Assembly: GCA_017545865.1 (NCBI GenBank)
Contig: JAFWXO010000003.1
Location: forward strand, 1-64,000
Origin: Clostridia bacterium
Lineage (GTDB): Bacteria > Bacillota > Clostridia > Christensenellales > Borkfalkiaceae
Length of the DNA stretch: 64,000 nucleotides
Direction: 5' to 3'
Position numbers and translations under genes: made by a program. This document shows, piece by piece, positions 1-64,000 of this stretch (positions are counted from its first letter, which is position 1; every line of letters begins with the position of its first letter). A model generated the notes under the pieces. It saw nothing but the letters and a program-made list of their open reading frames with translations, made no database searches and was not told the origin of the DNA.

Positions 1-129
1 ATCGGTTTGAACACATCCTTCTCAAGCATGAAGAAAGCCGGTATCCGTCCGATGATCCACGGTTTTATCATCTCGGCGTTGGTCGTTGTCGTTGCGTTGT
101 TGGTAGAAATGGCAATGGGAATCGTATAA
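1..129 (+). CDS. YeiH/UPF0324-type permease, C-terminal end (partial)
   Basis: The first 42 codons in frame 1, ending at TAA 127-129, are the end of a gene that starts outside the window. The peptide opens with IGLNTSF and continues with KKAGIRPMIHGF and a hydrophobic helix that ends MAMGIV. A GLNTSF, charged, KKAG.RP pattern followed by a last membrane helix is typical of the YeiH/UPF0324 putative sulfate-exporter family of inner-membrane proteins. Only the last helix is visible, so substrate and length cannot be judged. A factor-independent terminator lies about 100 bases downstream. Confidence 0.6.
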   Translation: MGLNTSFSSMKKAGIRPMIHGFIISALVVVVALLVEMAMGIV

Positions 130-228
130 AGAGAAATAACAATGCAAGTTACACGGTATTACAAACTACAATTTATCGAATTGTTTTGTGGCGACATCTA
201 AATCGGTGCAACTTGCCATAAAAAAAAG

Positions 229-252
229 GAACAACCGAGTGGTTGTTCTTTT
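229..252. terminator. Bidirectional terminator
   Basis: An 8-bp stem GAACAACC/GGTTGTTC with loop GAGT has an A-run before it and a T-run after it. It can therefore end both the left permease gene and the convergent GH39 gene. Upstream, 143-217 contains a weak long inverted repeat (GCAAGTT with AACTTGC) of unknown role; the rest of 130-353 shows nothing else. Confidence 0.85.
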
Positions 253-353
253 TTATTGCTAGGGTGTGATTGACTTTAAGGCTTTTGGTATCTATACAAA
301 TTATTATTTGACATCTTTTTGTGTTATCTTTACAAAATGGATGCTTAATTGTA

Positions 354-1709
354 TCAGAAATTTTTTATAATTGCCACGGTGTTTTCTTTGAGTATAAATC
401 GTTCGGGGTTAAGGTCGGTTTTTGTAAATAAATTGTCTTTGTCGATGACATACACCGAAAATCCGTCGGAAAGCGCTAACTCAACTTCCGTATCCGTATT
501 GGTGTTGGATATAATAATCGACTTTCTTTCCCCGTCGGTTGCCGCAAGAGTAAAAATTCCGTCCTCGTGACAGATGCTTTCCGCTTCGTTTCCAAGAGCG
601 TAAAGTTCTCCAAACGCTTTGAACGCATAATAGATGTTGGAAGGTTCAAAGGTGTTTAGGTCATAAAATCCTCCGTAGGCGGAAATTGCAACGTATCTTG
701 CATCGTAATACATCAACATATCGGTTTTTTTGTGTTGCATAGCTAGCATAATAGCCATAACGTTTGCTGACGCGTACGACGTACCCCTGTTGATCTTTCT
801 GTCGTGAGAAAGATTCCATTCGTTCAAGTGCGTCTCAACGTTTCCATAGCCGTTTTCGCTTAGCACCTTGTCAATAAAATCCGCCTCCGAAACGATGACG
901 TCAACACCGCCGTAGGTGTGCCATGAGAAAAAATCCAAGGGTGAATTATTCTGCTTGATATATTTAATAAAATCAAGGAAAAAGTTAATGCGATAGATCT
1001 CTTTAGATGAGTTGTAACGACTGCCGTCACGTTTTGGTGTTGATAACCCGTATTTTTCAGGATTGGCGAAAATGCCGTAAAATCCGCAAGCAGCGTAGCC
1101 ACCGACCTTTATCTTATCGCCAAAGCATTTTTTTAGGTGTTTTGCAGTAACGTCATAAAGTTCATAATACTGCGTTGCAGTTCCCGTCCACATTTGATTG
1201 ATTTCAGGAAGGTCGCGGTTTTCGGGCTCATTCCAAATTTCCCAATATTTGATATTGAAATAAAATCCGTTTGCCCAACCTTCATTGTAGTGTTTTACGA
1301 TATGTTCACATATTCTTGCCCATTTTCCGTAGTCCTTGGGTGGATGAATACGATAAGCTTTGATTTGACATTGGTTTTCTATCGTTACACCCAATCTAAA
1401 ATACGGCTCGACACCGTATCCTATCAAGGCTTTTATGAGTTCGTCAGTAAACGTAAAATCATAAGATTCTGGATCGTTTTCATCCGCATCGAAATTCCTG
1501 AAAATATTTGGAACGTCTACGTAGCGGTTGCCTCCAAAAGCGCCGCCTACGTCATGTAATCTAGAATAAGGAACGTGTGCATCGGTTAAGATTTGCATTG
1601 GCGTAAAGTCAAGTTTACAAAAACCACCCGTAAAAGGAGGTTGTCCGACGGCATGCATTGGTTTTATTTTGCCAACAATCTTATCAAAATCCACCTGAAT
1701 ATTTATCAT
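354..1709 (-). CDS. GH39-like glycoside hydrolase (beta-xylosidase type)
   Basis: A 451-residue clan-A (beta/alpha)8 glycosidase. The signature WEIWNEPE near residue 160 supplies the asparagine and acid/base glutamate of GH39. THLNEWN near residue 297 is the likely nucleophile strand. There is no signal peptide, so it should act in the cytoplasm on imported oligosaccharides. The frame also opens with an upstream GTG at 1718. The ATG at 1709 is preferred because GGGTGG lies about 8 bases before it. A consensus promoter lies just upstream and a bidirectional terminator downstream, so it is probably monocistronic. GH39 members include beta-xylosidases and iduronidases; the exact substrate cannot be told from sequence. 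Confidence 0.85.
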   Translation of the reverse strand: MINIQVDFDKIVGKIKPMHAVGQPPFTGGFCKLDFTPMQILTDAHVPYSRLHDVGGAFGGNRYVDVPNIFRNFDADENDPESYDFTFTDELIKALIGYGVEPYFRLGVTIENQCQIKAYRIHPPKDYGKWARICEHIVKHYNEGWANGFYFNIKYWEIWNEPENRDLPEINQMWTGTATQYYELYDVTAKHLKKCFGDKIKVGGYAACGFYGIFANPEKYGLSTPKRDGSRYNSSKEIYRINFFLDFIKYIKQNNSPLDFFSWHTYGGVDVIVSEADFIDKVLSENGYGNVETHLNEWNLSHDRKINRGTSYASANVMAIMLAMQHKKTDMLMYYDARYVAISAYGGFYDLNTFEPSNIYYAFKAFGELYALGNEAESICHEDGIFTLAATDGERKSIIISNTNTDTEVELALSDGFSVYVIDKDNLFTKTDLNPERFILKENTVAIIKNF

Positions 1710-1737
1710 TTTGACCACCCGTTAAGTATTTGCATAC

Positions 1738-1766
1738 ATTATATCACGTAGTCTACTGCTTTTCAA
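1738..1766 (-). promoter_or_regulatory. Promoter of the GH39 gene
   Basis: On the minus strand TTGAAA (1766-1761) and TATAAT (1743-1738) are separated by exactly 17 bases, about 30 bases before the ATG. Confidence 0.8.
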
Positions 1767-1911
1767 GGGTAAGGCAAGAGTTTTTTGCTACGATACAAAG
1801 TCGCATCGAAACTTGTCCGCCTCGTTGTTCCCAAAAGTCAGAAGAACATATTTTAGGGGTATGGAGAGCCTTTTTTATATCAAACTTTTAACAATTTGTG
1901 AGATAAACGTA

Positions 1912-1940
1912 TTGAAAAACCGCAAATTAAAGATTATAAT
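1912..1940 (+). promoter_or_regulatory. Promoter of the GH20-like gene
   Basis: TTGAAA 1912-1917 and TATAAT 1935-1940 with a 17-base spacer, 28 bases before the ATG at 1969. The 1767-1911 stretch between the two divergent promoters shows no other recognised feature. Confidence 0.8.
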
Positions 1941-1968
1941 AAAAGAAAACTAATTTTTGGAGAACTTT

Positions 1969-3588
1969 ATGACAAACGGATGTTTTACGGCGATGCTCGA
2001 TTGTTCAAGAAACGGGGTAATCAAAGTTAATAGAGTTAAAGATTATATTGACCTTTTAGCAAAGTTTGGTTACAACGCGCTTGAACTTTACACGGAAGAC
2101 ACTTTTGAACTTGAAGGCGAGCCGTATTTTGGTTTTATGCGCGGAGGGTATACTAAAAAGGAGTTAAAAGAACTCGACGCTTACGCTTTATCTAAGGGCA
2201 TTGAGTTAATTCCTTGCGTGCAAACGCTTGCGCACCTTAACGCTATATTTAAGTGGCACGTTTACAGCGATATTAAAGACACTCAAGACGTTTTGCTCAT
2301 TGATGAAGAAAAAACCTACAACCTAATAGAAAAAATTATTTCAACGGCAAGAGAGTGTTTCACTTCTAAAAAAATTCATATCGGTATGGATGAAGCCGAT
2401 CTCGTTGGGTTTGGCAAATATTATAAAAAGCACGGCACAGCTAACCGTTACGAACTTTTAAATAGGCATTTAGAACGTGTTATTAAAATCGCTGAAAAAC
2501 ACGATTTTAAGCCGTGTATGTGGTCGGATATGTTCTTTAAGATGGCTACGGGCGGATATTATCTAAACGATTACGATAACGTGCCAAAAGATTTGAAACA
2601 AGCAATCCCATCGGGCGTTGACTTGATTTACTGGTGGTATTACGACGATCAAGAAAAGCCATATTTAGATATGCTCAAAGCCCACAAGCAATTAAATAAA
2701 GATTGTTGGTTTGCGGGCGCAGCGTGGAGCTGGAACAATTTTGCTCCCTTTAACAAATGGTCGATGAAGCATTTATCGGCGGGGCTTAACGCTTGCAGAA
2801 AAACGAACGTTAACAATATCCTTATCACCGTTTGGGGCGATGACGGGCAAGAGTGTTCCCACTTTGCCGTTCTGTCTTCTCTTTTTTACGCCATTAAAGT
2901 TTACCAAGGCGAAAAGAGCATAGCGAAAATCAAAAAGGAATTTTACGAAATCACAGGCGAAGAATTTAACGCCTTTCTCGATTTAGACTTGCCAAATCTT
3001 ATTGCGGATAATATTGAAAAGCAAAGGGCGTTCGCCCCGTCAAAATACGGATTCTATGGCGACCTTTTAAACGGATATTACGATTTATACACGCCTGACG
3101 GCAGTGGTGAAATTTATAAAAAGTACGCCTATAAGTTGAAAAACCGCGCAAAAAAGAGCAAGAACTTTGGATATTTGTTTGAAGTTGAAGCGAGCCTTTG
3201 CGATTTTTTATCTATTAAGTTTGAACTTGCAAAAAGGCTTAGAAAGGCTTATAAAGAAAACGATTTAGCTAAGTTAGAAATTATTTGCAAAGATATAAAG
3301 AGAGCGGAAACAAAACTTAAAAGATTTGAAACCGCCCTTAAAACCATGTGGGATAACGACTATAACCCGCAAGGGTACGACGTTCAGGATATAAGAATCG
3401 GAGCGCTCAAACAAAGGCTTAAAACTGCAAGGGAAAAGGTTAGAGCGTATCTTGATAAAAAAGTTCAATCAATCCCCGAGCTTGAAGCGGAGAACTTGCC
3501 ACTTAACAACTGGAACGATGAGCTTTTAGGTTTAACCCCTTGGAAGAAGATAGTTTCGGTAAACGTTTTATCACACAATATATTTTAA
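1969..3588 (+). CDS. GH20-like beta-N-acetylhexosaminidase family protein
   Basis: A 539-residue protein. The N-terminal half has the TIM-barrel strand pattern of family 20 hexosaminidases. IHIGMDEAD near residue 140 carries the catalytic Asp-Glu pair of the substrate-assisted mechanism. WWYYDD and WGDDGQE later in the barrel fit substrate-binding loops. The C-terminal third is helical and lysine-rich. There is no signal peptide, so it is intracellular. The open frame begins at TTG 1957, but that TTG is part of the ribosome-binding site (GGAG 1959-1962). The ATG at 1969 is the start. Relatives are annotated as beta-N-acetylhexosaminidases, but the true sugar is unknown. It ends in a strong terminator. 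Confidence 0.8.
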   Translation: MTNGCFTAMLDCSRNGVIKVNRVKDYIDLLAKFGYNALELYTEDTFELEGEPYFGFMRGGYTKKELKELDAYALSKGIELIPCVQTLAHLNAIFKWHVYSDIKDTQDVLLIDEEKTYNLIEKIISTARECFTSKKIHIGMDEADLVGFGKYYKKHGTANRYELLNRHLERVIKIAEKHDFKPCMWSDMFFKMATGGYYLNDYDNVPKDLKQAIPSGVDLIYWWYYDDQEKPYLDMLKAHKQLNKDCWFAGAAWSWNNFAPFNKWSMKHLSAGLNACRKTNVNNILITVWGDDGQECSHFAVLSSLFYAIKVYQGEKSIAKIKKEFYEITGEEFNAFLDLDLPNLIADNIEKQRAFAPSKYGFYGDLLNGYYDLYTPDGSGEIYKKYAYKLKNRAKKSKNFGYLFEVEASLCDFLSIKFELAKRLRKAYKENDLAKLEIICKDIKRAETKLKRFETALKTMWDNDYNPQGYDVQDIRIGALKQRLKTAREKVRAYLDKKVQSIPELEAENLPLNNWNDELLGLTPWKKIVSVNVLSHNIF

Positions 3589-3596
3589 TAAATAAT

Positions 3597-3620
3597 AAAA
3601 GAACGCTTTGGCGTTCTTTT
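3597..3620. terminator. Bidirectional terminator
   Basis: A 10-bp perfect stem AAAAGAACGC/GCGTTCTTTT with loop TTTG, flanked by A- and T-runs, between convergent genes. Confidence 0.9.
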
Positions 3621-3633
3621 TTCTTGTAATCAA

Positions 3634-4629
3634 TTATAAGTCTTTATTGTAAAACGATTTGTATTTTTTAAGGGCAAAATAATGATAGTCGCGCATTGAA
3701 ATGCCAAGTTTTTTAGGAGAAGTGATTAAAGCGTGGTCGCCAAAACGTTCAAAATAATAAAGGGCTTGCCCTGCGGAGCAATCAAAGGTATAAACGTCGC
3801 CTTCGATAGATATGGGCGTTGGGCGGTAAAGATAAATTCTATCAAAAAGTTTTTTACCCTTCTCGGTGAGTTCAACTTTAATTAAATGCTTGTCCGACTT
3901 AAACATCGGGTATTGCGGGGCGCAAGCAAGTTGCCTTTCAAGCAGTTTAACGTTTTCTTCAGGTATGCTTGCTGGTGAAGAAAGAAGGGTTATCGTTTTA
4001 AACTTGGCAAGGCGAACGGTAGCGTTATTGTCGTTAGCGTAACCTAAAACGTAATTAAAAAGCTCGTCTTTTGAAGCGGAGATTGTAAATATTGAAAGGT
4101 TGTTAATAATTTTGCCGGAATCTATTTGCGCGCAAATTTGAACTTTATTAGCAAGAGCCTTTTGCAAAAGGTCAAAATTTTCTTTATGAATAATCTTTTC
4201 GCGCTCGTTTTTCGGTTTGTGAATATACGCGCTAAACATCCTTCTATAAAAGGATGAAATCGATTCGTTTTGCAATATTACCTGTTCTATATGAAGCATT
4301 GCCTTTTCTGAAATTTTTGTAGGCTTAAAGGAAAGGGTGGTGCTTTTTTTGTCGTTAACGCCGTCAGCTTTTTTAGTTAAAACCTTAATAACGTTATCAA
4401 AAACTTTGCTTTTATAATACTCTGGCACGATAGAAATAGCGTTTTTCAAATCTTCGTGAAGCGTTTCTTCTTGCGCCGAAAAGGTCTCGTAAAAATTAAC
4501 GATTAGCGTGTTTAAAAAAGCGTTCATGTTTGGCTTGCCGTTTTCTTTAATTATTCTAAAATCAGAGCAGTCTTTTTGCAAAACTTCTAAATCAGATTTT
4601 GGTAAACTAATTTTAATTTTTTCATCCAT
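3634..4629 (-). CDS. WYL-domain-type regulator, divergent to the Ro/RtcB operon
   Basis: A 331-residue protein. Residues 1-50 (KISLPKSDLEVL, then NAFLNTLIVNF) look like a ribbon-helix-helix DNA-binding segment. The C-terminal 100 residues (GDHALITSP.KLGISMRDYHYFALKKYKSFY) match the end of WYL domains, which sense nucleic acid or nucleotide ligands in characterised regulators. It is transcribed away from the AAA/RNA array/Ro/RtcB operon and shares its promoter region. By position it takes the place RtcR has in proteobacterial rtc operons. The RBS AAGGAG lies 8 bases before the ATG. The family call is moderate; the regulatory link is inferred from position. Confidence 0.6.
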   Translation of the reverse strand: MDEKIKISLPKSDLEVLQKDCSDFRIIKENGKPNMNAFLNTLIVNFYETFSAQEETLHEDLKNAISIVPEYYKSKVFDNVIKVLTKKADGVNDKKSTTLSFKPTKISEKAMLHIEQVILQNESISSFYRRMFSAYIHKPKNEREKIIHKENFDLLQKALANKVQICAQIDSGKIINNLSIFTISASKDELFNYVLGYANDNNATVRLAKFKTITLLSSPASIPEENVKLLERQLACAPQYPMFKSDKHLIKVELTEKGKKLFDRIYLYRPTPISIEGDVYTFDCSAGQALYYFERFGDHALITSPKKLGISMRDYHYFALKKYKSFYNKDL

Positions 4630-4649
4630 AAAATCATCTCCTTAAAAGC

Positions 4650-4678
4650 ATTATACACTAAAAGGGGGCAAAAATCAA
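4650..4678 (-). promoter_or_regulatory. Promoter of the WYL-type regulator
   Basis: On the minus strand TTGATT (4678-4673) and TATAAT (4655-4650) have a 17-base spacer. The element AGGGGGCA at 4663-4670 lies inside the spacer. Confidence 0.75.
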
Positions 4679-4725
4679 GCAAAATATCTTAAAATTCGCT
4701 ATTTTTCCGCATAAATTAGGGGGCA
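4663..4725 (+). promoter_or_regulatory. Pair of AGGGGGCA direct repeats in the divergent promoter region
   Basis: AGGGGGCA occurs at 4663-4670 and 4718-4725, each followed by an A-rich run. G-runs are rare in this AT-rich spacer. One copy sits between the -35 and -10 of the regulator gene, so it may be an operator for autoregulation and for control of the operon. For the operon a TATAAT (4772-4777) is present without a good -35, which would fit a need for an activator. Confidence 0.45.
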
Positions 4726-4807
4726 TAAAAAAGTTAAGTATTGCGGTATAACAAATGTGAGAAAGTGGGTGTATAATGGGGTTAGAAAAGCGAAAGGAGG
4801 AATTTTT

Positions 4808-6211
4808 ATGAATTACAGTTTTGAAAATATTGCAGGATATATTGAAGAAAAGGAAGAGCTCAAACGCCTTTGTGAGATTTTTAATAATCGTGAAAAATAT
4901 AAAGAAAAGGGAGCAAAACTTCCAAAGGGAATTATTTTTTACGGAGAATCGGGCACGGGTAAAACGTTATTTGCTAAGGTAATGGCGAGCGTGTGTGATT
5001 TGGAAGTTTTAAAAATCAACGTTGCCGATGCTGAAAAGGAAAGCGATATTTGCAAACTTATAAAAAAGACTTTTGCAAAAGCGGCAAGAAAGAAAACGCC
5101 AACCATGATTTTCTTTGATGAACTTGATAAGGTTTTGCCAAACGATTCGGAAAGGTATTATTCAGATCGTTCAAAAACCGTTCTTGCTCAACTTTTAACT
5201 TTGATTGACGGTATGGATAGCAGTGGCGATTTGGTTTTCGTTGCAACTTGTAATTATTACGGATCGATACCCGAAACGCTCGTTCGCCCAGGTAGAATTG
5301 ATAAGAAGATAAACGTTGGGCTTCCTAACTATTCTTCACGCGTTGAAATATTGAATATGTACGCGAAGAAATCTTCTTGCCAGTTTGAAATGAGCGTTCA
5401 AGATATGGCAAAACTTTGTTCTGGTTTTTCTTGCGCGGCGCTTGAAACGCTTATTAACGAGTGTATTTTGCACTCGGATGAGAAAGGGTTTGTTAACGAG
5501 CAACTTATTCGTTCGCAGTTTTTTGAAATTAAAAATGAAGATATTCCGCGTGAAAGTTCTTCCGTTGAAGATTCAATAACGGCGTGCCATAACGTAGGCT
5601 CGTTCATCGTTGCAAAGGCATATAACTCGGGGCATTACACTTTAAGCTTAGAAAAAGATACCGTTTGCAACAATTTTTTCAATGCTATCGTTACGCTAAA
5701 CGACAATCGTGACGATTGGGATGACGATGATGACGACGATTGGGATGACGACGATTTTGATGAATGCGATGAAGACTGCGGTGATGAAACGGATGAAAAC
5801 GTAACTTCCATTTTAAGTAAAAGCGATTATATTAACACGATAACCGTGTTGCTTGGTGGATACGTTGCGGAAGAAGTTGTTTTTAACAAAGTTTACGATA
5901 ACGTTATAGAGCCGTTGAATTCTATTGATAGAATACTTCAAAGGATGTCTGACTGCGCAATGTTTGGCGTTGGTTTGCGTTATAGCGAAGAAAGAAATCG
6001 TGACGTTTTAACTTATACCGATGAACACGTTGCAAAAGTTAACGCCGTTTTTGAACAAACCGTTAACGATTGTTACGAAAAGGCGAAAGCCATTATTGAA
6101 AAGAACGGCGAACTCATATCAAAACTTTCAAAAGTTTTGGTGGAAAAGCAGATTGTTCAAGAAACAGACTGTGAAAAACTCATAGAAGAGTTTGGCGGAA
6201 TTAAATTTTAA
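4808..6211 (+). CDS. Soluble FtsH-like AAA+ protein with a degenerate M41 protease domain
   Basis: 467 residues. The FtsH-type AAA module is complete: FENIAGYIEEKEEL at the start, Walker A GESGTGKT 46-53, Walker B MIFFDELD about 100-107, and the second region of homology with arginines in LVRPGRID about 159-165. An M41-like helical domain follows, but the zinc motif HEAGH reads HNVGS at 261-265. Both the catalytic Glu and the second His ligand are lost, so it cannot be an ordinary zinc protease. The FtsH membrane segments are absent. Residues about 302-331 are an Asp-rich insert. AAGGAGG 4795-4801 fixes the ATG at 4808, not the upstream in-frame ATG/GTG codons. It is the first gene of the operon with the RNA array. 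Likely an ATP-driven unfoldase or remodeller; the target is unknown. Confidence 0.85.
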   Translation: MNYSFENIAGYIEEKEELKRLCEIFNNREKYKEKGAKLPKGIIFYGESGTGKTLFAKVMASVCDLEVLKINVADAEKESDICKLIKKTFAKAARKKTPTMIFFDELDKVLPNDSERYYSDRSKTVLAQLLTLIDGMDSSGDLVFVATCNYYGSIPETLVRPGRIDKKINVGLPNYSSRVEILNMYAKKSSCQFEMSVQDMAKLCSGFSCAALETLINECILHSDEKGFVNEQLIRSQFFEIKNEDIPRESSSVEDSITACHNVGSFIVAKAYNSGHYTLSLEKDTVCNNFFNAIVTLNDNRDDWDDDDDDDWDDDDFDECDEDCGDETDENVTSILSKSDYINTITVLLGGYVAEEVVFNKVYDNVIEPLNSIDRILQRMSDCAMFGVGLRYSEERNRDVLTYTDEHVAKVNAVFEQTVNDCYEKAKAIIEKNGELISKLSKVLVEKQIVQETDCEKLIEEFGGIKF

Positions 6212-6221
6212 CAATTAAAAA

Positions 6222-6303
6222 AAGACGCAACCAGCAAACGTTAAGGCTTCATGACTGTTAATCATTTTGGCAAGTGGGAAACCGCTTATTTGCGTCTTGT
6301 AAA
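6222..6303 (+). ncRNA. Structured RNA element, array unit 1
   Basis: Closed by a 9-bp stem AAGACGCAA (6222-6230) with TTGCGTCTT (6290-6298), followed by the tail GTAAA. The inner 5' box CCAGCA is at 6231-6236. The core has two hairpins. ATGA-CTGTTAA-TCAT (6251-6265) has a seven-base loop identical to the usual tRNA-Asn anticodon loop. AAGTGG-GAAA-CCGCTT (6272-6287) is capped by a GNRA loop. The cloverleaf-like layout suggests tRNA mimicry. It starts only 10 bases after the AAA gene stop and no promoter of its own is seen. Confidence 0.7.
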
Positions 6304-6493
6304 CGCTATCCCCTAAAGGAACTTGTATTCCACAGGCTTGATGGCAAAAACTAAAGACACCTGCAGCATTTTTTAGCTCCATTATTTTAATTGAGGGGGA
6401 AAGCTAATCCCCTCAGGTGTCTTGTAAACGCTATCCCCTAAAGGAACTTGTATTCCACAGGTTAGATGGCAAAAACTAAAGACACTTGCAGCA
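6294..6493 (+). repeat. 75-bp direct repeat linking array units 1-2 and 2-3
   Basis: 6294-6368 and 6419-6493 differ at only 3 of 75 positions, offset 125 bases. Each copy begins with the end of one unit and ends with the start of the next. In between it folds by itself: GCTATC pairs with GATGGC, CCT with AGG, and GGAA with TTCC around the loop CTTGTA. The same CTTGTA loop reappears in unit 4 (6607-6612), and the word CTTGT also ends every unit. The near identity points to recent duplication or strong constraint. Confidence 0.85.
6354..6428 (+). ncRNA. Structured RNA element, array unit 2
   Basis: Closing stem AAGACACCT (6354-6362) with AGGTGTCTT (6415-6423), 9 perfect pairs, tail GTAAA. Inner box GCAGCA 6363-6368. 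The core holds the hairpin GAGGGG/CCCCTC (6393-6398, 6409-6414). Its loop contains AGCTAA, complementary to TTAGCT at 6373-6378, so a pseudoknot is likely. Confidence 0.7.
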
Positions 6494-6538
6494 ATATTTG
6501 GAAATATCAAAGAATTAAATCCAATGGTGTCTTGTAAA
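6479..6538 (+). ncRNA. Structured RNA element, array unit 3
   Basis: Closing stem AAGACACT (6479-6486) with GGTGTCTT (6526-6533), 8 pairs including one T-G wobble where unit 2 has C-G, tail GTAAA. Inner box GCAGCA 6488-6493. The short core has hairpin ATATT/AATAT with loop TGGA, complementary to TCCA at 6520-6523: again a possible pseudoknot. Confidence 0.65.
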
Positions 6539-6548
6539 AAAGTTAATA

Positions 6549-6669
6549 AAGATGCGTACAGCAAAACACACTTAAAAAGATATTCGTTTCTTAAGGAGCA
6601 CTTAGGCTTGTACCTAAGCGGATGTAGAGCAGAAATGCTCTATATGTTTAGTAAAGGCATCTTGTTAAA
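6549..6669 (+). ncRNA. Structured RNA element, array unit 4
   Basis: Closing stem AAGATGC (6549-6555) with GCATCTT (6657-6663), tail GTTAAA. Inner box ACAGCA 6558-6563. This longest core contains three hairpins: CTTAA/TTAAG around 6571-6595, CTTAGG-CTTGTA-CCTAAG (6601-6618), and TAGAGCA-GAAA-TGCTCTA (6625-6642), which extends to about 10 pairs and has a GNRA cap. Confidence 0.65.
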
Positions 6670-6759
6670 GGCGCATACAGCAAGTTGAAAAACTGTCAGC
6701 ACAAAAAGTATTTCTGATCAAAGCGAGGTTTCGCTTTAATAAAAATGCGCCTTGTTAAA
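6668..6759 (+). ncRNA. Structured RNA element, array unit 5
   Basis: Closing stem AAGGCGCAT (6668-6676) with ATGCGCCTT (6745-6753), 9 perfect pairs, tail GTTAAA. Inner box ACAGCA 6677-6682. Core hairpins are AGTT-GAAA-AACT (6683-6694) and AAAGCGA-GGTT-TCGCTTT (6720-6737). The unit ends 28 bases before the Ro-like gene; the ribosome-binding site AAAGGAG follows it. Confidence 0.7.
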
Positions 6760-6787
6760 TTTAAATAACACGTAAAGGAGAGAAATT

Positions 6788-8257
6788 ATGCTTAAATATC
6801 TTAAAGAAGAAGCAAATAAGGTTTATACTGAAAACGGTGCGGTAACCAATGAAAGCACAGGAGATTTTTGCCTTGATTTATTTGCAACCATCGGGGCAAT
6901 TCGCAGAGAAAGCGATAGCGAAATTGAATCGCGTTTTATAAGAGCGTATACGGAAAACAAAGATATTGCAATGAAAATCTTGTTTTTCGCTCGTGACGTA
7001 AGGGGTGGTCTTGGTGAGCGCAGGGTTTTTAGGGTTATCCTTAAATGGCTTGCAAAGAACGAAACTTTCACCGTTAAAAAGAATCTTAAATATATTGCCG
7101 AATACGGAAGATACGACGATTTGCTCGTTTTAATGGATACGCCTTGCGAAAAGGAAATGCTTGCCGTTATCAAAGCGCAATTTGACGCTGACGTGAAGGC
7201 TATGGAAAATAAAGAAGAAGTATCTTTGCTTGCAAAGTGGCTTCCTTCCGTTAACACTTCTAATCAGGAAACCGTAAAATGCGCAAAGAAAATAGCAAAA
7301 GCGTTTAATATGAACGACGCTACTTATAGAAAGGCGCTTTCATCTCTTCGTGCATACCTAAAAATTATTGAAAACAACCTTCGTGAAAAAGATTACTCTT
7401 TTGACTATGAAAAGCAATCTTCAAAGGCAATGTTTAAGTATAAAAAGGCGTTTATCCGTAACGACGGCGAAAGGTATAACGCATTTATAAGGAAGGTGGA
7501 AAGGGGTGAAGTTAAACTTAACGCTTCAACGCTTGCTCCTTACGAACTTGTTGACCCTTTCATTGATGATGATTGGTTGAGAGATCTTAGCAAGGAAGAA
7601 CAAGCATCTCTCAATGCAACTTGGAATTCTCTTCCCAACTATGGAACGGATGAAAACGCCATTGCGGTGATTGATACGTCGGGTTCTATGTATTGGGCAA
7701 AAAGACCTACGCCAGCATCCGTTGCGCTTTCGCTTGGTATTTACTTTGCAGAACGCAATAAGGGTTATTTTAAAAACTACTTTATTGAGTTTTCCGCAAG
7801 ACCTCAGCTTATCGAGATTAAAGGCGAAACCTTTGCCGATAAACTTCGTTATCTTGCAACTTTTAATGAAGTTGCTAATACGAATATACAAGCGGTTTTT
7901 AATTTGATTTTGAATGCGGCGGTTAAAAACAAATTGCCACAAAGCGAACTTCCTTCAAAACTTTATCTTATTTCCGATATGGAGTTTGATGAGGTGGTAG
8001 ATAATGCGGAACTAACAAACTTTGAAAACGCTAAAAAGAAGTTTGAAGCAAAAGGTTATAAACTCCCCGATATCGTATTTTGGAACGTGGCAAGCCGTAA
8101 TAGAGGGCAGCCCGTAACCAAAAGTGAAAACGGCGTAGTTTTGGTTTCCGGTTGCACGCCTAAACTTTTTAGTATGGTGGCAAGTGGCGAAATGAACCCC
8201 CTTTCATTTATGATGGAAGTTATTGAAAGCGAGCGTTATTCAAAAATAGTCGCTTAA
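6788..8257 (+). CDS. Ro60/TROVE-like RNA-binding protein with C-terminal vWA domain
   Basis: 489 residues. The N-terminal two thirds are helical HEAT-like repeats of the TROVE/DUF2828 type: FFARDVRGGLGERRVFR, EYGRYDDLLVL, LLAKWLPSVNTSN, and KYKKAFIRNDGERYNAF. The C-terminal third is a von Willebrand A domain with the MIDAS motif DTSGS near residue 297 and ISDMEFD later. Ro proteins bind misfolded RNAs and Y RNAs, and bacterial Ro (Rsr) works with Y RNAs and exonucleases. Here the gene follows an array of structured RNAs and precedes rtcB, the same grouping as the rsr-Y RNA-rtcB loci of other bacteria. AAAGGAG at 6774-6780 sets the start. TROVE and DUF2828 are related, and I cannot decide between the two labels. 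Confidence 0.8.
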   Translation: MLKYLKEEANKVYTENGAVTNESTGDFCLDLFATIGAIRRESDSEIESRFIRAYTENKDIAMKILFFARDVRGGLGERRVFRVILKWLAKNETFTVKKNLKYIAEYGRYDDLLVLMDTPCEKEMLAVIKAQFDADVKAMENKEEVSLLAKWLPSVNTSNQETVKCAKKIAKAFNMNDATYRKALSSLRAYLKIIENNLREKDYSFDYEKQSSKAMFKYKKAFIRNDGERYNAFIRKVERGEVKLNASTLAPYELVDPFIDDDWLRDLSKEEQASLNATWNSLPNYGTDENAIAVIDTSGSMYWAKRPTPASVALSLGIYFAERNKGYFKNYFIEFSARPQLIEIKGETFADKLRYLATFNEVANTNIQAVFNLILNAAVKNKLPQSELPSKLYLISDMEFDEVVDNAELTNFENAKKKFEAKGYKLPDIVFWNVASRNRGQPVTKSENGVVLVSGCTPKLFSMVASGEMNPLSFMMEVIESERYSKIVA

Positions 8258-8369
8258 AAAAAGAGAAAAAAGAAGAAGGCTTTTCGCGATTTACTTTAGA
8301 CGATATTATGTCGGCAGTATTAAACGAACAGCCTTTTTTAAAATAAAAAAGTTAAAGGATATGATAATT

Positions 8370-9578
8370 ATGATAGAAATAAAAGGAAAATATAATATTG
8401 CAAAATGCTTTACTTCCCAAATGGAAGACGACGCTTCCGAGCAAATTAAGAAAATATGCGATACGGAAGCGTTTGCAAATTCAAAAATAAGAATAATGCC
8501 TGACGTTCACGCGGGCAAGGGTTGCACGATAGGTACAACTATGACGATAACCGATAAAATCGTTCCTTCAATGGTCGGCGTTGATATCGGTTGCGGTATG
8601 TATACCGTTTATCTTGGTAAAATAGATATTGACTTTGAAAAGATAGACGAGGTGGCGCATTTTATTCCTTCTGGAAGAAACGTTTGGGAAGGTAGGCAAG
8701 AAAGATTCGACTTGACTGTACTTCGCTCGTATCGTAACCTTAAAGACTCCAAAAGGCTTGAAAGAAGCCTTGGAACTTTGGGTGGCGGTAATCATTTTAT
8801 TGAAATTGACGAAGACGATGAGGGTGGTAAGTATTTAGTTATTCACTCGGGAAGCCGTAATCTTGGAACGCAAGTTGCCGAGTTTTATCAACAAATTGCA
8901 GTTGATTTAAATGTTGGAAAAGAAGACTATTTCAAGAAGAAAGAAGAGATAATATCGACCTATAAGGCGGAAGGAAGAAGGCAGGAAATTCAAAAGGAAC
9001 TTAAAAGGCTTAAAAGAACGTTTGAAACCAAAGAACCTTCCCTTCCTCGTGATATGTGTTATCTTTACAATTCGTTTATGGAAGACTACCTTCACGACGT
9101 TGATATTTGCCAAAAATTTGCCGAAAGAAGTCGCGAAAAAATGGCGGAAATTATTTTGGAAAAAACGGGCATTATTCCCATTGAAACCTTCCAAACGATA
9201 CACAACTACGTCGACGTTAAGGAAATGATTCTTCGTAAAGGTTCGGTTTCCGCTAAAAAGGGAGAAAAACTTTTGATTCCTATCAACATGCGTGACGGTT
9301 CGCTTATTTGTATTGGCAAGGGCAACGAAGATTGGAATTTTTCAGCCCCTCACGGCGCGGGCAGATTGATGTCGCGTACAAAGGCGTTTGAAAATCTTAC
9401 GATGGAACAGTACCAAAAGGAAATGAAAGGTATTTATTCAACGTGTGTTAACCCTTCAACTTTGGATGAATCGCCCATGGCGTATAAGCCTATGGATGAA
9501 ATAGTAAAAAACATAGAGCCGACTGCTGAAATTATAAAGAGAATCAAACCCATTTATAATTTTAAAGCGTCAAACTAA
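8370..9578 (+). CDS. rtcB: RNA-splicing ligase RtcB
   Basis: 402 residues. RtcB joins RNA 2',3'-cyclic phosphate or 3'-phosphate ends to 5'-OH ends through a GMP-histidine intermediate with Mn2+. Visible family motifs in order: PDVHAGKGCTIGTTM, VGVDIGCGM, LGTLGGGNHFIE, HSGSRNLG, HNYVD, and SAPHGAGRLMSR, which holds the histidine guanylylated in studied RtcBs. It is a compact form compared with archaeal RtcB. The frame has two ATGs. AAAGGA (8354-8359) is adjacent to the first (8361) and 10 bases from the second, so 8370 (MIEIKG) is chosen. It is 112 bases after the Ro-like gene with no terminator, so probably co-transcribed. It likely repairs or matures the RNAs handled by the Ro-like protein. 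Confidence 0.95.
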   Translation: MIEIKGKYNIAKCFTSQMEDDASEQIKKICDTEAFANSKIRIMPDVHAGKGCTIGTTMTITDKIVPSMVGVDIGCGMYTVYLGKIDIDFEKIDEVAHFIPSGRNVWEGRQERFDLTVLRSYRNLKDSKRLERSLGTLGGGNHFIEIDEDDEGGKYLVIHSGSRNLGTQVAEFYQQIAVDLNVGKEDYFKKKEEIISTYKAEGRRQEIQKELKRLKRTFETKEPSLPRDMCYLYNSFMEDYLHDVDICQKFAERSREKMAEIILEKTGIIPIETFQTIHNYVDVKEMILRKGSVSAKKGEKLLIPINMRDGSLICIGKGNEDWNFSAPHGAGRLMSRTKAFENLTMEQYQKEMKGIYSTCVNPSTLDESPMAYKPMDEIVKNIEPTAEIIKRIKPIYNFKASN

Positions 9579-9592
9579 TTCAAAGTTTGAGA

Positions 9593-9621
9593 TTGATTTT
9601 TGATAATATAAATGATATAAT
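9593..9621 (+). promoter_or_regulatory. Promoter of the rhamnoside operon
   Basis: TTGATT 9593-9598 and TATAAT 9616-9621 with a 17-base spacer, about 33 bases before the GH106-like ATG. It starts a new transcription unit after rtcB. Confidence 0.8.
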
Positions 9622-9653
9622 AACCTTGCTAAAATGTTTAGGAGTTAGGCATT

Positions 9654-12600
9654 ATGTTTTACAAAAAAAGCGAAAGTGAAAAGTTAAACGTTGAACTTTT
9701 TAAAAATCCAACCAAGGAATACCGTGGCGCTCCCTTTTGGGCGTGGAACACTAAACTTGAAAAGGATATTTTGTTAGAACAAATTGAAGTTTTAAAAAAG
9801 ATGGGTTTCGGCGGATTTTTTATCCACTCTCGTTCGGGGCTTAATACCGAATATTTAGGCAAAGAGTTTTTTGAAATGGTTAAAAGTTGCCGTGATAAAG
9901 CGGAAAGCGAAGATATGCTTTGCTACCTTTACGATGAAGATAAATGGCCGTCGGGCTACGGTGGCGGGTTTGTTACCAAAACCCCAGCCTATCGCCAAAA
10001 AATGATATATTTTACCGATACGCGTAAGCGTTTTTATGATAAAAAGTACGGAATTGACAACGCGCTCCCGTATCTTTTAGGTGTTTTTGACGTTGTTTTA
10101 GATGAAAACGGCTTTTTAGTTTCCTATAAAAAAATCGATGAAAACGATACGGTAAACGGCGTTAAGCGTTACGCTTACGTTGAGCCTGTTCCTTGCGAAG
10201 CATGGCACAACGGCTTTACCCCTGAAGACGCTATGAATAGCGAAGCCGTTGCAAAGTTTTTAGGCGTTACTTATGAAAAATATAAAGAAGAAGTGGGCGA
10301 GAGTTTTGGAAAATCAATCCCCGCAATTTTTACCGACGAACCGCAAATGGGCTTTAAAAAACCCCTCGTAGATTCCACTAAAAACGAAAGCGCAAACTAT
10401 CCCTGGAGCGAACACCTAACAAAATTTTACTTTGAAAAGTATGGCGAAGACATAACTGATTATATCCCCGAATTATTTTTAGATTTCAAAGATAAAATTT
10501 CAACGGCGAGATATCGCTATCACGAAGCGTCAACAGAGCTATTTACTAAAGCGTATTCTGAGCAAATAGGTAAGTGGTGCAACGATAACGGAATACTCTT
10601 TACCGGGCATATGATGTGGGAGCATAATTTAGACGTTCAAACGGAAACGGTTGGTGACGTTACTCGCGCTTACGAGTGGTTTGATATTCCCGGCATCGAC
10701 CTTTTGTGTGACGCTGTTGAAATAGTAACGGCAAAGCAAACACAATCAGTTGTTCGCCAACTAAACAAGCAAGGTTTTTTAACCGAACTTTACGGCGTTA
10801 CGAACTGGGATTTTGATTTTAGGGGGCATAAGTTCCAAGGCGACTGGCAGTCGGCTCTCGGCGCAACGCTAAGAGTTCCGCATTTATCGTGGGTTTCAAT
10901 GAAAGGCTCGGCAAAAAGAGATTACCCCGCGTCTATAAGTTATCAAGTGCCGTGGTGCTCTGAATACCCTTACGTTGAAGACCATTTTGCAAGGCTCGGC
11001 GTTGTGTTAACGCGTGGTAAACCCATTGTTAAAGTGGGTGTTATCCACCCTATAGAGTCCTTTTGGCTTGATTACGGCGCAAAAAATACTTGCCGTGAAA
11101 AAACGGAAAAAGCGGTTAAAGACTTTAACGACTTGTGCGAGCAGTTATACGAAAACTTCGTTGATTACGACCTTATTAGCGAAGCGTTAATTGAGCGCCA
11201 CGCGAGTGTAAACGGCAAGAGCTTTATGATGGGCGTTATGGAATATCAAACGATAATCGTTCCAAACGTTAAAACTTTAAGAAAGGAAACGTTAGACGTT
11301 TTAACTAAGTTTAGAAATAGCGGTGGTAAACTTATATTTATAGGCGATTGCCCCGTTTGTGTTGACGGGGTTATAAGTTGCGAAATAAAGCCCCTTTACG
11401 AGCGTTCTATTCACGTTGATTATAGCGAACTTTTCACTTTTCTTGACGGCGAAAAGACGGCAACCGTTTTAAATGAAGACGGAACTATGGCGGATAACTT
11501 TGTTCATCAACTAAGATGTGACGGCGATAGCAAGTGGTTTTTTATGGCAAGGTTTAAAAAACCGCAAAAAGACGACTTGACTTCTCAAAATGTAACCGTT
11601 GTTTTCAACGGGGAGTACGAGCCGACGTTATACGATACGGTTAGCGGCGAAATTCTTCCTATTGAACACAAAGTTGAAAACGGAAAGACTTACGTTTATA
11701 AAAAATTATTCGCGCAAGACAGTTTGCTTATCAAGTTAGATAGCGGAAAGGGTGTTTTCAACAAAGAAACGCCAAGCCAAAAAGTTATAAAAGAAATTAC
11801 TTTTAACGATAGCGTTGAATATATCCGCACGGAAGAAAACGTTTTACTCGTTGACAACTGCTTATATAAATTAAACGACGGCGAGTATCAAGATAAAGAA
11901 GAGATTTTGAAACTCGATGAGAAAATCCGCAAAACGCTTAACTATCCAAAGGCGGACGGCTGGGGCGTTCAGCCTTGGGCGCTACCTGACAACAAGCCCG
12001 AAAATTTCGTAACGCTCAAATACGAATTCGTTAGCGAACACGAGATTGAAAACTGCTATATCGCTGGCGAAGAAGTAACCAAAATCACCTTTAACGGAAG
12101 CGATATTGATTTAACTTGCGTGGGATATTACGTTGACAAGTCCATTAAAAAATATAAACTTGGCGCTATCAAAAAAGGCTTGAACGAACTTATAATCGTT
12201 ACGCCTATAACTCATAGAATTAGCGTTGAATACTATTATATTTTAGGTGATTTTAGCGTTAGGGTAGAAGGTAGCGAAAAAACCGTTTATAGAAGTGAAG
12301 AAAGCATAAGTTTTTCTGATATAACCAAGCAAGGCATGCCGTTTTACGGCGGAAACTTAGTTTATAAAACTAAGTTAGAAACGCCAAGTTGCGATTTGTC
12401 CGTTCAAATTCCAAGATATAGAAACTCGCTTATCAAAATTAAACTTGACGGAAAGGAAAGGGGAGTTATCGCTTACGCTCCGTGCAAGTTAACTATAAAA
12501 AACGTTGAAAGCGGAGAACATATTTTAGAAATCGTTGCTTTTGGAAACAGAGTTAACACCTTTGGTCCGTTGCACGATGCAAGCCACAAAATTTACGTTA

Positions 12601-12704
12601 GCCCAAGCGCTTGGTACACGACGGGCAGCGCTTTTACTTACGGTTACGAACTTAAAGAAACGGGAATTCTTTCCGAGCCGATTATAAAAATTATCGAAAA
12701 GTAG
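9654..12704 (+). CDS. GH106-like glycoside hydrolase (probable alpha-L-rhamnosidase)
   Basis: 1016 residues. The opening NPTKEYRGAPFWAWNTKLEKD, then MGFGGFFIHSRSGL and YLYDEDKWPSGYGGG, is the N-terminal signature of the large GH106-type rhamnosidases and relatives. A catalytic TIM-barrel region comes first and beta-sandwich domains fill the C-terminal half. There is no signal peptide, so the substrate must be imported oligosaccharide. L-rhamnose isomerase starts 9 bases after its stop, which strongly supports rhamnose release as its job. GGAG at 9641-9644 supports the ATG. Some proteins of this type have unknown specificity, so the substrate remains an inference. Confidence 0.8.
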   Translation: MFYKKSESEKLNVELFKNPTKEYRGAPFWAWNTKLEKDILLEQIEVLKKMGFGGFFIHSRSGLNTEYLGKEFFEMVKSCRDKAESEDMLCYLYDEDKWPSGYGGGFVTKTPAYRQKMIYFTDTRKRFYDKKYGIDNALPYLLGVFDVVLDENGFLVSYKKIDENDTVNGVKRYAYVEPVPCEAWHNGFTPEDAMNSEAVAKFLGVTYEKYKEEVGESFGKSIPAIFTDEPQMGFKKPLVDSTKNESANYPWSEHLTKFYFEKYGEDITDYIPELFLDFKDKISTARYRYHEASTELFTKAYSEQIGKWCNDNGILFTGHMMWEHNLDVQTETVGDVTRAYEWFDIPGIDLLCDAVEIVTAKQTQSVVRQLNKQGFLTELYGVTNWDFDFRGHKFQGDWQSALGATLRVPHLSWVSMKGSAKRDYPASISYQVPWCSEYPYVEDHFARLGVVLTRGKPIVKVGVIHPIESFWLDYGAKNTCREKTEKAVKDFNDLCEQLYENFVDYDLISEALIERHASVNGKSFMMGVMEYQTIIVPNVKTLRKETLDVLTKFRNSGGKLIFIGDCPVCVDGVISCEIKPLYERSIHVDYSELFTFLDGEKTATVLNEDGTMADNFVHQLRCDGDSKWFFMARFKKPQKDDLTSQNVTVVFNGEYEPTLYDTVSGEILPIEHKVENGKTYVYKKLFAQDSLLIKLDSGKGVFNKETPSQKVIKEITFNDSVEYIRTEENVLLVDNCLYKLNDGEYQDKEEILKLDEKIRKTLNYPKADGWGVQPWALPDNKPENFVTLKYEFVSEHEIENCYIAGEEVTKITFNGSDIDLTCVGYYVDKSIKKYKLGAIKKGLNELIIVTPITHRISVEYYYILGDFSVRVEGSEKTVYRSEESISFSDITKQGMPFYGGNLVYKTKLETPSCDLSVQIPRYRNSLIKIKLDGKERGVIAYAPCKLTIKNVESGEHILEIVAFGNRVNTFGPLHDASHKIYVSPSAWYTTGSAFTYGYELKETGILSEPIIKIIEK

Positions 12705-12713
12705 GGAGAAGTT

Positions 12714-13964
12714 ATGAACAGATATTTATCCGCAAAAGAAATTTACAAGCAACGTGGGATAGACACGGAAGTTGCGCTTGAAAAAGTTAAAAACGTTGCA
12801 GTATCGCTCCATTGTTGGCAAGGTGACGACGTTAAGGGGTTTGATCAAGACGGGCCTTTGACCGGCGGTATTCAAACTACTGGCAATTATATGGGCAAGG
12901 CAAGAACGCCCGAAGAACTTATTGCCGATATGGAAAAGGTTATGAGCCTTTGTCCCGGCAAAAAGAAAATTAACGTTCACGCTTGTTACGCCGTTTTTGA
13001 AAAAGACGGGTTCGTTGATAGAGATAAGATAGAGCCAAGGCATTTTAAGCCGTGGGTAGATTTTGCTAAAAAACACGGCGTTGGCTTAGACTTTAACCCC
13101 ACCTTCTTTTCGCACGAAAAGGTAAAAGACGGTTTAACCTTATCAAGCCCCGACAAAGAAACGAGAAAGTTTTGGATAGAGCACGGCAAGGCTTGTATCA
13201 GAATATCGGAATATTTTGCAAAAGAAACGGGTTATCCCTGCGTTATGAATATTTGGACGGGTGACGGGTATAAGGATATACCTGCCGATAGGCTTTCCCC
13301 AAGAGTTCGCTATAAAGAGAGCATTGAAGAAATTTTATCCGAGCCTTTTGACAAAAACTTGGTTAAACCTTGCGTTGAGTCAAAGGTGTTTGGAATAGGC
13401 GTTGAGTCTTATACGGTTGGTTCTGGCGAGTTTGCCCTTTCGTTTGCGGCAACGCACGAAGGTTGTTTACCGCTTATGGATAACGGGCATTATCATCCAA
13501 CTGAAGTGGTTTCGGATAAAATTCCCGCGTTACTTGCTTTTTTTGATGAGATTGCGCTCCATATCACAAGGCCTGTTCGTTGGGATAGCGACCACACCGT
13601 TTTATTCGATGACGAAACTAAGGAAATTGCAAAAGAAATAGTAAGGAATAACGCCCTTGATAGAGTTTATATGGCGCTTGACTATTTTGATGCGAGCATA
13701 AATAGAATAGCCTCTTGGGCGATAGGGTTTAGAAGTTTTCAAAAGGCGCTTCTATTAGCGCTTTTAACTCCTAACGAAGAACTTAAAACCTTGCAAAACG
13801 ACAACAAACTCACTTCACTTATCTTAGCTCAAGAAGCGGTAAAAACCCTTCCGTTTAGCGACGTTTGGGAAGAATACTGCCTAAGAGAAGGCGTTCCCAC
13901 CGAGTTTGAACTTGAAAAGGCTATTTTAGATTACGAGCGAAACGTTTTATCAAAGAGAATATAA
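12714..13964 (+). CDS. rhaA: L-rhamnose isomerase
   Basis: 416 residues, the normal RhaA length. It converts L-rhamnose to L-rhamnulose in the cytoplasm with Mn2+. The N-terminal SLHCWQGDDVKGFD and GPLTGGIQTTGNYMGKARTP are near-invariant RhaA motifs. GLDFNPTFFSH, MNIWTGDGYKDIP, LPLMDNGHYHPTE and RWDSDHTV hold the metal and substrate residues. It is co-transcribed with the GH106-like gene (GGAG 8 bases before ATG). Rhamnulokinase and rhamnulose-1-phosphate aldolase are not next to it; the FGGY kinase at 31362 is not an evident RhaB. Confidence 0.97.
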   Translation: MNRYLSAKEIYKQRGIDTEVALEKVKNVAVSLHCWQGDDVKGFDQDGPLTGGIQTTGNYMGKARTPEELIADMEKVMSLCPGKKKINVHACYAVFEKDGFVDRDKIEPRHFKPWVDFAKKHGVGLDFNPTFFSHEKVKDGLTLSSPDKETRKFWIEHGKACIRISEYFAKETGYPCVMNIWTGDGYKDIPADRLSPRVRYKESIEEILSEPFDKNLVKPCVESKVFGIGVESYTVGSGEFALSFAATHEGCLPLMDNGHYHPTEVVSDKIPALLAFFDEIALHITRPVRWDSDHTVLFDDETKEIAKEIVRNNALDRVYMALDYFDASINRIASWAIGFRSFQKALLLALLTPNEELKTLQNDNKLTSLILAQEAVKTLPFSDVWEEYCLREGVPTEFELEKAILDYERNVLSKRI

Positions 13965-14011
13965 GCAAGACGTATCATATTTATAGATAAGATTAAATTA
14001 TAAGCGTAAAA

Positions 14012-14035
14012 AAACACCTGTACGGACAGGTGTTT
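14012..14035. terminator. Bidirectional terminator
   Basis: A 10-bp stem AAACACCTGT/ACAGGTGTTT with loop ACGG and a T-run, between rhaA and the convergent protease gene. Confidence 0.9.
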
Positions 14036-14053
14036 TTTATTGAAATTTATTAG

Positions 14054-16180
14054 TTATAAAAGTTTTTTGGATTTTCTAAGTTTTATGAGCAACGTGAGTA
14101 ACGCCGAAAGGCTTGCTAGCGAAACGGTTGATAACGTGATTATAACGCCCGTTGCTACGCCGTTAGGTTTTTCGGGCGGAACGGGGGCGGGCGACTTTTC
14201 CCATACGGCGCGAACGAATAACACGCTCGAGTTGTTGTAATGCTCGTTGTAATACGACTTAGCGTACAGCGTTGGCGAGTCGCCTAAATGGTGAATAACG
14301 TTCCAGTCAACTAAATAACTATCGCCGTTTTTCTCAGCAAATACGCCTAAATTGCTATTTTCAATTCGCCAACCCACAAAATCGTAACCTTCACGCGAAG
14401 GAGCGAATAAGCAAAGTTTATTTTCAGCGCTTGCTAGTTCCGTGGAATAATTTTCGCCGTGGTTAACGCCACCAGAAAGATCGTAATAAACCCGAACGGG
14501 TTGCATTGATAGGTCTTGACAATAAATAAAATTAAACGAGTAATTTAGTTCGTAACCCGAGTTAGACTTTATCGCGTGAGTTACTTTGCAACTTTCCCCG
14601 TTTTGTATTTGATAAGAAAGGGTGGGGATAGCCATATTCTTTTCACTATAAACCGATTGCGCGCTCGTTATAAAGGATACGTTTCCGCTTAGCGAGTTGG
14701 TGTAGATAGCGTAGGTTTTATCGCTTGCGTTGAAACTATAATACTCTAAATCTTTACCAGTGGTGAAGGGGATAGCGTTATTAACGTCGTCAAACTCAAC
14801 TTCTTCGCCGATAAGCCCGTGAGTTACGTAAAAATTGTTCAAATAAGTGTCGCTTGACTGACTATTGCTATATCTTACTAAAATTTTATAATTGCCGTAA
14901 CTTGCGTTTTGCTTGGAAATATAAAACCGCTTTTGCGATTCGTCAAGGCGGACGGAAAAGTCATTAGTAACGTCACGATTGCCAAGGTAAATTTCAATTC
15001 CGTCTACGCTTGCCCCGTTGGAAATCTCGTAGGAGTATTCTAAATCCACGTCGTCGTAAAAGACGTTTAGTTGTTTAGTAGGCGCAGTTTCGGCGGTAAG
15101 ACTACCGTAATATTTACCCTTGACGTGAGTTGGATAAGCATAACCCGATTCTATCTTGTCGTAGAAGTAAAACGCCTTATCGGTGTCTTTTTTATAGCGA
15201 TAGCCCCTAATATCGTAAATATTTTTGTCTTCGTAAAAGATAAGGGAAACGCCGTCCTTTCCGTTAGACTCGGTGTAGGAATTAAGAATTATCCACGCGC
15301 CTTTGAAAACGGTTGGCGTGTCAGAGCCGTCAAGGTAAAATTCTTTTTGATAGTTATCGTCCCACCCGATAAGCGAAACGGCGTGGTTTGACGTGGTGCT
15401 CGTTTGGTTGGGGGTAAGGCTATACACCCCGTTTTCTTCCAAGAACCCCGTTTTGAAAGAGAACGCAAGGTATAAACTGCCGTTGTTTACGAGATGGCGT
15501 TTAATCGCGTCAACGTCCGAACGGGAAAAGGAAGTAGACGAGTCGCTTACCAAAGTATTAGCCAAATCGTCGTTTGCGTATTGATTAAAAAAGTTATAAT
15601 AGTCTTCAGCGTTTTCGTTGCTTACGATATACGCGTTTTGATAGGGAAGGTCGGATTCAAGCATAAGCCCGTTTCTTTGCATTGCTTTTTGTTGCATAGA
15701 AAAAGATCCGCCCGCGCCTATTTTCGCATAAGACTTTTTGGGAACGTAACAGGAAATCCCCGTCCAAAGTTCCGAAAAATCGTAATACTCGTTAGTCGCT
15801 TTCATAATGGTGGTTGAAGCCGCCATAGTAGCGGCGAAATTCCAACAAAACCCGTTTTTATCCTGATGCTGAGCAAACGTCAAGTAATCGTCACGAAGGC
15901 AGTATTGTTCGGGCAACGGCGATAAAAGGTCGGGGTTTATTTGCGGTCTAAAATCGTTAGGGAGAGTTGGAAGTAGCGGTTTTTCAACGGGGAGTTTAAT
16001 TAAATCTTCCCTATCAACGGGGAGTTTAATTAAATCTTCCCTATCTAAGATGCGCTCAATTTTCTCTTCCTCATTATTAAGTTGTAAAGCGTAAGCAACG
16101 CTAATTTGAACGTTTGCCACGAAAAAGCAAAGCAAAATTATAGCGGTTGCAAAAATGCGTTTAAAGCGCTTTAAATTCAT
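14054..16180 (-). CDS. Surface-anchored papain-like (C1) cysteine protease
   Basis: 708 residues. An N-terminal signal peptide (KRFKRIFATAIILLCFFVANV) is followed by a linker with a tandem DREDLIKLPV repeat. The C1-family core has Cys in NGFCWNFAATMA, the catalytic His in NHAVSLIGWDDNY and the Asn region WIILNSYTE, where the usual NSWG is altered. A Listeria-Bacteroides (InlB-type) repeat (CLFAPSREGYDFVGW) comes next, then a proline-rich spacer, and a C-terminal membrane helix with a basic tail (LRKSKKLL) anchors it. Probably a cell-surface peptidase. The frame is open to 16207, but GAGGAG precedes the ATG at 16180. The pattern without LPXTG is like anchored proteins of other gut Clostridia. 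Confidence 0.8.
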   Translation of the reverse strand: MNLKRFKRIFATAIILLCFFVANVQISVAYALQLNNEEEKIERILDREDLIKLPVDREDLIKLPVEKPLLPTLPNDFRPQINPDLLSPLPEQYCLRDDYLTFAQHQDKNGFCWNFAATMAASTTIMKATNEYYDFSELWTGISCYVPKKSYAKIGAGGSFSMQQKAMQRNGLMLESDLPYQNAYIVSNENAEDYYNFFNQYANDDLANTLVSDSSTSFSRSDVDAIKRHLVNNGSLYLAFSFKTGFLEENGVYSLTPNQTSTTSNHAVSLIGWDDNYQKEFYLDGSDTPTVFKGAWIILNSYTESNGKDGVSLIFYEDKNIYDIRGYRYKKDTDKAFYFYDKIESGYAYPTHVKGKYYGSLTAETAPTKQLNVFYDDVDLEYSYEISNGASVDGIEIYLGNRDVTNDFSVRLDESQKRFYISKQNASYGNYKILVRYSNSQSSDTYLNNFYVTHGLIGEEVEFDDVNNAIPFTTGKDLEYYSFNASDKTYAIYTNSLSGNVSFITSAQSVYSEKNMAIPTLSYQIQNGESCKVTHAIKSNSGYELNYSFNFIYCQDLSMQPVRVYYDLSGGVNHGENYSTELASAENKLCLFAPSREGYDFVGWRIENSNLGVFAEKNGDSYLVDWNVIHHLGDSPTLYAKSYYNEHYNNSSVLFVRAVWEKSPAPVPPEKPNGVATGVIITLSTVSLASLSALLTLLIKLRKSKKLL
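15985..16044 (-). repeat. Exact 30-bp tandem duplication in the protease linker
   Basis: Two identical 30-base copies, 15985-16014 and 16015-16044, encode the repeated decapeptide DREDLIKLPV just after the signal peptide. Zero divergence means a recent, length-variable slippage site. Confidence 0.9.
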
Positions 16181-16261
16181 AATAACTCCTCTATTATAGA
16201 GTATCATTTTACGATATAAAAATCAACCTATTTATAACTATAAAAATAATTCGACGGGGAA

Positions 16262-16474
16262 ATGGGCTATTTTGAAATCGATATGCGCGGTTGCCCGTCA
16301 AGGGGTATGCTAAACGCTCTGCCACACACCGAGCCTTATCCCGATTATTGCGGGCATTGTGATTTGCTTTATAAGAGCGTTGCTAAAAAATACGGCATTG
16401 AAATCAAAGGCGATTTCACTCACGTTGATAAAGCCCGTTGCAAATTCACCACAACCAAAAAACAACAAAAATAA
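16262..16474 (+). CDS. Small Cys/His-containing protein of unknown function
   Basis: 70 residues. I do not recognise the family. It has MRGCPSRGM and DYCGHCDLLYKS, so a CxxC and several other Cys/His residues that could bind zinc or iron, and a basic C-terminus. GGGGA lies 5 bases before the ATG. A perfect terminator begins inside its stop codon region, which supports a real gene. Confidence 0.6.
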   Translation: MGYFEIDMRGCPSRGMLNALPHTEPYPDYCGHCDLLYKSVAKKYGIEIKGDFTHVDKARCKFTTTKKQQK

Positions 16475-16498
16475 AAAGGCACTATAAAGTGCCTTTTT
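16473..16498. terminator. Bidirectional terminator
   Basis: An 11-bp stem AAAAAGGCACT/AGTGCCTTTTT with loop ATAA, serving the small gene and the convergent XRE gene. Confidence 0.9.
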
Positions 16499-16520
16499 GC
16501 TTGCAAAAAATTAAGTTGTT

Positions 16521-16733
16521 TTATTTTTTAAGCCCTAAAATTTCATCCGCAGAAACGTCTAACGCTTGGCAAATGTTGGCAAAAGTGTCTATCGCGGGGA
16601 ATTTATCAAGGCGCAAATATTTGCTTATAGTTGACGGGTTAACGCCAACAATGTTTGCAAGTTCTTTTTGTGTGAGATTGCTGTTTTTGATTTCATCGCG
16701 CAATCTTTTTTGAATATCTTTAATATCAATCAT
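16521..16733 (-). CDS. XRE-family helix-turn-helix regulator
   Basis: 70 residues, a Cro/CI-type HTH alone: LTQKELANIVGVNPSTISKYL is the helix-turn-helix, followed by FPAIDTFANICQALDVSADEILGL. The frame continues upstream to 16874, but that part is hydrophobic noise. The ATG at 16733 gives the normal domain start. It is divergent to the gene at 16814. The palindrome in the shared region is its likely binding site, giving a small self-contained switch. Confidence 0.85.
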   Translation of the reverse strand: MIDIKDIQKRLRDEIKNSNLTQKELANIVGVNPSTISKYLRLDKFPAIDTFANICQALDVSADEILGLKK

Positions 16734-16765
16734 ACCAAAATAATAGCACAATGGGCTTTTTATGT

Positions 16766-16794
16766 TTGACAAAAGGCACACTGTGCCATATAAT
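16766..16794 (+). promoter_or_regulatory. Consensus promoter with operator palindrome
   Basis: TTGACA 16766-16771 and TATAAT 16789-16794 with a 17-base spacer. The spacer is occupied by GGCACA-C-TGTGCC (16775-16787), a perfect 6-bp dyad. Binding there by the divergent XRE protein would block RNA polymerase; that assignment is inferred. Confidence 0.75.
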
Positions 16795-16813
16795 AAAAAC
16801 AATAAGGAGAGAT

Positions 16814-17206
16814 ATGATTGAAGCAAGAAAACAAAAACTATTAAATTATTTATACCCAAGAGAAGAAATTGCAAGGTTTATGATTTGCGATTTTTATGTT
16901 GAACTAGCCCTTTTATTAGATAAAAAGATTTGTTTCTCGGCTAACAATATAAAGAAAGAAGAAAGGCAAAAAAACTTAAAGTTAGCAAGAGGAATTGTTT
17001 ATAGTTTTTTACAAAACAACCAAAATTATCTAAAAAGAGCGCAAGATTATTTTCCCACCAAAGATATCAATTCGTTGATAACGGATATTTTATACGGATA
17101 TTTATTGTTAGTTTCAAGCAATATAAACAGGGGAACGGGGGCGGATATATTCTTAGATAAAAGAAGTATTTGTTATAGCAAAACGTCAATCATTGATATT
17201 TTATAA
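16814..17206 (+). CDS. Hypothetical protein under XRE-type control
   Basis: 130 residues, no family recognised. Mostly helical and basic (EARKQKLLNYLYPREEIARFMICDFYVELALLLDKK). There is no signal peptide or clear membrane span. AAGGAGA 16804-16810 fixes the ATG at 16814. Paired divergently with a single-domain XRE regulator and driven by a near-consensus promoter, so it may be made only on derepression, as in small toxin or stress modules. No toxin motif is visible. Confidence 0.6.
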   Translation: MIEARKQKLLNYLYPREEIARFMICDFYVELALLLDKKICFSANNIKKEERQKNLKLARGIVYSFLQNNQNYLKRAQDYFPTKDINSLITDILYGYLLLVSSNINRGTGADIFLDKRSICYSKTSIIDIL

Positions 17207-17211
17207 AGACT

Positions 17212-17238
17212 AAAAAACACCTTATAAGGTGTTTTTTT
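17212..17238 (+). terminator. Terminator
   Basis: Stem AAAAACACCTT/AAGGTGTTTTT with a short TA loop followed by T residues. Confidence 0.85.
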
Positions 17239-17282
17239 ATTGCCGTTTGAGAAGATAAAACAAAAATATTTTTAAAAACCAG

Positions 17283-17316
17283 TTGACAAGAATAATACTT
17301 CGTGATACGATGTATT
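17283..17316 (+). promoter_or_regulatory. Promoter with PadR-type operator
   Basis: TTGACA 17283-17288 and TACGAT 17306-17311 with a 17-base spacer. A 23-base dyad (17294-17316) covers the -10: arms AATACTTCGT and ACGATGTATT, 9 of 10 positions paired around GAT. This fits autorepression by the PadR protein encoded next. Confidence 0.7.
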
Positions 17317-17334
17317 GCGTAAGGAGAAGTATTG

Positions 17335-17649
17335 ATGGATATTCAATTAAAACGCGGGATTTTAGACGTGTGCGTGCTTGCCGCTATTAAGGACGAGGAG
17401 TCTTACGGGTATAAAATTATAAAAGACGTTAAGCCTTATATAGAGATGAGCGAATCAACGCTTTACACGATTCTTAAGCGATTAGAACTTTCAAATATGT
17501 TAACCGTGAGAAGTGAAGAACACGGCGGTAGGCTTAGAAAGTATTACAAAATAACTAAGGCGGGGCTTAACCGCCTTGCCGAGTTTAAATCGGAGTGGAG
17601 TGAGATAATGGCAATTTATCAATTTGTTATAAGGGGGGATAAGCGATGA
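17335..17649 (+). CDS. PadR-family transcriptional regulator
   Basis: 104 residues, the usual short PadR form. A winged helix is visible: RGILDVCVLAAIKDEESYGYKIIKDV, ESTLYTILKRLE, and the wing VRSEEHGGRLRKYYKITKAG. AAGGAG 17321-17326 supports the ATG at 17335 rather than TTG 17332. Its stop overlaps the next ATG (ATGA), so it is translationally coupled to the DUF1700 gene. PadR-DUF1700-DUF4097 operons are common in Firmicutes and linked with envelope stress; the effector is unknown. Confidence 0.92.
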   Translation: MDIQLKRGILDVCVLAAIKDEESYGYKIIKDVKPYIEMSESTLYTILKRLELSNMLTVRSEEHGGRLRKYYKITKAGLNRLAEFKSEWSEIMAIYQFVIRGDKR

Positions 17650-18248
17650 CTAAACAAGAGTTTATCAGCGAGCTTAGAAAAAGGCTTAGCGGTTTGCCAC
17701 CGTGCGCCGTTGAAGAGCAGATAAGTTTTTACGTTGAGATTATTGAAGATAAGATTGAAGACGGAACGGAAGAAGAAAAAGCCGTTTCTGAAATGGGCTC
17801 GGTTGACTATATCGCTTCGCAAATAATAGAAGAAACGCCTTTTACCAAGATTGCATTTGAAAAGATTAAGCCTAAAAGCAACTATAAAGGTTTAAAGACT
17901 GCGCTTATAATTATCGGCTCGCCCGTTTGGGTTTCGCTTGCGATTGCGCTTTTTGCGATTTTGTTATCTTTATATATCGTTGGCATTGCGCTTGCCGTTT
18001 CGCTTTGGGCGATTGAAGTTTCCGTTTGGGCGTGCGCTATTGCAGGGGTTATAGGCGCTATTATCTTTCTTATTCAAGGCTACTTTGTAACCGCGCTTGC
18101 GCTACTTGGGTTAGCGCTCGTGTGCGTGGGCGTTTCAATTCTTGGAATATTTGTTACCAAAAAGGCGAGCAAGTGGCTTGTTTCTCTCGTTTCGCTAATT
18201 TTTAGCGCGATGAAGAAAAGTTTTGCTAAAAAGGGGGTTGCGTTATGA
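17646..18248 (+). CDS. DUF1700 (HAAS-domain) membrane protein
   Basis: 200 residues. The N-terminal helical domain (KQEFISELRKRLSGLPPCAVEEQISFYVEIIEDKIEDG, then EEKAVSEMGSVDYIASQI) is the DUF1700/HAAS signature. Three or four hydrophobic helices follow from about residue 85. Partner of the PadR regulator upstream and the DUF4097 protein downstream, both by 4-base overlaps. Likely an envelope-located sensor or signalling partner; molecular role unproven. Confidence 0.85.
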   Translation: MTKQEFISELRKRLSGLPPCAVEEQISFYVEIIEDKIEDGTEEEKAVSEMGSVDYIASQIIEETPFTKIAFEKIKPKSNYKGLKTALIIIGSPVWVSLAIALFAILLSLYIVGIALAVSLWAIEVSVWACAIAGVIGAIIFLIQGYFVTALALLGLALVCVGVSILGIFVTKKASKWLVSLVSLIFSAMKKSFAKKGVAL

Positions 18249-19081
18249 AAAAAGCGACTATTTTAAGCGTTGTTTTTATACTCGTTGGCTCGATAATTTT
18301 CTTGACGGCTATGTCGATAAGCAAGTGGGATTTTAAAAGACTTTCAACGGTGGAGTACGAAACGAACGAATACGTGTTAACCGACGGTTTTGACGGCGTT
18401 GATATTTCAACTAAAACTGCTGATATCAACTTCGTTATCACGGAAGATTCTACTGCAAAAGTCGTTTGCTATGAAGAAAAAGATTTAAAACACAGCGTAA
18501 CCGTTAGCGGTGGCGTTTTATCCATAAAAGTTGAAGATAATAGAAACTTTTTAAAGTTTTTGAGAGTAGATTTTAATTCGCCTAAAATAACCGTTTATCT
18601 TCCGAGCAAAGATTACGGCAATCTTAAAGTTAACGCAAGCACGTCAAACGTTTCGGTTGAAAACGCCAAATTTAGCGATATAGATATTTTCGTTTCCACG
18701 GGTGACGTAACGGTAAAAAATCAAGCGCTTAGCGGGAATTTAAGCGTTGAAGTTTCCACGGGAAAAACGAGCGTTGAAAACGTTACTTGCAAAAACTTGT
18801 TCACCGAAGGTAGCACGGGCAAAGTTTTTCTTAAAAACGTTATTGCCGAGCAAAAAATAACCGTGGAAAGAAGCACTGGCGATATTGAGTTTGACGGGAT
18901 TGACGGCTCTGAAATTTTTATAGAAACGAGCACGGGCGACGTTGTTGGTAGCGTTTTATCCGATAAAATTTTCACCGTTGAAACAAGCACGGGTAGAAAG
19001 AGCGCGCCAAACACCACGAGCGGTGGAATTTGCAAGATAACAACTTCCACGGGCGACGCTATCGTTACTATTAAAAACTAA
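18245..19081 (+). CDS. DUF4097-family beta-helix envelope protein
   Basis: 278 residues. An N-terminal uncleaved signal or anchor helix (TILSVVFILVGSIIFLTAMSI) precedes a repeating beta pattern with STGDV/STGKT motifs about every 20 residues, the DUF4097 right-handed beta-helix. It overlaps DUF1700 by 4 bases and ends the PadR operon before a terminator. Probably external or membrane-associated adhesin-like scaffold; function not established for the family. Confidence 0.85.
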   Translation: MKKATILSVVFILVGSIIFLTAMSISKWDFKRLSTVEYETNEYVLTDGFDGVDISTKTADINFVITEDSTAKVVCYEEKDLKHSVTVSGGVLSIKVEDNRNFLKFLRVDFNSPKITVYLPSKDYGNLKVNASTSNVSVENAKFSDIDIFVSTGDVTVKNQALSGNLSVEVSTGKTSVENVTCKNLFTEGSTGKVFLKNVIAEQKITVERSTGDIEFDGIDGSEIFIETSTGDVVGSVLSDKIFTVETSTGRKSAPNTTSGGICKITTSTGDAIVTIKN

Positions 19082-19087
19082 ATATCA

Positions 19088-19130
19088 AAACACCCCCAAA
19101 CCATTACGGCATAGAAAAAGGGGTGTTTTT
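19088..19130 (+). terminator. Terminator
   Basis: A 10-bp stem AAAACACCCC/GGGGTGTTTT with a 23-base loop and further T residues. Confidence 0.7.
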
Positions 19131-19173
19131 ATTTTGTTTGATGAAAATTTGGTGTAAAAGAACGAAATCGCTG

Positions 19174-19234
19174 TTGACAAGGTTTCAAATTGTATATTAT
19201 ACTTATAGTATAAAATTATACCTATAGTATAAAA
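19174..19234 (+). promoter_or_regulatory. Promoter followed by two tandem 19-bp palindromic operators
   Basis: TTGACA 19174-19179 and TATACT 19198-19203 (18-base spacer). From the -10 on, TTATACTTATAGTATAAAA (19197-19215) is repeated at once as TTATACCTATAGTATAAAA (19216-19234). Each copy is a dyad of TTATAC and GTATAA with 5 bases between, so a dimeric repressor could bind twice across the start site. Confidence 0.7.
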
Positions 19235-19253
19235 TAATTCTCAGGAGGAATTT

Positions 19254-22200
19254 ATGAAAGCTATTAAAAAGTTTTTAGTAGGCTTACTCTCCGTGTGCAT
19301 GTTGGTAACCCTTTCAGTAGGGCTCGTGGCGTGCGGTGGAAAAGACGAAAAGCCGACTAACAGCGGGCTTACCGTAACCTTCATGGTTGAAGGCGCTCAA
19401 TACGGTCAAGTTCAAACAGTTCAAAAGGGTAGAAGAATCACTAAACCCCAAGACCCCACTTTCTCTGTTGAAGGTTACGTTTTCACAGGTTGGTTCACTA
19501 CCGAAAGTTTTGACGAAGGCACAATGTGGAACTTTACAACCGGCATCGTTAATGAAAATTTAACTTTATACGCTGGTTATAGAGTTGTTAACGCGCACGT
19601 TACGGGCGTTGCTAAGGCAAACGAAGCGGTAACGAGCAAACTCGTTTGGACTCAAAGCGCAGCGTCTAACGCGGAAGATTACGAAGTTAAACTTACCGAT
19701 AAAGCGGGCAACACGATTGACGTTTTAGGTACTGTTGAATACGACTCGGCAAATTACCAAGTAACGTTCACTCCAAGCGTTATCCCCCAAGGCGGTAAGT
19801 ATACCGTTAGCGTTAAGGATAAAACTAAAACTCAACCCGCTTGCGTTGTTGAAAACGTTTTATTCGGTGGCGCTGGTACTCAAACTAACCCCTATCTCGT
19901 AGGCTCTTCGCTTGACTTTACTGCTATTAACAAAGCAAACGTTGCTCAAAACACCTATTTCAGTTTAGTATCTAATATTACTATTGAAGCGGTTAGAAGC
20001 GAACAAACTGGTTTTGAATTTAACGGTATTTTCAACGGTAACGGCAGAACTATTACTCTTGAAAACAGTAACTCCGGCGCAATCTACAAAGTTGGCGCAA
20101 CTGGTCAAGTTTATAACGTTAGCGTAGCAGGTAAGATTTCCACTTCAAGTTACGACAGTATCGGTACTATCGTTGACTACAACGGTGGTAAGGTTGAAAA
20201 AGTTCGTTCTACTGCAAACGTTGAAAACACCGGTGGTACTGCTGGTTCTAACGGTCTTGCAAACGCTCTTAACGTTTCTCTTGAAGACGGTAAGGGTAGC
20301 CGTGGTATCGCAGGCGGTATCGTTGGTACTAACCTTGCAGGCGCAACCGTATATAACTGTACGGTAACTACTTCGTCTTCTTCAACGGGTACGATTAAAG
20401 CGTCTATCGCGGGTGGCGTAATAGTTGGTCTTAACTACGGTAAGATTGAAATGTGTACTGGTAACGGTTGCCTTGGCGCTTGGAACGCTAAAGAAACTGG
20501 TAAATCACTCAGTAACTACAGTTACGGTGGCGCAATCGTTGGTATTAACGCAGGTCAAGTTCTTAAATGCGCGGTAAACGGCAGTGGTAAAGTTCTTGCT
20601 CAAAGATTTACTAACGAAACGGACGCTACTAATTCCGCAGGCACTAACAACTCCAACATCGGCGGTATCGCAGGTTACAACCTTGCAGGCGCAAGCATTA
20701 GCGAGTGCTACTTCTCAGGCGTTAGAGTTCACGGTGACGAAAACGTTGGTGGTATTGCAGGTCTTAACGCAGGCGCAATTACCGATTGTTACGTTGAAGG
20801 TATCGTTCAATCTACTAACATTTTAACTTATATCGGCGGTAGAACTAACGTTGGTGGTATCGTTGGTAAAACTGAAAGCACGGGTACTGTTGAAAACTGC
20901 TATTCTACTGCAAACGTTTATGCTTACGGTACTAATAACGCAGTTGCTTACGCTCTTGCTGAAAAGGCAAACAACAGTATTTACGTTTCCGCTAACCCCA
21001 ACTCCGAAAGTTCTGACGACGGAAAGGATAACCCCACTCCCGCAGCGCTTACCGCTCCCACGGGCACTGGCAACGCTATTTTAACCGTTGAAGGCGGTTC
21101 GTTTGACGGAACTACTAACAATATGGTTGTTGCAGAAGCAAACTTAGCAACAATAAATGGCAATTCTAAATTCTACTTTAACTCAACTACCGTTAAACTT
21201 AACTTTGAAAAGGACGTTCTTCCCGAAGAAACCGTAGCCGTTGTTTTATACAATGCAGACGGATCTAAGTTTGACGATGCTACCGTTGCTGAAACGGGCA
21301 TGGCTATTTCCGGCCCCGTTGTTAAGGGTTACAAGTTCGTTGGTTGGGCAGTTGAAATGGGTGGCGAAATCGTGTTCGCTGCAGGCGCAACGATTTCTCT
21401 TTACGACCTTTTAGATTATGAAGAAAAAGCGTTATACGCAGTTTTAGAAGAACGCTTACCTAACGAAGGACTTATCGTTGCAGTTTGGTCAAGATATATT
21501 GATGAAACTAACTCCGCTGCGATTGAACAAGCGTTTGAAGCGTATATCGCAGGCTTAGATAAAACTTACGACGTTGAGTTCCGCGCTTACGCTGAAAATA
21601 AAGTTGCAGATTTCTGCGCAGCGGTTAATAAAGACGGCGATATCGACGTTATTATCGGCGCAGGTAGCACCGTAAACTCTTCTAACGGCATTGATTGGAT
21701 TGCAAGAACTAATATGATAACCACAGGTTATACTGATAGACTTGCAGCGCTCCTTACCGATACCGATAGAGCGATTGAATTCTTCGGTTGGATTACCGGC
21801 CGTGGCACTGCTACTGCTGAAATCACCTTTAGCGTAAACGGCGAAACAACTTCCGCTACCGTTAGCGAACTTTTAGGCGACAGCGTTTCCGCGCCTTCCG
21901 TAACCGCAGAAGAAGGCTTCGAATTTATCGGTTGGGCAAACAGCGCAACCGCAACTGAAGCGCAAGTTACCGCTACTAAGGTTGATTACGCTTTAGTTAA
22001 AGATATTTTATCTGAAGGCAAAGTAACTTTATACCCCGTATTTAGTGAAATCGCTCAAGAAGAACCCGAAGAACCCGCAGTTGACACTGCTATTAAAATT
22101 TCCGTTTGGACTAAGGGTGGCGACTGGGTTACCGCTGGCGAACTCACCGCAATCAAGAACGGCTTTACCGCATATTTAACAAGCCAAGGTATTGACGTTA

Positions 22201-22457
22201 CTACCTTAACTATCACTTACGTTGAAACTTCAACTTCCGGCGTTGCAGACCTTGGCGTAGAAGTTAACACCGCAGGTGACTTTGACTTTATTATCGGTTG
22301 TGGTGCAAACGTTACTACAAAAGGTTTAGTTCAAACTGAAGAAAAGATGGCGGTTAGCGCTTCCGTATTAAGCCAAGGCTCAAGATACGTTGCTCGTTTA
22401 ACCGACAATACTTTGGCAGTTCACCTTTACGCTTACTTTACTTCAATCAACGCATAA
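19254..22457 (+). CDS. Large surface lipoprotein with GLUG beta-helix and InlB-type repeats
   Basis: 1067 residues. Signal peptide with lipobox LVAC, Cys27 being the lipidated residue. An InlB/Listeria-Bacteroides repeat (about 39-110; GYVFTGWFT) precedes a fibronectin-like segment. Next is a right-handed beta-helix (about 200-560) made of GLUG-like repeats such as GGIVGTNLAG, GGAIVGINAG and GGIAGLNAG. InlB-like units near 690 and 890 alternate with two copies of an unrecognised domain (about 739-850 and 946-1067) that share a VWS/VWT opening, a VADFCAAVN-type segment and an IIGAG/IIGCG motif. AGGAGG 19243-19248 gives the start. Probable adhesin or glycan-binding surface protein. Confidence 0.8.
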   Translation: MKAIKKFLVGLLSVCMLVTLSVGLVACGGKDEKPTNSGLTVTFMVEGAQYGQVQTVQKGRRITKPQDPTFSVEGYVFTGWFTTESFDEGTMWNFTTGIVNENLTLYAGYRVVNAHVTGVAKANEAVTSKLVWTQSAASNAEDYEVKLTDKAGNTIDVLGTVEYDSANYQVTFTPSVIPQGGKYTVSVKDKTKTQPACVVENVLFGGAGTQTNPYLVGSSLDFTAINKANVAQNTYFSLVSNITIEAVRSEQTGFEFNGIFNGNGRTITLENSNSGAIYKVGATGQVYNVSVAGKISTSSYDSIGTIVDYNGGKVEKVRSTANVENTGGTAGSNGLANALNVSLEDGKGSRGIAGGIVGTNLAGATVYNCTVTTSSSSTGTIKASIAGGVIVGLNYGKIEMCTGNGCLGAWNAKETGKSLSNYSYGGAIVGINAGQVLKCAVNGSGKVLAQRFTNETDATNSAGTNNSNIGGIAGYNLAGASISECYFSGVRVHGDENVGGIAGLNAGAITDCYVEGIVQSTNILTYIGGRTNVGGIVGKTESTGTVENCYSTANVYAYGTNNAVAYALAEKANNSIYVSANPNSESSDDGKDNPTPAALTAPTGTGNAILTVEGGSFDGTTNNMVVAEANLATINGNSKFYFNSTTVKLNFEKDVLPEETVAVVLYNADGSKFDDATVAETGMAISGPVVKGYKFVGWAVEMGGEIVFAAGATISLYDLLDYEEKALYAVLEERLPNEGLIVAVWSRYIDETNSAAIEQAFEAYIAGLDKTYDVEFRAYAENKVADFCAAVNKDGDIDVIIGAGSTVNSSNGIDWIARTNMITTGYTDRLAALLTDTDRAIEFFGWITGRGTATAEITFSVNGETTSATVSELLGDSVSAPSVTAEEGFEFIGWANSATATEAQVTATKVDYALVKDILSEGKVTLYPVFSEIAQEEPEEPAVDTAIKISVWTKGGDWVTAGELTAIKNGFTAYLTSQGIDVTTLTITYVETSTSGVADLGVEVNTAGDFDFIIGCGANVTTKGLVQTEEKMAVSASVLSQGSRYVARLTDNTLAVHLYAYFTSINA

Positions 22458-22482
22458 TAGCGTAAAATTTAACTAAAAATGC

Positions 22483-22508
22483 AAAACGGCGAAAAATTTC
22501 GCCGTTTT
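22483..22508 (+). terminator. Terminator
   Basis: A 12-bp perfect stem AAAACGGCGAAA/TTTCGCCGTTTT. It covers the first in-frame ATG of the following frame (22479), which argues against that ATG as a start. Confidence 0.85.
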
Positions 22509-22541
22509 GTTAAGATTAAAAAAATTTGGAACTTAAATATA

Positions 22542-24689
22542 ATGAAAACGTTTTTAGAAAATATAAAAAACTGGTTTAAAAACTGGAAAAAGGCAAAAAC
22601 CGCGCTTTGCGTGGGGCTTGCGTTAGTTTTAGCGGGCGGTTTTTTAGCGTCGCTTATCCAAACGGCAGGCTTTAAAGTTCAAGTTGAAACTAAAACTATT
22701 GAAATAGATATTTCTAAAACTCTTGACGCGAGCGCAAACGCTATCCAAAAGCAAGAATCGGCAGGCGTTAAAACCAAGAGCGTGGCGGACGTTTATAAGC
22801 CTAAAAAAGCATCGGCGGATAACCCCGTTCCCTTAATCTTAGTTGCTCCGGGTATTCAAAGAACTAAGGAAACTCAAGCGTCGTTCTGCATTGAACTCGT
22901 TCGCAGAGGTTACGGCGTTGTTTGTTTAGACCCGTACGGTCAAGGCGAGTCAACCCCGTCTTACGAATCTCAATCGGCAACGAGAGAAGGTTACGGCTTA
23001 TTCCACTGGATGGACTATATGTATACCGATGAAGGTAGAGAATACTTTGACTGGGTAGACTATAGTAGAGTTGGCGCAACCGGTCACTCCGCTGGTGGTA
23101 ACGGCGCGCAAAAACTTGCTGAACGCGAAGGTAAAATCGCTAACGATACACGCCAACCTTCACGCGTTCAAGCCGTTTATATCACGGGTTATATCCGTGG
23201 TTGGAACTGGGTTACAACTCAATGTAACGTTGGTATAAGTTATTCTAAGCGTGATGAAGGCGCTTTCCAAAACGAAACGGCTATTAAAAAACAACAAATT
23301 CAAGAAAAACTCGATAATGGCGGAACGCTTTCTGAAGATGAAGAGTGGTGGCTTACCGTTGGCAACGGCGATATGCGTTACGCTCCCGAATCTATTGAAA
23401 TCGTTAACTATCAATTAAAAAGAAACGGCGAACAAGCAATTTCCGAAGTTGAAGTAGGCGCGTCTTACGGTAACCCGTACTTAGGCACTTACGCTGAAAT
23501 CAACAACGAAAATTGTTTACACGCTTTCCAACCCTACGATAAAGAAACGCTTGCCAACATGGTAGGTTTCTTCGGTTACGTTTTTGAAAACACCGATGAA
23601 AACGGTTTACAAAACGGCCTTCGTGACGATCAACACTCTTGGCTTTGGAAGGAAATCGGTGGCGGTATGGTGCTTGCAGGTGGTTTCACCTTCATTATGG
23701 CGCTCTTTATCTTACTTTTAAACACCAAGTTCTTTGGAACGTTGAAAAAGCCTATCCCCGAAAGAACGGGCGACCAAAAGGTAAAAGGCAGAATTATTTT
23801 CTGGGTATCGTTTGCGGTATCGGCGGTTATAGCGTGCATTCTTTATATGGTTGCGGTAAGGCTTTCAACCGAGTGGTTTAAAGATGCTGCAGGTAGCGTT
23901 CAAACTTGGAAGTTCCCGCAACGTTTCACTAACGCCATTATGATTTGGGCGGTTGCAAACGGCCTTATCGGTATTGCAATCTTCTTCTTAACTTGGGGCT
24001 TAGAATACGTTATCGATTACGCTCTGGCTAAAAAGCAAGACAAACTTGCTTGCGTTTCAATGGATTGCGAAGTTGGAACTTGCTCGTGTGATAGCAACGT
24101 TTTAGGCGTTCACAAGTCTTATAGAAGTAAACTCGATCCCCTTAAACTTAAAGGTAGCGATTTCTGGAAAACTCCGCTTATGGCGGCAATCTTAATTCTT
24201 TCCTTCTTCGCTCTTGACGGGCTTTGCTACGCTATCTTCCACGTTGATATGCGTTTCTTCTTCTTGTCCGCAAGATTTACCCTTAACTTTAAAGCAATTC
24301 TTGCTATGGCTATGTACTTGCCGTTCTTCTTCATCTTCTATATGTCTAACTCGTTAAGAGTTAACTGCTCGATGAGACCTTCCAACTGGAAAGAGTGGCT
24401 CAGCAAAGTTATTGCCGTTTTAGGTAACACTTTAGGCTTAGTTGCAATCGTTATTATTCAATACGCTCCTTTTGGAAAGACTGGTCTTATCGGTTACACG
24501 GGTACAGTTGGCCCGCAATGGCTCTTTGTAAATATGCTCTTTAGCATTATTCCTATGATGGCTGCGTTACCGCTCCTTAACAGATTCTTCTTCAACAAGT
24601 CTGGTAGAGCGTGGATCGGCGCTATGGTAGTTTGCGCAATCTTCATCATTATGACCGGTAGCGGAACGACTATTTATTACGCGTTATAA
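22542..24689 (+). CDS. Membrane-integrated alpha/beta hydrolase of unknown specificity
   Basis: 715 residues. One N-terminal membrane helix (TALCVGLALVLAGGFLASLI) is followed by an extracellular alpha/beta-hydrolase domain: PLILVAPGIQRTKE, GVVCLDPYGQGES with the oxyanion-side pattern, and nucleophile elbow GHSAGG near residue 182. After about residue 380 there are roughly seven hydrophobic segments, interrupted by a Cys-rich cytoplasmic loop (SMDCEVGTCSCDS). This fusion of an outside hydrolase to a polytopic domain is unusual, and I do not recognise a named family. The ATG at 22542 is chosen because the upstream one lies in a terminator; the RBS is weak (GGAA). The next gene begins 4 bases after its stop. 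Confidence 0.65.
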   Translation: MKTFLENIKNWFKNWKKAKTALCVGLALVLAGGFLASLIQTAGFKVQVETKTIEIDISKTLDASANAIQKQESAGVKTKSVADVYKPKKASADNPVPLILVAPGIQRTKETQASFCIELVRRGYGVVCLDPYGQGESTPSYESQSATREGYGLFHWMDYMYTDEGREYFDWVDYSRVGATGHSAGGNGAQKLAEREGKIANDTRQPSRVQAVYITGYIRGWNWVTTQCNVGISYSKRDEGAFQNETAIKKQQIQEKLDNGGTLSEDEEWWLTVGNGDMRYAPESIEIVNYQLKRNGEQAISEVEVGASYGNPYLGTYAEINNENCLHAFQPYDKETLANMVGFFGYVFENTDENGLQNGLRDDQHSWLWKEIGGGMVLAGGFTFIMALFILLLNTKFFGTLKKPIPERTGDQKVKGRIIFWVSFAVSAVIACILYMVAVRLSTEWFKDAAGSVQTWKFPQRFTNAIMIWAVANGLIGIAIFFLTWGLEYVIDYALAKKQDKLACVSMDCEVGTCSCDSNVLGVHKSYRSKLDPLKLKGSDFWKTPLMAAILILSFFALDGLCYAIFHVDMRFFFLSARFTLNFKAILAMAMYLPFFFIFYMSNSLRVNCSMRPSNWKEWLSKVIAVLGNTLGLVAIVIIQYAPFGKTGLIGYTGTVGPQWLFVNMLFSIIPMMAALPLLNRFFFNKSGRAWIGAMVVCAIFIIMTGSGTTIYYAL

Positions 24690-24693
24690 TCTT

Positions 24694-25932
24694 ATGAAAA
24701 AATTATTATCGTTTATTTTATCTTTAACTCTTGCCATTTCCCTTTGCGCCGTTTCGGCTTGCGCAGGTTCTGGTGATAAAGGTGGGCAAGGCGTTAAACT
24801 TATAAGTGGAAACGATTTGGTAAGCAAAGAGCCGTTCGTTAAGTGGGAAGGTAGGTATTCTTTTACCGAGAGTGACGGGGATTTACCCGCCAAAGTCAAC
24901 CTTTACCACTCGGCAACGGGCTTTACCATTGAGTTTACCGGAACTGAACTTTACGTTACGTTTGAAAGCGAGATAAGCGGTGGCAAATCTTCGCGCGAGC
25001 CGTACTATAACGTTGCCGTGGATAACGAAGTTATCCCCACCGTTTCCCCCGAAAGAACTTTCAAACTTACGGGCGGAACGGAAAAGGTTTGTATCGTTAG
25101 TGGGCTTGAAAATAAAAAGCACGTTGTTAAGTGCTTAAAAATGAGCGAGCCTTACGATGCAATAACGTCCATTATCTCTTTTGAAACCGACGGGGCTTTT
25201 ATCAAGCGCAATTTAGATTACGATAACGCAAACTTCCGCTTTATGTTCGTGTGCGCGTCGGGTGGCTCTGGCCACGGTTCGCTTGGGTATTCGGATGACG
25301 GTAAGGGTAGCCTTGGTAGAAACACCAAAAACAGTAGCGCCCTTCACTCCTTCAACTATTTAACTGCAAGGATGTTCGGGGCAGACGTTCAATACGTTGG
25401 CAACAGCGGTTGGGGCGTTTCTTACCCGTCAGGTCAGTCCGTTTACGACGTTATCGACTATTCGGGCATAACCACGTCAAACAACGTTTCAGGCGCTAAA
25501 CAAACGGCGCTTTGGGATCACTCTAAATGGATACCCGACGTTATCATTTTCAATATCGGCGGTAACGATACCGTGCAAGACGGGTTTAAGCAAAGCGTTT
25601 ATCAAGAAGAAGTTGTAAAACTCGTTAAAAAACTTCACGACCTTTATCCAAACGCTTATATGATTTGGACTCACACTAACTCTAACGCCGGCAAGTACGC
25701 TATCAGCGCCCTTAACGACGGTGGCGTTATGAGAGCAGGGTATTTAAAAGAAGTTATTATTCCTAAGGTTGGGGCTGACGGAACTGTTGGCGCAAACAAC
25801 CACAACAGTTTAGCAACCCATATCGAAACGGCTAATATTTTGGCAAACGCCTTAACAACCACTTGGGGCTTTACCGTTATTGAGCCAAACGTAACGCTTG
25901 AAAATTACGATAGCGTTCTCGTAAAATTCTAA
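24694..25932 (+). CDS. SGNH-fold esterase lipoprotein (CE2-like)
   Basis: 412 residues. Signal peptide with lipobox VSAC, Cys23. An N-terminal beta-sandwich (about 40-150) precedes an SGNH hydrolase domain, the layout of carbohydrate esterase family 2 deacetylases. FVCASGGSGHGSLGY takes the place of the GDS block, IIFNIGGNDT is block III and GANNHNSLATHIETA holds the C-terminal His. The nucleophile block is divergent, so activity needs proof. Closely follows the membrane hydrolase gene (4-base gap), suggesting joint action on surface or diet glycans. Confidence 0.7.
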   Translation: MKKLLSFILSLTLAISLCAVSACAGSGDKGGQGVKLISGNDLVSKEPFVKWEGRYSFTESDGDLPAKVNLYHSATGFTIEFTGTELYVTFESEISGGKSSREPYYNVAVDNEVIPTVSPERTFKLTGGTEKVCIVSGLENKKHVVKCLKMSEPYDAITSIISFETDGAFIKRNLDYDNANFRFMFVCASGGSGHGSLGYSDDGKGSLGRNTKNSSALHSFNYLTARMFGADVQYVGNSGWGVSYPSGQSVYDVIDYSGITTSNNVSGAKQTALWDHSKWIPDVIIFNIGGNDTVQDGFKQSVYQEEVVKLVKKLHDLYPNAYMIWTHTNSNAGKYAISALNDGGVMRAGYLKEVIIPKVGADGTVGANNHNSLATHIETANILANALTTTWGFTVIEPNVTLENYDSVLVKF

Positions 25933-25943
25933 CAAAATATAAA

Positions 25944-25974
25944 AAAACGGATAGGCAATTCGCCTATCCGTTTT
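25944..25974. terminator. Bidirectional terminator
   Basis: Stem AAAACGGATAGGC/GCCTATCCGTTTT with loop AATTC, between convergent genes. Confidence 0.92.
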
Positions 25975-25988
25975 AATTTTAAGTTAAA

Positions 25989-27281
25989 TTATTTTTTCTT
26001 TTTAAACGACGGTATAAACATAAACGCTAACGCGCTAAGCGCTAAAAGGTAGGGGTAGAAAAGGAAGGGGATAACCGCGCCTGCGGAAACCGCCGTTAAA
26101 CTAACCGCCGTTACCATTTGAGCGCCGTAGGGGATAATTCCTTGAACAACGCTACCAAAAATATCAAGGAGAGATGCCGTTTTGGTGCTCGTTATTCCGT
26201 ATTCTTCGCTAATGGTTTTTGCAATCGGCGCTGCCATAACGATTGCAACGGTGTTGTTTGCGGTTGCAACGTCCATTGCGGAAACTAATAAACTAATGCC
26301 GAGTTGACCGCCAACTTTGCCCTTAAAGAGTTTTTTAATTCCCGATAAGAGCGCGTCAAACCCGCCGAACTCTCTCATAAGCGCCGATAAAACGGTTACG
26401 AGCACGGTTACCATAATAACTTCAAACATACCGCTTGCGCCACCGCCCATTGACGAAACGACTGCAAGAAGTTCCACGCCGAGCGCAAGTTTGATAACGA
26501 TAGCCGTAACGATACCCGAAATTAAAACGACGAAAACGTTAATGCCAACGATACCGCCTATCAAAACTAAAACGTAAGGGAGAAGTAACCAAACGTTGAT
26601 TTTATCGGGAGTGTAGTCGCTTGCGCCGTCACTTGTCAAAGCGAAAATCAATAAAACGACGATTGTTAAAATTGCCGCGGGTAAAGCGATAAAGAAATTT
26701 TCTTTAAACTTATCTTTCATCTTGCAACCTTGGGTTGAAGTTGCAGCAATAGTTGTGTCTGAAATAAAAGATAAATTGTCACCGAACATTGCGCCACCGA
26801 TAACCGAGCCAACGATAAGCGGAAGGGAAATGCCCGTTGCTTGCGAGATTGCTAGCCCTATAGGAGCAATAACCGTTATAGTTCCGCAAGAAGTACCCAT
26901 AGCCGTTGAAACAAAGCAAGCAACTAAGAATAAAACGAGAGCGGAGAAGTTTGACGGGATAAAACTTAAAAATAAGTCCGCCACCGTTTTAGCGCCTTCT
27001 CTACCGAGAGTGCCTGCGAACACGCCTGCCGCAAGGAAGATAAGAATCATCGTAACGATGTTTTTATCCGCCAAGCCCTTTGCCATAACTGAAAGCTTAT
27101 CGTCAAACTTTAACTTGCGGTTTTGAAGGCAGGCAACGAGAATTGCCACCATAAACGCAACTACAACGCTCATAGCGTAAAAGTCGTTAAAGATTAAACT
27201 AAAACCTATATAAACTACTAAAAATACAGCGATGGGAAGAAGCGCCCACCAGTTACCTTTCTTTTGTGAAAGTTCTTGCAT
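25989..27281 (-). CDS. NhaC-family Na+/H+ antiporter-like transporter
   Basis: 430 residues with about 11-12 membrane helices. AMGTSCGTITVIAPIGLAI and GAMFGDNLSFISDTTIAAT are the discontinuous-helix motifs of the NhaC/ion-transporter superfamily. DVATANNTVAIVMAAPIAK is the matching element of the second repeat. Likely exchanges Na+ for H+ or an organic substrate at the membrane; some relatives carry malate/lactate. The frame is open to 27341, but AAGGAG lies 8 bases before the ATG at 27281. Confidence 0.85.
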   Translation of the reverse strand: MQELSQKKGNWWALLPIAVFLVVYIGFSLIFNDFYAMSVVVAFMVAILVACLQNRKLKFDDKLSVMAKGLADKNIVTMILIFLAAGVFAGTLGREGAKTVADLFLSFIPSNFSALVLFLVACFVSTAMGTSCGTITVIAPIGLAISQATGISLPLIVGSVIGGAMFGDNLSFISDTTIAATSTQGCKMKDKFKENFFIALPAAILTIVVLLIFALTSDGASDYTPDKINVWLLLPYVLVLIGGIVGINVFVVLISGIVTAIVIKLALGVELLAVVSSMGGGASGMFEVIMVTVLVTVLSALMREFGGFDALLSGIKKLFKGKVGGQLGISLLVSAMDVATANNTVAIVMAAPIAKTISEEYGITSTKTASLLDIFGSVVQGIIPYGAQMVTAVSLTAVSAGAVIPFLFYPYLLALSALAFMFIPSFKKKK

Positions 27282-27346
27282 AAAAATCTCCTTAGAGTTA
27301 GTTACTAAATTATATATTGAAACTAAAAAAAAGTCAATCAAACTAT

Positions 27347-27374
27347 TTGTTTTATAAACGAGATATGGTATAAT
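27347..27374 (+). promoter_or_regulatory. Promoter of the phosphatase pair
   Basis: TTGTTT 27347-27352 and an extended -10 TGGTATAAT ending at 27374, 28 bases before ATG. Confidence 0.6.
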
Positions 27375-27402
27375 ATAAAAAAATCAAAAAGGCGGTAAAA
27401 TC

Positions 27403-28212
27403 ATGGCTTATAACGAAAATTCGCTAACGAGCATTTGCGGTGCGCTTGCTTACGCTATGGGGATTGAAACTCCAAATAAAGCTAAAGAAAAGAACGAAGA
27501 ACTTTGCAGTTACGTTGATAAAGTTTTCGGTGGAGAAAAGGCGGATAGGGTTATTATGTTCAACCCCGACGCTATTGCCGAGTGGGTATATAGAAAATAC
27601 CCAGAACTTTTTATCGACGTTAAGGCTCACTCAGATATTGAAATTCCGCTTTGCTCGGTTATGCCAAGCGTAACCCCCGTTTGCTTTGGAACGATGTATA
27701 CGGGCGCAGAGCCTAAAGTTCACGGCATTATGAAATACGAAAAGCCCGTTATCAAAATCGATACCATTTTCGATGCGCTCATAAGGGCAGGCAAAAAGGT
27801 GGCGGTTATCACTTACGAAAAGTGTAGTATTAGTAGAATTTTCTTAGAGCGCGATATGGATTATTTCCATTATGAAGACGGGGATATTTCTAACGTCAAC
27901 GCAAAAGCCTATGAACTTATTTTGAAAGACGAGCACGATTTTATCGTTATCTATAACGGTAACTACGATTCCGTTATGCACAAAAACGGTCCTGAAAGTT
28001 TAAAATCGCTTTCCGAAATTCGCGCAAACGGTCACGCGTTTTCCGTTCTTAGCGAACTCGTTAAAGAAAACTGGAAAAACCACAACGTTTTAATGGGTTT
28101 TGCTATGGATCACGGCTGTCACGAAATTGACGGGGGTTGCGGTTCGCACGGGCTTGATATGGAAGAAGATTTGAATATCGTTCATTTATATAAAGGATAT
28201 AAAAGGGTATGA
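27403..28212 (+). CDS. Alkaline-phosphatase-superfamily hydrolase
   Basis: 269 residues. SVTPVCFGTMYTG contains a Thr in the position of the superfamily nucleophile, and the C-terminal MDHGCHEIDGGCGSHG supplies Asp/His metal ligands. Related to phosphodiesterases and phosphopentomutase-like enzymes with two metal ions. No signal peptide, so cytoplasmic. Its stop overlaps the ATG of the histidine phosphatase (ATGA), implying coupled expression and a shared phosphate-ester pathway; the substrate cannot be deduced. Confidence 0.7.
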   Translation: MAYNENSLTSICGALAYAMGIETPNKAKEKNEELCSYVDKVFGGEKADRVIMFNPDAIAEWVYRKYPELFIDVKAHSDIEIPLCSVMPSVTPVCFGTMYTGAEPKVHGIMKYEKPVIKIDTIFDALIRAGKKVAVITYEKCSISRIFLERDMDYFHYEDGDISNVNAKAYELILKDEHDFIVIYNGNYDSVMHKNGPESLKSLSEIRANGHAFSVLSELVKENWKNHNVLMGFAMDHGCHEIDGGCGSHGLDMEEDLNIVHLYKGYKRV

Positions 28213-28793
28213 GAGTTTACGTTATACGCCACGGCGAAAGTGTTAACAACAACTTAAAAAGATGGACTGGTTGGTTTGACGCTCCGCTCACCGAAAAAGG
28301 CTATCAAGACGCGCGCCTCGTAAAAGAGTTTTTATCGGGCGTTAAAATTGACAAGGTTTATTCAAGCGATTTATCCCGCTCTATCGAAACCTCTAAAACG
28401 GCGATGCCTAATCGTGAGATAGAAATAACCCCCTTGCTTAGAGAAATCAACCTTGGCTCTATGGAAAATAGACCGTGGACGGATATGACCGCCGAGCAAA
28501 AAGAACGTGGAGTAGCCGTTGGTTACAAGGAGTTTGGCGGGGAAACGAAAGATGAGTTTAACGCGCGAATTAACGAGTTTTTTAAAATTTTAGAAAACAG
28601 CGGTTTTGAGAGCGTTGCCGTGTTCACTCACGGCGGTTGGCTTCGCGGTTCGCTCGATAAAGTTTTGGGCGTAAACTTACCAAAAAGCAAAGTTTTATGC
28701 GGAAACTGCGCCGCTATTATTTATGATTATAACGGCGAGTGGATATTAAATAGTTTTATAAATAATATCTCCGCTAAAGTAACGCCCGTTTAA
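28209..28793 (+). CDS. Histidine phosphatase (phosphoglycerate-mutase-like)
   Basis: 194 residues. VIRHGESVNN near the start carries the phospho-accepting His. KVYSSDLSRSIETS is the conserved phosphate-binding stretch, and FTHGGWLRG holds the second His. Length and sequence fit the broad-specificity CobC/GpmB-like branch. Coupled to the upstream phosphatase gene; ends at a strong terminator. Confidence 0.85.
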   Translation: MRVYVIRHGESVNNNLKRWTGWFDAPLTEKGYQDARLVKEFLSGVKIDKVYSSDLSRSIETSKTAMPNREIEITPLLREINLGSMENRPWTDMTAEQKERGVAVGYKEFGGETKDEFNARINEFFKILENSGFESVAVFTHGGWLRGSLDKVLGVNLPKSKVLCGNCAAIIYDYNGEWILNSFINNISAKVTPV

Positions 28794-28800
28794 TAATAGA

Positions 28801-28824
28801 AAAAAGGCTCAAACGAGCCTTTTT
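28801..28824 (+). terminator. Terminator
   Basis: A 10-bp stem AAAAAGGCTC/GAGCCTTTTT with loop AAAC. Confidence 0.92.
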
Positions 28825-28836
28825 AGTTTGTTATCG

Positions 28837-28865
28837 TTGATTTTTTTGGCAAGAAATGTTATAAT
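28837..28865 (+). promoter_or_regulatory. Promoter of sstT
   Basis: TTGATT 28837-28842 and TATAAT 28860-28865 with a 17-base spacer. Confidence 0.8.
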
Positions 28866-28897
28866 ATAAAAGCATTAAATTACGAAAGGAAAAAGTT

Positions 28898-30211
28898 ATG
28901 GCAAAATCATTTAAAGAAGTAACTTCCGCAGTTGGCAAGTTTTTTAAAGCCGTGTGGAAAGGAATTTTCAAAATCCCGTTTATTGCCCGCGTTGCAATCG
29001 GGCTTGCAATCGGCGTTATCTTAGCGCTTCTTGCTCCAAAGGCAACGTTTATCGCCGTGTTCGGCACGGTGTTTGCAGGCGCGTTAAAGGGTATTGCGCC
29101 CGTGCTCGTTTTTATTCTTATTACGAGCGCTTTATCATCGGCAGGTAAAAACTTAGGCTCAAGATTTTTCAAAATCATTTGCTTGTATTTATCAACAACG
29201 CTTCTTGCAGCCGTTTTAGCGGTAGTCGCGTCGTACGCGTTCAAACTCACTATTCCTTTGGCGGACAAGCCCACGGGTTACAACCCGCCGAGCGGTCTTG
29301 GCGAAGTGTTCAGCACCCTTTTAGCAAACGTTGTTGAAAACCCCGTTTCCGCGCTCATTAGCGGTAATTACGTTGGCATTTTGGCTTGGTCTATAATGCT
29401 CGGTATTGCGCTTAGATTCGTTGCCTCTGATAAAACAAAAGAAGTTATGAACGATTTATCAAAGGGCGTTTCAAAGGTTGTTGGTTGGGTTATCCAACTT
29501 GCTCCCCTTGGCGTTATGGGTTTAGTTTTTAGCGCGGTTAGTTCCTTGGGCGTTGAAATATTTGCCGATTACGGCAAGCTCGTTTTACTCTTAGTTGGAA
29601 CGATGCTCGTTTTCTCGCTCGTTATCAATCCGCTTATAATGTTCTTGTGCTTAAAGAAAAACCCTTATCCGCTCGTTTTGCGTTGCTTAAAGGAAAGTGG
29701 TATTCAAGCCTTCTTTACAAGAAGTTCGGCTGCGAATATTCCCGTTAACATGAAACTTTGCTCCGATCTTGGCTTGGATAAAGAATATTATTCCGTTGCC
29801 GTTCCCCTCGGCGCAACTATCAATATGGATGGGGCTGCCATCACCATAACCATTATGAGTTTAGCAGCCGCCTTCTCGCTTGGCGTTAACGTTAACTTTT
29901 TCGTTGCAATCTTGCTTTGCTTCGTTGCAACACTCGGCGCGTGCGGCGCGTCTGGCGTTCCCGGTGGCTCGCTCCTTCTTATTCCTATGGCTTGCTCGCT
30001 CTTAGGCGTTGACGCTAGCGTTGCTATGCAAGTGGTGGGCGTAGGCTTTGTTATCGGCGTTATTCAAGATTCCGTGGAAACCGCTCTCAACTCGTCGGGT
30101 GACGTTATGTTTACCGCAACCGCTGAGTTTATGGAATGGAAAAAGCAAGGCAAACCCTTTTACTTTACTGAAAAGCAAAAGGCAAAAGCGCTTACAAAAA
30201 CCGAAGAATAA
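28898..30211 (+). CDS. sstT: Serine/threonine:Na+ symporter SstT
   Basis: 437 residues, about eight helices plus two re-entrant hairpins of the DAACS (GltPh) fold. It imports serine and threonine with Na+. TRSSAANIPVNMKLCSDLGL and VAVPLGATINMDGAAIT are the HP1/TM7 signatures with the NMDG Na+ site. ACGASGVPGGSLLLIPMACSLLG is HP2. This wording is more like SstT than glutamate carriers. AAAGGA lies 8 bases before the ATG. Confidence 0.9.
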   Translation: MAKSFKEVTSAVGKFFKAVWKGIFKIPFIARVAIGLAIGVILALLAPKATFIAVFGTVFAGALKGIAPVLVFILITSALSSAGKNLGSRFFKIICLYLSTTLLAAVLAVVASYAFKLTIPLADKPTGYNPPSGLGEVFSTLLANVVENPVSALISGNYVGILAWSIMLGIALRFVASDKTKEVMNDLSKGVSKVVGWVIQLAPLGVMGLVFSAVSSLGVEIFADYGKLVLLLVGTMLVFSLVINPLIMFLCLKKNPYPLVLRCLKESGIQAFFTRSSAANIPVNMKLCSDLGLDKEYYSVAVPLGATINMDGAAITITIMSLAAAFSLGVNVNFFVAILLCFVATLGACGASGVPGGSLLLIPMACSLLGVDASVAMQVVGVGFVIGVIQDSVETALNSSGDVMFTATAEFMEWKKQGKPFYFTEKQKAKALTKTEE

Positions 30212-30239
30212 AAAATGAAAAGGCTAAAAAGGTGTGAAA

Positions 30240-30365
30240 ATGAAATTTTTAAAAATGGCGGGTAAAATTGCATTGCTGATTTTAGAGTGCATAGGTTATT
30301 TACTGCTTACCCTGTCGTTACTATGGATATTTTTCGATATCTTTCCGTCTAAAAAAGCAAAATAA
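30240..30365 (+). CDS. Single-span membrane microprotein
   Basis: 41 residues: a basic start (MKFLKMAGK), one helix of about 25 hydrophobic residues and a short basic tail (PSKKAK). AAAGGTG stands 8 bases before the ATG. It is 28 bases after sstT and a terminator directly follows its stop, so it is probably co-transcribed. It could assist the transporter, as small membrane proteins often do; no family recognised. Confidence 0.5.
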   Translation: MKFLKMAGKIALLILECIGYLLLTLSLLWIFFDIFPSKKAK

Positions 30366-30390
30366 AAAAAGGCTCTTATCGAGCCTTTTT
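30366..30390 (+). terminator. Terminator
   Basis: Stem AAAAAGGCTC/GAGCCTTTTT, the same stem sequence as at 28801. A second weak hairpin (AGTCG/CGACT) lies at about 30409-30431. Confidence 0.9.
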
Positions 30391-30517
30391 TGTTTGCAAA
30401 AAAACAAAAAGTCGCGCCTATTAGCACGACTGTTAATATAATTATTATACCATAATTAAAAATAAAAGTCAAACGAATTTAACTATAATTTTAAATTTGT
30501 TAAATTTTTATTTAGCG

Positions 30518-30546
30518 TTTACAAAGGCGATAAAATGTTGTAAAAT
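30518..30546 (+). promoter_or_regulatory. Promoter implying a leaderless mRNA
   Basis: TTTACA 30518-30523 and TAAAAT 30541-30546, 17-base spacer. The ATG begins 6 bases after the -10, where transcription itself should start. Confidence 0.65.
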
Positions 30547-30552
30547 AATGCT

Positions 30553-31347
30553 ATGAAGGTTAAAACGATTATTGAAAAATGGTATAAACTCTTAGAGTTT
30601 CCGTCTGAGTTTAACGGGGAGTTTTATTCAATTTTAAACTCTTATAAAATTGATGAAAATAGCGATATTAAAAGTTACGATAAGTCGTGTAAAGACGGGA
30701 AGAAAAATCTTTTATCCGCCCTTTATTTTTGCGAAAGCGCGGCAAATAGTTTGCTTGAAAAGGGCGTTCCTTTTGAAATTATCGTTGAAACGCTCAAAGA
30801 TATAGTTGTTTGGGCTAAAACTTGGTCAAATCTCAAAGGGGAATTGTATCTTGGCGAATTAAACTGGCTCAACTATCACTTGTCGGGCAGGTTGTTCCGT
30901 TTGGGCAGGTTGCAGTTTGCTTTCGGCTCGGCGGAAGAAGATATTGAAAAGTATTCCGTTAAAAAGGGTGAATTAGTAGTTGAAGTTCATATCCCCGAAG
31001 GCGGTAAACTTTTAATAGAAGATTGCAAAAAGTCGTTAGATTTGGCGAGAGAGTTTTTTGCAAAATATTTCCCCGAAAAACCTTTTAAAGTTTTCACTTG
31101 CTCGTCTTGGCTTCTTGACAAAACGCTTGAAAAATACCTTGCGCCGTCTTCTAACGTTTTAAATTTTGCGGGCTTGTTTGAAAGGGTTTCATCAAAGCCT
31201 TCAAACGCCATTATAAAATACCTTTTAGGTTGGGGCGTAACGCTTGAAACCTTGCCGTCAGTTTCGGCGGTAGGTTTCCCCGATAGAATAAAACAAGCCG
31301 TTTTAAACGGCGAAACTTTTTACGAAACTCTTGGAGTTATTAGGTAG
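30553..31347 (+). CDS. Acyltransferase-domain-type protein (uncertain)
   Basis: 264 residues. Begins KVKTIIEKWYKLLEFP with an N-terminal helical domain; the C-terminal part (FKVFTCSSWLLDKTLEKYL and FERVSS) resembles GNAT-like proteins annotated as acyltransferase-domain proteins (DUF5596-type N-terminus). The reaction is unknown. It lacks an RBS and its ATG coincides with the expected transcription start. The FGGY kinase gene follows after 14 bases, so they form an operon. Confidence 0.55.
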   Translation: MKVKTIIEKWYKLLEFPSEFNGEFYSILNSYKIDENSDIKSYDKSCKDGKKNLLSALYFCESAANSLLEKGVPFEIIVETLKDIVVWAKTWSNLKGELYLGELNWLNYHLSGRLFRLGRLQFAFGSAEEDIEKYSVKKGELVVEVHIPEGGKLLIEDCKKSLDLAREFFAKYFPEKPFKVFTCSSWLLDKTLEKYLAPSSNVLNFAGLFERVSSKPSNAIIKYLLGWGVTLETLPSVSAVGFPDRIKQAVLNGETFYETLGVIR

Positions 31348-31361
31348 GATATAGGTAAAAA

Positions 31362-32639
31362 ATGAAAGCAATAGGAATAGATATCGGAACAACGAGTATT
31401 AGCGGTGTGCTATATAGCGTTAGTTCGAAAAGCTTAATAAAATCACTCACAAAAAATAGCAACGCGTTTATTCAAACGGAAAACTTTTGGGAAAAGATTC
31501 AAAACGTTGAAAAAATAATAGGCGTTGCAACGGAAATTTTAAACGAACTTTTAACTTGTGACGTTGCCGTTATCGGTGTGACTGGGCAAATGCACGGCAT
31601 CGTTTATTACGATAAAAACGGCTCTGCCGTTAGCCCCCTTTACACCTGGCAAGACGGTAGGGGAAATCTTCCCTACAAAAACTCTACTTACGCCGAGTTT
31701 TTAAAAAGCAGTTCGGGTTACGGGTGCGTTACCGATTTTTATAATAGAGAAAACGGCTTAGTTCCCGTTAGCGCCGTTGGGTTTTGCTCGATAGCAGACT
31801 ATCTCACTATGAATTTGTGCGGGGTAAACAAACCTATAATTCACTCGTCTAACGCGGGAAGTTTCGGGTGCTTTGATTTAGAAAAGAACGAGTTTATAAA
31901 CGGGTGTAAAGAAATAGTTACATCGGGCTTTAAGATTGTTGGCAAGTATAAAGGCGTTCCCGTTAGCGTTGCGATAGGGGATAACCAAGCAAGCGTTTTG
32001 GCAACGTGCAAGAGCGATGGTGTTTTGTTCAACGTTGGCACGGGCAGTCAAGTTTCAATCGTGAGTGATAAGATTAAAGTTTTAGATAACGTTGAAACAA
32101 GGCCGTATTTTGAAAATAAGTATTTGCTCGTTGGCTCGGCGCTTTGCGGTGGCAGGGCGTATTCTTTAGTTAAAGATTTTATCCGCGATATTATAAGCGA
32201 AAAAACCGAAATTACCGATAGCGAAGTTTATCAAATTATGGCAAGGTTTTTAGAAAGGGTTAAAACCCCGTCAATAACGGCAGACACAAGGTTTGCAGGC
32301 ACTCGCGCGGATAAGACTATAAGCGGTAGTTTTTCAGGCGTTACTACTGAAAATTTCAAGCCGAGTGAGTTTATAGCGTCGGTTTTATACGGTATGGTTG
32401 AAGAACTTTACGGTATGTATGAAAGTTTTGGCGAGAAAAGGGCTTGTCTTATAGGCTCTGGAAACGGGGTTAAGAACAACAAACGCTTAGTTGAGATAGC
32501 AGAAGAAAAGTTTGGCGTTAAAATGGAAAAGCCGAGTTTTAATGAAGAAGCGTCTTTCGGCGCTATGCTTTACGGGCTTATTGCAATCGGAAAGTTTTCC
32601 ACCGTTAGCGAAGCGCAACAGCTTATAAAATACGAATAA
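31362..32639 (+). CDS. FGGY-family carbohydrate kinase (sedoheptulokinase-like)
   Basis: 425 residues, actin-like ATPase fold of the FGGY kinases. IGIDIGTTSISGVLY is the phosphate-1 motif, GVTGQMHGIVYY with TWQDGRG the sugar-binding region, GDNQASVLAT with FNVGTGSQVS the central phosphate motif, and IGSGNGVKNN the adenosine motif. The QMHG and WQDGR pattern is closest to sedoheptulokinases. It is shorter than glycerol or xylulose kinases. In an operon with the acyltransferase-like gene; not an obvious rhamnulokinase. Confidence 0.8.
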   Translation: MKAIGIDIGTTSISGVLYSVSSKSLIKSLTKNSNAFIQTENFWEKIQNVEKIIGVATEILNELLTCDVAVIGVTGQMHGIVYYDKNGSAVSPLYTWQDGRGNLPYKNSTYAEFLKSSSGYGCVTDFYNRENGLVPVSAVGFCSIADYLTMNLCGVNKPIIHSSNAGSFGCFDLEKNEFINGCKEIVTSGFKIVGKYKGVPVSVAIGDNQASVLATCKSDGVLFNVGTGSQVSIVSDKIKVLDNVETRPYFENKYLLVGSALCGGRAYSLVKDFIRDIISEKTEITDSEVYQIMARFLERVKTPSITADTRFAGTRADKTISGSFSGVTTENFKPSEFIASVLYGMVEELYGMYESFGEKRACLIGSGNGVKNNKRLVEIAEEKFGVKMEKPSFNEEASFGAMLYGLIAIGKFSTVSEAQQLIKYE

Positions 32640-32640
32640 A

Positions 32641-32665
32641 AAAGGGGGAATAAAATTCTCCCTTT
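32641..32665 (+). terminator. Terminator
   Basis: Stem AAAGGGGGAAT/ATTCTCCCTTT with one G-T pair and loop AAA; the T-run is short. Confidence 0.65.
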
Positions 32666-32721
32666 ACTAATTTAAAAAAGTATAGTAAAATAGTTATATA
32701 AAAACAAATAAGGAGCAAATT

Positions 32722-34146
32722 ATGGCAAAAACTGTTAAAGATATTTTAGCAATGATTAAAGAAAACGGCATTAAGATGGTTGACTTTAAAATGGTTGACA
32801 TTAACGGCCAATTCCGCCACGTTACTATCCCTGCCGAAAACTTTTCGGAAGACACGCTTAAAAGCGGTATCGGTTTCGACGCGTCAAACTACGGTTACGC
32901 AGTCGTTGAAAAGAGCGATATGGTGTTTATCCCCGATCCCGATACGGCAGTTATCGATCCCTTCTGTTCAATCCCCACTCTTTCTATGACGGGCAACGCT
33001 ATGATAATCGCGTCCCCCGAGCACAAACCTTTACCGCAATATCCAAGAAACGTTATCAAGGCGGCGGTTGAAGAACTTAAAAAGAGCGGTATTGCCGACG
33101 AGATGTTTATTCTTCCCGAGTTTGAATTTTACCTTTTCGACCAAGTTGGTTGGGAAGTTAGCGGTAGAGAAATTAGCGCAACGGTTGATGCCGTTCAATC
33201 GTACTGGAATAGCGCAACCGAAGGCTTAGGCGTGGTTGTTCCCAAGCAAAAAAATTATCATATCGCTAAGCCGTTTGACGTTTCTTACGAGTGCCGTAGC
33301 GAAATGTGTATGCACATGAAGGATATGGGCGTTGAAATCAATTATCATCACCCCGAAGTTGCCGCAAGCGGTCAGTTTGAAATTGAACCGCAACTTGGCG
33401 AAATCGTTCACATGGCAGATGCTACTATGAACATTAAGTACATTATCCACAACACCGCGCTCAAGTATGGCAAGACCGCAACCTTTATGCCCAAGCCTAT
33501 TTACGGCGAAGCGGGTAGCGGTATGCACGTTCACATGCTCTTGAAAAAGGACGGTAAACCCGTGTTTGCCGATGATAAGGGTTACGCAGGTCTTAGCGAA
33601 ACGGCTCATTACTTTATGGGTGGTTTGTTAAAACACATAGCGTCGCTTTGCGCTATCACTAACCCATGCACAAACTCTTTCAAGCGTTTAATCCCGGGTT
33701 TTGAAGCGCCCGTAACGGTAGGCTATGCAACGAGTAATCGTAGCGCGGTAATAAGAATTCCAGCGTACGCAAAATCGCCCGATAAACGCCGTTTTGAGCT
33801 TAGAAACCCCGATGCAACTTGCAACCCGTATTACTGTTACGCCGCAATACTTATGGCTGGGCTTGACGGTGTTAAGAATAAGATTGATCCAAGCGCTCAC
33901 GGTTGGGGTCCGTTTGACTTTAACCTTTATCATCTCCCCGAAGAAGAAAAGGCAAAACTTCAAGGCTTGCCCGTATCTCTTGAACAAGCGCTCGACGCTC
34001 TTGAAAAGGATAATGACTACTTGACCGCAAGCGGAGTATTCCCAAAAGAACTTATCGAAAACTTTATAAAGAGCAAGCGTGCAGAGTGCCGTCAATTATC
34101 GGCAATTCCGCACCCTGCAGAGTTTGATAAGTATTTCAACCTTTAA
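32722..34146 (+). CDS. glnA: Glutamine synthetase, type I
   Basis: 474 residues. Makes glutamine from glutamate, ammonia and ATP as a cytoplasmic dodecamer. VDINGQFRHVTIP, ILPEFEFYLFD (metal site), HHPEVAASGQFEIE, GEAGSGMHVHMLL, and NRSAVIRIPAYAKSPDKRRFELRNPDA are conserved GSI segments. KSPDKRRFE and the full length fit GSI. The NLYHLPEEE segment retains the region of the adenylylation tyrosine of the beta subtype, though no GlnE is seen here. AAGGAG precedes the ATG; a strong terminator follows. Confidence 0.97.
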   Translation: MAKTVKDILAMIKENGIKMVDFKMVDINGQFRHVTIPAENFSEDTLKSGIGFDASNYGYAVVEKSDMVFIPDPDTAVIDPFCSIPTLSMTGNAMIIASPEHKPLPQYPRNVIKAAVEELKKSGIADEMFILPEFEFYLFDQVGWEVSGREISATVDAVQSYWNSATEGLGVVVPKQKNYHIAKPFDVSYECRSEMCMHMKDMGVEINYHHPEVAASGQFEIEPQLGEIVHMADATMNIKYIIHNTALKYGKTATFMPKPIYGEAGSGMHVHMLLKKDGKPVFADDKGYAGLSETAHYFMGGLLKHIASLCAITNPCTNSFKRLIPGFEAPVTVGYATSNRSAVIRIPAYAKSPDKRRFELRNPDATCNPYYCYAAILMAGLDGVKNKIDPSAHGWGPFDFNLYHLPEEEKAKLQGLPVSLEQALDALEKDNDYLTASGVFPKELIENFIKSKRAECRQLSAIPHPAEFDKYFNL

Positions 34147-34160
34147 TTAGCAATAAATTA

Positions 34161-34188
34161 AGCATAGGCTTTGCCTATGCTTTTTTTA
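34161..34188 (+). terminator. Terminator
   Basis: A 9-bp stem AGCATAGGC/GCCTATGCT with loop TTT followed by seven T residues. Confidence 0.92.
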
Positions 34189-34215
34189 TTTAAAAAAATT
34201 TTTTTCAAAAACCTA

Positions 34216-34276
34216 TTGACAACGATTAGGACGCGTGCTAAAATCTATTTAGAACAATTAGGATATGTGCTAAATC
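34216..34276 (+). promoter_or_regulatory. Promoter with two TetR-type operators
   Basis: TTGACA 34216-34221 and TAAAAT 34239-34244, 17-base spacer. ATTAGGACGCGTGCTAAA (from 34225) recurs as ATTAGGATATGTGCTAAA (from 34257), exactly 32 bases later, about three helical turns. Each is a near-palindrome of TTAG and CTAA. Autorepression by the TetR protein is the simplest reading. Confidence 0.7.
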
Positions 34277-34318
34277 GTTTGACGGGCTACTTTGTGTTTG
34301 TTAGGTTGGTGTTTAGGT

Positions 34319-34999
34319 ATGGTTAAGAAAAGAGAGAGTAGTACAAAAAGTGAAATTATAAAAGTTGCGCTCAAAATGTTTTTAGAAAAGGGGTATAGTA
34401 ATACCACCGCTAAGGCTATATGTGACGAACTTCGTATAAGCACGGGCAATCTTACTTATCATTTCCCAACCAAAGAGCATATTTTGGCAGTGCTCGTTAA
34501 GATGCTTTGTGATTTTCAATGGAAAGTTATGGAACGGGAGACTAACGAAGGGTATAGTTCGTTGCTTGCTTTTTGTTTGGAACTCACCGCAATCGCTTCA
34601 ATTTGCGAGGATAGCGAGATAGGAAAGGAGTTTTATATTTCTTCTTACACCCACCCTATAACGCTTGAAATTATAAGAGATTCCGACGTAGAAAAGGCAA
34701 AGCGAGTTTTTGGCAGTTACTGTAAAAAGTGGGAAGACGTTAATTATCGCGAAGCGGAAATGCTCGTTTCGGGCATAGAGTTTGCAACTATAATGCCAAC
34801 AGCGAAGTCCGCTCCCCTTGGCGTTAGAATTCAAGGCGCGCTAAACGCTATAATGATGATATATAACGTTCCGGAAAAATTAAGGCTTATAAAAATCAAA
34901 AAAGTTTTAGCGATGGATTATAGGGAGATAGGCAAAAATATTCTTAGCGATTTTAAAAAATACGTGGAAGAATCGCTGAGTGAAAAATATACTAATTAA
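34319..34999 (+). CDS. TetR-family regulator
   Basis: 226 residues. KSEIIKVALKMFLEKGYSNTTAKAICDELRISTGNLTYHFPTKEHIL is a classic TetR DNA-binding domain, here with NLTYHF at the recognition helix. The C-terminal ligand domain is unlike any I can name. The start at 34319 is chosen because the domain begins right after it; upstream residues are non-conserved and the RBS is weak. It is followed after 13 bases by a lipoprotein gene and preceded by two dyads that it probably binds. Confidence 0.85.
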   Translation: MVKKRESSTKSEIIKVALKMFLEKGYSNTTAKAICDELRISTGNLTYHFPTKEHILAVLVKMLCDFQWKVMERETNEGYSSLLAFCLELTAIASICEDSEIGKEFYISSYTHPITLEIIRDSDVEKAKRVFGSYCKKWEDVNYREAEMLVSGIEFATIMPTAKSAPLGVRIQGALNAIMMIYNVPEKLRLIKIKKVLAMDYREIGKNILSDFKKYVEESLSEKYTN

Positions 35000-35012
35000 A
35001 GGAGATTAGTTT

Positions 35013-36005
35013 ATGAAAAGAAAATTTTTATTAAGTATAATGGCAATAAGTCTTGCAATCGTGTCGTTATTCACGTTCACGGCTTGTAAAGACGATGATA
35101 GCGGAGCAAAAACGGTATCTAACGAAGAATTTTCTAAGGGAGTGAAGGCGTCGTTTGACAATTTTGTTGACAGCCACGCTGATTACGATAATTACGGTGA
35201 ATACAAGGTTGTTGCAAGCGCTGATATCCAAGATGAGTACGATACTGAGTGGAGATACACTCCCGACGGGGCTGACGAGCCTATAAACGTTACCTATACT
35301 AACACTGAAAGTATCAAGGCTAACGTAGAGTATAACGTTAAGAGAATCGGCGGTGAACTTTTTGTTTCAATGGAAGCAACTCATGAAAGTAGCAGTGTTG
35401 AATACGACGATTTTTTAGCGCCCACCAACGCTCCGTTAACGGCTGAAAAAGATAAATATTTAGCAAACAAAAAACTTTTATTCGGCGTTGAAAACGGTGT
35501 TTACTATTTAAGAGTTGATTCAAGCGTTCAACAAGGTGAAGAAACGCTTGGCGATCCCGTAGTTACCAAGGAATATAAAACTTTTGCTACCAAGGCTGAT
35601 TACGCTGAAGCGGTAATGAACTATTTAGGAGATATAGAATTCCATTACGCGTTAATGCCATATCAACTCTTCTCTCAAGACGAAACTACGATGTTGTTAT
35701 TTACGCTTCCTAAGACTGTAGAAAACGGCATATATTCGTTCGTTGCAGAAATGGCTATGCCTAGATTTGATATTCATGACAAAGAATCTAGCCTTTATTC
35801 AATGAAAGAAGAAGTTGGTTTTTCTAGTCAAGGTCCTGCAAAAATTGTAATGGACGTTGACAATGAAGAAAGCGTAATGAATATGGTTGCAAACTTTGAA
35901 TACGCATCATCTTTGAGCGCGCCTACGAATGCGATTGAAGGTTACACGCTCAATAATGATCTCAAAGCGAGTGATTATTTCATAGCCGTATTTGCAAACT
36001 TTTAA
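35013..36005 (+). CDS. Secreted lipoprotein of unknown function
   Basis: 330 residues. Signal peptide with lipobox FTAC, Cys25, then an acidic, soluble domain with no recognised motif (SFDNFVDSHADYDNYGEY). Most likely anchored on the outer face of the membrane. AAAGGAG is 9 bases before the ATG. Co-transcribed with the TetR gene, so its level should follow the TetR ligand. Similar length to lipoproteins that sense or bind envelope ligands, but this is only a guess. Confidence 0.7.
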   Translation: MKRKFLLSIMAISLAIVSLFTFTACKDDDSGAKTVSNEEFSKGVKASFDNFVDSHADYDNYGEYKVVASADIQDEYDTEWRYTPDGADEPINVTYTNTESIKANVEYNVKRIGGELFVSMEATHESSSVEYDDFLAPTNAPLTAEKDKYLANKKLLFGVENGVYYLRVDSSVQQGEETLGDPVVTKEYKTFATKADYAEAVMNYLGDIEFHYALMPYQLFSQDETTMLLFTLPKTVENGIYSFVAEMAMPRFDIHDKESSLYSMKEEVGFSSQGPAKIVMDVDNEESVMNMVANFEYASSLSAPTNAIEGYTLNNDLKASDYFIAVFANF

Positions 36006-36050
36006 AAAAATGCCTTTTGCATAAAGCAAAAATGAAATACCTACCTAACG

Positions 36051-36087
36051 GTTACGCCCTTCCTAATTTGGAGGGGCGTAACTGTTT
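36051..36087 (+). terminator. Terminator
   Basis: A 13-bp stem from GTTACGCCC to GGGCGTAAC with TTCC/GGAG inner pairs, loop TAATTT, followed by TGTTTTT. Confidence 0.85.
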
Positions 36088-36203
36088 TTAAGGTAAAATA
36101 AAAATGGCGAGAAAAATTTTTTCAAAAACGGCGTAATATGTTTGACAAGATTAAAAATTTTATATATAATGTTAAGGCATTTAACTGTTACAGCAGTTCA
36201 CAT

Positions 36204-36280
36204 GGCGGCGTAGCTTAGCTGGTTAGAGCGGCCGGTTCATACCCGGCAGGTCGTTGGTTCGAATCTGACCGCCGCTACCA
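36204..36280 (+). tRNA. tRNA-Met (CAT), elongator type
   Basis: 77 bases with encoded CCA. Acceptor GGCGGCG/CGCCGCT (first pair G-U), anticodon stem GCCGG/CCGGC with loop TTCATAC, so anticodon CAT. T-arm GTTGG-TTCGAAT-CTGAC. The paired first base position and G-rich acceptor fit the elongator Met tRNA of Firmicutes rather than the initiator. Confidence 0.93.
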
Positions 36281-36305
36281 AAACTACACCGTTTTTCAAG
36301 ATAAT

Positions 36306-36380
36306 GGCCCCTTGGTCAAGCGGTTAAGACATCGCCCTTTCACGGCGGTAACACGAGTTCGAATCTCGTAGGGGTCACCA
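36306..36380 (+). tRNA. tRNA-Glu (TTC)
   Basis: 75 bases with encoded CCA. Acceptor GGCCCCT/AGGGGTC, anticodon stem CGCC/GGCG with loop CTTTCAC, anticodon TTC. T-arm ACGAG-TTCGAAT-CTCGT. The segment ATCTCGTAGGGG of its 3' part recurs three times in nearby intergenic repeats. Confidence 0.95.
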
Positions 36381-36385
36381 AAAAG

Positions 36386-36413
36386 AAAACACTCATCAAA
36401 CGATGGGTGTTTT
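36386..36413 (+). terminator. Terminator of the tRNA operon
   Basis: A 12-bp stem AAAACACTCATC/GATGGGTGTTTT with loop AAAC followed by TTTTC. Confidence 0.9.
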
Positions 36414-36421
36414 TCTTTTTG

Positions 36422-36780
36422 CTATCCTGCAAGGATAGGCGAACTCGTAGAGTTCGGTTATCTGCCACAGGCAGTAACTAGCCAGGGTGTCCCTACTTTA
36501 GTAGGGTGTGGCTATATCTCGTAGGGTTTGCATATAGATAGCAAACACGCTATCCTTTTTTTGTGCTCTCACGAGATTTAACGAACTCGCAGAGTTCAGC
36601 CGTCATATGACGGACTTTCTTTGACGGGCTAAGGTCAGCCAGGGTTCACTTGCCGTGGACGGCAATCCCCTCGTCAACTTTGTTGACACTCCCCTTAGTA
36701 AGGGGAATTACCCTATTTATAGGGTTTCGGTTGTATCTCGTAGGGCTTTTATATAGATAGCAATCACGCTATCCTTTTTA
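36422..36780 (+). repeat. Mosaic of short palindromes downstream of the tRNAs
   Basis: No gene in this stretch; it is nearly all small perfect hairpins. They are CTATCCT/AGGATAG 36422-36438, GAACTC/GAGTTC 36441-36455 and 36583-36597, CTGCC/GGCAG 36462-36474, AGCCA..CCCTAC/GTAGGG..TGGCT 36480-36513, GATAGC/GCTATC 36537-36554 with a T-run, CCGTCATATGACGG 36600-36613, TTGCCGT/ACGGCAA 36650-36665, GTCAAC/GTTGAC 36673-36687, CCCCTTAGTAAGGGG 36691-36705, CCCTATTTATAGGG 36711-36724, and GATAGC/GCTATC 36756-36773. ATCTCGTAGGG at 36516 and 36735 copies tRNA-Glu. 36537-36644 recurs at 40877-40984 with 3 differences in 108. Confidence 0.85.
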
Positions 36781-36792
36781 ATTTCGTCGATA

Positions 36793-36821
36793 TTGACTTA
36801 GAGATAACAATTTGTTAAAAT
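36793..36821 (+). promoter_or_regulatory. Promoter of the met operon, implying a leaderless mRNA
   Basis: TTGACT 36793-36798 and TAAAAT 36816-36821, 17-base spacer; the metF ATG comes 8 bases after the -10 with no RBS. No SAM riboswitch or T-box is visible upstream. Confidence 0.65.
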
Positions 36822-36829
36822 AATATATT

Positions 36830-37705
36830 ATGAAGATAATTGATTTATTAACTGAAGAAAAACTCACGTTATCGTTTGAAGTGTTTCCACCTAAGGTTGA
36901 AAGTTCTTTTGATAGCGTTAAGCACGCCACTGAAGAAATTGCCAAGTTAAATCCTGCGTTTATGTCCGTTACCTACGGAGCCGGCGGTGGAACTAGCAAA
37001 TACACGCTTGATATAGCCAAGAATATTAAAAACGCTTACGGCGTTCCCACCTTGGCGCATTTAACGTGCGTTTCGTCAACCAAACAAACGGTTAAAGAAA
37101 GAATAGAGGATATTAAGGCGTTGGGCATAGAAAACGTAATGGCGCTTAGGGGCGATATTCCTAAAGACCGTGAAAACGAAGACCGTTCTAAATGGGATTA
37201 TCATCACGCAATCGACCTTATAAAAGAAATTAAAGACATTGCGCCCGATATGTGCATAGGTGGAGCGTGTTATCCTGAAATTCATCCCGAAAGTAAAGAC
37301 CAAAAGGAAGATATTTTTTATCTTAAGCAAAAGGTTGACGCAGGTTGCGATTTTTTAACTACGCAAATGTTTTTTGACAACAATTTGCTTTACAACTTTT
37401 TGTATAAAATACGCGAGGCGGGTATTACCGTACCCGTAATGCCGGGCATTATGCCTATAACTAACGCTAACCAAGTGGAAAGGGCGGTAAAACTTTCGGG
37501 TTCGTTTATGCCACAGCGTTTCAAAAGTTTAGTAGATAAATTTGGAACTAATCCCGAAGGTATGAAACAAGCGGGTATAATTTATGCAACCGACCAAATT
37601 ATAGACCTTTTTGCAAACGGCATTAAAAACGTTCACGTTTACTCGATGAATAAGCCTGACGTTGCAAAAAGCATACTCGATAATCTTTCTTCAATATTAA
37701 ACTAA
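36830..37705 (+). CDS. metF: Methylenetetrahydrofolate reductase
   Basis: 291 residues, normal MetF length. A FAD enzyme that reduces 5,10-methylene-THF to 5-methyl-THF for methionine synthesis. LSFEVFPPK, SVTYGAGGG, HLTCV, NVMALRGDIP, GGACYPEIHPE, FLTTQMFFDN and MPGIMPI are all family motifs of the TIM barrel. First gene of metF - activation protein - metH, with junctions of 1 base and -4 bases. No ribosome-binding site is present, see the promoter. Confidence 0.96.
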   Translation: MKIIDLLTEEKLTLSFEVFPPKVESSFDSVKHATEEIAKLNPAFMSVTYGAGGGTSKYTLDIAKNIKNAYGVPTLAHLTCVSSTKQTVKERIEDIKALGIENVMALRGDIPKDRENEDRSKWDYHHAIDLIKEIKDIAPDMCIGGACYPEIHPESKDQKEDIFYLKQKVDAGCDFLTTQMFFDNNLLYNFLYKIREAGITVPVMPGIMPITNANQVERAVKLSGSFMPQRFKSLVDKFGTNPEGMKQAGIIYATDQIIDLFANGIKNVHVYSMNKPDVAKSILDNLSSILN

Positions 37706-37706
37706 A

Positions 37707-38318
37707 ATGCAAGTAAAAATAAAAACGTACGGACTTCCGCCCATAGACGAGCGTATAGTACTTCTTTACGCGGGCGTTAAAAAAGCAGAAGACGCGGATA
37801 TAAACTTAATAAGAGATTGCGCTAAAGAATATTTACAAACGGCAGGTAAAGTATGCTATTTAATTTGTCCTATTGAAGTTAGTGCTGACCAAGTAAGTTT
37901 TACTTTTGCCAAAGTGAAATCCAAAAGTTTAAGCCAAAGGCTTAATGGTTGCAATTACGCGGTGATTTTTGCAGGTACGATAGGGATTGAAATTGATAGG
38001 CTAATTAAAAAATACTCTCTTTTATCGCCGAGCAAGGCGGTGATTTTTCAAGCCTTGGGCGCTGAAAGGATAGAGTGCCTTTGCGATATTTTTAACGGCG
38101 AGGTAAACGATAGCGTAATTGGTAGCGGTGGAACTACTAAGCCTAGATTTTCCGCCGGATACGGCGATTTGCCACTTGAATTTCAGCGGGAGATCTTTAA
38201 CGCGTTAAACCCACAAAAACACATTGGCTTATATTTTACCGAAAGTTTGATTATGGCGCCGTCAAAATCAGTTACGGCGGTAATAGGAGTACAGGCAGAA
38301 AGCGAGATTTTATTATGA
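37707..38318 (+). CDS. MetH activation-domain protein (stand-alone)
   Basis: 203 residues. The C-terminal RFSAGYGDLPLEFQREIF and ESLIMAPSKSVTAVIGV are the SAM-binding and cap motifs of the B12-dependent methionine synthase activation domain. Here the domain is a separate polypeptide, as is common when MetH is short. It reductively remethylates inactive cob(II)alamin on MetH using SAM. It starts one base after the metF stop and overlaps metH by 4 bases, so the three are translationally coupled. Confidence 0.88.
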   Translation: MQVKIKTYGLPPIDERIVLLYAGVKKAEDADINLIRDCAKEYLQTAGKVCYLICPIEVSADQVSFTFAKVKSKSLSQRLNGCNYAVIFAGTIGIEIDRLIKKYSLLSPSKAVIFQALGAERIECLCDIFNGEVNDSVIGSGGTTKPRFSAGYGDLPLEFQREIFNALNPQKHIGLYFTESLIMAPSKSVTAVIGVQAESEILL

Positions 38319-40714
38319 ATTTAAAAAACTATATTAAAAACAATCTTTTAATATTCGACGGTGGTATGGGAACGCTACTTCAATCAAAAGGGTTAAAAGT
38401 AGGCGAATTACCTGAAAGGTTTAATCTTTCAAATCCAACTGCCGTACAACAAATACACAAAAGTTATTTTGACGCTGGTTGTAACGTGGTTACGACCAAT
38501 ACTTTTGGCGCTAATTCGTTAAAGTTTTCGCTTGAAGAGTTAGAAGAAATTATAAAATCAGCGGTAGAAAACGCTAGAATTGCTCAAAAAAACAGCCAAA
38601 CTAATCAACCTAAATGGGTTGCGCTTGATTTAGGGCCTACGGGCAAGATGTTAAAGCCGTACGGCGACCTTGAGTTTGAAGACGCGGTTGACGTTTTTAG
38701 AAATACGGTAAGACTTGGCGTTAAGTATGGCGTTGACTTAGTAATTATTGAAACGATGAACGACTGTTACGAGACCAAATCGGCACTTCTTGCCGTTAAG
38801 GAAGAGTGTTCTTTACCGGTAATCGTTTCCAACGCCTTTTCAGAAGACGGAAAACTCGTAACCGGTGCAAGCCCTAAAATAATGGTTAACATTTTAGAGG
38901 GGCTTGGGGCGGACGCTATCGGCGTAAATTGTTCCTTTGGTCCAGACAAACTTATGAACGTGGTAGACGAGTATATTAAATATTCGTCCCTTCCTATAAT
39001 ATTTCAGCCAAACGCAGGTATGCCAAAAGTTGTAAACGGAAAAACCGAATACGACGTTTCGCCCAAAGATTTTGCCGTTAGCGCGTTACAAGCCGTTCAA
39101 AAAGGAGTTAAAATAGTTGGCGGTTGTTGTGGAACTACGCCCGACCATTTGAAGGCGGTATGTGAGATATTAAAGGGTGTTAAACCATTAAAAACTACTA
39201 AAAAGAATTATTCTACGGTAACTTCTTTCGTAAAAGCGGTTGACTTTGAAAAAACCCCCGTTCTTATCGGCGAAAGAATTAATCCAACGGGCAAAAAGAA
39301 GTTCAAAGAAGCGCTTAAAAACCAAGATATAGACTACGTTCTAAAAGAGGGTATTAGTCAGCAAGAAAAGGGCGTTCATATTTTAGACGTAAACGTTGGG
39401 CTCCCTGAAATCGACGAAGGTGCAATGCTTGAAAAGGTGGTTTTAAGCCTGCAAGAAGTTTGCGATTTACCCCTTCAAATAGATACGTCTAATCCCGTTG
39501 CTATGGAAAGGGCTTTGCGCCTTTATAACGGCAAAGCGATGATAAATTCTGTAAGCGGTAAAGAAGAGAGTATGCAAGCGGTATTCCCTCTCGTAAAAAA
39601 ATACGGTGGCGTGGTAGTTTGCTTAACTCTTGACGAAAACGGAATACCGCCAACGGCTACCGAGAGGGTAGAAATTGCCAAAAAGATTATAGGTGTAGCA
39701 AAATCATACGGCATCGATAAAAAGAACTTAATTTTTGATCCGCTAGCGTTAACTATAAGCGCCGATAAAAATTCGGCTAAAGAAACGCTTAAAGCGGTTA
39801 AAATTATCAGCGAAAAACTAAAGTGTAAAACTTCGCTTGGCGTGTCGAACGTTTCTTTTGGGCTTCCTAGCAGAGAAATTATCAACAGTAATTTTTTCAC
39901 CATGGCTCTTAATTGCGGTTTAAGTGCAGGCATTATGAACCCTTACGCTGAAGATATGCTAAAATCATATTATTCTTATCTTGCTTTAAGCGGGCTTGAC
40001 GAAAGTTTTGACGGCTATATTAATTTTGCAAATTCTTTACCTAAAAAAGAAGTGGTAGAGGTGAAGATAGAGGGCGGTAGCAAAGATAAATCGCTTGAAA
40101 AAAGCGAACTTCAAACAGCTATAATAAAGGGCTTAAAAAACCAAGCGTACAAAATTACTAAAGAACTATTAAAAAACCAAAAACCGCTTGATATAATAAA
40201 CGGCGAAATAATACCGGCGCTTGATTACGTTGGCGTTGGATTTGAAAACAAAACGGTGTATTTGCCCTCGCTACTTATGAGTGCTGAAGCCTCGAAAGTT
40301 GCTTTTGATGCCGTTAAAGAAGAAGTGTCGTCTTCTAATCAAAACAAGGGAGTATTCGTGCTCGCTACGGTTAAAGGCGATATTCACGATATAGGTAAAA
40401 ATATAGTTAAACTGTTGCTTGAAAACTACGGTTATAAAGTTATAGACCTAGGGCGCGACGTTGAGCCTAAATTTATCGTAGACGCGGTAGTTAAATATCA
40501 AGCGCCTATGGTGGGGCTATCTGCATTGATGACGACGACCGTTCCTTATATGCAACAAACTGTTAAACTTATAAAAGAATTAGCGCCTTGGTGTAAAACG
40601 ATAGTTGGAGGTGCGGTTTTAACTGAAGACTATGCAAAATCTATCGGTGCGGATAAATATTGTAAAGATGCTATGGAAGCCGTTCGTTACGCTGAAATCG
40701 TTACTAATAAATAA
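38315..40714 (+). CDS. metH: Cobalamin-dependent methionine synthase lacking the activation domain
   Basis: 799 residues. The homocysteine methyltransferase domain (1 to about 290) has DGGMGTLLQ and Zn ligands in GVNCSFGP and VGGCCGTTPDH. The pterin-binding domain (about 310-570) has IGERINPTGKKKF. The B12 cap and Rossmann domains (about 600-799) have the cobalt-ligand motif GDIHDIGKN. The fourth (activation) module is supplied by the preceding gene. The protein transfers the methyl group of methyl-THF made by MetF to homocysteine and needs B12. Confidence 0.95.
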   Translation: MNLKNYIKNNLLIFDGGMGTLLQSKGLKVGELPERFNLSNPTAVQQIHKSYFDAGCNVVTTNTFGANSLKFSLEELEEIIKSAVENARIAQKNSQTNQPKWVALDLGPTGKMLKPYGDLEFEDAVDVFRNTVRLGVKYGVDLVIIETMNDCYETKSALLAVKEECSLPVIVSNAFSEDGKLVTGASPKIMVNILEGLGADAIGVNCSFGPDKLMNVVDEYIKYSSLPIIFQPNAGMPKVVNGKTEYDVSPKDFAVSALQAVQKGVKIVGGCCGTTPDHLKAVCEILKGVKPLKTTKKNYSTVTSFVKAVDFEKTPVLIGERINPTGKKKFKEALKNQDIDYVLKEGISQQEKGVHILDVNVGLPEIDEGAMLEKVVLSLQEVCDLPLQIDTSNPVAMERALRLYNGKAMINSVSGKEESMQAVFPLVKKYGGVVVCLTLDENGIPPTATERVEIAKKIIGVAKSYGIDKKNLIFDPLALTISADKNSAKETLKAVKIISEKLKCKTSLGVSNVSFGLPSREIINSNFFTMALNCGLSAGIMNPYAEDMLKSYYSYLALSGLDESFDGYINFANSLPKKEVVEVKIEGGSKDKSLEKSELQTAIIKGLKNQAYKITKELLKNQKPLDIINGEIIPALDYVGVGFENKTVYLPSLLMSAEASKVAFDAVKEEVSSSNQNKGVFVLATVKGDIHDIGKNIVKLLLENYGYKVIDLGRDVEPKFIVDAVVKYQAPMVGLSALMTTTVPYMQQTVKLIKELAPWCKTIVGGAVLTEDYAKSIGADKYCKDAMEAVRYAEIVTNK

Positions 40715-40839
40715 AAAGCGGCCTAACTTGGGGCGATGGCGATTGCCCGTGGGATATAAAAGTTTTTGAAAATGAAGTCTTACTTGTTTAATAGCAAATG
40801 AATTTGTATTTTTTAAGTTTGCCAAAATTTCATTGAAAC

Positions 40840-40867
40840 TTCGTTTTACGCATCTATTGGCTCACCA
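40840..40867 (+). repeat. Left flanking repeat of the AT-rich island
   Basis: TTCGTTTTACGC, then a variable 4-5 bases, then ATTGG-C-TCACCA. The same pattern occurs at 43809-43836 with G for C. About 24 of 29 positions agree. Both copies are followed by an A-rich run and a terminator-like hairpin. The stretch 40715-40839 before it contains no recognised feature. Confidence 0.6.
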
Positions 40868-40870
40868 TAA

Positions 40871-41023
40871 AAAAAGGATAGCAAACACGCTATCCTTTTT
40901 TTGTGCTCTCACGAGATTTAACGAACTCGTAGAGTTCGGCCGTCATATGACGGGCTTTCTTTGACGGGCTAAGGTCAGCCAGGGTGTCCCTATTTATAGG
41001 GTGTGGCTGTATCTCGTAGGGGG
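40871..41023 (+). repeat. Second copy of the palindrome mosaic
   Basis: 40877-40984 matches 36537-36644 at 105 of 108 positions. It begins with GGATAGC-AAACAC-GCTATCC plus a T-run (40876-40902), which may terminate metH. It then has GAACTC/GAGTTC, CCGTCATATGACGG, and AGCCA..CCCTATTTATAGGG..TGGCT, and ends with ATCTCGTAGGGGG (41011-41023), again the tRNA-Glu 3' segment. Confidence 0.85.
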
Positions 41024-41057
41024 TTAAAATTTTAAGTGCGATTTTTTGAAAAACTTA

Positions 41058-41085
41058 TTGACATTAATAAAGTTTGTGATATATT
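41058..41085 (+). promoter_or_regulatory. Promoter of the first island gene
   Basis: TTGACA 41058-41063 and TATATT 41080-41085 with a 16-base spacer, about 115 bases before the GTG start. Confidence 0.55.
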
Positions 41086-41113
41086 AAAATTACAATATAA
41101 ACGCAAATAAAGT

Positions 41114-41141
41114 CAAAATCTCACCTTCGGGTGGGATTTTG
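41114..41141 (+). promoter_or_regulatory. Leader hairpin with UUCG loop
   Basis: A 12-bp stem CAAAATCTCACC/GGTGGGATTTTG closed by TTCG, in the leader of the island gene; followed by GTATTTTTGG, so it could act as a weak attenuator. Confidence 0.5.
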
Positions 41142-41200
41142 GTATTTTTGGGGATAAGTCCATATATGTGTGGAAAAATTTATACAAAAGGAGAGAAGGT

Positions 41201-41833
41201 GTGAAAAGAATAATTTGCGCGGAAGAATTAGAACAATTTTTGAAAAAGTGGTTAATGGATCAAGTTATTAAATTTGATCAAAATGATGCATATGTAGTTA
41301 AATTAAATAAGTATTCAAAAACAATGCAACTAATGCGCAACTTTTCTAATTCAAGCAAGAAGTTTTTATGCTTAAAAAACGCGTTTGCTATTAAATACGA
41401 ATATTTACAGAATACATATGCTGTATTTTGGAATGAGACGAATATAGAGAAAAGAGTTTGTTGGATTGATTTAATTGTTGTAAGAGATAATGATCCAAGA
41501 AGATCTGAAGAAGTTGGCATAACAATGTCTGAATTAAAGCAATATTCACGTTACTATTTAAACCATATCAAGAATGAGGCTTATTGTTATCTTGGTAAAA
41601 TATACGAACAATTAAAAGATGTTGAAAAAGAATTTATTAAGACTATGAAAGAAGATAAAGATTTTGCCACTTTTAACGTTGCCTTTGAAAACCCCGTTGA
41701 AGTAAGAGCACAAAGATATAAAAACGTTCAATACGGAACGACGGAAGATTATTTAATAGTGGGAGCAAGAATTAACGCCTGCAAAGCGCCTGAAAGAGAG
41801 ATTATAATTCCAAATTTTTCTTGGGGCGACTAA
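41201..41833 (+). CDS. Hypothetical protein, AT-rich island
   Basis: 210 residues, not recognised. Basic, mixed alpha/beta, no signal peptide. It starts at GTG 41201 because AAAGGAG (41187-41193) is 7 bases before it; the frame is open further upstream without an RBS. Codon use is more AT-rich than in the metabolic genes around it, except near the 3' end, which hints at acquired DNA. First of three island genes. Confidence 0.55.
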   Translation: MKRIICAEELEQFLKKWLMDQVIKFDQNDAYVVKLNKYSKTMQLMRNFSNSSKKFLCLKNAFAIKYEYLQNTYAVFWNETNIEKRVCWIDLIVVRDNDPRRSEEVGITMSELKQYSRYYLNHIKNEAYCYLGKIYEQLKDVEKEFIKTMKEDKDFATFNVAFENPVEVRAQRYKNVQYGTTEDYLIVGARINACKAPEREIIIPNFSWGD

Positions 41834-42035
41834 TAATTGCCACGTTAATTTAGTCTAAAATTTTAGGTTCATATTATCAAATAGCGCTTTTTTGTTTTAA
41901 TAAAGTAGTAATTACAAGTTAAAATTTATAAAAAGCATTGTTTTTAAAAACACTTTCAAAAAATTTATAAAAAAATAAAGCGTGGCATAGTTTTGTCCAT
42001 ATTTGTATGATATAATATAAGTGAAAGGTGTGGTC

Positions 42036-42281
42036 ATGAAAAAAGATATAGCAAAGAAAACGATAATTTTATACGTACTTGAAATGTTAGAAAAAGGCTC
42101 TTCGAAAGAAAAACCGATAACGATAACAAATATGACCAAAGTTTTAAATTCGCTAGGAATTCCGTGTGATAGAAGAACGATTGGAAGAAACGTTGATTAT
42201 TTAATAGAATACGGCAAACCTATCAAAAAAATAAAGGGTGGCGGTTGCTACTATGATAAAGGAGAAACGGGTAAAATATAA
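42036..42281 (+). CDS. HTH domain protein, WYL-regulator N-terminus type
   Basis: 81 residues. KKTIILYVLEMLEKGSS, ITITNMTKVLNSLGIPCDRRTIGRNVDYLIEYG is the winged-helix pattern that starts many WYL-domain regulators, but the WYL part is missing: the protein stops after GGGCYYDKGE. Either a stand-alone DNA-binding protein or a truncated remnant. AAAGGTG precedes the ATG at 42036; the frame opens earlier at GTG 42021. TATAAT at 42011-42016 is a likely -10. Confidence 0.6.
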   Translation: MKKDIAKKTIILYVLEMLEKGSSKEKPITITNMTKVLNSLGIPCDRRTIGRNVDYLIEYGKPIKKIKGGGCYYDKGETGKI

Positions 42282-42320
42282 AGGTAGAAAATCCAATAAT
42301 ATTCGTTTAAAAAACTAGAT

Positions 42321-43808
42321 ATGAAACAATATATAAAATTTAAGAACATAGAGCAATTTAATGATTTTATAAATAACACACTAAGAAATGAAATAAACAA
42401 AGAAGTGCCTTGGCTGGTTCAAAATTTTAGCGTTACTGAAAAACAGGCTCAATTAATTATAAAAAGTTGTACAAATAATATTTACTATATACCTTATGGA
42501 ATAGAGGACAAATTAATAGATGGTCTAAATTTATTTATTGAATTATTTGGCAATGTAAATAAGTTGTGTCAATTTTTAGAAAAAGAATATTACATCCGCT
42601 TATTTAATAAAAAACACGGCGAAAGATATAGGTTATATGGAACAATGTATACTAATTATAAGTGGGTATATTATGAAGGAATTTTTCGTTCGGACATGTA
42701 TATTCCATTTATGATGTTTAGGAATGATAGCTGTTCAATTTTTTCTTGGGGATACAACACCATTAAAAAAAGAGTAGACAATTTATGTAATTTGTTTAAT
42801 TTATCTGAAGAAAAATGTATAGAACTTATTATACAAAATCCGAGGTGGATATATCATCAAAAAGCACGGTTGAATAAACATTTCGCAGAAGCAGCAAGAT
42901 ATTGGGAATTAGAAATAACTATTGATAACGAATCAAAGTTGTATAACGCATACTTTTTGATTAAAGAGCAAGAAAAAGTTGAACAAAGTATAAATCGTTT
43001 GGCAGAGTATTATCAAGTTGAAAAAAGTTTAATAAAAAAATTAATGATAGAACACCCGTTTATGCTATCATTGGGTATCGAGTTTTTTATAAAAAATAAA
43101 ATAACCAGAGAGATTTTTGAAAAACCATGGTTGTTATCATGTTTTACGGTTTATTCTTACGGATTATTTGGGGGATATAAAACTTTTGAAAACTTAATAT
43201 TAACTATAAATCAGATAGAAAAAAGCTTTGGTCAGATTGTTGATTTGGTACGAACAGAAGAATACGATTGCGAGTTTTTAGGTGTAATCACAAAAAAAGA
43301 AGATGATTATTATTTGGTTTCACTTGGTTCAAATTGTTTTGATAAGAACGAAAGAAAAAGAAGGAAGCTAGCACTTAATTCAAAGATTGAAGAAAGTGAA
43401 AAAATAATGTCTGGAATATTTGGTAATGAGTTCAGTATTAACGTTGAGGCACACCAAGAAGGATATCTTCACCATGAATATTTTTCAAAGGTTGAAAATT
43501 GTGAATTTGAAACAATAATAAACAACGTGTGCTCCATTCTTGACTCTTCAAAAAATAGTAGAAATTATCCTATGTGTGTTTTTGACTGTAATTCTAATAT
43601 GACTGAAAATTCAGAGCAGGCGGAATCATTGTGCATTAACGAGAGACGCTTATTTGTGTGTTTTCTAGGTATAAATTATAAATACGAATCAAAAAAAGTA
43701 CACGTAGTAGATTTTGATTCAGACAATATGTTCGATGACTTTGATGATTTAGAATGTTTTGATTCAGGCAATATGTTCGATGACTTTGATGATCAAAAAA
43801 ATAAATAG
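42321..43808 (+). CDS. Hypothetical protein with acidic C-terminal repeats, AT-rich island
   Basis: 495 residues, not recognised. The first 290 residues are helical with helix-repeat character (FSVTEKQAQLIIKSC, LFNLSEEKCIELIIQNPRWI, YYQVEKSLIKKLMIEHPFML recur at intervals, like short NLSEEK..ELI..NP units). A mixed middle part follows, and the end repeats FDSDNMFDDFDD twice. Very AT-rich with rare codons compared with neighbours. No clear RBS. The context (HTH protein upstream, flanking repeats) suggests mobile or accessory cargo; no defence motif can be named. Confidence 0.55.
   Translation: MKQYIKFKNIEQFNDFINNTLRNEINKEVPWLVQNFSVTEKQAQLIIKSCTNNIYYIPYGIEDKLIDGLNLFIELFGNVNKLCQFLEKEYYIRLFNKKHGERYRLYGTMYTNYKWVYYEGIFRSDMYIPFMMFRNDSCSIFSWGYNTIKKRVDNLCNLFNLSEEKCIELIIQNPRWIYHQKARLNKHFAEAARYWELEITIDNESKLYNAYFLIKEQEKVEQSINRLAEYYQVEKSLIKKLMIEHPFMLSLGIEFFIKNKITREIFEKPWLLSCFTVYSYGLFGGYKTFENLILTINQIEKSFGQIVDLVRTEEYDCEFLGVITKKEDDYYLVSLGSNCFDKNERKRRKLALNSKIEESEKIMSGIFGNEFSINVEAHQEGYLHHEYFSKVENCEFETIINNVCSILDSSKNSRNYPMCVFDCNSNMTENSEQAESLCINERRLFVCFLGINYKYESKKVHVVDFDSDNMFDDFDDLECFDSGNMFDDFDDQKNK
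43712..43793 (+). repeat. Tandem repeat in the end of the island gene
   Basis: A 37-base unit at 43712-43748 recurs at 43757-43793 (offset 45) with one difference, encoding two acidic FDS.NMFDDFDD blocks. Confidence 0.9.
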
Positions 43809-43836
43809 TTCGTTTTACGCTCAAATTGGGTCACCA
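43809..43836 (+). repeat. Right flanking repeat of the AT-rich island
   Basis: TTCGTTTTACGC, 3-4 variable bases, ATTGG-G-TCACCA; partner of 40840-40867. The two enclose about 2.9 kb. Confidence 0.6.
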
Positions 43837-43841
43837 CGAAT

Positions 43842-43869
43842 AAAAGCACAGGTTAGTTCCTGTGCTTTT
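43842..43869 (+). terminator. Terminator after the island
   Basis: An 11-bp stem AAAAGCACAGG/CCTGTGCTTTT with loop TTAGTT. Confidence 0.9.
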
Positions 43870-43953
43870 TTCATGCTCTTAACGATAGTGTTGATAAACG
43901 TTAAAAAACGTGCTAAAATAAACATATCAAACAAAAGAAAAATAAACAACAAA

Positions 43954-43981
43954 AAAACGGCTTGGAGAACCAAGCCGTTTT
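43954..43981 (-). terminator. Terminator of the TRAP operon
   Basis: A 12-bp stem AAAACGGCTTGG/CCAAGCCGTTTT with loop AGAA; on the minus strand it is followed by T residues. Confidence 0.88.
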
Positions 43982-43994
43982 AATTTAAATTTGT

Positions 43995-46136
43995 TTAGGC
44001 AACCGCCTTTTGTTTTTTAGATTTTATAAACGAGTATACGCAAACGCTTGCTACTAAAACAAGACCGATAACGTCGGTTATAATTCCCGGGATAATTAAG
44101 AGCAAACCGCCAACTGCGGAAACGATTCTTAAAATAACGGGGATTTTGCCGAAAGCATAACCTTGCAAGCCAACGGAAATACCGAACATACCAACAAGCG
44201 AAGAAACGATAGTTAAAATAACGTCATACCAAACTGTGTTGATAAACAGCATTGATGGGTTGAGCGCGAATATATACGGAATTATGAACGCGCCGATTGC
44301 AAGTTTTGATGCCGTGAAGCCCGTTTTTAGCGGGTTAGATTTCGCTATTGCCGAGCCTGCGTAAGCGGCGAGAGCAACGGGCGGGGTAATATCTGCCACG
44401 ATACCGAAATAGAACACGAACATGTGCGCGGCAAGAATTTCAACGCCCATATTAGTTAAAATAGGAGCGGTGATAGTTGCCATAATAACGTAGTTCGCGG
44501 TGGTGGGAACGCCCATACCTAATACGATACAGCAAAGCATCGTTAAGAAAAGCGCTAAGATAATAGACTTTTCAGCCAAGGGAACGATCAACGTGATAAG
44601 GGTTGAACCAAGCCCCGTCATAGCGACAACGCCTGAAATTATACCTGCCATAGCGCACGCGATAACAACGCCGATAGAGTTGTTTGCGCCACCGTAGAAG
44701 GCTTCGCCAACGAGCTTGGTGTCTAACGGGCAGTTGGTTTTAAGGAATTTGGTAAGTACCGAGCAAATCGTTGCAACCGCCATAGCGATAAATAACGCTC
44801 TTGAAGTTGCCGATTTTTCAAGCACTAACGAGAAGATAACGTAAGTTAAAACGGGGATAATTGCAATCGCAAGGCTCTTAACCGCAGTTAAAATATTTTG
44901 CTTGTTTTTGGAGAGTAAGTGTTCAACAACGTCAACGTCGATTAAACTAATGGTCATAGCAAACAAAATAGCAAAGCAAGCGGATAATGCAGGCGTGTAT
45001 TTATTCATACAAACAACGAGCACTATAATCGGAACTAACAAATATCCTTTTCTAAGAATTAACTTGAAAAAGTTCGGGATAGTTTCTTTGGGAAGACCTT
45101 TAAGCCCCATTTTCTTTGCTTCAAGGTGAACCATTATGAAAATGCCCGTAAAGTATAAAATTGCAGGCAAGATAGCGCAAACCACGATTACCGAATAGGA
45201 AAAGCCTGTGATTTGGCTCATAAGGAACGCCGCCGCGCCCATAATAGGTGGCATAATTTGACCGCCCGTAGACGCTGCCGCTTCAACCGCCGCTGCAAAT
45301 TCCGGGCGATAGCCCGTGCTTTTCATAACGGGGATAGTGATTGAGCCAGAGCCAACGGTGTTTGCAACCGAAGAGCCCGAGTACATACCTTCAAGCGCAG
45401 ATGAGATAACCGCAACTTTTGCAGGACCGCCCGCAGCCGAGCCAACGAGTGAGTTTGCAAGGTCAACGAAGAACGTGCCGATACCCGTTTTTTCAAGGAA
45501 AGAACCGAATATGATAAAAATTACGATAAAACTTGAACATACTGCAACGGGGGTTGAGAAAATACCACAGTTTAAGTTATAGAACAAATTAAATATTAAA
45601 TTTCTAACGACGGTTTCGGGGTTGTTGTTGAAAAGCCAGTAGATAGCGTAAGCGATAAAACAGCCCGCAACTACCATAAGCGGAATACCGATTGCGCGCC
45701 TGCAAAGTTCAAACAAGCAGAGAATAAACACCAAGCCAACGATGATTTGTTCTCTTTCGATAATGCCACCCATATAGATGATTTCGTTTTGTTTTAAAAC
45801 GTAATACAAGCAACAGGAAAGGGAGATTATCGCAAGCAAAACGTCATACCAAGGAACGTAAGCTTTTCTTGACGCTTTTTCGCAAGCGGGGAATTTTAAG
45901 TATCCAAGCACCATTATAATGCCTAAGAATAAGGGGAGTTTAGTAAACTCCGTCATACCCTCGGATAGAAGTGAAACGAATAAGATATAAACTGCAAAGG
46001 CGATTAAGAGAGCGCCGTAAATATATTTAAGCGGACCTGTTAAATTACGGCTTTTGCTATCCTTATCGAACTTTTTCATCAACTCTTCAGCAGATAAAAT
46101 CTCTTCGTTTGCATTTTGAGTTTTTGTTTTAGTCAT
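43995..46136 (-). CDS. TRAP transporter fused permease (4TM/12TM)
   Basis: 713 residues with about 17-18 membrane helices, the length of fused DctQ-DctM permeases of the TAXI type. The N-terminal part holds the small-subunit helices, the rest the large subunit: LEGMYSGSSVANTVGSGSITIPVMKSTGYRPEFAAAVEAAASTGGQIMPPIMGAAAFLM and GMGVPTTANYVIMATI are strong signatures. It imports an organic substrate with Na+ or H+, fed by the TAXI binding protein upstream. AAAGGA precedes the ATG. Substrate unknown; TAXI systems often carry glutamate or dicarboxylates. Confidence 0.93.
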   Translation of the reverse strand: MTKTKTQNANEEILSAEELMKKFDKDSKSRNLTGPLKYIYGALLIAFAVYILFVSLLSEGMTEFTKLPLFLGIIMVLGYLKFPACEKASRKAYVPWYDVLLAIISLSCCLYYVLKQNEIIYMGGIIEREQIIVGLVFILCLFELCRRAIGIPLMVVAGCFIAYAIYWLFNNNPETVVRNLIFNLFYNLNCGIFSTPVAVCSSFIVIFIIFGSFLEKTGIGTFFVDLANSLVGSAAGGPAKVAVISSALEGMYSGSSVANTVGSGSITIPVMKSTGYRPEFAAAVEAAASTGGQIMPPIMGAAAFLMSQITGFSYSVIVVCAILPAILYFTGIFIMVHLEAKKMGLKGLPKETIPNFFKLILRKGYLLVPIIVLVVCMNKYTPALSACFAILFAMTISLIDVDVVEHLLSKNKQNILTAVKSLAIAIIPVLTYVIFSLVLEKSATSRALFIAMAVATICSVLTKFLKTNCPLDTKLVGEAFYGGANNSIGVVIACAMAGIISGVVAMTGLGSTLITLIVPLAEKSIILALFLTMLCCIVLGMGVPTTANYVIMATITAPILTNMGVEILAAHMFVFYFGIVADITPPVALAAYAGSAIAKSNPLKTGFTASKLAIGAFIIPYIFALNPSMLFINTVWYDVILTIVSSLVGMFGISVGLQGYAFGKIPVILRIVSAVGGLLLIIPGIITDVIGLVLVASVCVYSFIKSKKQKAVA

Positions 46137-46155
46137 AATAATCCTTTTACAATAT

Positions 46156-46178
46156 AAAGCGGGATAAAATCCCGCTTT
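46156..46178 (-). promoter_or_regulatory. Intercistronic hairpin in the TRAP operon
   Basis: A 10-bp stem AAAGCGGGAT/ATCCCGCTTT with loop of 3 and no T-run. Lying between the binding-protein and permease genes, it may stabilise the upstream message and so make more binding protein than permease. Confidence 0.6.
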
Positions 46179-46203
46179 GAATATTCAATTTTTGTTTTAA
46201 GCG

Positions 46204-47244
46204 TTAGATTTGAGCAACGTTGTCAACAGTTAAACCGATTTCTCTATAATACTTAGCAGCGCCGGGGTGAACGGGAACGTTACCGATAGTAACGAAAGCG
46301 TAATCGGTGTTCATAGTAGATTCAACGCTGTGGCCGATAGAACCCTTAGATTCCCAAATTGCCTTAGTAATATTGTAAACGATTTCTTCGCTTAAACTGT
46401 TAGCGATAATGTAAGTTGCGCTAACGCCGATAGTGTAAACGGGAGCGTTTGCAGGGATAAAGCTGTATTGAGCGTTGGTGATGGGTTGAACGGAATAAAC
46501 GTCGTATTTATTGTCGATTTTGTTTTCAGCAATAAATTCAGCCATAACTTCTTCGCTTAAACCAAGCATATAAACGCTCTTAGCAAGCGCGATTTCAGTA
46601 ATAGAAGTTGCAGGAGCACCAGAAGTAAAGAAGAACACGCTAAGCTTATTGTCCTTCATAGCTTCAGCAGACTTAGCAACGGAAAGGTTTTGAATAGTAA
46701 TGTCGGTAGAAGTGTACTTTTTGCTACCTTCGTCAAAAGTAATGTCAACGCCGTATTTCTTCAAAAGAGCAACTGCGTTTGCTTCAACGCCAGAGCCAAC
46801 GTCACCGATAGAAACGCTCTTTTTAGAACCTTTAAGGTCTGCAAGAGTTTTAATGCTTGGATCATCAGTTACGATTTGGATAACTTCGGGGTAAACTTGA
46901 CCGATAACGGAGAAGTTTTTGATAGCGCCAGTTTGAGCGAAGTTGTTGGTAAAGCCGTTGTAAGCGTTAACCATAGTATCGTTTTGAACGATTGCCATTT
47001 TACAGTCGCCACTTTGCATTGCTTTAAGGTTAGCAACCGAGCCACCAGTATCGCCAACTACGGTGAAATTGTAGTCGGTTTTCTTAGAAAGTTGGGTTTG
47101 CAAACCGTTAGTGAATGCATAGTAAGTACCGCCAGTACCACCAGTATAGATAGTAATGTTAGTTTTTTTGCCACCGCAACCAGCCATAGCAACAACGCCA
47201 AGGGCCATAATTGCAGTCATCAAGATAGTGATGAGTTTTTTCAT
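46204..47244 (-). CDS. TAXI-family TRAP solute-binding lipoprotein
   Basis: 346 residues. Lipobox MAGC, Cys23, then TNITIYTGGTGGTYYAFTNGLQTQLS, the TAXI signature, and GDTGGSVANLKAMQSGDCKMAIVQNDTM. It captures the ligand outside the membrane and delivers it to the fused permease. The frame is open to 47349, but AAGGAG lies before the ATG at 47244. First gene of the two-gene operon. Confidence 0.93.
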   Translation of the reverse strand: MKKLITILMTAIMALGVVAMAGCGGKKTNITIYTGGTGGTYYAFTNGLQTQLSKKTDYNFTVVGDTGGSVANLKAMQSGDCKMAIVQNDTMVNAYNGFTNNFAQTGAIKNFSVIGQVYPEVIQIVTDDPSIKTLADLKGSKKSVSIGDVGSGVEANAVALLKKYGVDITFDEGSKKYTSTDITIQNLSVAKSAEAMKDNKLSVFFFTSGAPATSITEIALAKSVYMLGLSEEVMAEFIAENKIDNKYDVYSVQPITNAQYSFIPANAPVYTIGVSATYIIANSLSEEIVYNITKAIWESKGSIGHSVESTMNTDYAFVTIGNVPVHPGAAKYYREIGLTVDNVAQI

Positions 47245-47279
47245 AATTTGTAACTCCTTAAAAAAAATCAATATGTTAT

Positions 47280-47308
47280 AGTTTATCACAAAATTTAACT
47301 TTTGGCAA
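47280..47308 (-). promoter_or_regulatory. Promoter of the TRAP operon
   Basis: On the minus strand TTGCCA (47308-47303) and TAAACT (47285-47280) with a 17-base spacer. Between here and 47488 only a hairpin AACGCCA/TGGCGTT (about 47414-47440) is seen. Confidence 0.55.
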
Positions 47309-47488
47309 ACTATATAATTGCTAATTATATAAAAACATTTACTTTTCAACGATATATTTGCAATTTCATATTGATTGCAGTTAAAATGAGTGCTACAATA
47401 AATGCATTAAAACTAACGCCAAAACTTGCTAAGTGGCGTTTAAAATAAGAAAAAAATAGAGAAGACGCCTTTATATGTTTGCAATTGC

Positions 47489-47517
47489 TTGACTTTATTT
47501 TGCTTTTTTGTTATAAT
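47489..47517 (+). promoter_or_regulatory. Promoter of the riboswitch transcript
   Basis: TTGACT 47489-47494 and TATAAT 47512-47517 with a 17-base spacer; transcription should start right at the aptamer. Confidence 0.8.
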
Positions 47518-47522
47518 AAAAA

Positions 47523-47655
47523 TATCCATAAAGAGTGCGTTAGGGACAGCCCCTTTGACCGCACAGCAACCTACCGTAAGGTAAGGTGCTAAAGGCTGAA
47601 TGATGGGGAGATTTCTTTATAGTAATAAACCCATCTGTGATGGGTTTTTCTTTTT
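47523..47655 (+). promoter_or_regulatory. SAM riboswitch, SAM-I/IV-variant-like, with terminator
   Basis: The core AGGGACAGCCCC, CAGCAACC and AAGGTGCTAA is that of the SAM-I clan. P1 is TCCAT 47525-47529 with ATGGG 47603-47607. P2 is GTGCG 47535-47539 with CGCAC 47560-47564 plus GGG/CCC. P3 is ACCTACC-GTAA-GGTAAGGT. The P2 loop CAGCC can form a pseudoknot with GGCTG 47594-47598. There is no P4, which points to the SAM-I/IV variant. The terminator is AAACCCATC/GATGGGTTT (47627-47647) plus T-run. GATGGG 47602-47607 can pair with CCCATC 47630-47635 as antiterminator, so bound SAM should switch the gene off. Confidence 0.85.
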
Positions 47656-47690
47656 GCCTCTTTATGAGATATTTATAGGAGGCTTTTATT

Positions 47691-47975
47691 ATGCAAAATT
47701 TTAAAGACGTGCGTGGCAACGATAACGCCGTTTGGTTTGAAATACAGCCAAGCGAGTGCGAAAAATTTCTTAAATGGGCAAAAAGTTTAGGGTGCGTTTG
47801 GTTGAGCGGAAGGGAAATCGATTGTTGCGAACGGATAGCGTTCACCCACCTTTCTATCAATAATGAAGGAAAGTTAGGCTTAGTTCCTATTTCGGTTTGG
47901 GTATCAAAACAACCTGAGTTTCAAAATATAAAACGATACGTGTTTTGTGAGTTTATTAAGGGCGCTAAAATATAA
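47691..47975 (+). CDS. Small orphan protein under SAM-riboswitch control
   Basis: 94 residues, no family recognised. Soluble, with three Cys, two of them adjacent (REIDCCERIAF), and several Trp. AGGAGG 47677-47682 gives the start. The riboswitch terminator ends 35 bases upstream and no other gene follows on this transcript before the promoter at 48082, so it is the sole regulated gene. A role in sulfur-amino-acid or SAM supply is implied by the control only. Confidence 0.7.
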   Translation: MQNFKDVRGNDNAVWFEIQPSECEKFLKWAKSLGCVWLSGREIDCCERIAFTHLSINNEGKLGLVPISVWVSKQPEFQNIKRYVFCEFIKGAKI

Positions 47976-48081
47976 AAGTTTTGCTTTTTTGAAAATTAAG
48001 GCTACTATGAATAGCGCGTATCTTACGACCAGAGTATATTTAAAGTTTAGAAAATTTAATGTTTTTGTTTATTTTCGTTTA

Positions 48082-48110
48082 TTTACTTTTCTAAAAGTAA
48101 GGTATATAAT
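48082..48110 (+). promoter_or_regulatory. Promoter of the uxuA operon
   Basis: TTTACT 48082-48087 and TATAAT 48105-48110 with a 17-base spacer, 22 bases before the ATG. Confidence 0.8.
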
Positions 48111-48132
48111 GTACTTATAGGAGAATAAAATT

Positions 48133-49209
48133 ATGCAAATGACTTTTAGATGGTACGGCGAAGGAAACGACCGTATTAAATTATCAGACATCAAGCAAAT
48201 TCCCGGCGTTACGGGTATAGTTTGGGCGTTGCACGATAAAATGCCCGGCGAAGTTTGGAGTGAAGAAGAAATTGCCAAAGTTAAATCTCAATGCGATAAA
48301 TACGGGTTTAATATTGACGTTGTTGAATCCGTTAACGTGCATGACGATATTAAGATAGGTCTTCCCACTCGCGATAAATACATTGAAAATTATAAGCAAA
48401 CGATAAAAAATCTTTCTAAGTTTGGCGTAAAGGTAATCTGCTATAACTTTATGCCCATTTTCGACTGGACGAGAAGTAACCTTTTCCACGAAGTTGGCGA
48501 CGGCTCTACTGCGTTATTCTATGAAAAGAATATGATTCAAGACGATTATAACGCTATGGCGAAATATATTCTCGACTTTACCGAAAAGTTCAACATGACT
48601 TTCCCCGGTTGGGAGCCTGAGCGTATGGCTAAACTTGACGAACTTTTCAAAGCGTATGCTGACGTTGACAAGGAAAAGTTATGGGCTAACCTTAAATACT
48701 TCCTTGAAGCAATTATGCCCACTTGCCGTGAGTGCGATATAAAAATGGCTATCCACATGGACGATCCGCCGTGGGATATTTTCGGTCTTCCAAGGCTTTT
48801 GGTAGACGAAAAGAGCATTGAAAGATTTTTGAATATGGTTGACGACGAGTATAACTGTTTAACCTTGTGTTCCGGTAGCTTAAACGCCAACCCTGAAAAC
48901 GACGTTGCTAAGATCGTTAGAAGATTTTGCGACAGAATAGCGTTCGCTCACATTAGAAACGTTAAGCACTTTGAAAACGGTGACTTTTCCGAGGCAAGCC
49001 ACCGCGATTGCGACGGGGATACGGGCATTATCAACATTTTAAAAGCATACCACGACTGTGGCTTTAAAGGCTATATCCGCCCCGACCACGGCAGGCACTT
49101 ATGGGATGAAAAACCGGGCACTGTTCGCCCAGGCTACGGGCTTTACGATAGAGCGCTTGGCATAATGTATATGCTCGGCGTTTGGGACACGCTTGACAAG
49201 TCAAAATAA
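48133..49209 (+). CDS. uxuA: Mannonate dehydratase
   Basis: 358 residues, the normal length. Converts D-mannonate to 2-keto-3-deoxygluconate in hexuronate breakdown. MTFRWYGEGNDRIKLSDIKQIPGV, VWALHDKMPGEVW, YNFMPIFDWTRS, IHMDDPPWDIFGLPR and FAHIRNVK, with RPDHGRHLW at the end, are family motifs with the metal-binding His/Cys/Asp set. The RBS TAGGAG stands before the ATG. The SDR mannonate oxidoreductase gene follows after 29 bases. Confidence 0.97.
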   Translation: MQMTFRWYGEGNDRIKLSDIKQIPGVTGIVWALHDKMPGEVWSEEEIAKVKSQCDKYGFNIDVVESVNVHDDIKIGLPTRDKYIENYKQTIKNLSKFGVKVICYNFMPIFDWTRSNLFHEVGDGSTALFYEKNMIQDDYNAMAKYILDFTEKFNMTFPGWEPERMAKLDELFKAYADVDKEKLWANLKYFLEAIMPTCRECDIKMAIHMDDPPWDIFGLPRLLVDEKSIERFLNMVDDEYNCLTLCSGSLNANPENDVAKIVRRFCDRIAFAHIRNVKHFENGDFSEASHRDCDGDTGIINILKAYHDCGFKGYIRPDHGRHLWDEKPGTVRPGYGLYDRALGIMYMLGVWDTLDKSK

Positions 49210-49238
49210 TAAAAACGAGCCTATAAGGAGATAAAGTA

Positions 49239-50084
49239 ATGATTAAACTTCCTATCAATATCGATTATAAAGATAAAGTTGTTGTAATAACGGGCGCTGG
49301 CGGTCTTATCTGTGGCGCTATGGCAAGAGCATTTGCTCAAAGCGGAGCGAAAGTTGCCGCGCTTGACCTTAATGAAGAAGCGGTTAAAAAACTTGCCGAT
49401 GAACTTAATAAAGAAGGTTTCGTTTGCAAAGGTTACAAGGCAAACGTTTTAGACCCCGAAAATTTAGAAGCAGTTCACCAAGCCGTTTTAAATGATTTTG
49501 GCGGTTGCGATATTTTGGTTAACGGCGCAGGCGGTAATAACCCAAGAGCCACCACCGATAACGAATATCAACACGAAGCGAAAGAAGGCGGTAAATCTTT
49601 CTTTGATCTTGACGCGAGTGGCGTTGATTTCGTGTTCAAACTTAACTTCCAAGGCACGCTCCTTCCAACTCAAGCGTTTGCAAAAGATATGGTAGCGAAG
49701 AAAAAGGGCGCAATCTTGAATATTTCTTCAATGAACGCTTACACTCCGCTCACTAAAATCCCCGCGTATTCCGCAGCAAAGGCAGGTATTTCCAACTTTA
49801 CCGAGTGGCTTGCAACTCACTTTGCAGGCACGGGTATTCGCTGTAACGCAATCGCTCCTGGATTTTTAGTTTCCGCTCAAAACAAATCGCTTTTGTTTAA
49901 CGACGACGGAACGCCAACCGCAAGAAGCCAAAAGATTTTAAACGGAACGCCGATGGGCAGATTCGTTGATGCTAGCGAACTTTTAGGCGCAACCTTATTC
50001 TTGTGTGACGATAATTCCGCTTCCGCAATCACGGGCGTGGTGTTGCCGATTGACTGTGGCTTCGCGTCTTATAGTGGCGTTTAA
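49239..50084 (+). CDS. SDR-family D-mannonate oxidoreductase (fructuronate reductase)
   Basis: 281 residues. Rossmann motif VITGAGGLICGAMA (the usual GxxxGxG is varied here), NGAGG, and catalytic Ser/Tyr/Lys in ISSMNAY..PAYSAAKAG. The inserted loop GGNNPRATTDNEYQHE is typical of SDRs linked to uxuA that reduce fructuronate to mannonate, instead of the long-chain UxuB. Operon position with uxuA supports the substrate. Confidence 0.88.
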   Translation: MIKLPINIDYKDKVVVITGAGGLICGAMARAFAQSGAKVAALDLNEEAVKKLADELNKEGFVCKGYKANVLDPENLEAVHQAVLNDFGGCDILVNGAGGNNPRATTDNEYQHEAKEGGKSFFDLDASGVDFVFKLNFQGTLLPTQAFAKDMVAKKKGAILNISSMNAYTPLTKIPAYSAAKAGISNFTEWLATHFAGTGIRCNAIAPGFLVSAQNKSLLFNDDGTPTARSQKILNGTPMGRFVDASELLGATLFLCDDNSASAITGVVLPIDCGFASYSGV

Positions 50085-50099
50085 AACTTAAAACGTATA

Positions 50100-50123
50100 A
50101 AAGACTGCTTTATAGCAGTCTTT
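50100..50123 (+). terminator. Terminator
   Basis: A 10-bp stem AAAGACTGCT/AGCAGTCTTT with loop TTAT and T residues. Confidence 0.9.
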
Positions 50124-50144
50124 TTAATTAAAAAAGTTTACGGC

Positions 50145-50173
50145 TTGTAATAGCGATAGCGTTGTGGTATAAT
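50145..50173 (+). promoter_or_regulatory. Promoter
   Basis: TTGTAA 50145-50150 and extended -10 TGGTATAAT ending at 50173, 17-base spacer. Confidence 0.7.
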
Positions 50174-50226
50174 AGTAGAAATAAAAGTTTTAAAAATTGA
50201 TAAACTTATACTAAGGAGAATTAGTT

Positions 50227-51096
50227 GTGATTATTAAACTTGGCAATTTTTGGTACTTTTTTTGGCTGATACTTTCAGTGGGCGCGATAGTCGGTTTATA
50301 TTTTGGGCTTAAAAGAACTAAAGAGCGCACTCAAAAAATAGTTTTATTTTCCCTTTTGGCGTTCGGCTTTTTGCTCCACTTTTTAAAGAACTTTATCCCG
50401 CCGTATTCGGTGAACGAAACGGTAAAGTTAAGAGAATCTTGGTTCGTTAACATTTGTGGCGCAAATATCGGGTTGTTCCCTTTCTTATATTTAATAAAGA
50501 GCAAGCGAGTTAAAGACTATATGTTTTATATCGGCGTTATAAGTGGCGCAATCGCTCTCCTTTATCCCGTTGAGCCGATGGAAAAAGCTGATAAGATAGG
50601 CGAAACTTTAGATACGATAAGGTTTTACTATCATCACTGGATGGTAATGGGTGTTCCGCTCCTTATGGTGCTTTTAAAACACCACACCCTTTCTTGGAAG
50701 CGTGTTTTGTGGGCTCCAACGGGCTTGCTCCTTTTAATGCCGTTTATAATGCTCAACCAACTCTTGCAGTCCGAACTTGGTTTCATCCCCCTTCGTGACG
50801 GTGACTTTTTAGACGTTAGTTATAAAAACAGTTCTTTAATTTGGGGGCCTGACCTTCCTGGGATAGGCTCAATCTTCGCTCCGTTTTGCCCAAAAATTTT
50901 CAAAACCGTTCCCGTTGGCGAGTTTAAAGGTCAAGAAAAATACTGGCCGTGGCTTTGGATGGTTTTCCCTGTCTACGTTTTGATAACCCCTATTGCTTTC
51001 GGCATATCAATGATATTCGACCATAAAAATTTCAAGGCGGATATGAAAACTTATTTTGGAAAGATAAAAGGGCTTTTTACTAAACGTGAAAAATAG
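50227..51096 (+). CDS. YwaF-like integral membrane protein, paralogue 1
   Basis: 289 residues, about seven membrane helices. It resembles the YwaF/TIGR02206 group (YYHHWMVMGVPLLMVLLKHH, LLLMPFIMLNQ). FFWLILSVGAIVGLYFGLK at the start and FYYHHW in the middle are shared with the next gene. It starts at GTG with AAGGAG before it. Function unknown. It has its own promoter and terminator, so it is expressed independently of its paralogue. Confidence 0.65.
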   Translation: MIIKLGNFWYFFWLILSVGAIVGLYFGLKRTKERTQKIVLFSLLAFGFLLHFLKNFIPPYSVNETVKLRESWFVNICGANIGLFPFLYLIKSKRVKDYMFYIGVISGAIALLYPVEPMEKADKIGETLDTIRFYYHHWMVMGVPLLMVLLKHHTLSWKRVLWAPTGLLLLMPFIMLNQLLQSELGFIPLRDGDFLDVSYKNSSLIWGPDLPGIGSIFAPFCPKIFKTVPVGEFKGQEKYWPWLWMVFPVYVLITPIAFGISMIFDHKNFKADMKTYFGKIKGLFTKREK

Positions 51097-51105
51097 AAAG
51101 CGTAA

Positions 51106-51134
51106 AAAAGCGGTGATACGTATCACCGCTTTTT
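51106..51134 (+). terminator. Terminator
   Basis: A long palindrome AAAAGCGGTGATA/TATCACCGCTTTT with CG between and T residues after. Confidence 0.9.
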
Positions 51135-51168
51135 AAATGTGAAAATTGTAGAAATGTGTTATAAAGGG

Positions 51169-51197
51169 TTGCAAAGCAAAATCATTTGTGTTACAAT
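51169..51197 (+). promoter_or_regulatory. Promoter
   Basis: TTGCAA 51169-51174 and TACAAT 51192-51197 with a 17-base spacer. Confidence 0.7.
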
Positions 51198-51262
51198 ATG
51201 TGAAAACTGTGTGAAAACGCAAGTGTATTTTTATCCACTTTTAACTTAGGAGGCTTAGTTTT

Positions 51263-52189
51263 ATGATTATTAAAATGGGTAACCTTTGGTACTTCTTTTG
51301 GCTACTTCTTTCGGCTGGCGCGGTAGTTGGGTTATACTACGGGCTTAGGAATAGAAAGTTGCGCACGCAAAAAATAGTTTTATTCTCTCTTTTAGCGTTC
51401 GGGCTTTTGCTCCACTTTTTAAAAGTGTTTATTCCCCCGTATTCCGTTGACGAAGCGCGCATGCTTAGAGATTCTTGGTTTGTTAACATTTGTGGCGCAA
51501 ATATTGCTCTTTTCCCCTTTATTTATCTTATGAAGAATAAAAAGGCGAAAGACTATATGTTCTATATCGGCGTGTTGAGTGGTCTTATTGCGCTCGTTTA
51601 TCCGCAAGAACCGCTTGCAAAATCTAACCAAGCAGGCGAAATGTTGGATATTATTAGGTTTTACTACCATCACTGGATGGTAATGGGCGTTCCGCTCCTT
51701 ATGGTGCTTTTAAAACACCACGTTCTTTCTTGGAAACGTGTTTTATGGGCTCCCACGGGATTGTTGCTCGTAATGCTCTTTATTATTTTAAATCAATATT
51801 TTCAATCGGAACTCGGCTTTATTCCCATTAGAGGCGCGCAAGGTTTCGATCACGTTATGGGCGAAGATTACTGGTCTGCGTTTTATGACGTTAACTGGAA
51901 GAATACGTCCTACATTTACGGCCCTGACCTTCCTGACGCTATCGGCAAAGTGTTTGCTATTTTCTGCCCCAAATTCTTCACGAAAGTTCCCGCAGGGCCT
52001 TACAAAGGTCAAGTAAAATACTGGCCGTGGTTCTGGATGATTTTCCCCGCGTATATTATGGTAACTCCGCTTGCTTTCGGGCTTTCAATGATATTCGATA
52101 GTAAGAATTTCAAGGCGGATATGAAAACTTATTACGGAAAAGTTAAAGAGTTTTTCGCAAAACTTAAAAACAAAAAAACTGAAAAGTAA
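51263..52189 (+). CDS. YwaF-like integral membrane protein, paralogue 2
   Basis: 308 residues, close copy of the preceding protein: both share the YYHHWMVMGVPLLMVLLKHH block, and both end in FDxKNFKADMKTY. It carries an extra stretch (HVMGEDYWSAFYDVNW) before the conserved GPDLPD segment. AGGAGG fixes the ATG. A tandem duplication followed by divergence; function unknown. Confidence 0.65.
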   Translation: MIIKMGNLWYFFWLLLSAGAVVGLYYGLRNRKLRTQKIVLFSLLAFGLLLHFLKVFIPPYSVDEARMLRDSWFVNICGANIALFPFIYLMKNKKAKDYMFYIGVLSGLIALVYPQEPLAKSNQAGEMLDIIRFYYHHWMVMGVPLLMVLLKHHVLSWKRVLWAPTGLLLVMLFIILNQYFQSELGFIPIRGAQGFDHVMGEDYWSAFYDVNWKNTSYIYGPDLPDAIGKVFAIFCPKFFTKVPAGPYKGQVKYWPWFWMIFPAYIMVTPLAFGLSMIFDSKNFKADMKTYYGKVKEFFAKLKNKKTEK

Positions 52190-52193
52190 AATT

Positions 52194-52218
52194 AAAGCGA
52201 CGGCTAACCCGTCGCTTT
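52194..52218 (+). terminator. Terminator
   Basis: A 10-bp stem AAAGCGACGG/CCGTCGCTTT with loop CTAAC. Confidence 0.9.
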
Positions 52219-52311
52219 TTGCTTTTCAAAACAAAAGTTTTAAAAATTAACTTTAAGTTAACCTTATTATGTTATATTTTTTATATAAATTTAATTAAAA
52301 GGGAGAAACTA

Positions 52312-53199
52312 ATGAACAAATTTGTTATTGTTAGCGATTCTTGCTGTGATTTAGGTTTAGAGCTTAGAAAAAAATACGATATTGAATATTTACCGATGTC
52401 CGTTGCGTATGACGACGTGACTATGGTTGCTTCTTTAGACTGGGAAGAAACTTCCGCTAAAGAGTATTATGGCGTTATGCGCCAAGGAAAGAGAGTTTTC
52501 ACTTCTCAAGTTCCCCCCGCAGAATATAAAGAAAGATTTGAAAAATATATTAGCGAAGGTTACGATATTTTATCTATTTCTTGCTCGTCTATGTTATCAG
52601 CGTCGGTAAAGGCAAGTTACGTTGTTCGTGATGAACTTAAAGAAAAATATCCAAATTCCGAAATTATTTGTATTGACTCGCTTATTTCAGGTGGCGGTCT
52701 TGGCTTGCTTTGTATTTACGCTAGCATTTTAAGAGCGGAAGGTAAAACCATCAAAGAAGTTGCTTCTTCGGTTGAAAAAATCAAAATGATTGCCAACCAA
52801 GCAGGCACGGTTGGCGACCTTAAATATTTGAAAATGGCAGGCAGAATTTCCGCTGGTAAGGCGTTCTTCGGCACGATTATGAACGTTAAGCCCTTAATTA
52901 TTTCTAACGTAAAAGGTGAAAACGTTTCCGTTGATAAGGCTAAAGGTAGAGCAAAATCTATCCGCTTGCTTGCAGATAATTTCTTTGCAAACTACACAGG
53001 TAAAGGAGTTGACGATATTTTGGTTTCTCAAGCGGACTGTGAAGAAGACGCTAACGTTTTAATCGCTATGATTAAAGAAAAAATGCCCGAAGCAAAAATC
53101 ACGTTGGGAACGCTCAACCCCGTAATGGGCGCGTCTTGCGGTCCTGATACTCTTATCGTTTACTTTATCGGTAAGGATAAGCCAAACACCGATGAATAA
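52312..53199 (+). CDS. DegV-family fatty-acid-binding protein
   Basis: 295 residues. FVIVSDSCCDLG opening, YLPMSVAYDD, FTSQVPPAEY, SISCSSMLSAS and the C-terminal SCGPDTLIVYFIG are DegV motifs. Such proteins bind a fatty acid and, as FakB, present it to the kinase FakA; no fakA is seen here. The frame opens at 52219, but GGGAG lies before the ATG at 52312. Its end overlaps the next gene by 8 bases. Confidence 0.92.
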   Translation: MNKFVIVSDSCCDLGLELRKKYDIEYLPMSVAYDDVTMVASLDWEETSAKEYYGVMRQGKRVFTSQVPPAEYKERFEKYISEGYDILSISCSSMLSASVKASYVVRDELKEKYPNSEIICIDSLISGGGLGLLCIYASILRAEGKTIKEVASSVEKIKMIANQAGTVGDLKYLKMAGRISAGKAFFGTIMNVKPLIISNVKGENVSVDKAKGRAKSIRLLADNFFANYTGKGVDDILVSQADCEEDANVLIAMIKEKMPEAKITLGTLNPVMGASCGPDTLIVYFIGKDKPNTDE

Positions 53200-53890
53200 T
53201 AGAGATAAAGTTAAAAATATAATAGCGCCGTCGTTCGTTTTTGTGATGACGGCGCTTTGGATTATCATACTTTTCGTTTCGAGCAATAGGTTTATCTCTT
53301 ATGCGGGCGTTGTGGCGTGCTTTGCTTTTTCGCTTTTGTTTATAAACCGAACGAACTTGGTTTTAGTTCAGGTTTTAGCGTTCGCGTTTACAGTGATTGC
53401 AGATTTCTTTCTCATCTTGCTTGAAGGCGAACATAAAACGATAGCCATGCTTTCTTTTTTAATCGCTCAGGGGTTTTACGCGTTAAAAACCATGCTTTAC
53501 GCCAAGAGTAAAAGAGAAAAGCATGTTCAACTGATTTTAAGGCTTGCGCTTTCCATTGTCGGTGGCGCTTTGGTGTTTATCGTTTTAAAATCTCAAGCGC
53601 AGGCGCTGTTTGTAATATCCGTTGTTTATTACGTCAACTTAATTTTAAGCGTAATTTTCTCGTATATGCACTTTAAGGACGGTAAAAACCAAAAGTTAAC
53701 GGCAATAGGCTTGAGCTTATTTTCCCTTTGCGATATAACGATAGGGTTTGACTTTTTGATAGATATATTCTCTCTCGGCGCGTCAAGTTTAATTTACAAA
53801 ATAGTAAGTTTGCCGATAAATCTCGTTCACTTTTTCTACTACCCGTCACAAACCTTGCTTGCCGTGAGCGTTTTAACCAAGAATAAATAA
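53192..53890 (+). CDS. Polytopic membrane protein, unknown (YhhN-like topology)
   Basis: 232 residues, about 7-8 hydrophobic helices with few polar loops. The layout and FAFTVIADFFLILLE recall YhhN/TMEM86-type lysoplasmalogenases, but the match is weak. It overlaps degV by 8 bases, so translation is coupled, perhaps tying a lipid enzyme to fatty-acid binding. Ends at a strong terminator. Confidence 0.55.
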   Translation: MNNRDKVKNIIAPSFVFVMTALWIIILFVSSNRFISYAGVVACFAFSLLFINRTNLVLVQVLAFAFTVIADFFLILLEGEHKTIAMLSFLIAQGFYALKTMLYAKSKREKHVQLILRLALSIVGGALVFIVLKSQAQALFVISVVYYVNLILSVIFSYMHFKDGKNQKLTAIGLSLFSLCDITIGFDFLIDIFSLGASSLIYKIVSLPINLVHFFYYPSQTLLAVSVLTKNK

Positions 53891-53892
53891 AC

Positions 53893-53920
53893 AAAACCGC
53901 TTGACTATCCAAGCGGTTTT
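53893..53920 (+). terminator. Terminator
   Basis: An 11-bp stem AAAACCGCTTG/CAAGCGGTTTT with loop ACTATC and T residues. Confidence 0.9.
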
Positions 53921-53925
53921 TTCTA

Positions 53926-54004
53926 AATTAAAAACCCGTAAGATAAACTTGCGGGCTTGGTGGTAGGCGTTTTGTTCATAGGGGGAGAACAAAACGATTT
54001 TTAC
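53926..54004 (-). ncRNA. Candidate small RNA with C-rich apical loop
   Basis: On the minus strand a promoter TTGCTT (54039-54034) / TATAAT (54016-54011), 17-base spacer, predicts a start near 54004. The transcript forms a 10-bp hairpin CGTTTTGTTC/GAACAAAACG (53996-53968) whose loop reads TCCCCCTAT, complementary to G-rich Shine-Dalgarno sites. It ends in a terminator CCCGCAAG/CTTACGGG (53955-53935) plus TTTTT. About 79 bases with no coding frame. The layout is that of Firmicutes regulatory sRNAs with C-rich loops. Confidence 0.6.
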
Positions 54005-54095
54005 TCTTTCATTATACTCAAAATAACCGATAAAAGCAAGCATTTTAAGTGTTGGTAGCGTAAAAAGTTTGGGAAATTTATTTTACTTTTAGTTA

Positions 54096-54124
54096 TTGCA
54101 ATTACGGTTAGTATATGTTAAAAT
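54096..54124 (+). promoter_or_regulatory. Promoter of the GH28-like gene
   Basis: TTGCAA 54096-54101 and TAAAAT 54119-54124 with a 17-base spacer. Confidence 0.7.
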
Positions 54125-54153
54125 AAATAAAAACCATATATAAGGAAACTATA

Positions 54154-55443
54154 ATGTTAAATTTAAAAGACTTTTTAACCGGTGATGAAGTTTTATATAC
54201 CGAAGCATTTCAAAAAGCCGTTGACACCGCAAGCGCAAAAAAGGAAACTTTGTTCGTTCCCGTAGGCACGTATTTGCTCGGCACGGTTGAACTTAGAAAC
54301 GACACGTCTATTTTGTTTGAAGACGGCGCAACCTTGCTCGGCTCTACCAACCTTGATGATTTTTCCCCCGATAACTTTTTATCCGAGCCAAGATATCAAG
54401 ACGTTTCGCACAGCAGTTACGCAAAATCTCTCTTTTACGCGAGTGACGTTAAGAATATCTCTTTAAAAGGTAGAGCAAACATTGATATGCAATCTAAGTG
54501 GGAAGATGAAAACACACGTGGCGCATACCACCGTGGCGCAAAGGCTATCGCTATTAAAAATTCTGAAAATATAACGATAACCGACCTTCAAATTCACAAC
54601 GCAACCGATATTGCAATGCTACTTGGTCGTTGCAAAACGGTGTTTATTCGCGGAATTTATATGAGAACTCATATTGACGGTATTAGCCCTGACGGTTGCG
54701 AGAACGTTATTATTTCCGATTGTAACCTTTTCTGTGGTGACGATGCTCTCGTGTTTAAAACCTCAACTTACGACGGTAAGGTTGCCCCTTGCAAGCACAT
54801 AACCGTAACAAACTGCGTTATATCTTCAAGGTGCAACGCTATTAAGTTTGGCACGGAAACGACTGGCGATATGAAATATATCACCATTTCCAACTGCACT
54901 ATCTATAACGTTAGATGCACGGGTATTTCCATAGAGTCAATCGACGGGGCTAACATTGAAGCCGTTAACATTTCAAATATTATGATGGAAAACGTTACTT
55001 GCCCTATCTTTATGATTCTCGGCAGGCGTATGCGCGCTCCCGAAGGAACGCCCATCGGTTCTATTAAAAATATCAACCTTTCTAATATTTACGCCGACAA
55101 TAATAACGAAAGATATAAGTCCATTGACTTTTGGTATACTGCTATCGGCGAAGGCAGTGAATATCAAACCAACGAGTGTATAACTAGCAATATCGTTAAC
55201 ATGACGGACAATCCGTTTGAGAACGTAACGCTCACTAACGTTCACTTAAAGGTTATGGGTGGTAAAACGATTGCCGAAAGCAGTTTCACCGCCAACCCCA
55301 CAGGTTATGCAGACGGGGCAATGTTTGGCAAAATCTTACCCTCTAGCGGGCTTTTCGTTAAGAACGTTAAAAACGCTCTTTTACAAAACGTTACCGTTGA
55401 AACGGTTAATAAAGACGAGCGCCCCACAATCTTAGTAGAGTAA
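54154..55443 (+). CDS. GH28-like polygalacturonase family protein
   Basis: 429 residues, right-handed beta-helix. HIDGISPDGCENV and CGDDALVFK correspond to the NTDG and GDD catalytic blocks of family 28. The GHG block (here RCNAIKFGTE) lacks its usual His and the RIK block reads TGISIES, so specificity may differ from true polygalacturonases. No signal peptide: it would cleave imported pectic oligomers, possibly rhamnogalacturonan. AAGGA precedes the ATG. Next to an SGNH esterase that could remove acetyl groups. Confidence 0.8.
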   Translation: MLNLKDFLTGDEVLYTEAFQKAVDTASAKKETLFVPVGTYLLGTVELRNDTSILFEDGATLLGSTNLDDFSPDNFLSEPRYQDVSHSSYAKSLFYASDVKNISLKGRANIDMQSKWEDENTRGAYHRGAKAIAIKNSENITITDLQIHNATDIAMLLGRCKTVFIRGIYMRTHIDGISPDGCENVIISDCNLFCGDDALVFKTSTYDGKVAPCKHITVTNCVISSRCNAIKFGTETTGDMKYITISNCTIYNVRCTGISIESIDGANIEAVNISNIMMENVTCPIFMILGRRMRAPEGTPIGSIKNINLSNIYADNNNERYKSIDFWYTAIGEGSEYQTNECITSNIVNMTDNPFENVTLTNVHLKVMGGKTIAESSFTANPTGYADGAMFGKILPSSGLFVKNVKNALLQNVTVETVNKDERPTILVE

Positions 55444-55447
55444 AATA

Positions 55448-55472
55448 AAAAACCACCTAAGTGGTGGTTTTT
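55448..55472. terminator. Bidirectional terminator
   Basis: Stem AAACCACC/GGTGGTTT with loop TAAGT between convergent genes. Confidence 0.9.
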
Positions 55473-55489
55473 TTATTTTGCTTTGAAAA

Positions 55490-56572
55490 CTATTTATTCA
55501 AAATTTTGTTAAGTACGGGGTATATGCCTTTCGCCATATATAACGAGCCAAGATCGTTCGGATGGCAAAGGTCAACCGTGCAGTAATCTCTGTCTTCTTC
55601 GCCAAAGAACGTTCCACCGTCAATAAAGTAAACGTTCTTATCGCCACACGCTACCGCTTGCTTGTACACGTCGTAAATAATCTCTTTGCGCTCCTTTCCA
55701 TGATACATAAACTCAGGGTTTGGCGACGTTATCATCACTATCGGTGTGTCGGGGTGTTTTGCCCTTATTCCGTCAAAAAGTGGCTTATAGGTCGATTTTA
55801 AGTGTTCTTCGTTAGGAGAATTATGGTCGTAATCTAAAACGAAAACGCTAGGAGATAGGCTTGCGAGATAGTCTATCATAGTAGGCTCTGCCTTGGCGCT
55901 ACCTGAGAAACCTAAGTTTATATAATCGGTGTCAAGCATACGAGATAGTATTGCCGTATATTCGTTTCCAGCGTGAGAAACGCAACCGCCTTGGGTTATC
56001 GACGAGCCGTAATAGATAACGGGTTGTTCGTGCTTGTATTTTTTAGGCGGTAAGAGTTTACTTCCTTCTTTAACGCCGATAAAGAGTTTGTTTACAGCGT
56101 TGTATAAGGGAAAGTCAATTTCAATCTCTCTTTCTTTAAAGAACTCATCGTATCGAAGTGATGAAGAGAACGCCATAACGTTCGGCTTAGCCTTCCAAAC
56201 GTCCTTTTCTTCCATGCAAAAAGAATTAGTATACTTTCCGTCAACGTAAAGCCCAAACCCGTGCGAGCCGAACATAGGCATGCGGTTGAGCATGTTTTCA
56301 GACGGAGAAGAGAACTTGATTGCAATATACGGACTGTCGGTAATAAACCTAATTCTTCCGCCAACGCCGTAGGTTGAACCGTATAAAACGCCGTTGTTTA
56401 CCGTTTCGGCAACGGCTTTGGGCATACGGCGGTAAACGCCGTTTTCATCGTCGTAATAAACGCCGTGAAGTGAAAAGGGAGCGGACTCGGCGTCATACCA
56501 CACAACGTCGTTTTCCTTAACGCCGGTAACGGCAAAGTTTTTATCAAAATCTGAAACTTTAATTTTAGCCAC
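55490..56572 (-). CDS. SGNH/GDSL-type carbohydrate esterase
   Basis: 360 residues. An N-terminal beta-sandwich (about 1-165) precedes an SGNH hydrolase domain. IIYYGSSITQGG-type block I (Ser near residue 190), NLGFSGSA block II, DYDHN block III and DLCHPND with the catalytic Asp/His complete the set. Cytoplasmic, as no signal is present. Likely a deacetylase acting with the convergent GH28-like enzyme. AAGGAG stands before the ATG. Confidence 0.82.
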   Translation of the reverse strand: MAKIKVSDFDKNFAVTGVKENDVVWYDAESAPFSLHGVYYDDENGVYRRMPKAVAETVNNGVLYGSTYGVGGRIRFITDSPYIAIKFSSPSENMLNRMPMFGSHGFGLYVDGKYTNSFCMEEKDVWKAKPNVMAFSSSLRYDEFFKEREIEIDFPLYNAVNKLFIGVKEGSKLLPPKKYKHEQPVIYYGSSITQGGCVSHAGNEYTAILSRMLDTDYINLGFSGSAKAEPTMIDYLASLSPSVFVLDYDHNSPNEEHLKSTYKPLFDGIRAKHPDTPIVMITSPNPEFMYHGKERKEIIYDVYKQAVACGDKNVYFIDGGTFFGEEDRDYCTVDLCHPNDLGSLYMAKGIYPVLNKILNK

Positions 56573-56633
56573 GATTAAATCTCCTTGAAAACTACTACGT
56601 TTATTATATAAATAATAAAAATTTTTGTCAATA

Positions 56634-56662
56634 TTGAAAAGTTAATTATAATATGATATTAT
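56634..56662 (+). promoter_or_regulatory. glpK promoter implying a leaderless mRNA
   Basis: TTGAAA 56634-56639 and TATTAT 56657-56662, 17-base spacer; ATG follows 6 bases after the -10 and there is no RBS. Confidence 0.65.
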
Positions 56663-56668
56663 AAAATT

Positions 56669-58150
56669 ATGAAAGATAAATACATTTTGGCGCTTGACGA
56701 AGGAACGACTAGCGCAAGAGCAATCTTATTCGATAAAAACCTAACCCCCGTTTGCATAACGAGTAGAGAAATTTCGGAAACATATCCATACCCCAGTTGG
56801 GTGCAACAAAACGCCGTTGAAATTTACGCTAATCAGTACTCCGCTATTACCGAGTGTATTGCAAAGAGTGGGATAAGCGTTAAAGATATAGCCTGTGTTG
56901 GCATAACCAACCAACGCGAAACGACTATAGTTTGGGATAGGCAAACTGGCGAACCTGTGTACGACGCTATCGTGTGGCAATGCCGTCGCACTGCGGATAT
57001 TTGTAAGCGTATCGAAAGCCAAGGATACGGCGATTATATTTTAGACGCAACTGGGCTTAAGATTGACGCGTACTTTTCCGCAAGCAAAATAGCCTGGATA
57101 TTAGATAACGTTCAAGGCGCGAGAGAACGCGCCGAAAAAGGCGAACTTTTATTTGGCACGGTTGACAGTTATCTTTTGTGGAAACTATCCGATAAAAAAC
57201 TGCACGTAACCGATTATACAAACGCTTCAAGAACAATGCTTTTTAATATAAAAACGGGGCTATGGGACGATAAACTTTTGGAAATCTTTAATATTCCAAG
57301 GGTGATGCTACCTATCGTTGAGCCGTCTTCTAAAGTTTACGGAAACGTTTTAATTATGGGCGAAGAAATTCCCGTTTCGGCAATTGCCGGCGATCAGCAG
57401 TCGGCGCTATTTGGGCAAGGTTGCTTTAATGAAGGGGAGTTAAAATGCACTTACGGCACGGGTTGTTTTTTGCTTGTGAACGCTGGGCGCAAAATACCAA
57501 AATCTTCGCACGGGCTTATAACAACTTTATCGGCAGTTTGCGAAAACCAACCGCTTGAATACGCGCTTGAAGGTAGCGTTTTCGTCGGTGGCGACGTTAT
57601 TAAGTGGGTGAGAGATAAACTTAAACTCATTGAAAGTTCTAGCGATAGCGAAGCCGTTTCTAACAGTTTAGTCGGTAACGACGGAGTGTATTTCGTTCCC
57701 GCATTTTCCGGGCTTGGCGCTCCGCATTGGGATATGGACGCGCGCGGAATTATTACGGGAATTACCGCTAGAACGACTCGCGAGCATATCGTTCGTTCGG
57801 CGCTTGAATCGATAGCCTATCAAGTTAGCGACGTTATTTTTGCTATGCAAAAGGACTTAAATACAAAATTATCTTCGTTAAAAGTTGACGGCGGAGCGTC
57901 GCAAAACGATTTTTTAATGCAGTTTCAGTCGGATATATCAAGGCTTAAAGTCGAAAAACCTAGTTGCCACGAAGCAACCGCTTTGGGCGTTGCGATGCTT
58001 GCAGGTTTGGCGGTTGGAGTATTTAAGTCAAAAGAAGAAATTAAAGAAAAATTGACTATCAAAAAAACCTTTTCGCCTATTATGGCTGAAGATAAAGCGC
58101 ACGCGCTAATTTTAGGCTGGCAAAACGCCGTTAAAAAAGCAAGGAGTTAA
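56669..58150 (+). CDS. glpK: Glycerol kinase
   Basis: 493 residues, normal length. Phosphorylates glycerol to sn-glycerol-3-phosphate. LALDEGTTSARAILFD, GITNQRETTIVWDRQTG, AIVWQCRRT, SYLLWKLS, AGDQQSALFGQ, CTYGTGCFLL and VDGGASQNDFLMQFQSD are GlpK signatures; NQRET and WQCRRT define glycerol specificity. Its stop is followed after 1 base by a monoacylglycerol-lipase-like gene. No Shine-Dalgarno; see promoter. Confidence 0.96.
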   Translation: MKDKYILALDEGTTSARAILFDKNLTPVCITSREISETYPYPSWVQQNAVEIYANQYSAITECIAKSGISVKDIACVGITNQRETTIVWDRQTGEPVYDAIVWQCRRTADICKRIESQGYGDYILDATGLKIDAYFSASKIAWILDNVQGARERAEKGELLFGTVDSYLLWKLSDKKLHVTDYTNASRTMLFNIKTGLWDDKLLEIFNIPRVMLPIVEPSSKVYGNVLIMGEEIPVSAIAGDQQSALFGQGCFNEGELKCTYGTGCFLLVNAGRKIPKSSHGLITTLSAVCENQPLEYALEGSVFVGGDVIKWVRDKLKLIESSSDSEAVSNSLVGNDGVYFVPAFSGLGAPHWDMDARGIITGITARTTREHIVRSALESIAYQVSDVIFAMQKDLNTKLSSLKVDGGASQNDFLMQFQSDISRLKVEKPSCHEATALGVAMLAGLAVGVFKSKEEIKEKLTIKKTFSPIMAEDKAHALILGWQNAVKKARS

Positions 58151-58151
58151 A

Positions 58152-59066
58152 ATGGAAATAACTATTTTAAATAAACAAGTTCCGTCTTCTGACGGCGTTC
58201 ACCTTTTAAAAGGCAAACTGTATATCCCAAGCGGTGAGATTAAGGGGTATTTCCACGTCGTTCACGGCATGACCGAGCATATCGGTAGATACGACGAATT
58301 TTTAAAGGAAATTGCTAAAAACGGATATCTTGCGTTTGCCTTTGATAACCTTGGGCACGGGCTTACTGCAAACGATAAAAGCGAACTTGGCTTTATTGCT
58401 CATAAGAACGGTTACAAACTGCTTTGTGAAGATTTAAAAGTGTTCTATAAGGCGGTTAAAGACGAGTACGGCGATAAGCCCTACTACCTTTTAGGTCACA
58501 GTATGGGAAGTTTTATAGTTCGCGTTGCCGTAAACAACACCGTTTTCCCCGATAAACTTATCGTTATGGGCACGGGTGGTAAAAACAATATGGCGGGCGT
58601 TGGAATTGCGCTTATTAAGTTTTTAAAAATCTTTAAGGGCGACCGCCACGTTTCCAAGTTTATGGATAAAATGGCGTTCGGCGCGTATAACAAAAAATTT
58701 GTGAGCGAAGGAAGTAACAGAAGTTGGCTCACGACCGACGTGTCCGTTCGCGAGCGTTACGATAACGACGAGTTTTGTAATTACCGCTTCGGTTTATCCG
58801 CCATGCAAGACCTTATAACCCTTAACAAGATTGCAAACTCGAAAAAACGTTACAAAACTTTTGGAAACGTTAAAACTCTTTTAGTTTCAGGTAATGACGA
58901 TCCTGTTGGAAATTACGGAAAAGGCGTAACTGAAGTTTATAACAAACTTTTAAAGCACGGCGTGCCGTGTGAAATGAAACTTTATAACGGCAGGCACGAA
59001 ATCTTAAACGAGCCAAGCGTAAAGAAAACCGTTATTGAAGATATATTAAAATTTATAGAAGAATAA
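58152..59066 (+). CDS. Alpha/beta hydrolase (monoacylglycerol lipase / lysophospholipase type)
   Basis: 304 residues. VVHGMTEHIGRY is the HG oxyanion motif, FAFDNLGHGLT follows, the nucleophile elbow is GHSMGS near residue 117, the acid is in VSGNDDPVG and the His in YNGRHEILNE. This is the serine-aminopeptidase S33/monoacylglycerol lipase pattern. No signal peptide. Coupled to glpK, so it probably frees glycerol from monoacylglycerols or lysolipids, which GlpK then traps. AAGGAG before the ATG. Confidence 0.85.
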   Translation: MEITILNKQVPSSDGVHLLKGKLYIPSGEIKGYFHVVHGMTEHIGRYDEFLKEIAKNGYLAFAFDNLGHGLTANDKSELGFIAHKNGYKLLCEDLKVFYKAVKDEYGDKPYYLLGHSMGSFIVRVAVNNTVFPDKLIVMGTGGKNNMAGVGIALIKFLKIFKGDRHVSKFMDKMAFGAYNKKFVSEGSNRSWLTTDVSVRERYDNDEFCNYRFGLSAMQDLITLNKIANSKKRYKTFGNVKTLLVSGNDDPVGNYGKGVTEVYNKLLKHGVPCEMKLYNGRHEILNEPSVKKTVIEDILKFIEE

Positions 59067-59070
59067 AAAT

Positions 59071-59094
59071 AAAACACGGCAATCGCCGTGTTTT
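59071..59094. terminator. Bidirectional terminator
   Basis: A 10-bp stem AAAACACGGC/GCCGTGTTTT with loop AATC and T residues. Confidence 0.92.
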
Positions 59095-59095
59095 T

Positions 59096-59851
59096 TTAAT
59101 TTTTAAGTTTTGCTTTAACCCTATAATAAGTTTGTTCACTTTTAAACCCCGCTTGATATAAAAGCGCGCTTATAGGTCGGTTATCTCCGTTTTTTATCAT
59201 ATCGTCAACGTGTTTTAATCTAAGAACGTTTGAAAATGAAGATATGCTAACGTTTAAATATCTATGAAAAACGTGAGAGATATAACCTTCGGTATAACCA
59301 AGGGTTTTGGCGATAGTTTGTCGTGAAACGTCGCCTTGATAATTTTCGTAAATGAAAGACAAAATCTTTTTAAGAAGATCAACGTCGTCCTTTTCGTTTT
59401 CGGTTGAAAAGGCAAGGTGTTCTTTTAGTAGTGAGCAAATCAAAACGATTGCTCCGTCTTTAACTTGCTTTGGCTTGTTAACGATATATTCTTCAATTAG
59501 AGAAATAAGTTTAGCGGATAGCGTTCCGTTAGTTATAACGTGGCGGTCAATCTTATGCTTATCGCTCGGAACTAAAAACCGCCTAAACTCGTAAGGAATT
59601 AAAAGCGCGGCGCTATTTTCTTCTAACTTAGCCTTAAAATCGTATGAGTGAATTTCATAACTGTCAACCACGGCGATTGAGCCTGCGGTTAAGTTGATTT
59701 GCGCGCCGTTGATAGTAAGAGTGAAAAAACCCTTTTTCAAAATAAAAACTTCAATCCCTGCGTGAAAGTGCGGTGGATACACGGGGTTGTTATCAATTTT
59801 ATAATAAAGTTCGTTTTCCTTATCTCTAAAATACTCGTAAAAGTTGTTCAT
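59096..59851 (-). CDS. AraC-family regulator with cupin sensor
   Basis: 251 residues. The N-terminal cupin (PPHFHAGIEVFILKKG, then INLTAGSIAVVDSYEIHSY) is the sugar-sensing domain. The C-terminal AraC HTH pair has SRQTIAKTLGYTEGYISHVFHRYLNVS and ISALLYQAGFKSEQTYYRVKAK. The frame is open to 60190 across the divergent gene, but only the ATG at 59851 gives a normal start; a -10 lies 6 bases before it. Divergent to the GH3 gene, which it probably controls. Confidence 0.9.
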   Translation of the reverse strand: MNNFYEYFRDKENELYYKIDNNPVYPPHFHAGIEVFILKKGFFTLTINGAQINLTAGSIAVVDSYEIHSYDFKAKLEENSAALLIPYEFRRFLVPSDKHKIDRHVITNGTLSAKLISLIEEYIVNKPKQVKDGAIVLICSLLKEHLAFSTENEKDDVDLLKKILSFIYENYQGDVSRQTIAKTLGYTEGYISHVFHRYLNVSISSFSNVLRLKHVDDMIKNGDNRPISALLYQAGFKSEQTYYRVKAKLKN

Positions 59852-59857
59852 AATAGT

Positions 59858-59937
59858 ATTATAGCACATTTTGAGAGTAAAAAACAATATTTTGCTATAT
59901 ATTTTGATAATTTTTTGTGTCAAAATATAATTATCAA
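59858..59937. promoter_or_regulatory. Divergent AraC/GH3 promoter region with interleaved dyads
   Basis: Minus strand: TTGTTT (59887-59882) and TATAAT (59863-59858). Plus strand: TTGATA 59904-59909 and TATAAT 59926-59931. Two perfect 9-bp inverted repeats interlock over the plus promoter: ATATTTTGA 59899-59907 with TCAAAATAT 59920-59928, and TTGATAATT 59904-59912 with AATTATCAA 59929-59937. Confidence 0.7.
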
Positions 59938-59954
59938 CCCAAGGGGGACAAATT

Positions 59955-61952
59955 ATGAAAAAAACGGTTAAAGACTTTACGATAGACGAGAAGATTTTAC
60001 TACTCGTTGGTAAAGACACCTGGTCCACTGAAGATTTAAACGGTAAACTTCCAAAACTTAGGATGAGTGACGGGCCTAACGGGCTTAGGTTCGTTACGTC
60101 GGTAGATAACGGCCTTGGCGCTACGGGCACGTCTTCATTAGTTACCGCGCCCGCAACGGCTATACCTAACGTTTCAAGCTTAGCAAACACATGGGATAAA
60201 GAACTTTGCTATTTAGCTGGTAGCACTATTGCAGACGATTGCATCGATTACGGCGTTGACGTTTTGCTTGCGCCCGGCGTTAATATTAAAAGAACGCCCG
60301 CGGGCGGCAGAAACTTTGAATATTTTTCTGAAGATCCGTTACTTGCGGGCGAACTTTCTAAAAGTTACGTTGAAGGTGTTCAAGATAAAGGCGTTTTAGC
60401 AACGGTTAAGCATTTTTGCTTGAATAACCGCGAATACGATAGAGTTTCGCAATCGAGCGAGATTGACGAGAGAACGCTTAGAGAAATTTATCTTCCTGCG
60501 TTTGAAAAGGCGCTTGAAGCAAAGCCCGCCGCTATTATGTGCGCTTACAATCCTATAAACGGCGTATTCACCGCTGAAAACAAAGTTATCTTAAACGATT
60601 TGTTGCGGGAAGAAATGGCGTTTGACGGGCTTATTATGTCCGACTGGTGCGCCGTTAAAAATATGTGGCGTTCAATCAAGGCAACGCTTGATCTTGAAAT
60701 GCCTCTTAGATACAAGGCGTGGGATGAAATTAAATATGGGCTTGAAAAGGGTTATATAACCGAAGAGGATATTGACGAAAGAGCCCAAAAAGTTATTGAT
60801 TTTATCTATAAAACTCAAAACGACAAGAAGAAAACCACCTTTACTAAGGAAGAACGCCACGAAAACGCCGTTAAAATAGCGCGTGAAAGTATGGTTTTAC
60901 TTAAAAACGACGGCGCATTGCCGATAACGAGCGGTAAAGTTGCCGTTGCAGGTAGGCCGAGCCTTGGCGGTGGTGGTAGCGCGTTCGTTAAAACCGATTA
61001 CGTTCAAAAACCGCTTGAAGAACTTATTAACGAAAAATCAAACGGCTCGGTTGTTGCATCGGCAAGCAGCATGGGTATCGTAGTTCATTATCCGCTTTGC
61101 ACCACCAAGTTAAAGAGTTTTTACGAACTTTCATATAAGAGCGATTACGCAGTGCTTGTAATGAGCACGGGTATGATTATCGAAGGCGAAGGCTTTGACC
61201 GCGAGTCGATTAAGCTTACTGAAAAACAAGAAGAAATTATTCTTACCACTGCAAAATATTGCAAGAACGTTATCGTTGTGCTTAACTCCGGCAGCCCGAT
61301 TGACGTTAGCAACTGGGCAGATAGCGTTTCCGCAATCGTTCAAGGTGGTTTTGCAGGCGAAGGCTTTAACGAAGCGCTTGCAGATATCTTGCTCGGTAAT
61401 TTCTCGCCGTGCGCTAAACTTTCTGAAACTTATCCGTTGGCGTTTGAAGATTGCCCTGCAAAGTATAGCGGCGATGGTTTTGTTGATAGATATTGCGACG
61501 GGGTTTACGTTGGTTATAGATACTACGATACCTTTGGCGTTCCTGTTGCTTATCCGTTCGGCCACGGCTTGTCTTACGCGGAATTTGAATATAGTGATTT
61601 AAAGGTGACCGGCAAGGAAACCGCCTTAAAGGTAAGTTTTACAGTTAAAAACGTTTCCGATATAGATGCTAACGAAGTTTGCCAAGTTTACGTTAAAGAC
61701 GTGTTTGCTTCCGTTTCTCGCCCCGAAAAAGAACTTAAAGGCTTTAAGAAAGTATTCTTAAAAGCAGGTGAAGAAAAGAGGGTTGAAATTGAGCTTGACG
61801 ATAGAGCGCTTGCCTTCTATAGTCCGATACTTAAAAAGTGGCATATCGAGAATGGTGACTTTGAAATTCTCGTAGGCTCATCTTCTCAAGATATTAGGTT
61901 AGTAGAAAATTTAAAAGTTGAACTTGATGAGTTAGAACAATATTCATATTAA
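59955..61952 (+). CDS. GH3 beta-glucosidase family protein
   Basis: 665 residues. The N-terminal GH3 barrel has RMSDGPNGLR, VDVLLAPGVNIKRTPAGGRNFEYFSEDP, VKHFCLNNRE, and nucleophile Asp in LIMSDWCAV near residue 233. The GH3 C-terminal sandwich has EGEGFDRESIKL, and a fibronectin-like end domain follows (SRPEKELKGFKKV). No signal peptide. Likely trims imported oligosaccharides; beta-glucosidase or xylosidase cannot be separated by eye. AAGGGGG precedes the ATG. Controlled by the divergent AraC protein. Confidence 0.93.
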   Translation: MKKTVKDFTIDEKILLLVGKDTWSTEDLNGKLPKLRMSDGPNGLRFVTSVDNGLGATGTSSLVTAPATAIPNVSSLANTWDKELCYLAGSTIADDCIDYGVDVLLAPGVNIKRTPAGGRNFEYFSEDPLLAGELSKSYVEGVQDKGVLATVKHFCLNNREYDRVSQSSEIDERTLREIYLPAFEKALEAKPAAIMCAYNPINGVFTAENKVILNDLLREEMAFDGLIMSDWCAVKNMWRSIKATLDLEMPLRYKAWDEIKYGLEKGYITEEDIDERAQKVIDFIYKTQNDKKKTTFTKEERHENAVKIARESMVLLKNDGALPITSGKVAVAGRPSLGGGGSAFVKTDYVQKPLEELINEKSNGSVVASASSMGIVVHYPLCTTKLKSFYELSYKSDYAVLVMSTGMIIEGEGFDRESIKLTEKQEEIILTTAKYCKNVIVVLNSGSPIDVSNWADSVSAIVQGGFAGEGFNEALADILLGNFSPCAKLSETYPLAFEDCPAKYSGDGFVDRYCDGVYVGYRYYDTFGVPVAYPFGHGLSYAEFEYSDLKVTGKETALKVSFTVKNVSDIDANEVCQVYVKDVFASVSRPEKELKGFKKVFLKAGEEKRVEIELDDRALAFYSPILKKWHIENGDFEILVGSSSQDIRLVENLKVELDELEQYSY

Positions 61953-61958
61953 AATAAG

Positions 61959-61983
61959 AAAACCTCGGCTAAGCCGAGGTTTT
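61959..61983. terminator. Bidirectional terminator
   Basis: An 11-bp stem AAAACCTCGGC/GCCGAGGTTTT with loop TAA. Confidence 0.92.
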
Positions 61984-61993
61984 AAAATGCAGT

Positions 61994-62983
61994 TTATAAT
62001 AAAACGGTAAAGAGTAGGAACATAAGCGGTATCGTTAGTATGCACGCCATACACGATAACAAAACGTAAGCCGAAGCGGATTTTGAATCGCCACCGTAAA
62101 TTATCGGTAAAAGCGCAGTACTCGTTGCGCAAGGCATTGAGAGTAAGAACACTAAAACGTATTTAATCGTTTCGGCAATCGGCAAGAAGGAAACGCAAAG
62201 CATAGTAAGAATTGACATTACTATGAGTTTGAAAAAGCAAACGACGTATCCCCATTTATCAAGGAACAAGTCTTTAAGGTTAGCCCTTGCAAGTTTCATA
62301 CCGATAACGGTCATTGAAAGAGGGGTTACTAAGTCGCCTATAACGTCAAGGCTTGCGATGAGTTTTGAAACGATTAAATTTGTGGTCGTGCCTTCCTTCG
62401 TAAGGCTAACGAAAGGAACTTTGATCGTTAAGAAGAATATAAAGCCTAAAATAATTGCGATAATCGTGGGGTTTAAGATAACCTTTTTTAAAGATATTTT
62501 ACTTTTATCGCCGGTTATTATGTAAACGCCGAGCGTCCAGTTAATAAACAAGAAAACGGAAACTAAAACGGCGGCGTAAATCATCGCTTCGCCAAGCACG
62601 GGGCTATCTGCAAACACTATTTGCAAAAATGGGAAACCCATAAAGCCTGCATTAGAAAACATAGATCCGTATCTTACAACGCTTTTCTTTGCCGTGTCGC
62701 CTTTATTTTTGATTACGAGCATCATTATAACCGCCATAATCAAGTGAATAACGATGGTAAGACCTGCTACGATTAAAACGTTTTTGCCTATTTTAGCGCT
62801 AAAACTCGTGTTTTGAAAACTCATTAAAACCATTATCGGTTGAGCGCCGTATAAAACAAGGTTAGAAAAAGCGCCTTCTGATTTTTCGTTTAAAAGTTTT
62901 GTTTTAACTAATAAAAAACCTGGAACGGCTAAAATAACTAGTGAAACAACCGCTATTAAAACGGTTAAAAAACTTATTTGCAT
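61994..62983 (-). CDS. AEC-family (auxin efflux carrier-like) transporter
   Basis: 329 residues, about ten helices in two repeats. GSMFSNAGFMGFPFLQIVF and the crossover PLSMTVIGMKLA are the family signatures, with PCATSTALLPIIYGGD near the end. Relatives export or carry malate and other organic acids. AAGGA precedes the ATG. Its start overlaps the PAP2 gene end by 10 bases, so the two are co-translated. Confidence 0.88.
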   Translation of the reverse strand: MQISFLTVLIAVVSLVILAVPGFLLVKTKLLNEKSEGAFSNLVLYGAQPIMVLMSFQNTSFSAKIGKNVLIVAGLTIVIHLIMAVIMMLVIKNKGDTAKKSVVRYGSMFSNAGFMGFPFLQIVFADSPVLGEAMIYAAVLVSVFLFINWTLGVYIITGDKSKISLKKVILNPTIIAIILGFIFFLTIKVPFVSLTKEGTTTNLIVSKLIASLDVIGDLVTPLSMTVIGMKLARANLKDLFLDKWGYVVCFFKLIVMSILTMLCVSFLPIAETIKYVLVFLLSMPCATSTALLPIIYGGDSKSASAYVLLSCMACILTIPLMFLLFTVLL

Positions 62984-63636
62984 AATTTATCCTTTAATAT
63001 AAGTATTGTCGTGTAAAAGAGTGAAACGAGAGCAAGGGATAATATAATTCCACCCAAAATATCCGTAAACCAATGAACGCCAGATATAAGCCTACCAACA
63101 ACCATAACCGCCATTAAGACTGCTCCAACGATAAAAGCCGTGATTTTAAGCGGTTTATTTTTAATCAAATCTTTCAAAACGATTATCGCAGAAGATACAA
63201 CGCAAATGGAAAGTAGAGTGTGGGAAGACGGGTAAGACGCTTCAAGTTCACCGTCAATAAGCACGGGGCGGTAGTTGATAATCACAATTTCAAACAAAAC
63301 GTAAAAGGCTAAAACTATAACGTAAAACGCGCCGAGCGCCCAAATTTTATAGTCAACGCTTTTAAAACTTTTACCTTTTATGAGTTGAACGAGACCTAAA
63401 ACAACGAAAGCACCCATAATTAAAAAGGTAAAAAGCCCTAACTTTTCAGTTACGCCGTACATCGTTTGGTTAACGCCGAGTTTTAAAAAGATTTTTGCGT
63501 TAAGGCTTGCAAAACCTATTTTAGAGCCGAGCGGACCAACGGGTTGAACGCCAACGATTTTAACGAGTAAAGTAAAGATGATAAAAAGCAAAAACAAGGA
63601 GGCAGTTATTAAGGAAAAGAGTTTAGATTTCTTCAT
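62974..63636 (-). CDS. PAP2-family membrane phosphatase
   Basis: 220 residues, six helices. The three phosphatase motifs are NYRPV (divergent KxxxxxxRP), YPSSHT and GRLISGVHWFTDILGG. Acts on phosphatidic acid, undecaprenyl diphosphate or similar lipids at the membrane outer face. AGGGGTG precedes the ATG. First gene of a pair with the AEC transporter. Confidence 0.88.
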   Translation of the reverse strand: MKKSKLFSLITASLFLLFIIFTLLVKIVGVQPVGPLGSKIGFASLNAKIFLKLGVNQTMYGVTEKLGLFTFLIMGAFVVLGLVQLIKGKSFKSVDYKIWALGAFYVIVLAFYVLFEIVIINYRPVLIDGELEASYPSSHTLLSICVVSSAIIVLKDLIKNKPLKITAFIVGAVLMAVMVVGRLISGVHWFTDILGGIILSLALVSLFYTTILILKDKLCK

Positions 63637-63715
63637 TTTTCACCCCTTAGTAAGAGTTATAAACGTTGTAAAAATTATATCACTTTAAATAGATATAGTC
63701 AATAAAACACGGGTA

Positions 63716-63744
63716 TTGACTTTAACAAAATAATTTATTAAAAT
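63716..63744 (+). promoter_or_regulatory. Promoter of the CapD-like gene
   Basis: TTGACT 63716-63721 and TAAAAT 63739-63744 with a 17-base spacer. Confidence 0.75.
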
Positions 63745-63779
63745 AAATTGTAGCAATATGGAGCGAGCGCAATAGACTT

Positions 63780-64000
63780 ATGAGAATTAAAAACAATACT
63801 AATAGAAAACCTATATTTTTTGTGACCGACGATGATATTAAAGACCTTTTGGGTAGAGATCAAGTTAAAGTTGACCTTGACCAAATTAAAGGATATATAA
63901 AGAATAAAGTTGTTTTGGTAACGGGTGGCGGTGGATCTATCGGCAGCGAACTTTGCCGTCAAATAGCAACCTTTGATCCTAAAAAACTTATCATACTTGA
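63780..64000 (+). CDS. CapD-like nucleotide-sugar epimerase/dehydratase, N-terminal part
   Basis: The first 73 codons of a gene that leaves the window. FVTDDDIKDLLGRDQVKVDLDQIKGYIKNKVVLVTGGGGSIGSEL with Rossmann GGGGSIG and the following LCRQIATFDPKKLIIL is the start of the NAD-binding domain of CapD/FlaA1-type UDP-GlcNAc 4,6-dehydratases used in surface polysaccharides. The usual N-terminal membrane helices are absent, so this is the soluble form. GGAG is 16 bases before the ATG, farther than normal. Confidence 0.85.
   Translation, partial: MRIKNNTNRKPIFFVTDDDIKDLLGRDQVKVDLDQIKGYIKNKVVLVTGGGGSIGSELCRQIATFDPKKLIIL

Follow-up and report, generated by a model that had tools for sequence, protein, structure and literature searches.

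The array of five RNA elements in the 64-kb stretch of DNA that we analysed (hereafter, the window) is a member of a widespread structured RNA family tied to DUF2828 genes with a predicted Ro fold, and we consider it near certain that this structured family is real. Its units combine a constant handle, made of a closing stem and a box at a fixed distance, with a variable insert. At the sequence level, the reading is carried by four features. Beyond the handle itself, these are its repeated occurrence next to DUF2828 genes of both bacteria and phages, stem changes that compensate one another, and inserts in which hairpins of the anticodon type are over-represented. No description of the family was found in the literature searched. 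The DUF2828 protein is a likely binder of the handle. As for function, we lean slightly towards five small RNAs with one handle that are bound by the Ro-like DUF2828 protein and would display their inserts as decoys of tRNA parts. A single rule suffices to recognise a large RNA family in phages and bacteria, and DUF2828, a domain of unknown function, gains a probable ligand. The comparison also offers a lead on Class I RNAs in social amoebae, and the decoy idea for Ro/Y RNA systems becomes testable in ordinary laboratory phages.

The five-unit array and the handle rule

The array lies on the plus strand between a gene for an AAA ATPase/M41-like protein (4757–6211), directly upstream, and the DUF2828/DUF7788 gene (6788–8257), which is followed by rtcB (8361–9578). 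Five units were confirmed, at 6222–6298, 6354–6423, 6479–6533, 6549–6663 and 6668–6753. Most of what the initial annotation had described was borne out: a shared stem design beginning AAG and ending CTT, a GTWAA tail (present in 5/5 units), stem middles that change while pairing is kept, and cores that, within the window, differ completely. The inner box that it named was found as well, but its fixed spacing had been overlooked: in all five units CAGC begins exactly 10 nt past the first A of AAG.

Unit 1 is closed by a 9-bp stem (AAGACGCAA/TTGCGTCTT, 6222–6230 with 6290–6298), has its CAGCA box at 6232–6236 and contains an anticodon-arm-like hairpin with the loop type of tRNA-Asn GUU (ATGA-CTGTTAA-TCAT, 6251–6265). 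Unit 2 has a 10-bp stem (AAGACACCTG/CAGGTGTCTT), a box at 6364–6368 and an inner hairpin, GAGGGG/CCCCTC; unit 3 has an 8-bp stem including one G-U pair (AAGACACT/GGTGTCTT), a box at 6489–6493 and a short, weakly folded core. The 7-bp stem of unit 4 (AAGATGC/GCATCTT; box 6559–6563) encloses a long tRNA-like core that can be aligned with seven units from other genomes. This core includes an anticodon-arm-like hairpin at 6601–6618 (CTTAGG-CTTGTA-CCTAAG; 6 bp and a 6-nt loop, with one pair broken in the alignment register) and a T-arm-like hairpin at 6625–6642 (TAGAGC-AGAAAT-GCTCTA). Unit 5 is closed by 9 bp (AAGGCGCAT/ATGCGCCTT) and has its box at 6678–6682. Two 41-nt linker hairpins, one between units 1 and 2 (6305–6345, GCTATC...GATGGC, z −2.44) and the other between units 2 and 3 (6430–6470, z −2.24), are near-identical copies.

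We compared the folding of each unit with that of 200 dinucleotide shuffles. Units 2, 4 and 5 folded better than at least 198 of the 200 (z −3.02, −3.36 and −3.04, respectively), folding of unit 1 was moderate (z −2.02; 6 of 200 shuffles equally good) and that of unit 3 unremarkable (z −1.30; 20 of 200 equally good). As single-unit folding was clear only for units 2, 4 and 5, the case for the array rests on comparison.

The comparison used a handle rule: a closing stem with 7 bp or more, CAGC at +10 relative to the base that opens the stem, and a G following the 3′ strand. A strict scan of the whole window on both strands (at most one G-U pair, at least three G-C pairs, span up to 240) returned precisely the five units on the plus strand and none on the minus strand. 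Each of the other offsets from 3 to 18 gave 0–2 matches with both strands summed.

Some details of the window were noted in passing. In unit 2 (6365–6416), pairing is possible between the GAGGGG hairpin loop and an upstream TTAGCT, giving a possible pseudoknot; TTTGCT/GGCAAA in unit 2 of the related locus L005 appears to be its counterpart with compensating changes (both by eye). CTTGTAA at the ends of units 1 and 2 was considered as an anticodon-like arm with a downstream ACGC and dropped, as the other units have no such pairing. Elsewhere in the window, a SAM riboswitch was detected at 47523–47609 (54.5 bits).

Recurrence beside DUF2828 genes

DUF2828 relatives were drawn from 18 genome contigs and from sampled genomes; L010 was excluded, and L002 duplicates L005. 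In the 25 bacterial loci other than the window, 76 stems were found at offset 10, against 2–12 at other offsets and seven on the other strand. These loci are partly non-independent, the Treponema arrays (L019, L020, L022) and those of L054–L056 being near copies, and three of the 76 matches that lie outside arrays (L008 1726, L011 1503, L014 853) are probably due to chance. At least one offset-10 unit was present in 24 of the 25 loci, L003 being the only one with no unit by the handle rule, and the number per locus ranged from one to at least 10. Array owners include Clostridia, a Gastranaerophilales, an Anaerocolumna and Treponema. In L012 (2853–4316), the DUF2828 frame has one in-frame stop, yet the four-unit array is intact.

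Pairing was also assessed from 5′ anchors collected with no structural criterion (82 anchors in 23 loci; L003, L004 and L054 were not among them). Pairing of 7 bp or more was found in the anchor's own interval for 74 of the 82, against 25.6% of 6138 trials with the intervals of other loci. For tables of pair types, the eight anchors with no 7-bp partner were omitted and duplicates were merged (two bacterial and five viral units). The 72 distinct bacterial units had A-T (39) or G-C (33) at pair 4; C-G (47), T-A (24) or G-C (1) at pair 5; and G-C (32), A-T (32), T-A (4), G-T (2) or C-G (2) at pair 6. Among 119 distinct viral units, from the loci described below, pair 1 varied too (A-T 58, T-A 42, G-C 12, G-T 7). 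Because seven pairs were required at selection, weight attaches only to the variety of pair types and to the sharp peak at offset 10. So read, compensating changes in the stem are present in both the bacterial and the viral units.

We measured the specificity of the link in 398 genomes of the phylum, seven of which have DUF2828. The pattern AAAGRYRCNNACAGCAA matched 56 times in 44 genomes. Eight of these matches sit in six of the seven DUF2828 genomes, each no further than about 1 kb upstream of the gene; the units of the seventh (G242) carry the variant CAGCC (L057). A 7-bp partner strand followed by G was present for 8/8 of the matches in DUF2828 genomes under a loose rule and 7/8 under a strict one, as opposed to 3/48 and 1/48, respectively, of the other matches; L048 is the one strict exception. 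Since genomes lacking DUF2828 gave 48 matches and a reversed control gave 16 in the same 398 genomes, the 5′ pattern alone is unspecific, and it is the partner strand that is specific.

TROVE genes occurred in nine of the 398 genomes, none of them a DUF2828 genome. Beside these nine genes (about 3 kb each), the handle rule gave one match, L070, on the TROVE strand within the reading frame; its ACAGCAA letters are incomplete and it is probably a chance match. The expectation that homologous arrays would stand near other Ro-like genes held beside DUF2828 (24 of 25 bacterial loci) and failed beside the nine TROVE genes.

In phages, DUF2828 relatives were detected in 682 of 50,697 records, some of them already annotated as 'Ro-like' or 'RNA-binding'. 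Offset-10 units with stems of at least 7 bp were present in 11 of 14 phage or plasmid stretches. Ten were found by the first scan (Bacillus phage FADO, Listeria phage P100, Felix O1, LeBron, Cronobacter S13, one phage each of Enterococcus, Staphylococcus and Campylobacter, a faecal phage scaffold and a Subdoligranulum plasmid), and the eleventh, the Jeotgalibacillus plasmid L080, through a CAGCC unit. L088, L089 and L090 had no G-flanked unit on the coding strand, with L088 showing pairing but no G.

An independent viral set comprised the best 80 of 497 confirmed DUF2828 loci; a scan of viral contigs for close relatives had returned no DUF2828 relatives, and an alignment-based scan recovered them. 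These best 80 loci held 149 stems at offset 10, of which 124 were followed by G, and 13 on the other strand. Offsets 3–7 and 12–18 gave 11–39 stems, 1–8 of them G-flanked. A G-flanked unit was present in 50 of the best 80 loci and in none of the remaining 30. On the tRNA strand of the T4 and T5 tRNA clusters there were no handle units, and T4 rnaC/rnaD and the T5 stable RNAs were rejected as further members for this reason.

Y RNAs have been suggested near the DUF2828 gene of a Listeria phage (PMC12282133, 2025), apparently with no mention of the handle motif. The non-coding RNA region of highest abundance near the DUF2828 gene of Listeria phage CKA15 (26,236–26,727, minus strand, L092) contains no handle unit; three handle units lie closer to the gene, at 25,552–25,290. 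By eye, a long hairpin of this abundant region, near 26,537–26,512, includes CTTTTAA, and the region also has a GGTGAAAGCC arm resembling that of the relatives of window unit 4.

The protein, its neighbours and known RNAs

The DUF2828/DUF7788 protein of the window (489 aa, plus strand) is predicted to have the Ro60 fold, a ring of helical repeats with a vWA domain. The structure model had a pTM of 0.62, and Foldseek TM-scores against Ro matches were 0.33–0.52. Its DxSxS residues (D296, S298, S300), the MIDAS metal-site motif of the vWA domain, are invariant across 22 sequences. Ro60 was reached by fold comparison alone and not by a sequence-based PDB search; Pfam gave only DUF2828 and DUF7788 for this protein, with no TROVE (PF05731), and a TROVE search of the window's genome had no match. 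The gene called Ro/TROVE-like in the initial annotation is accordingly Ro-like in its predicted fold and DUF2828/DUF7788, not TROVE, by sequence.

The link to rtcB, drawn earlier from the window, was patchy. The RtcB RNA ligase gene (405 aa, plus strand) stands near the window array and in 12 of 26 bacterial loci, window included. It was found in three of 14 phage or plasmid stretches and in none of the best 80 of 497 viral loci; all three counts come from one query and limited, in part short, flanks. Because a relative of the AAA/M41-like protein is encoded in one of the 25 other bacterial loci (L007, 28% identity), this protein is probably not a core part of the system. By eye, this FtsH-like protein carries ACHNVGS at the position of the FtsH protease motif, HEAGH, which suggests loss of the protease site, and a long acidic run (DDWDDDDDDDWDDDDFDE) is present too.

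YrlA, the bacterial Y RNA, is a permuted tRNA mimic, a linear RNA with the same arm order as the permuted cores seen in some units. At standard Rfam cut-offs there was no match in the window array, and a permissive search gave chance-level matches alone. The YrlA (RF02553) cut-off was reached neither in the window nor in 18 related loci, so the units cannot be filed in that family. The nearest approaches, both below the cut-off, were unit 2 of L018 (41.4 bits, E 5.6e-8, model positions 23–87) and unit 1 of the Treponema locus L020 (32.3 bits, E 2.3e-5, whole model). What the units have in common with YrlA and Y RNAs is a constant stem joining the ends, a tRNA-mimic module (in part of the units) and a neighbouring gene for a protein with a Ro fold (here predicted). 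Unlike the array units, YrlA has no ACAGCAA handle in its consensus; its partner is TROVE, whereas the putative partner of the array is DUF2828 by sequence, and the array has many units per locus. The earlier suggestion of a Y-RNA-like family under selection for structure is supported by the homologous arrays (24 of 25 bacterial loci, 50 of the best 80 of 497 viral loci and 11 of 14 phage or plasmid stretches), the predicted Ro60 fold and the sub-cut-off matches of some cores, though not as membership of YrlA.

The handle itself most closely resembles the dictyostelid Class I RNAs (RF01414), a likeness in sequence that either descent or convergence on one protein family could explain. According to PMC7919456, the ends of Class I RNAs are joined by a short stem with compensating changes, beginning AAG and ending CUGU, around a variable core. 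The authors report that these RNAs are absent outside Dictyostelia, that the partner protein Rnp1A has RRMs and that the genes have a DUSE promoter. Similar in the array units are the AAG start, the compensating stem, the ACAGCAA box by the 5′ strand (in the Rfam consensus) and a free core; a difference of Class I is a box one position closer to the stem base in the alignments. The ACAGCAA part of the 11-nt Class I motif CCUUACAGCAA is common to array units and its first four letters are not. In the 72 bacterial units, the box letters were A10 in 64, A12 in 69, A15 in 61 and A16 in 66, with C11, G13 and C14 fixed by the search. Of these units, which were chosen for AA[AG], 68 begin AAG; in 69, the final TT is followed by G. 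The ending is CTGT in Listeria phage units, and viral units mostly begin NAG. The ends of the two groups follow the same plan with one base different.

Comparison with 4227 Rfam families gave the same direction at low scores. A stretch with two Listeria phage units matched no family other than Class I at E up to 5 (E 0.019 and 0.2). Class I was also the top match for two Staphylococcus phage units (E 0.043 and 0.045) and for unit 1 of L018 (E 0.0083), and it ranked second by E-value for a stretch of a Campylobacter phage (E 2). All scores were 15–26 bits (best local scores 26.0, 23.1 and 22.4), far under the Class I cut-off of 41.5 bits. At E up to 10 there was no Class I match in the window array, and none was listed for the Treponema units. 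A whole-genome search with the Class I model put none of 24 genomes over the cut-off and gave signal in 8 of 14 control genomes, mostly AU-rich noise. We rejected its matches as support; of the three best, only the third (G560) is an array unit, unit 1 of L018. No named eukaryote was among the 120 matches listed in a DUF2828 homologue search, in which close relatives dominated, and no paper naming both dictyostelids and DUF2828 was found in the literature searched. A tentative and, in our judgement, unlikely extension is that handle RNAs form one ancient class across phages, bacteria and social amoebae, with Class I as its eukaryotic branch, DUF2828 proteins as partners, and the phage and bacterial inserts serving as a library of anticodon-arm baits against tRNA-cutting immunity.

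Inserts and possible functions

The inserts were assessed for tRNA likeness. In several loci, tRNA genes lie inside or between units (ARAGORN, Rfam), those called by ARAGORN falling within few units; most units are not tRNAs. Hairpins of the anticodon or T-loop type, defined by the 7-nt loop YTNNNRH, occurred in 22 of 72 bacterial cores, as compared with 1.07 (sd 1.05) in shuffles, and in 43 of 119 viral cores, as compared with 2.43 (sd 1.43). When T-arms were set apart, an anticodon-type hairpin was present in 18 of 71 bacterial and 36 of 119 viral cores, that is, in 54 of 190 distinct cores, and absent from 136. Among the anticodons of these hairpins, UUU (Lys) occurred 14 times and GUU (Asn) six times, with 23 others represented one to three times each. 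The exact loop CTTTTAA was found in 13 cores and CTGTTAA in six (shuffled means 0.01 and 0). In the related locus L005, unit 1 has the Lys-type loop CTTTTAA (UUU) in contrast to the Asn-type arm of window unit 1.

The core of window unit 4 was aligned with those of the seven long units, eight in all; these were hand-chosen by likeness, and the counts therefore lean to the common structure. Across the whole structure, 27 cells had changes on each side, compared with 8.5 for shuffles, and 96.1% of cells were paired. Both-side changes affected three of five pairs in the anticodon-like arm (helix 2) and four of six in the T-like arm (helix 3). No tRNA likeness was established for window units 2, 3 and 5.

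Anticodon arms, as the strongest pattern in the inserts, taken with phage tRNAs that counter tRNA-cutting defences and with YrlA as a possible nuclease competitor, point to a bait function. Supply of tRNA-Lys counters PrrC170, and supply of tRNA-Tyr counters retron-Eco7 (PMC11555353). PMC7790460 raises the possibility that YrlA competitively inhibits an anticodon nuclease; in the same source, YrlA fragments went undetected during the action of a tRNA-cutting nuclease in Salmonella, so that YrlA was not a substrate there, which fits a competitor and not a sacrificial substrate. We regard bait as the best single reading, with the chances about evenly balanced. A precursor transcript would be cut into separate handle RNAs, and DUF2828 would grip the constant handle, by analogy with the grip of Ro60 on the constant stem of Y RNA. 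The variable insert might then draw tRNA-cutting or tRNA-processing enzymes, so that anticodon nucleases spend their effort on bait; where rtcB is present, its product might rejoin tRNA or bait that had been cut. An array would provide baits for several tRNA species, Lys-UUU and Asn-GUU being the commonest, that could be gained or lost singly. In the window, unit 1 with its Asn-type loop and unit 4 with its tRNA-like core fit such a function. Counted against it are the handle-free RNA region of CKA15, the majority of cores with no anticodon hairpin, the loci with no units, the patchy presence of rtcB, the uncut YrlA and the modest fold scores.

The bait model resembles the known role of phage tRNA clusters in that 49 of the best 80 of 497 viral DUF2828 loci have same-strand tRNA genes. 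It differs from the proposal of van den Berg et al. of phage tRNAs that resist cutting, as baits would be RNAs that attract the enzyme and most array units are not tRNAs.

A possible though improbable alternative is a scaffold of the Y RNA type, in which DUF2828 holds the handle, the insert recruits a nuclease or a tRNA-processing enzyme, and the complex degrades or checks RNAs. The predicted Ro60 fold and the sub-threshold YrlA matches of the L018 and L020 units would suit such a complex, for which the Rsr/Y RNA/PNPase assembly of Deinococcus is a precedent (PMC7790460, PMC12282133). It leaves unexplained, however, the variety of anticodon arms, above all UUU and GUU, and the many arrays near phage tRNA genes. 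Clearly less probable is an array of sensors, in which cutting of the anticodon arms alters the Ro-like complex and signals attack on tRNA, for example to a WYL-type regulator. In its favour, 14 of 26 bacterial loci encode a relative of the WCX/WYL-type protein from L005, and damaged tRNAs regulate the rtc operon of Salmonella (PMC7790460), but the same search found no such relative in the first 14 kb of the window or in the best 80 of 497 viral loci.

We consider it very unlikely that the hairpins are a cis-acting leader, an attenuator or an RNA-stability element of a DUF2828-rtcB operon. The window array does stop 34 nt short of the DUF2828 start codon, but in Felix O1, LeBron, Cronobacter S13 and a Staphylococcus phage the units are on the downstream side of the gene; those of Felix O1 stand among tRNA genes, which rules out a simple leader there. 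Moreover, the array of L006 (357–3216; at least ten units) spans 0.8 to 3.6 kb from the gene, its units being placed 0.9–3.6 kb upstream, and three tRNA genes stand between or straight after the last of them; unit number varies from one to at least 10 per locus; and the one terminator-like hairpin in the window array is at chance level for the region. Equally hard to credit are guides or splicing substrates whose stem-cut ends RtcB joins into circular RNAs or into tRNAs from permuted genes. RtcB does adjoin the array in the window, and permuted tRNA-like cores occur in L018 and Treponema units (by eye), but RtcB was not found in most loci examined and those cores match, below cut-off, the linear YrlA.

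In L016, L017 and L021, clusters of tRNA-like genes (His, Gln, Met, Phe) lie close 3′ of the DUF2828 gene, which is flanked on both sides by units and tRNA genes. About 60 nt 5′ of the first unit, a conserved TTCGCARCTTTTTTTCCGTGA-like stretch was seen by eye in L007, L008, L009, L011, L012, L019, L020 and L022; it lies near the WCX/WYL-type gene in several of these loci and looks like a common promoter or operator.
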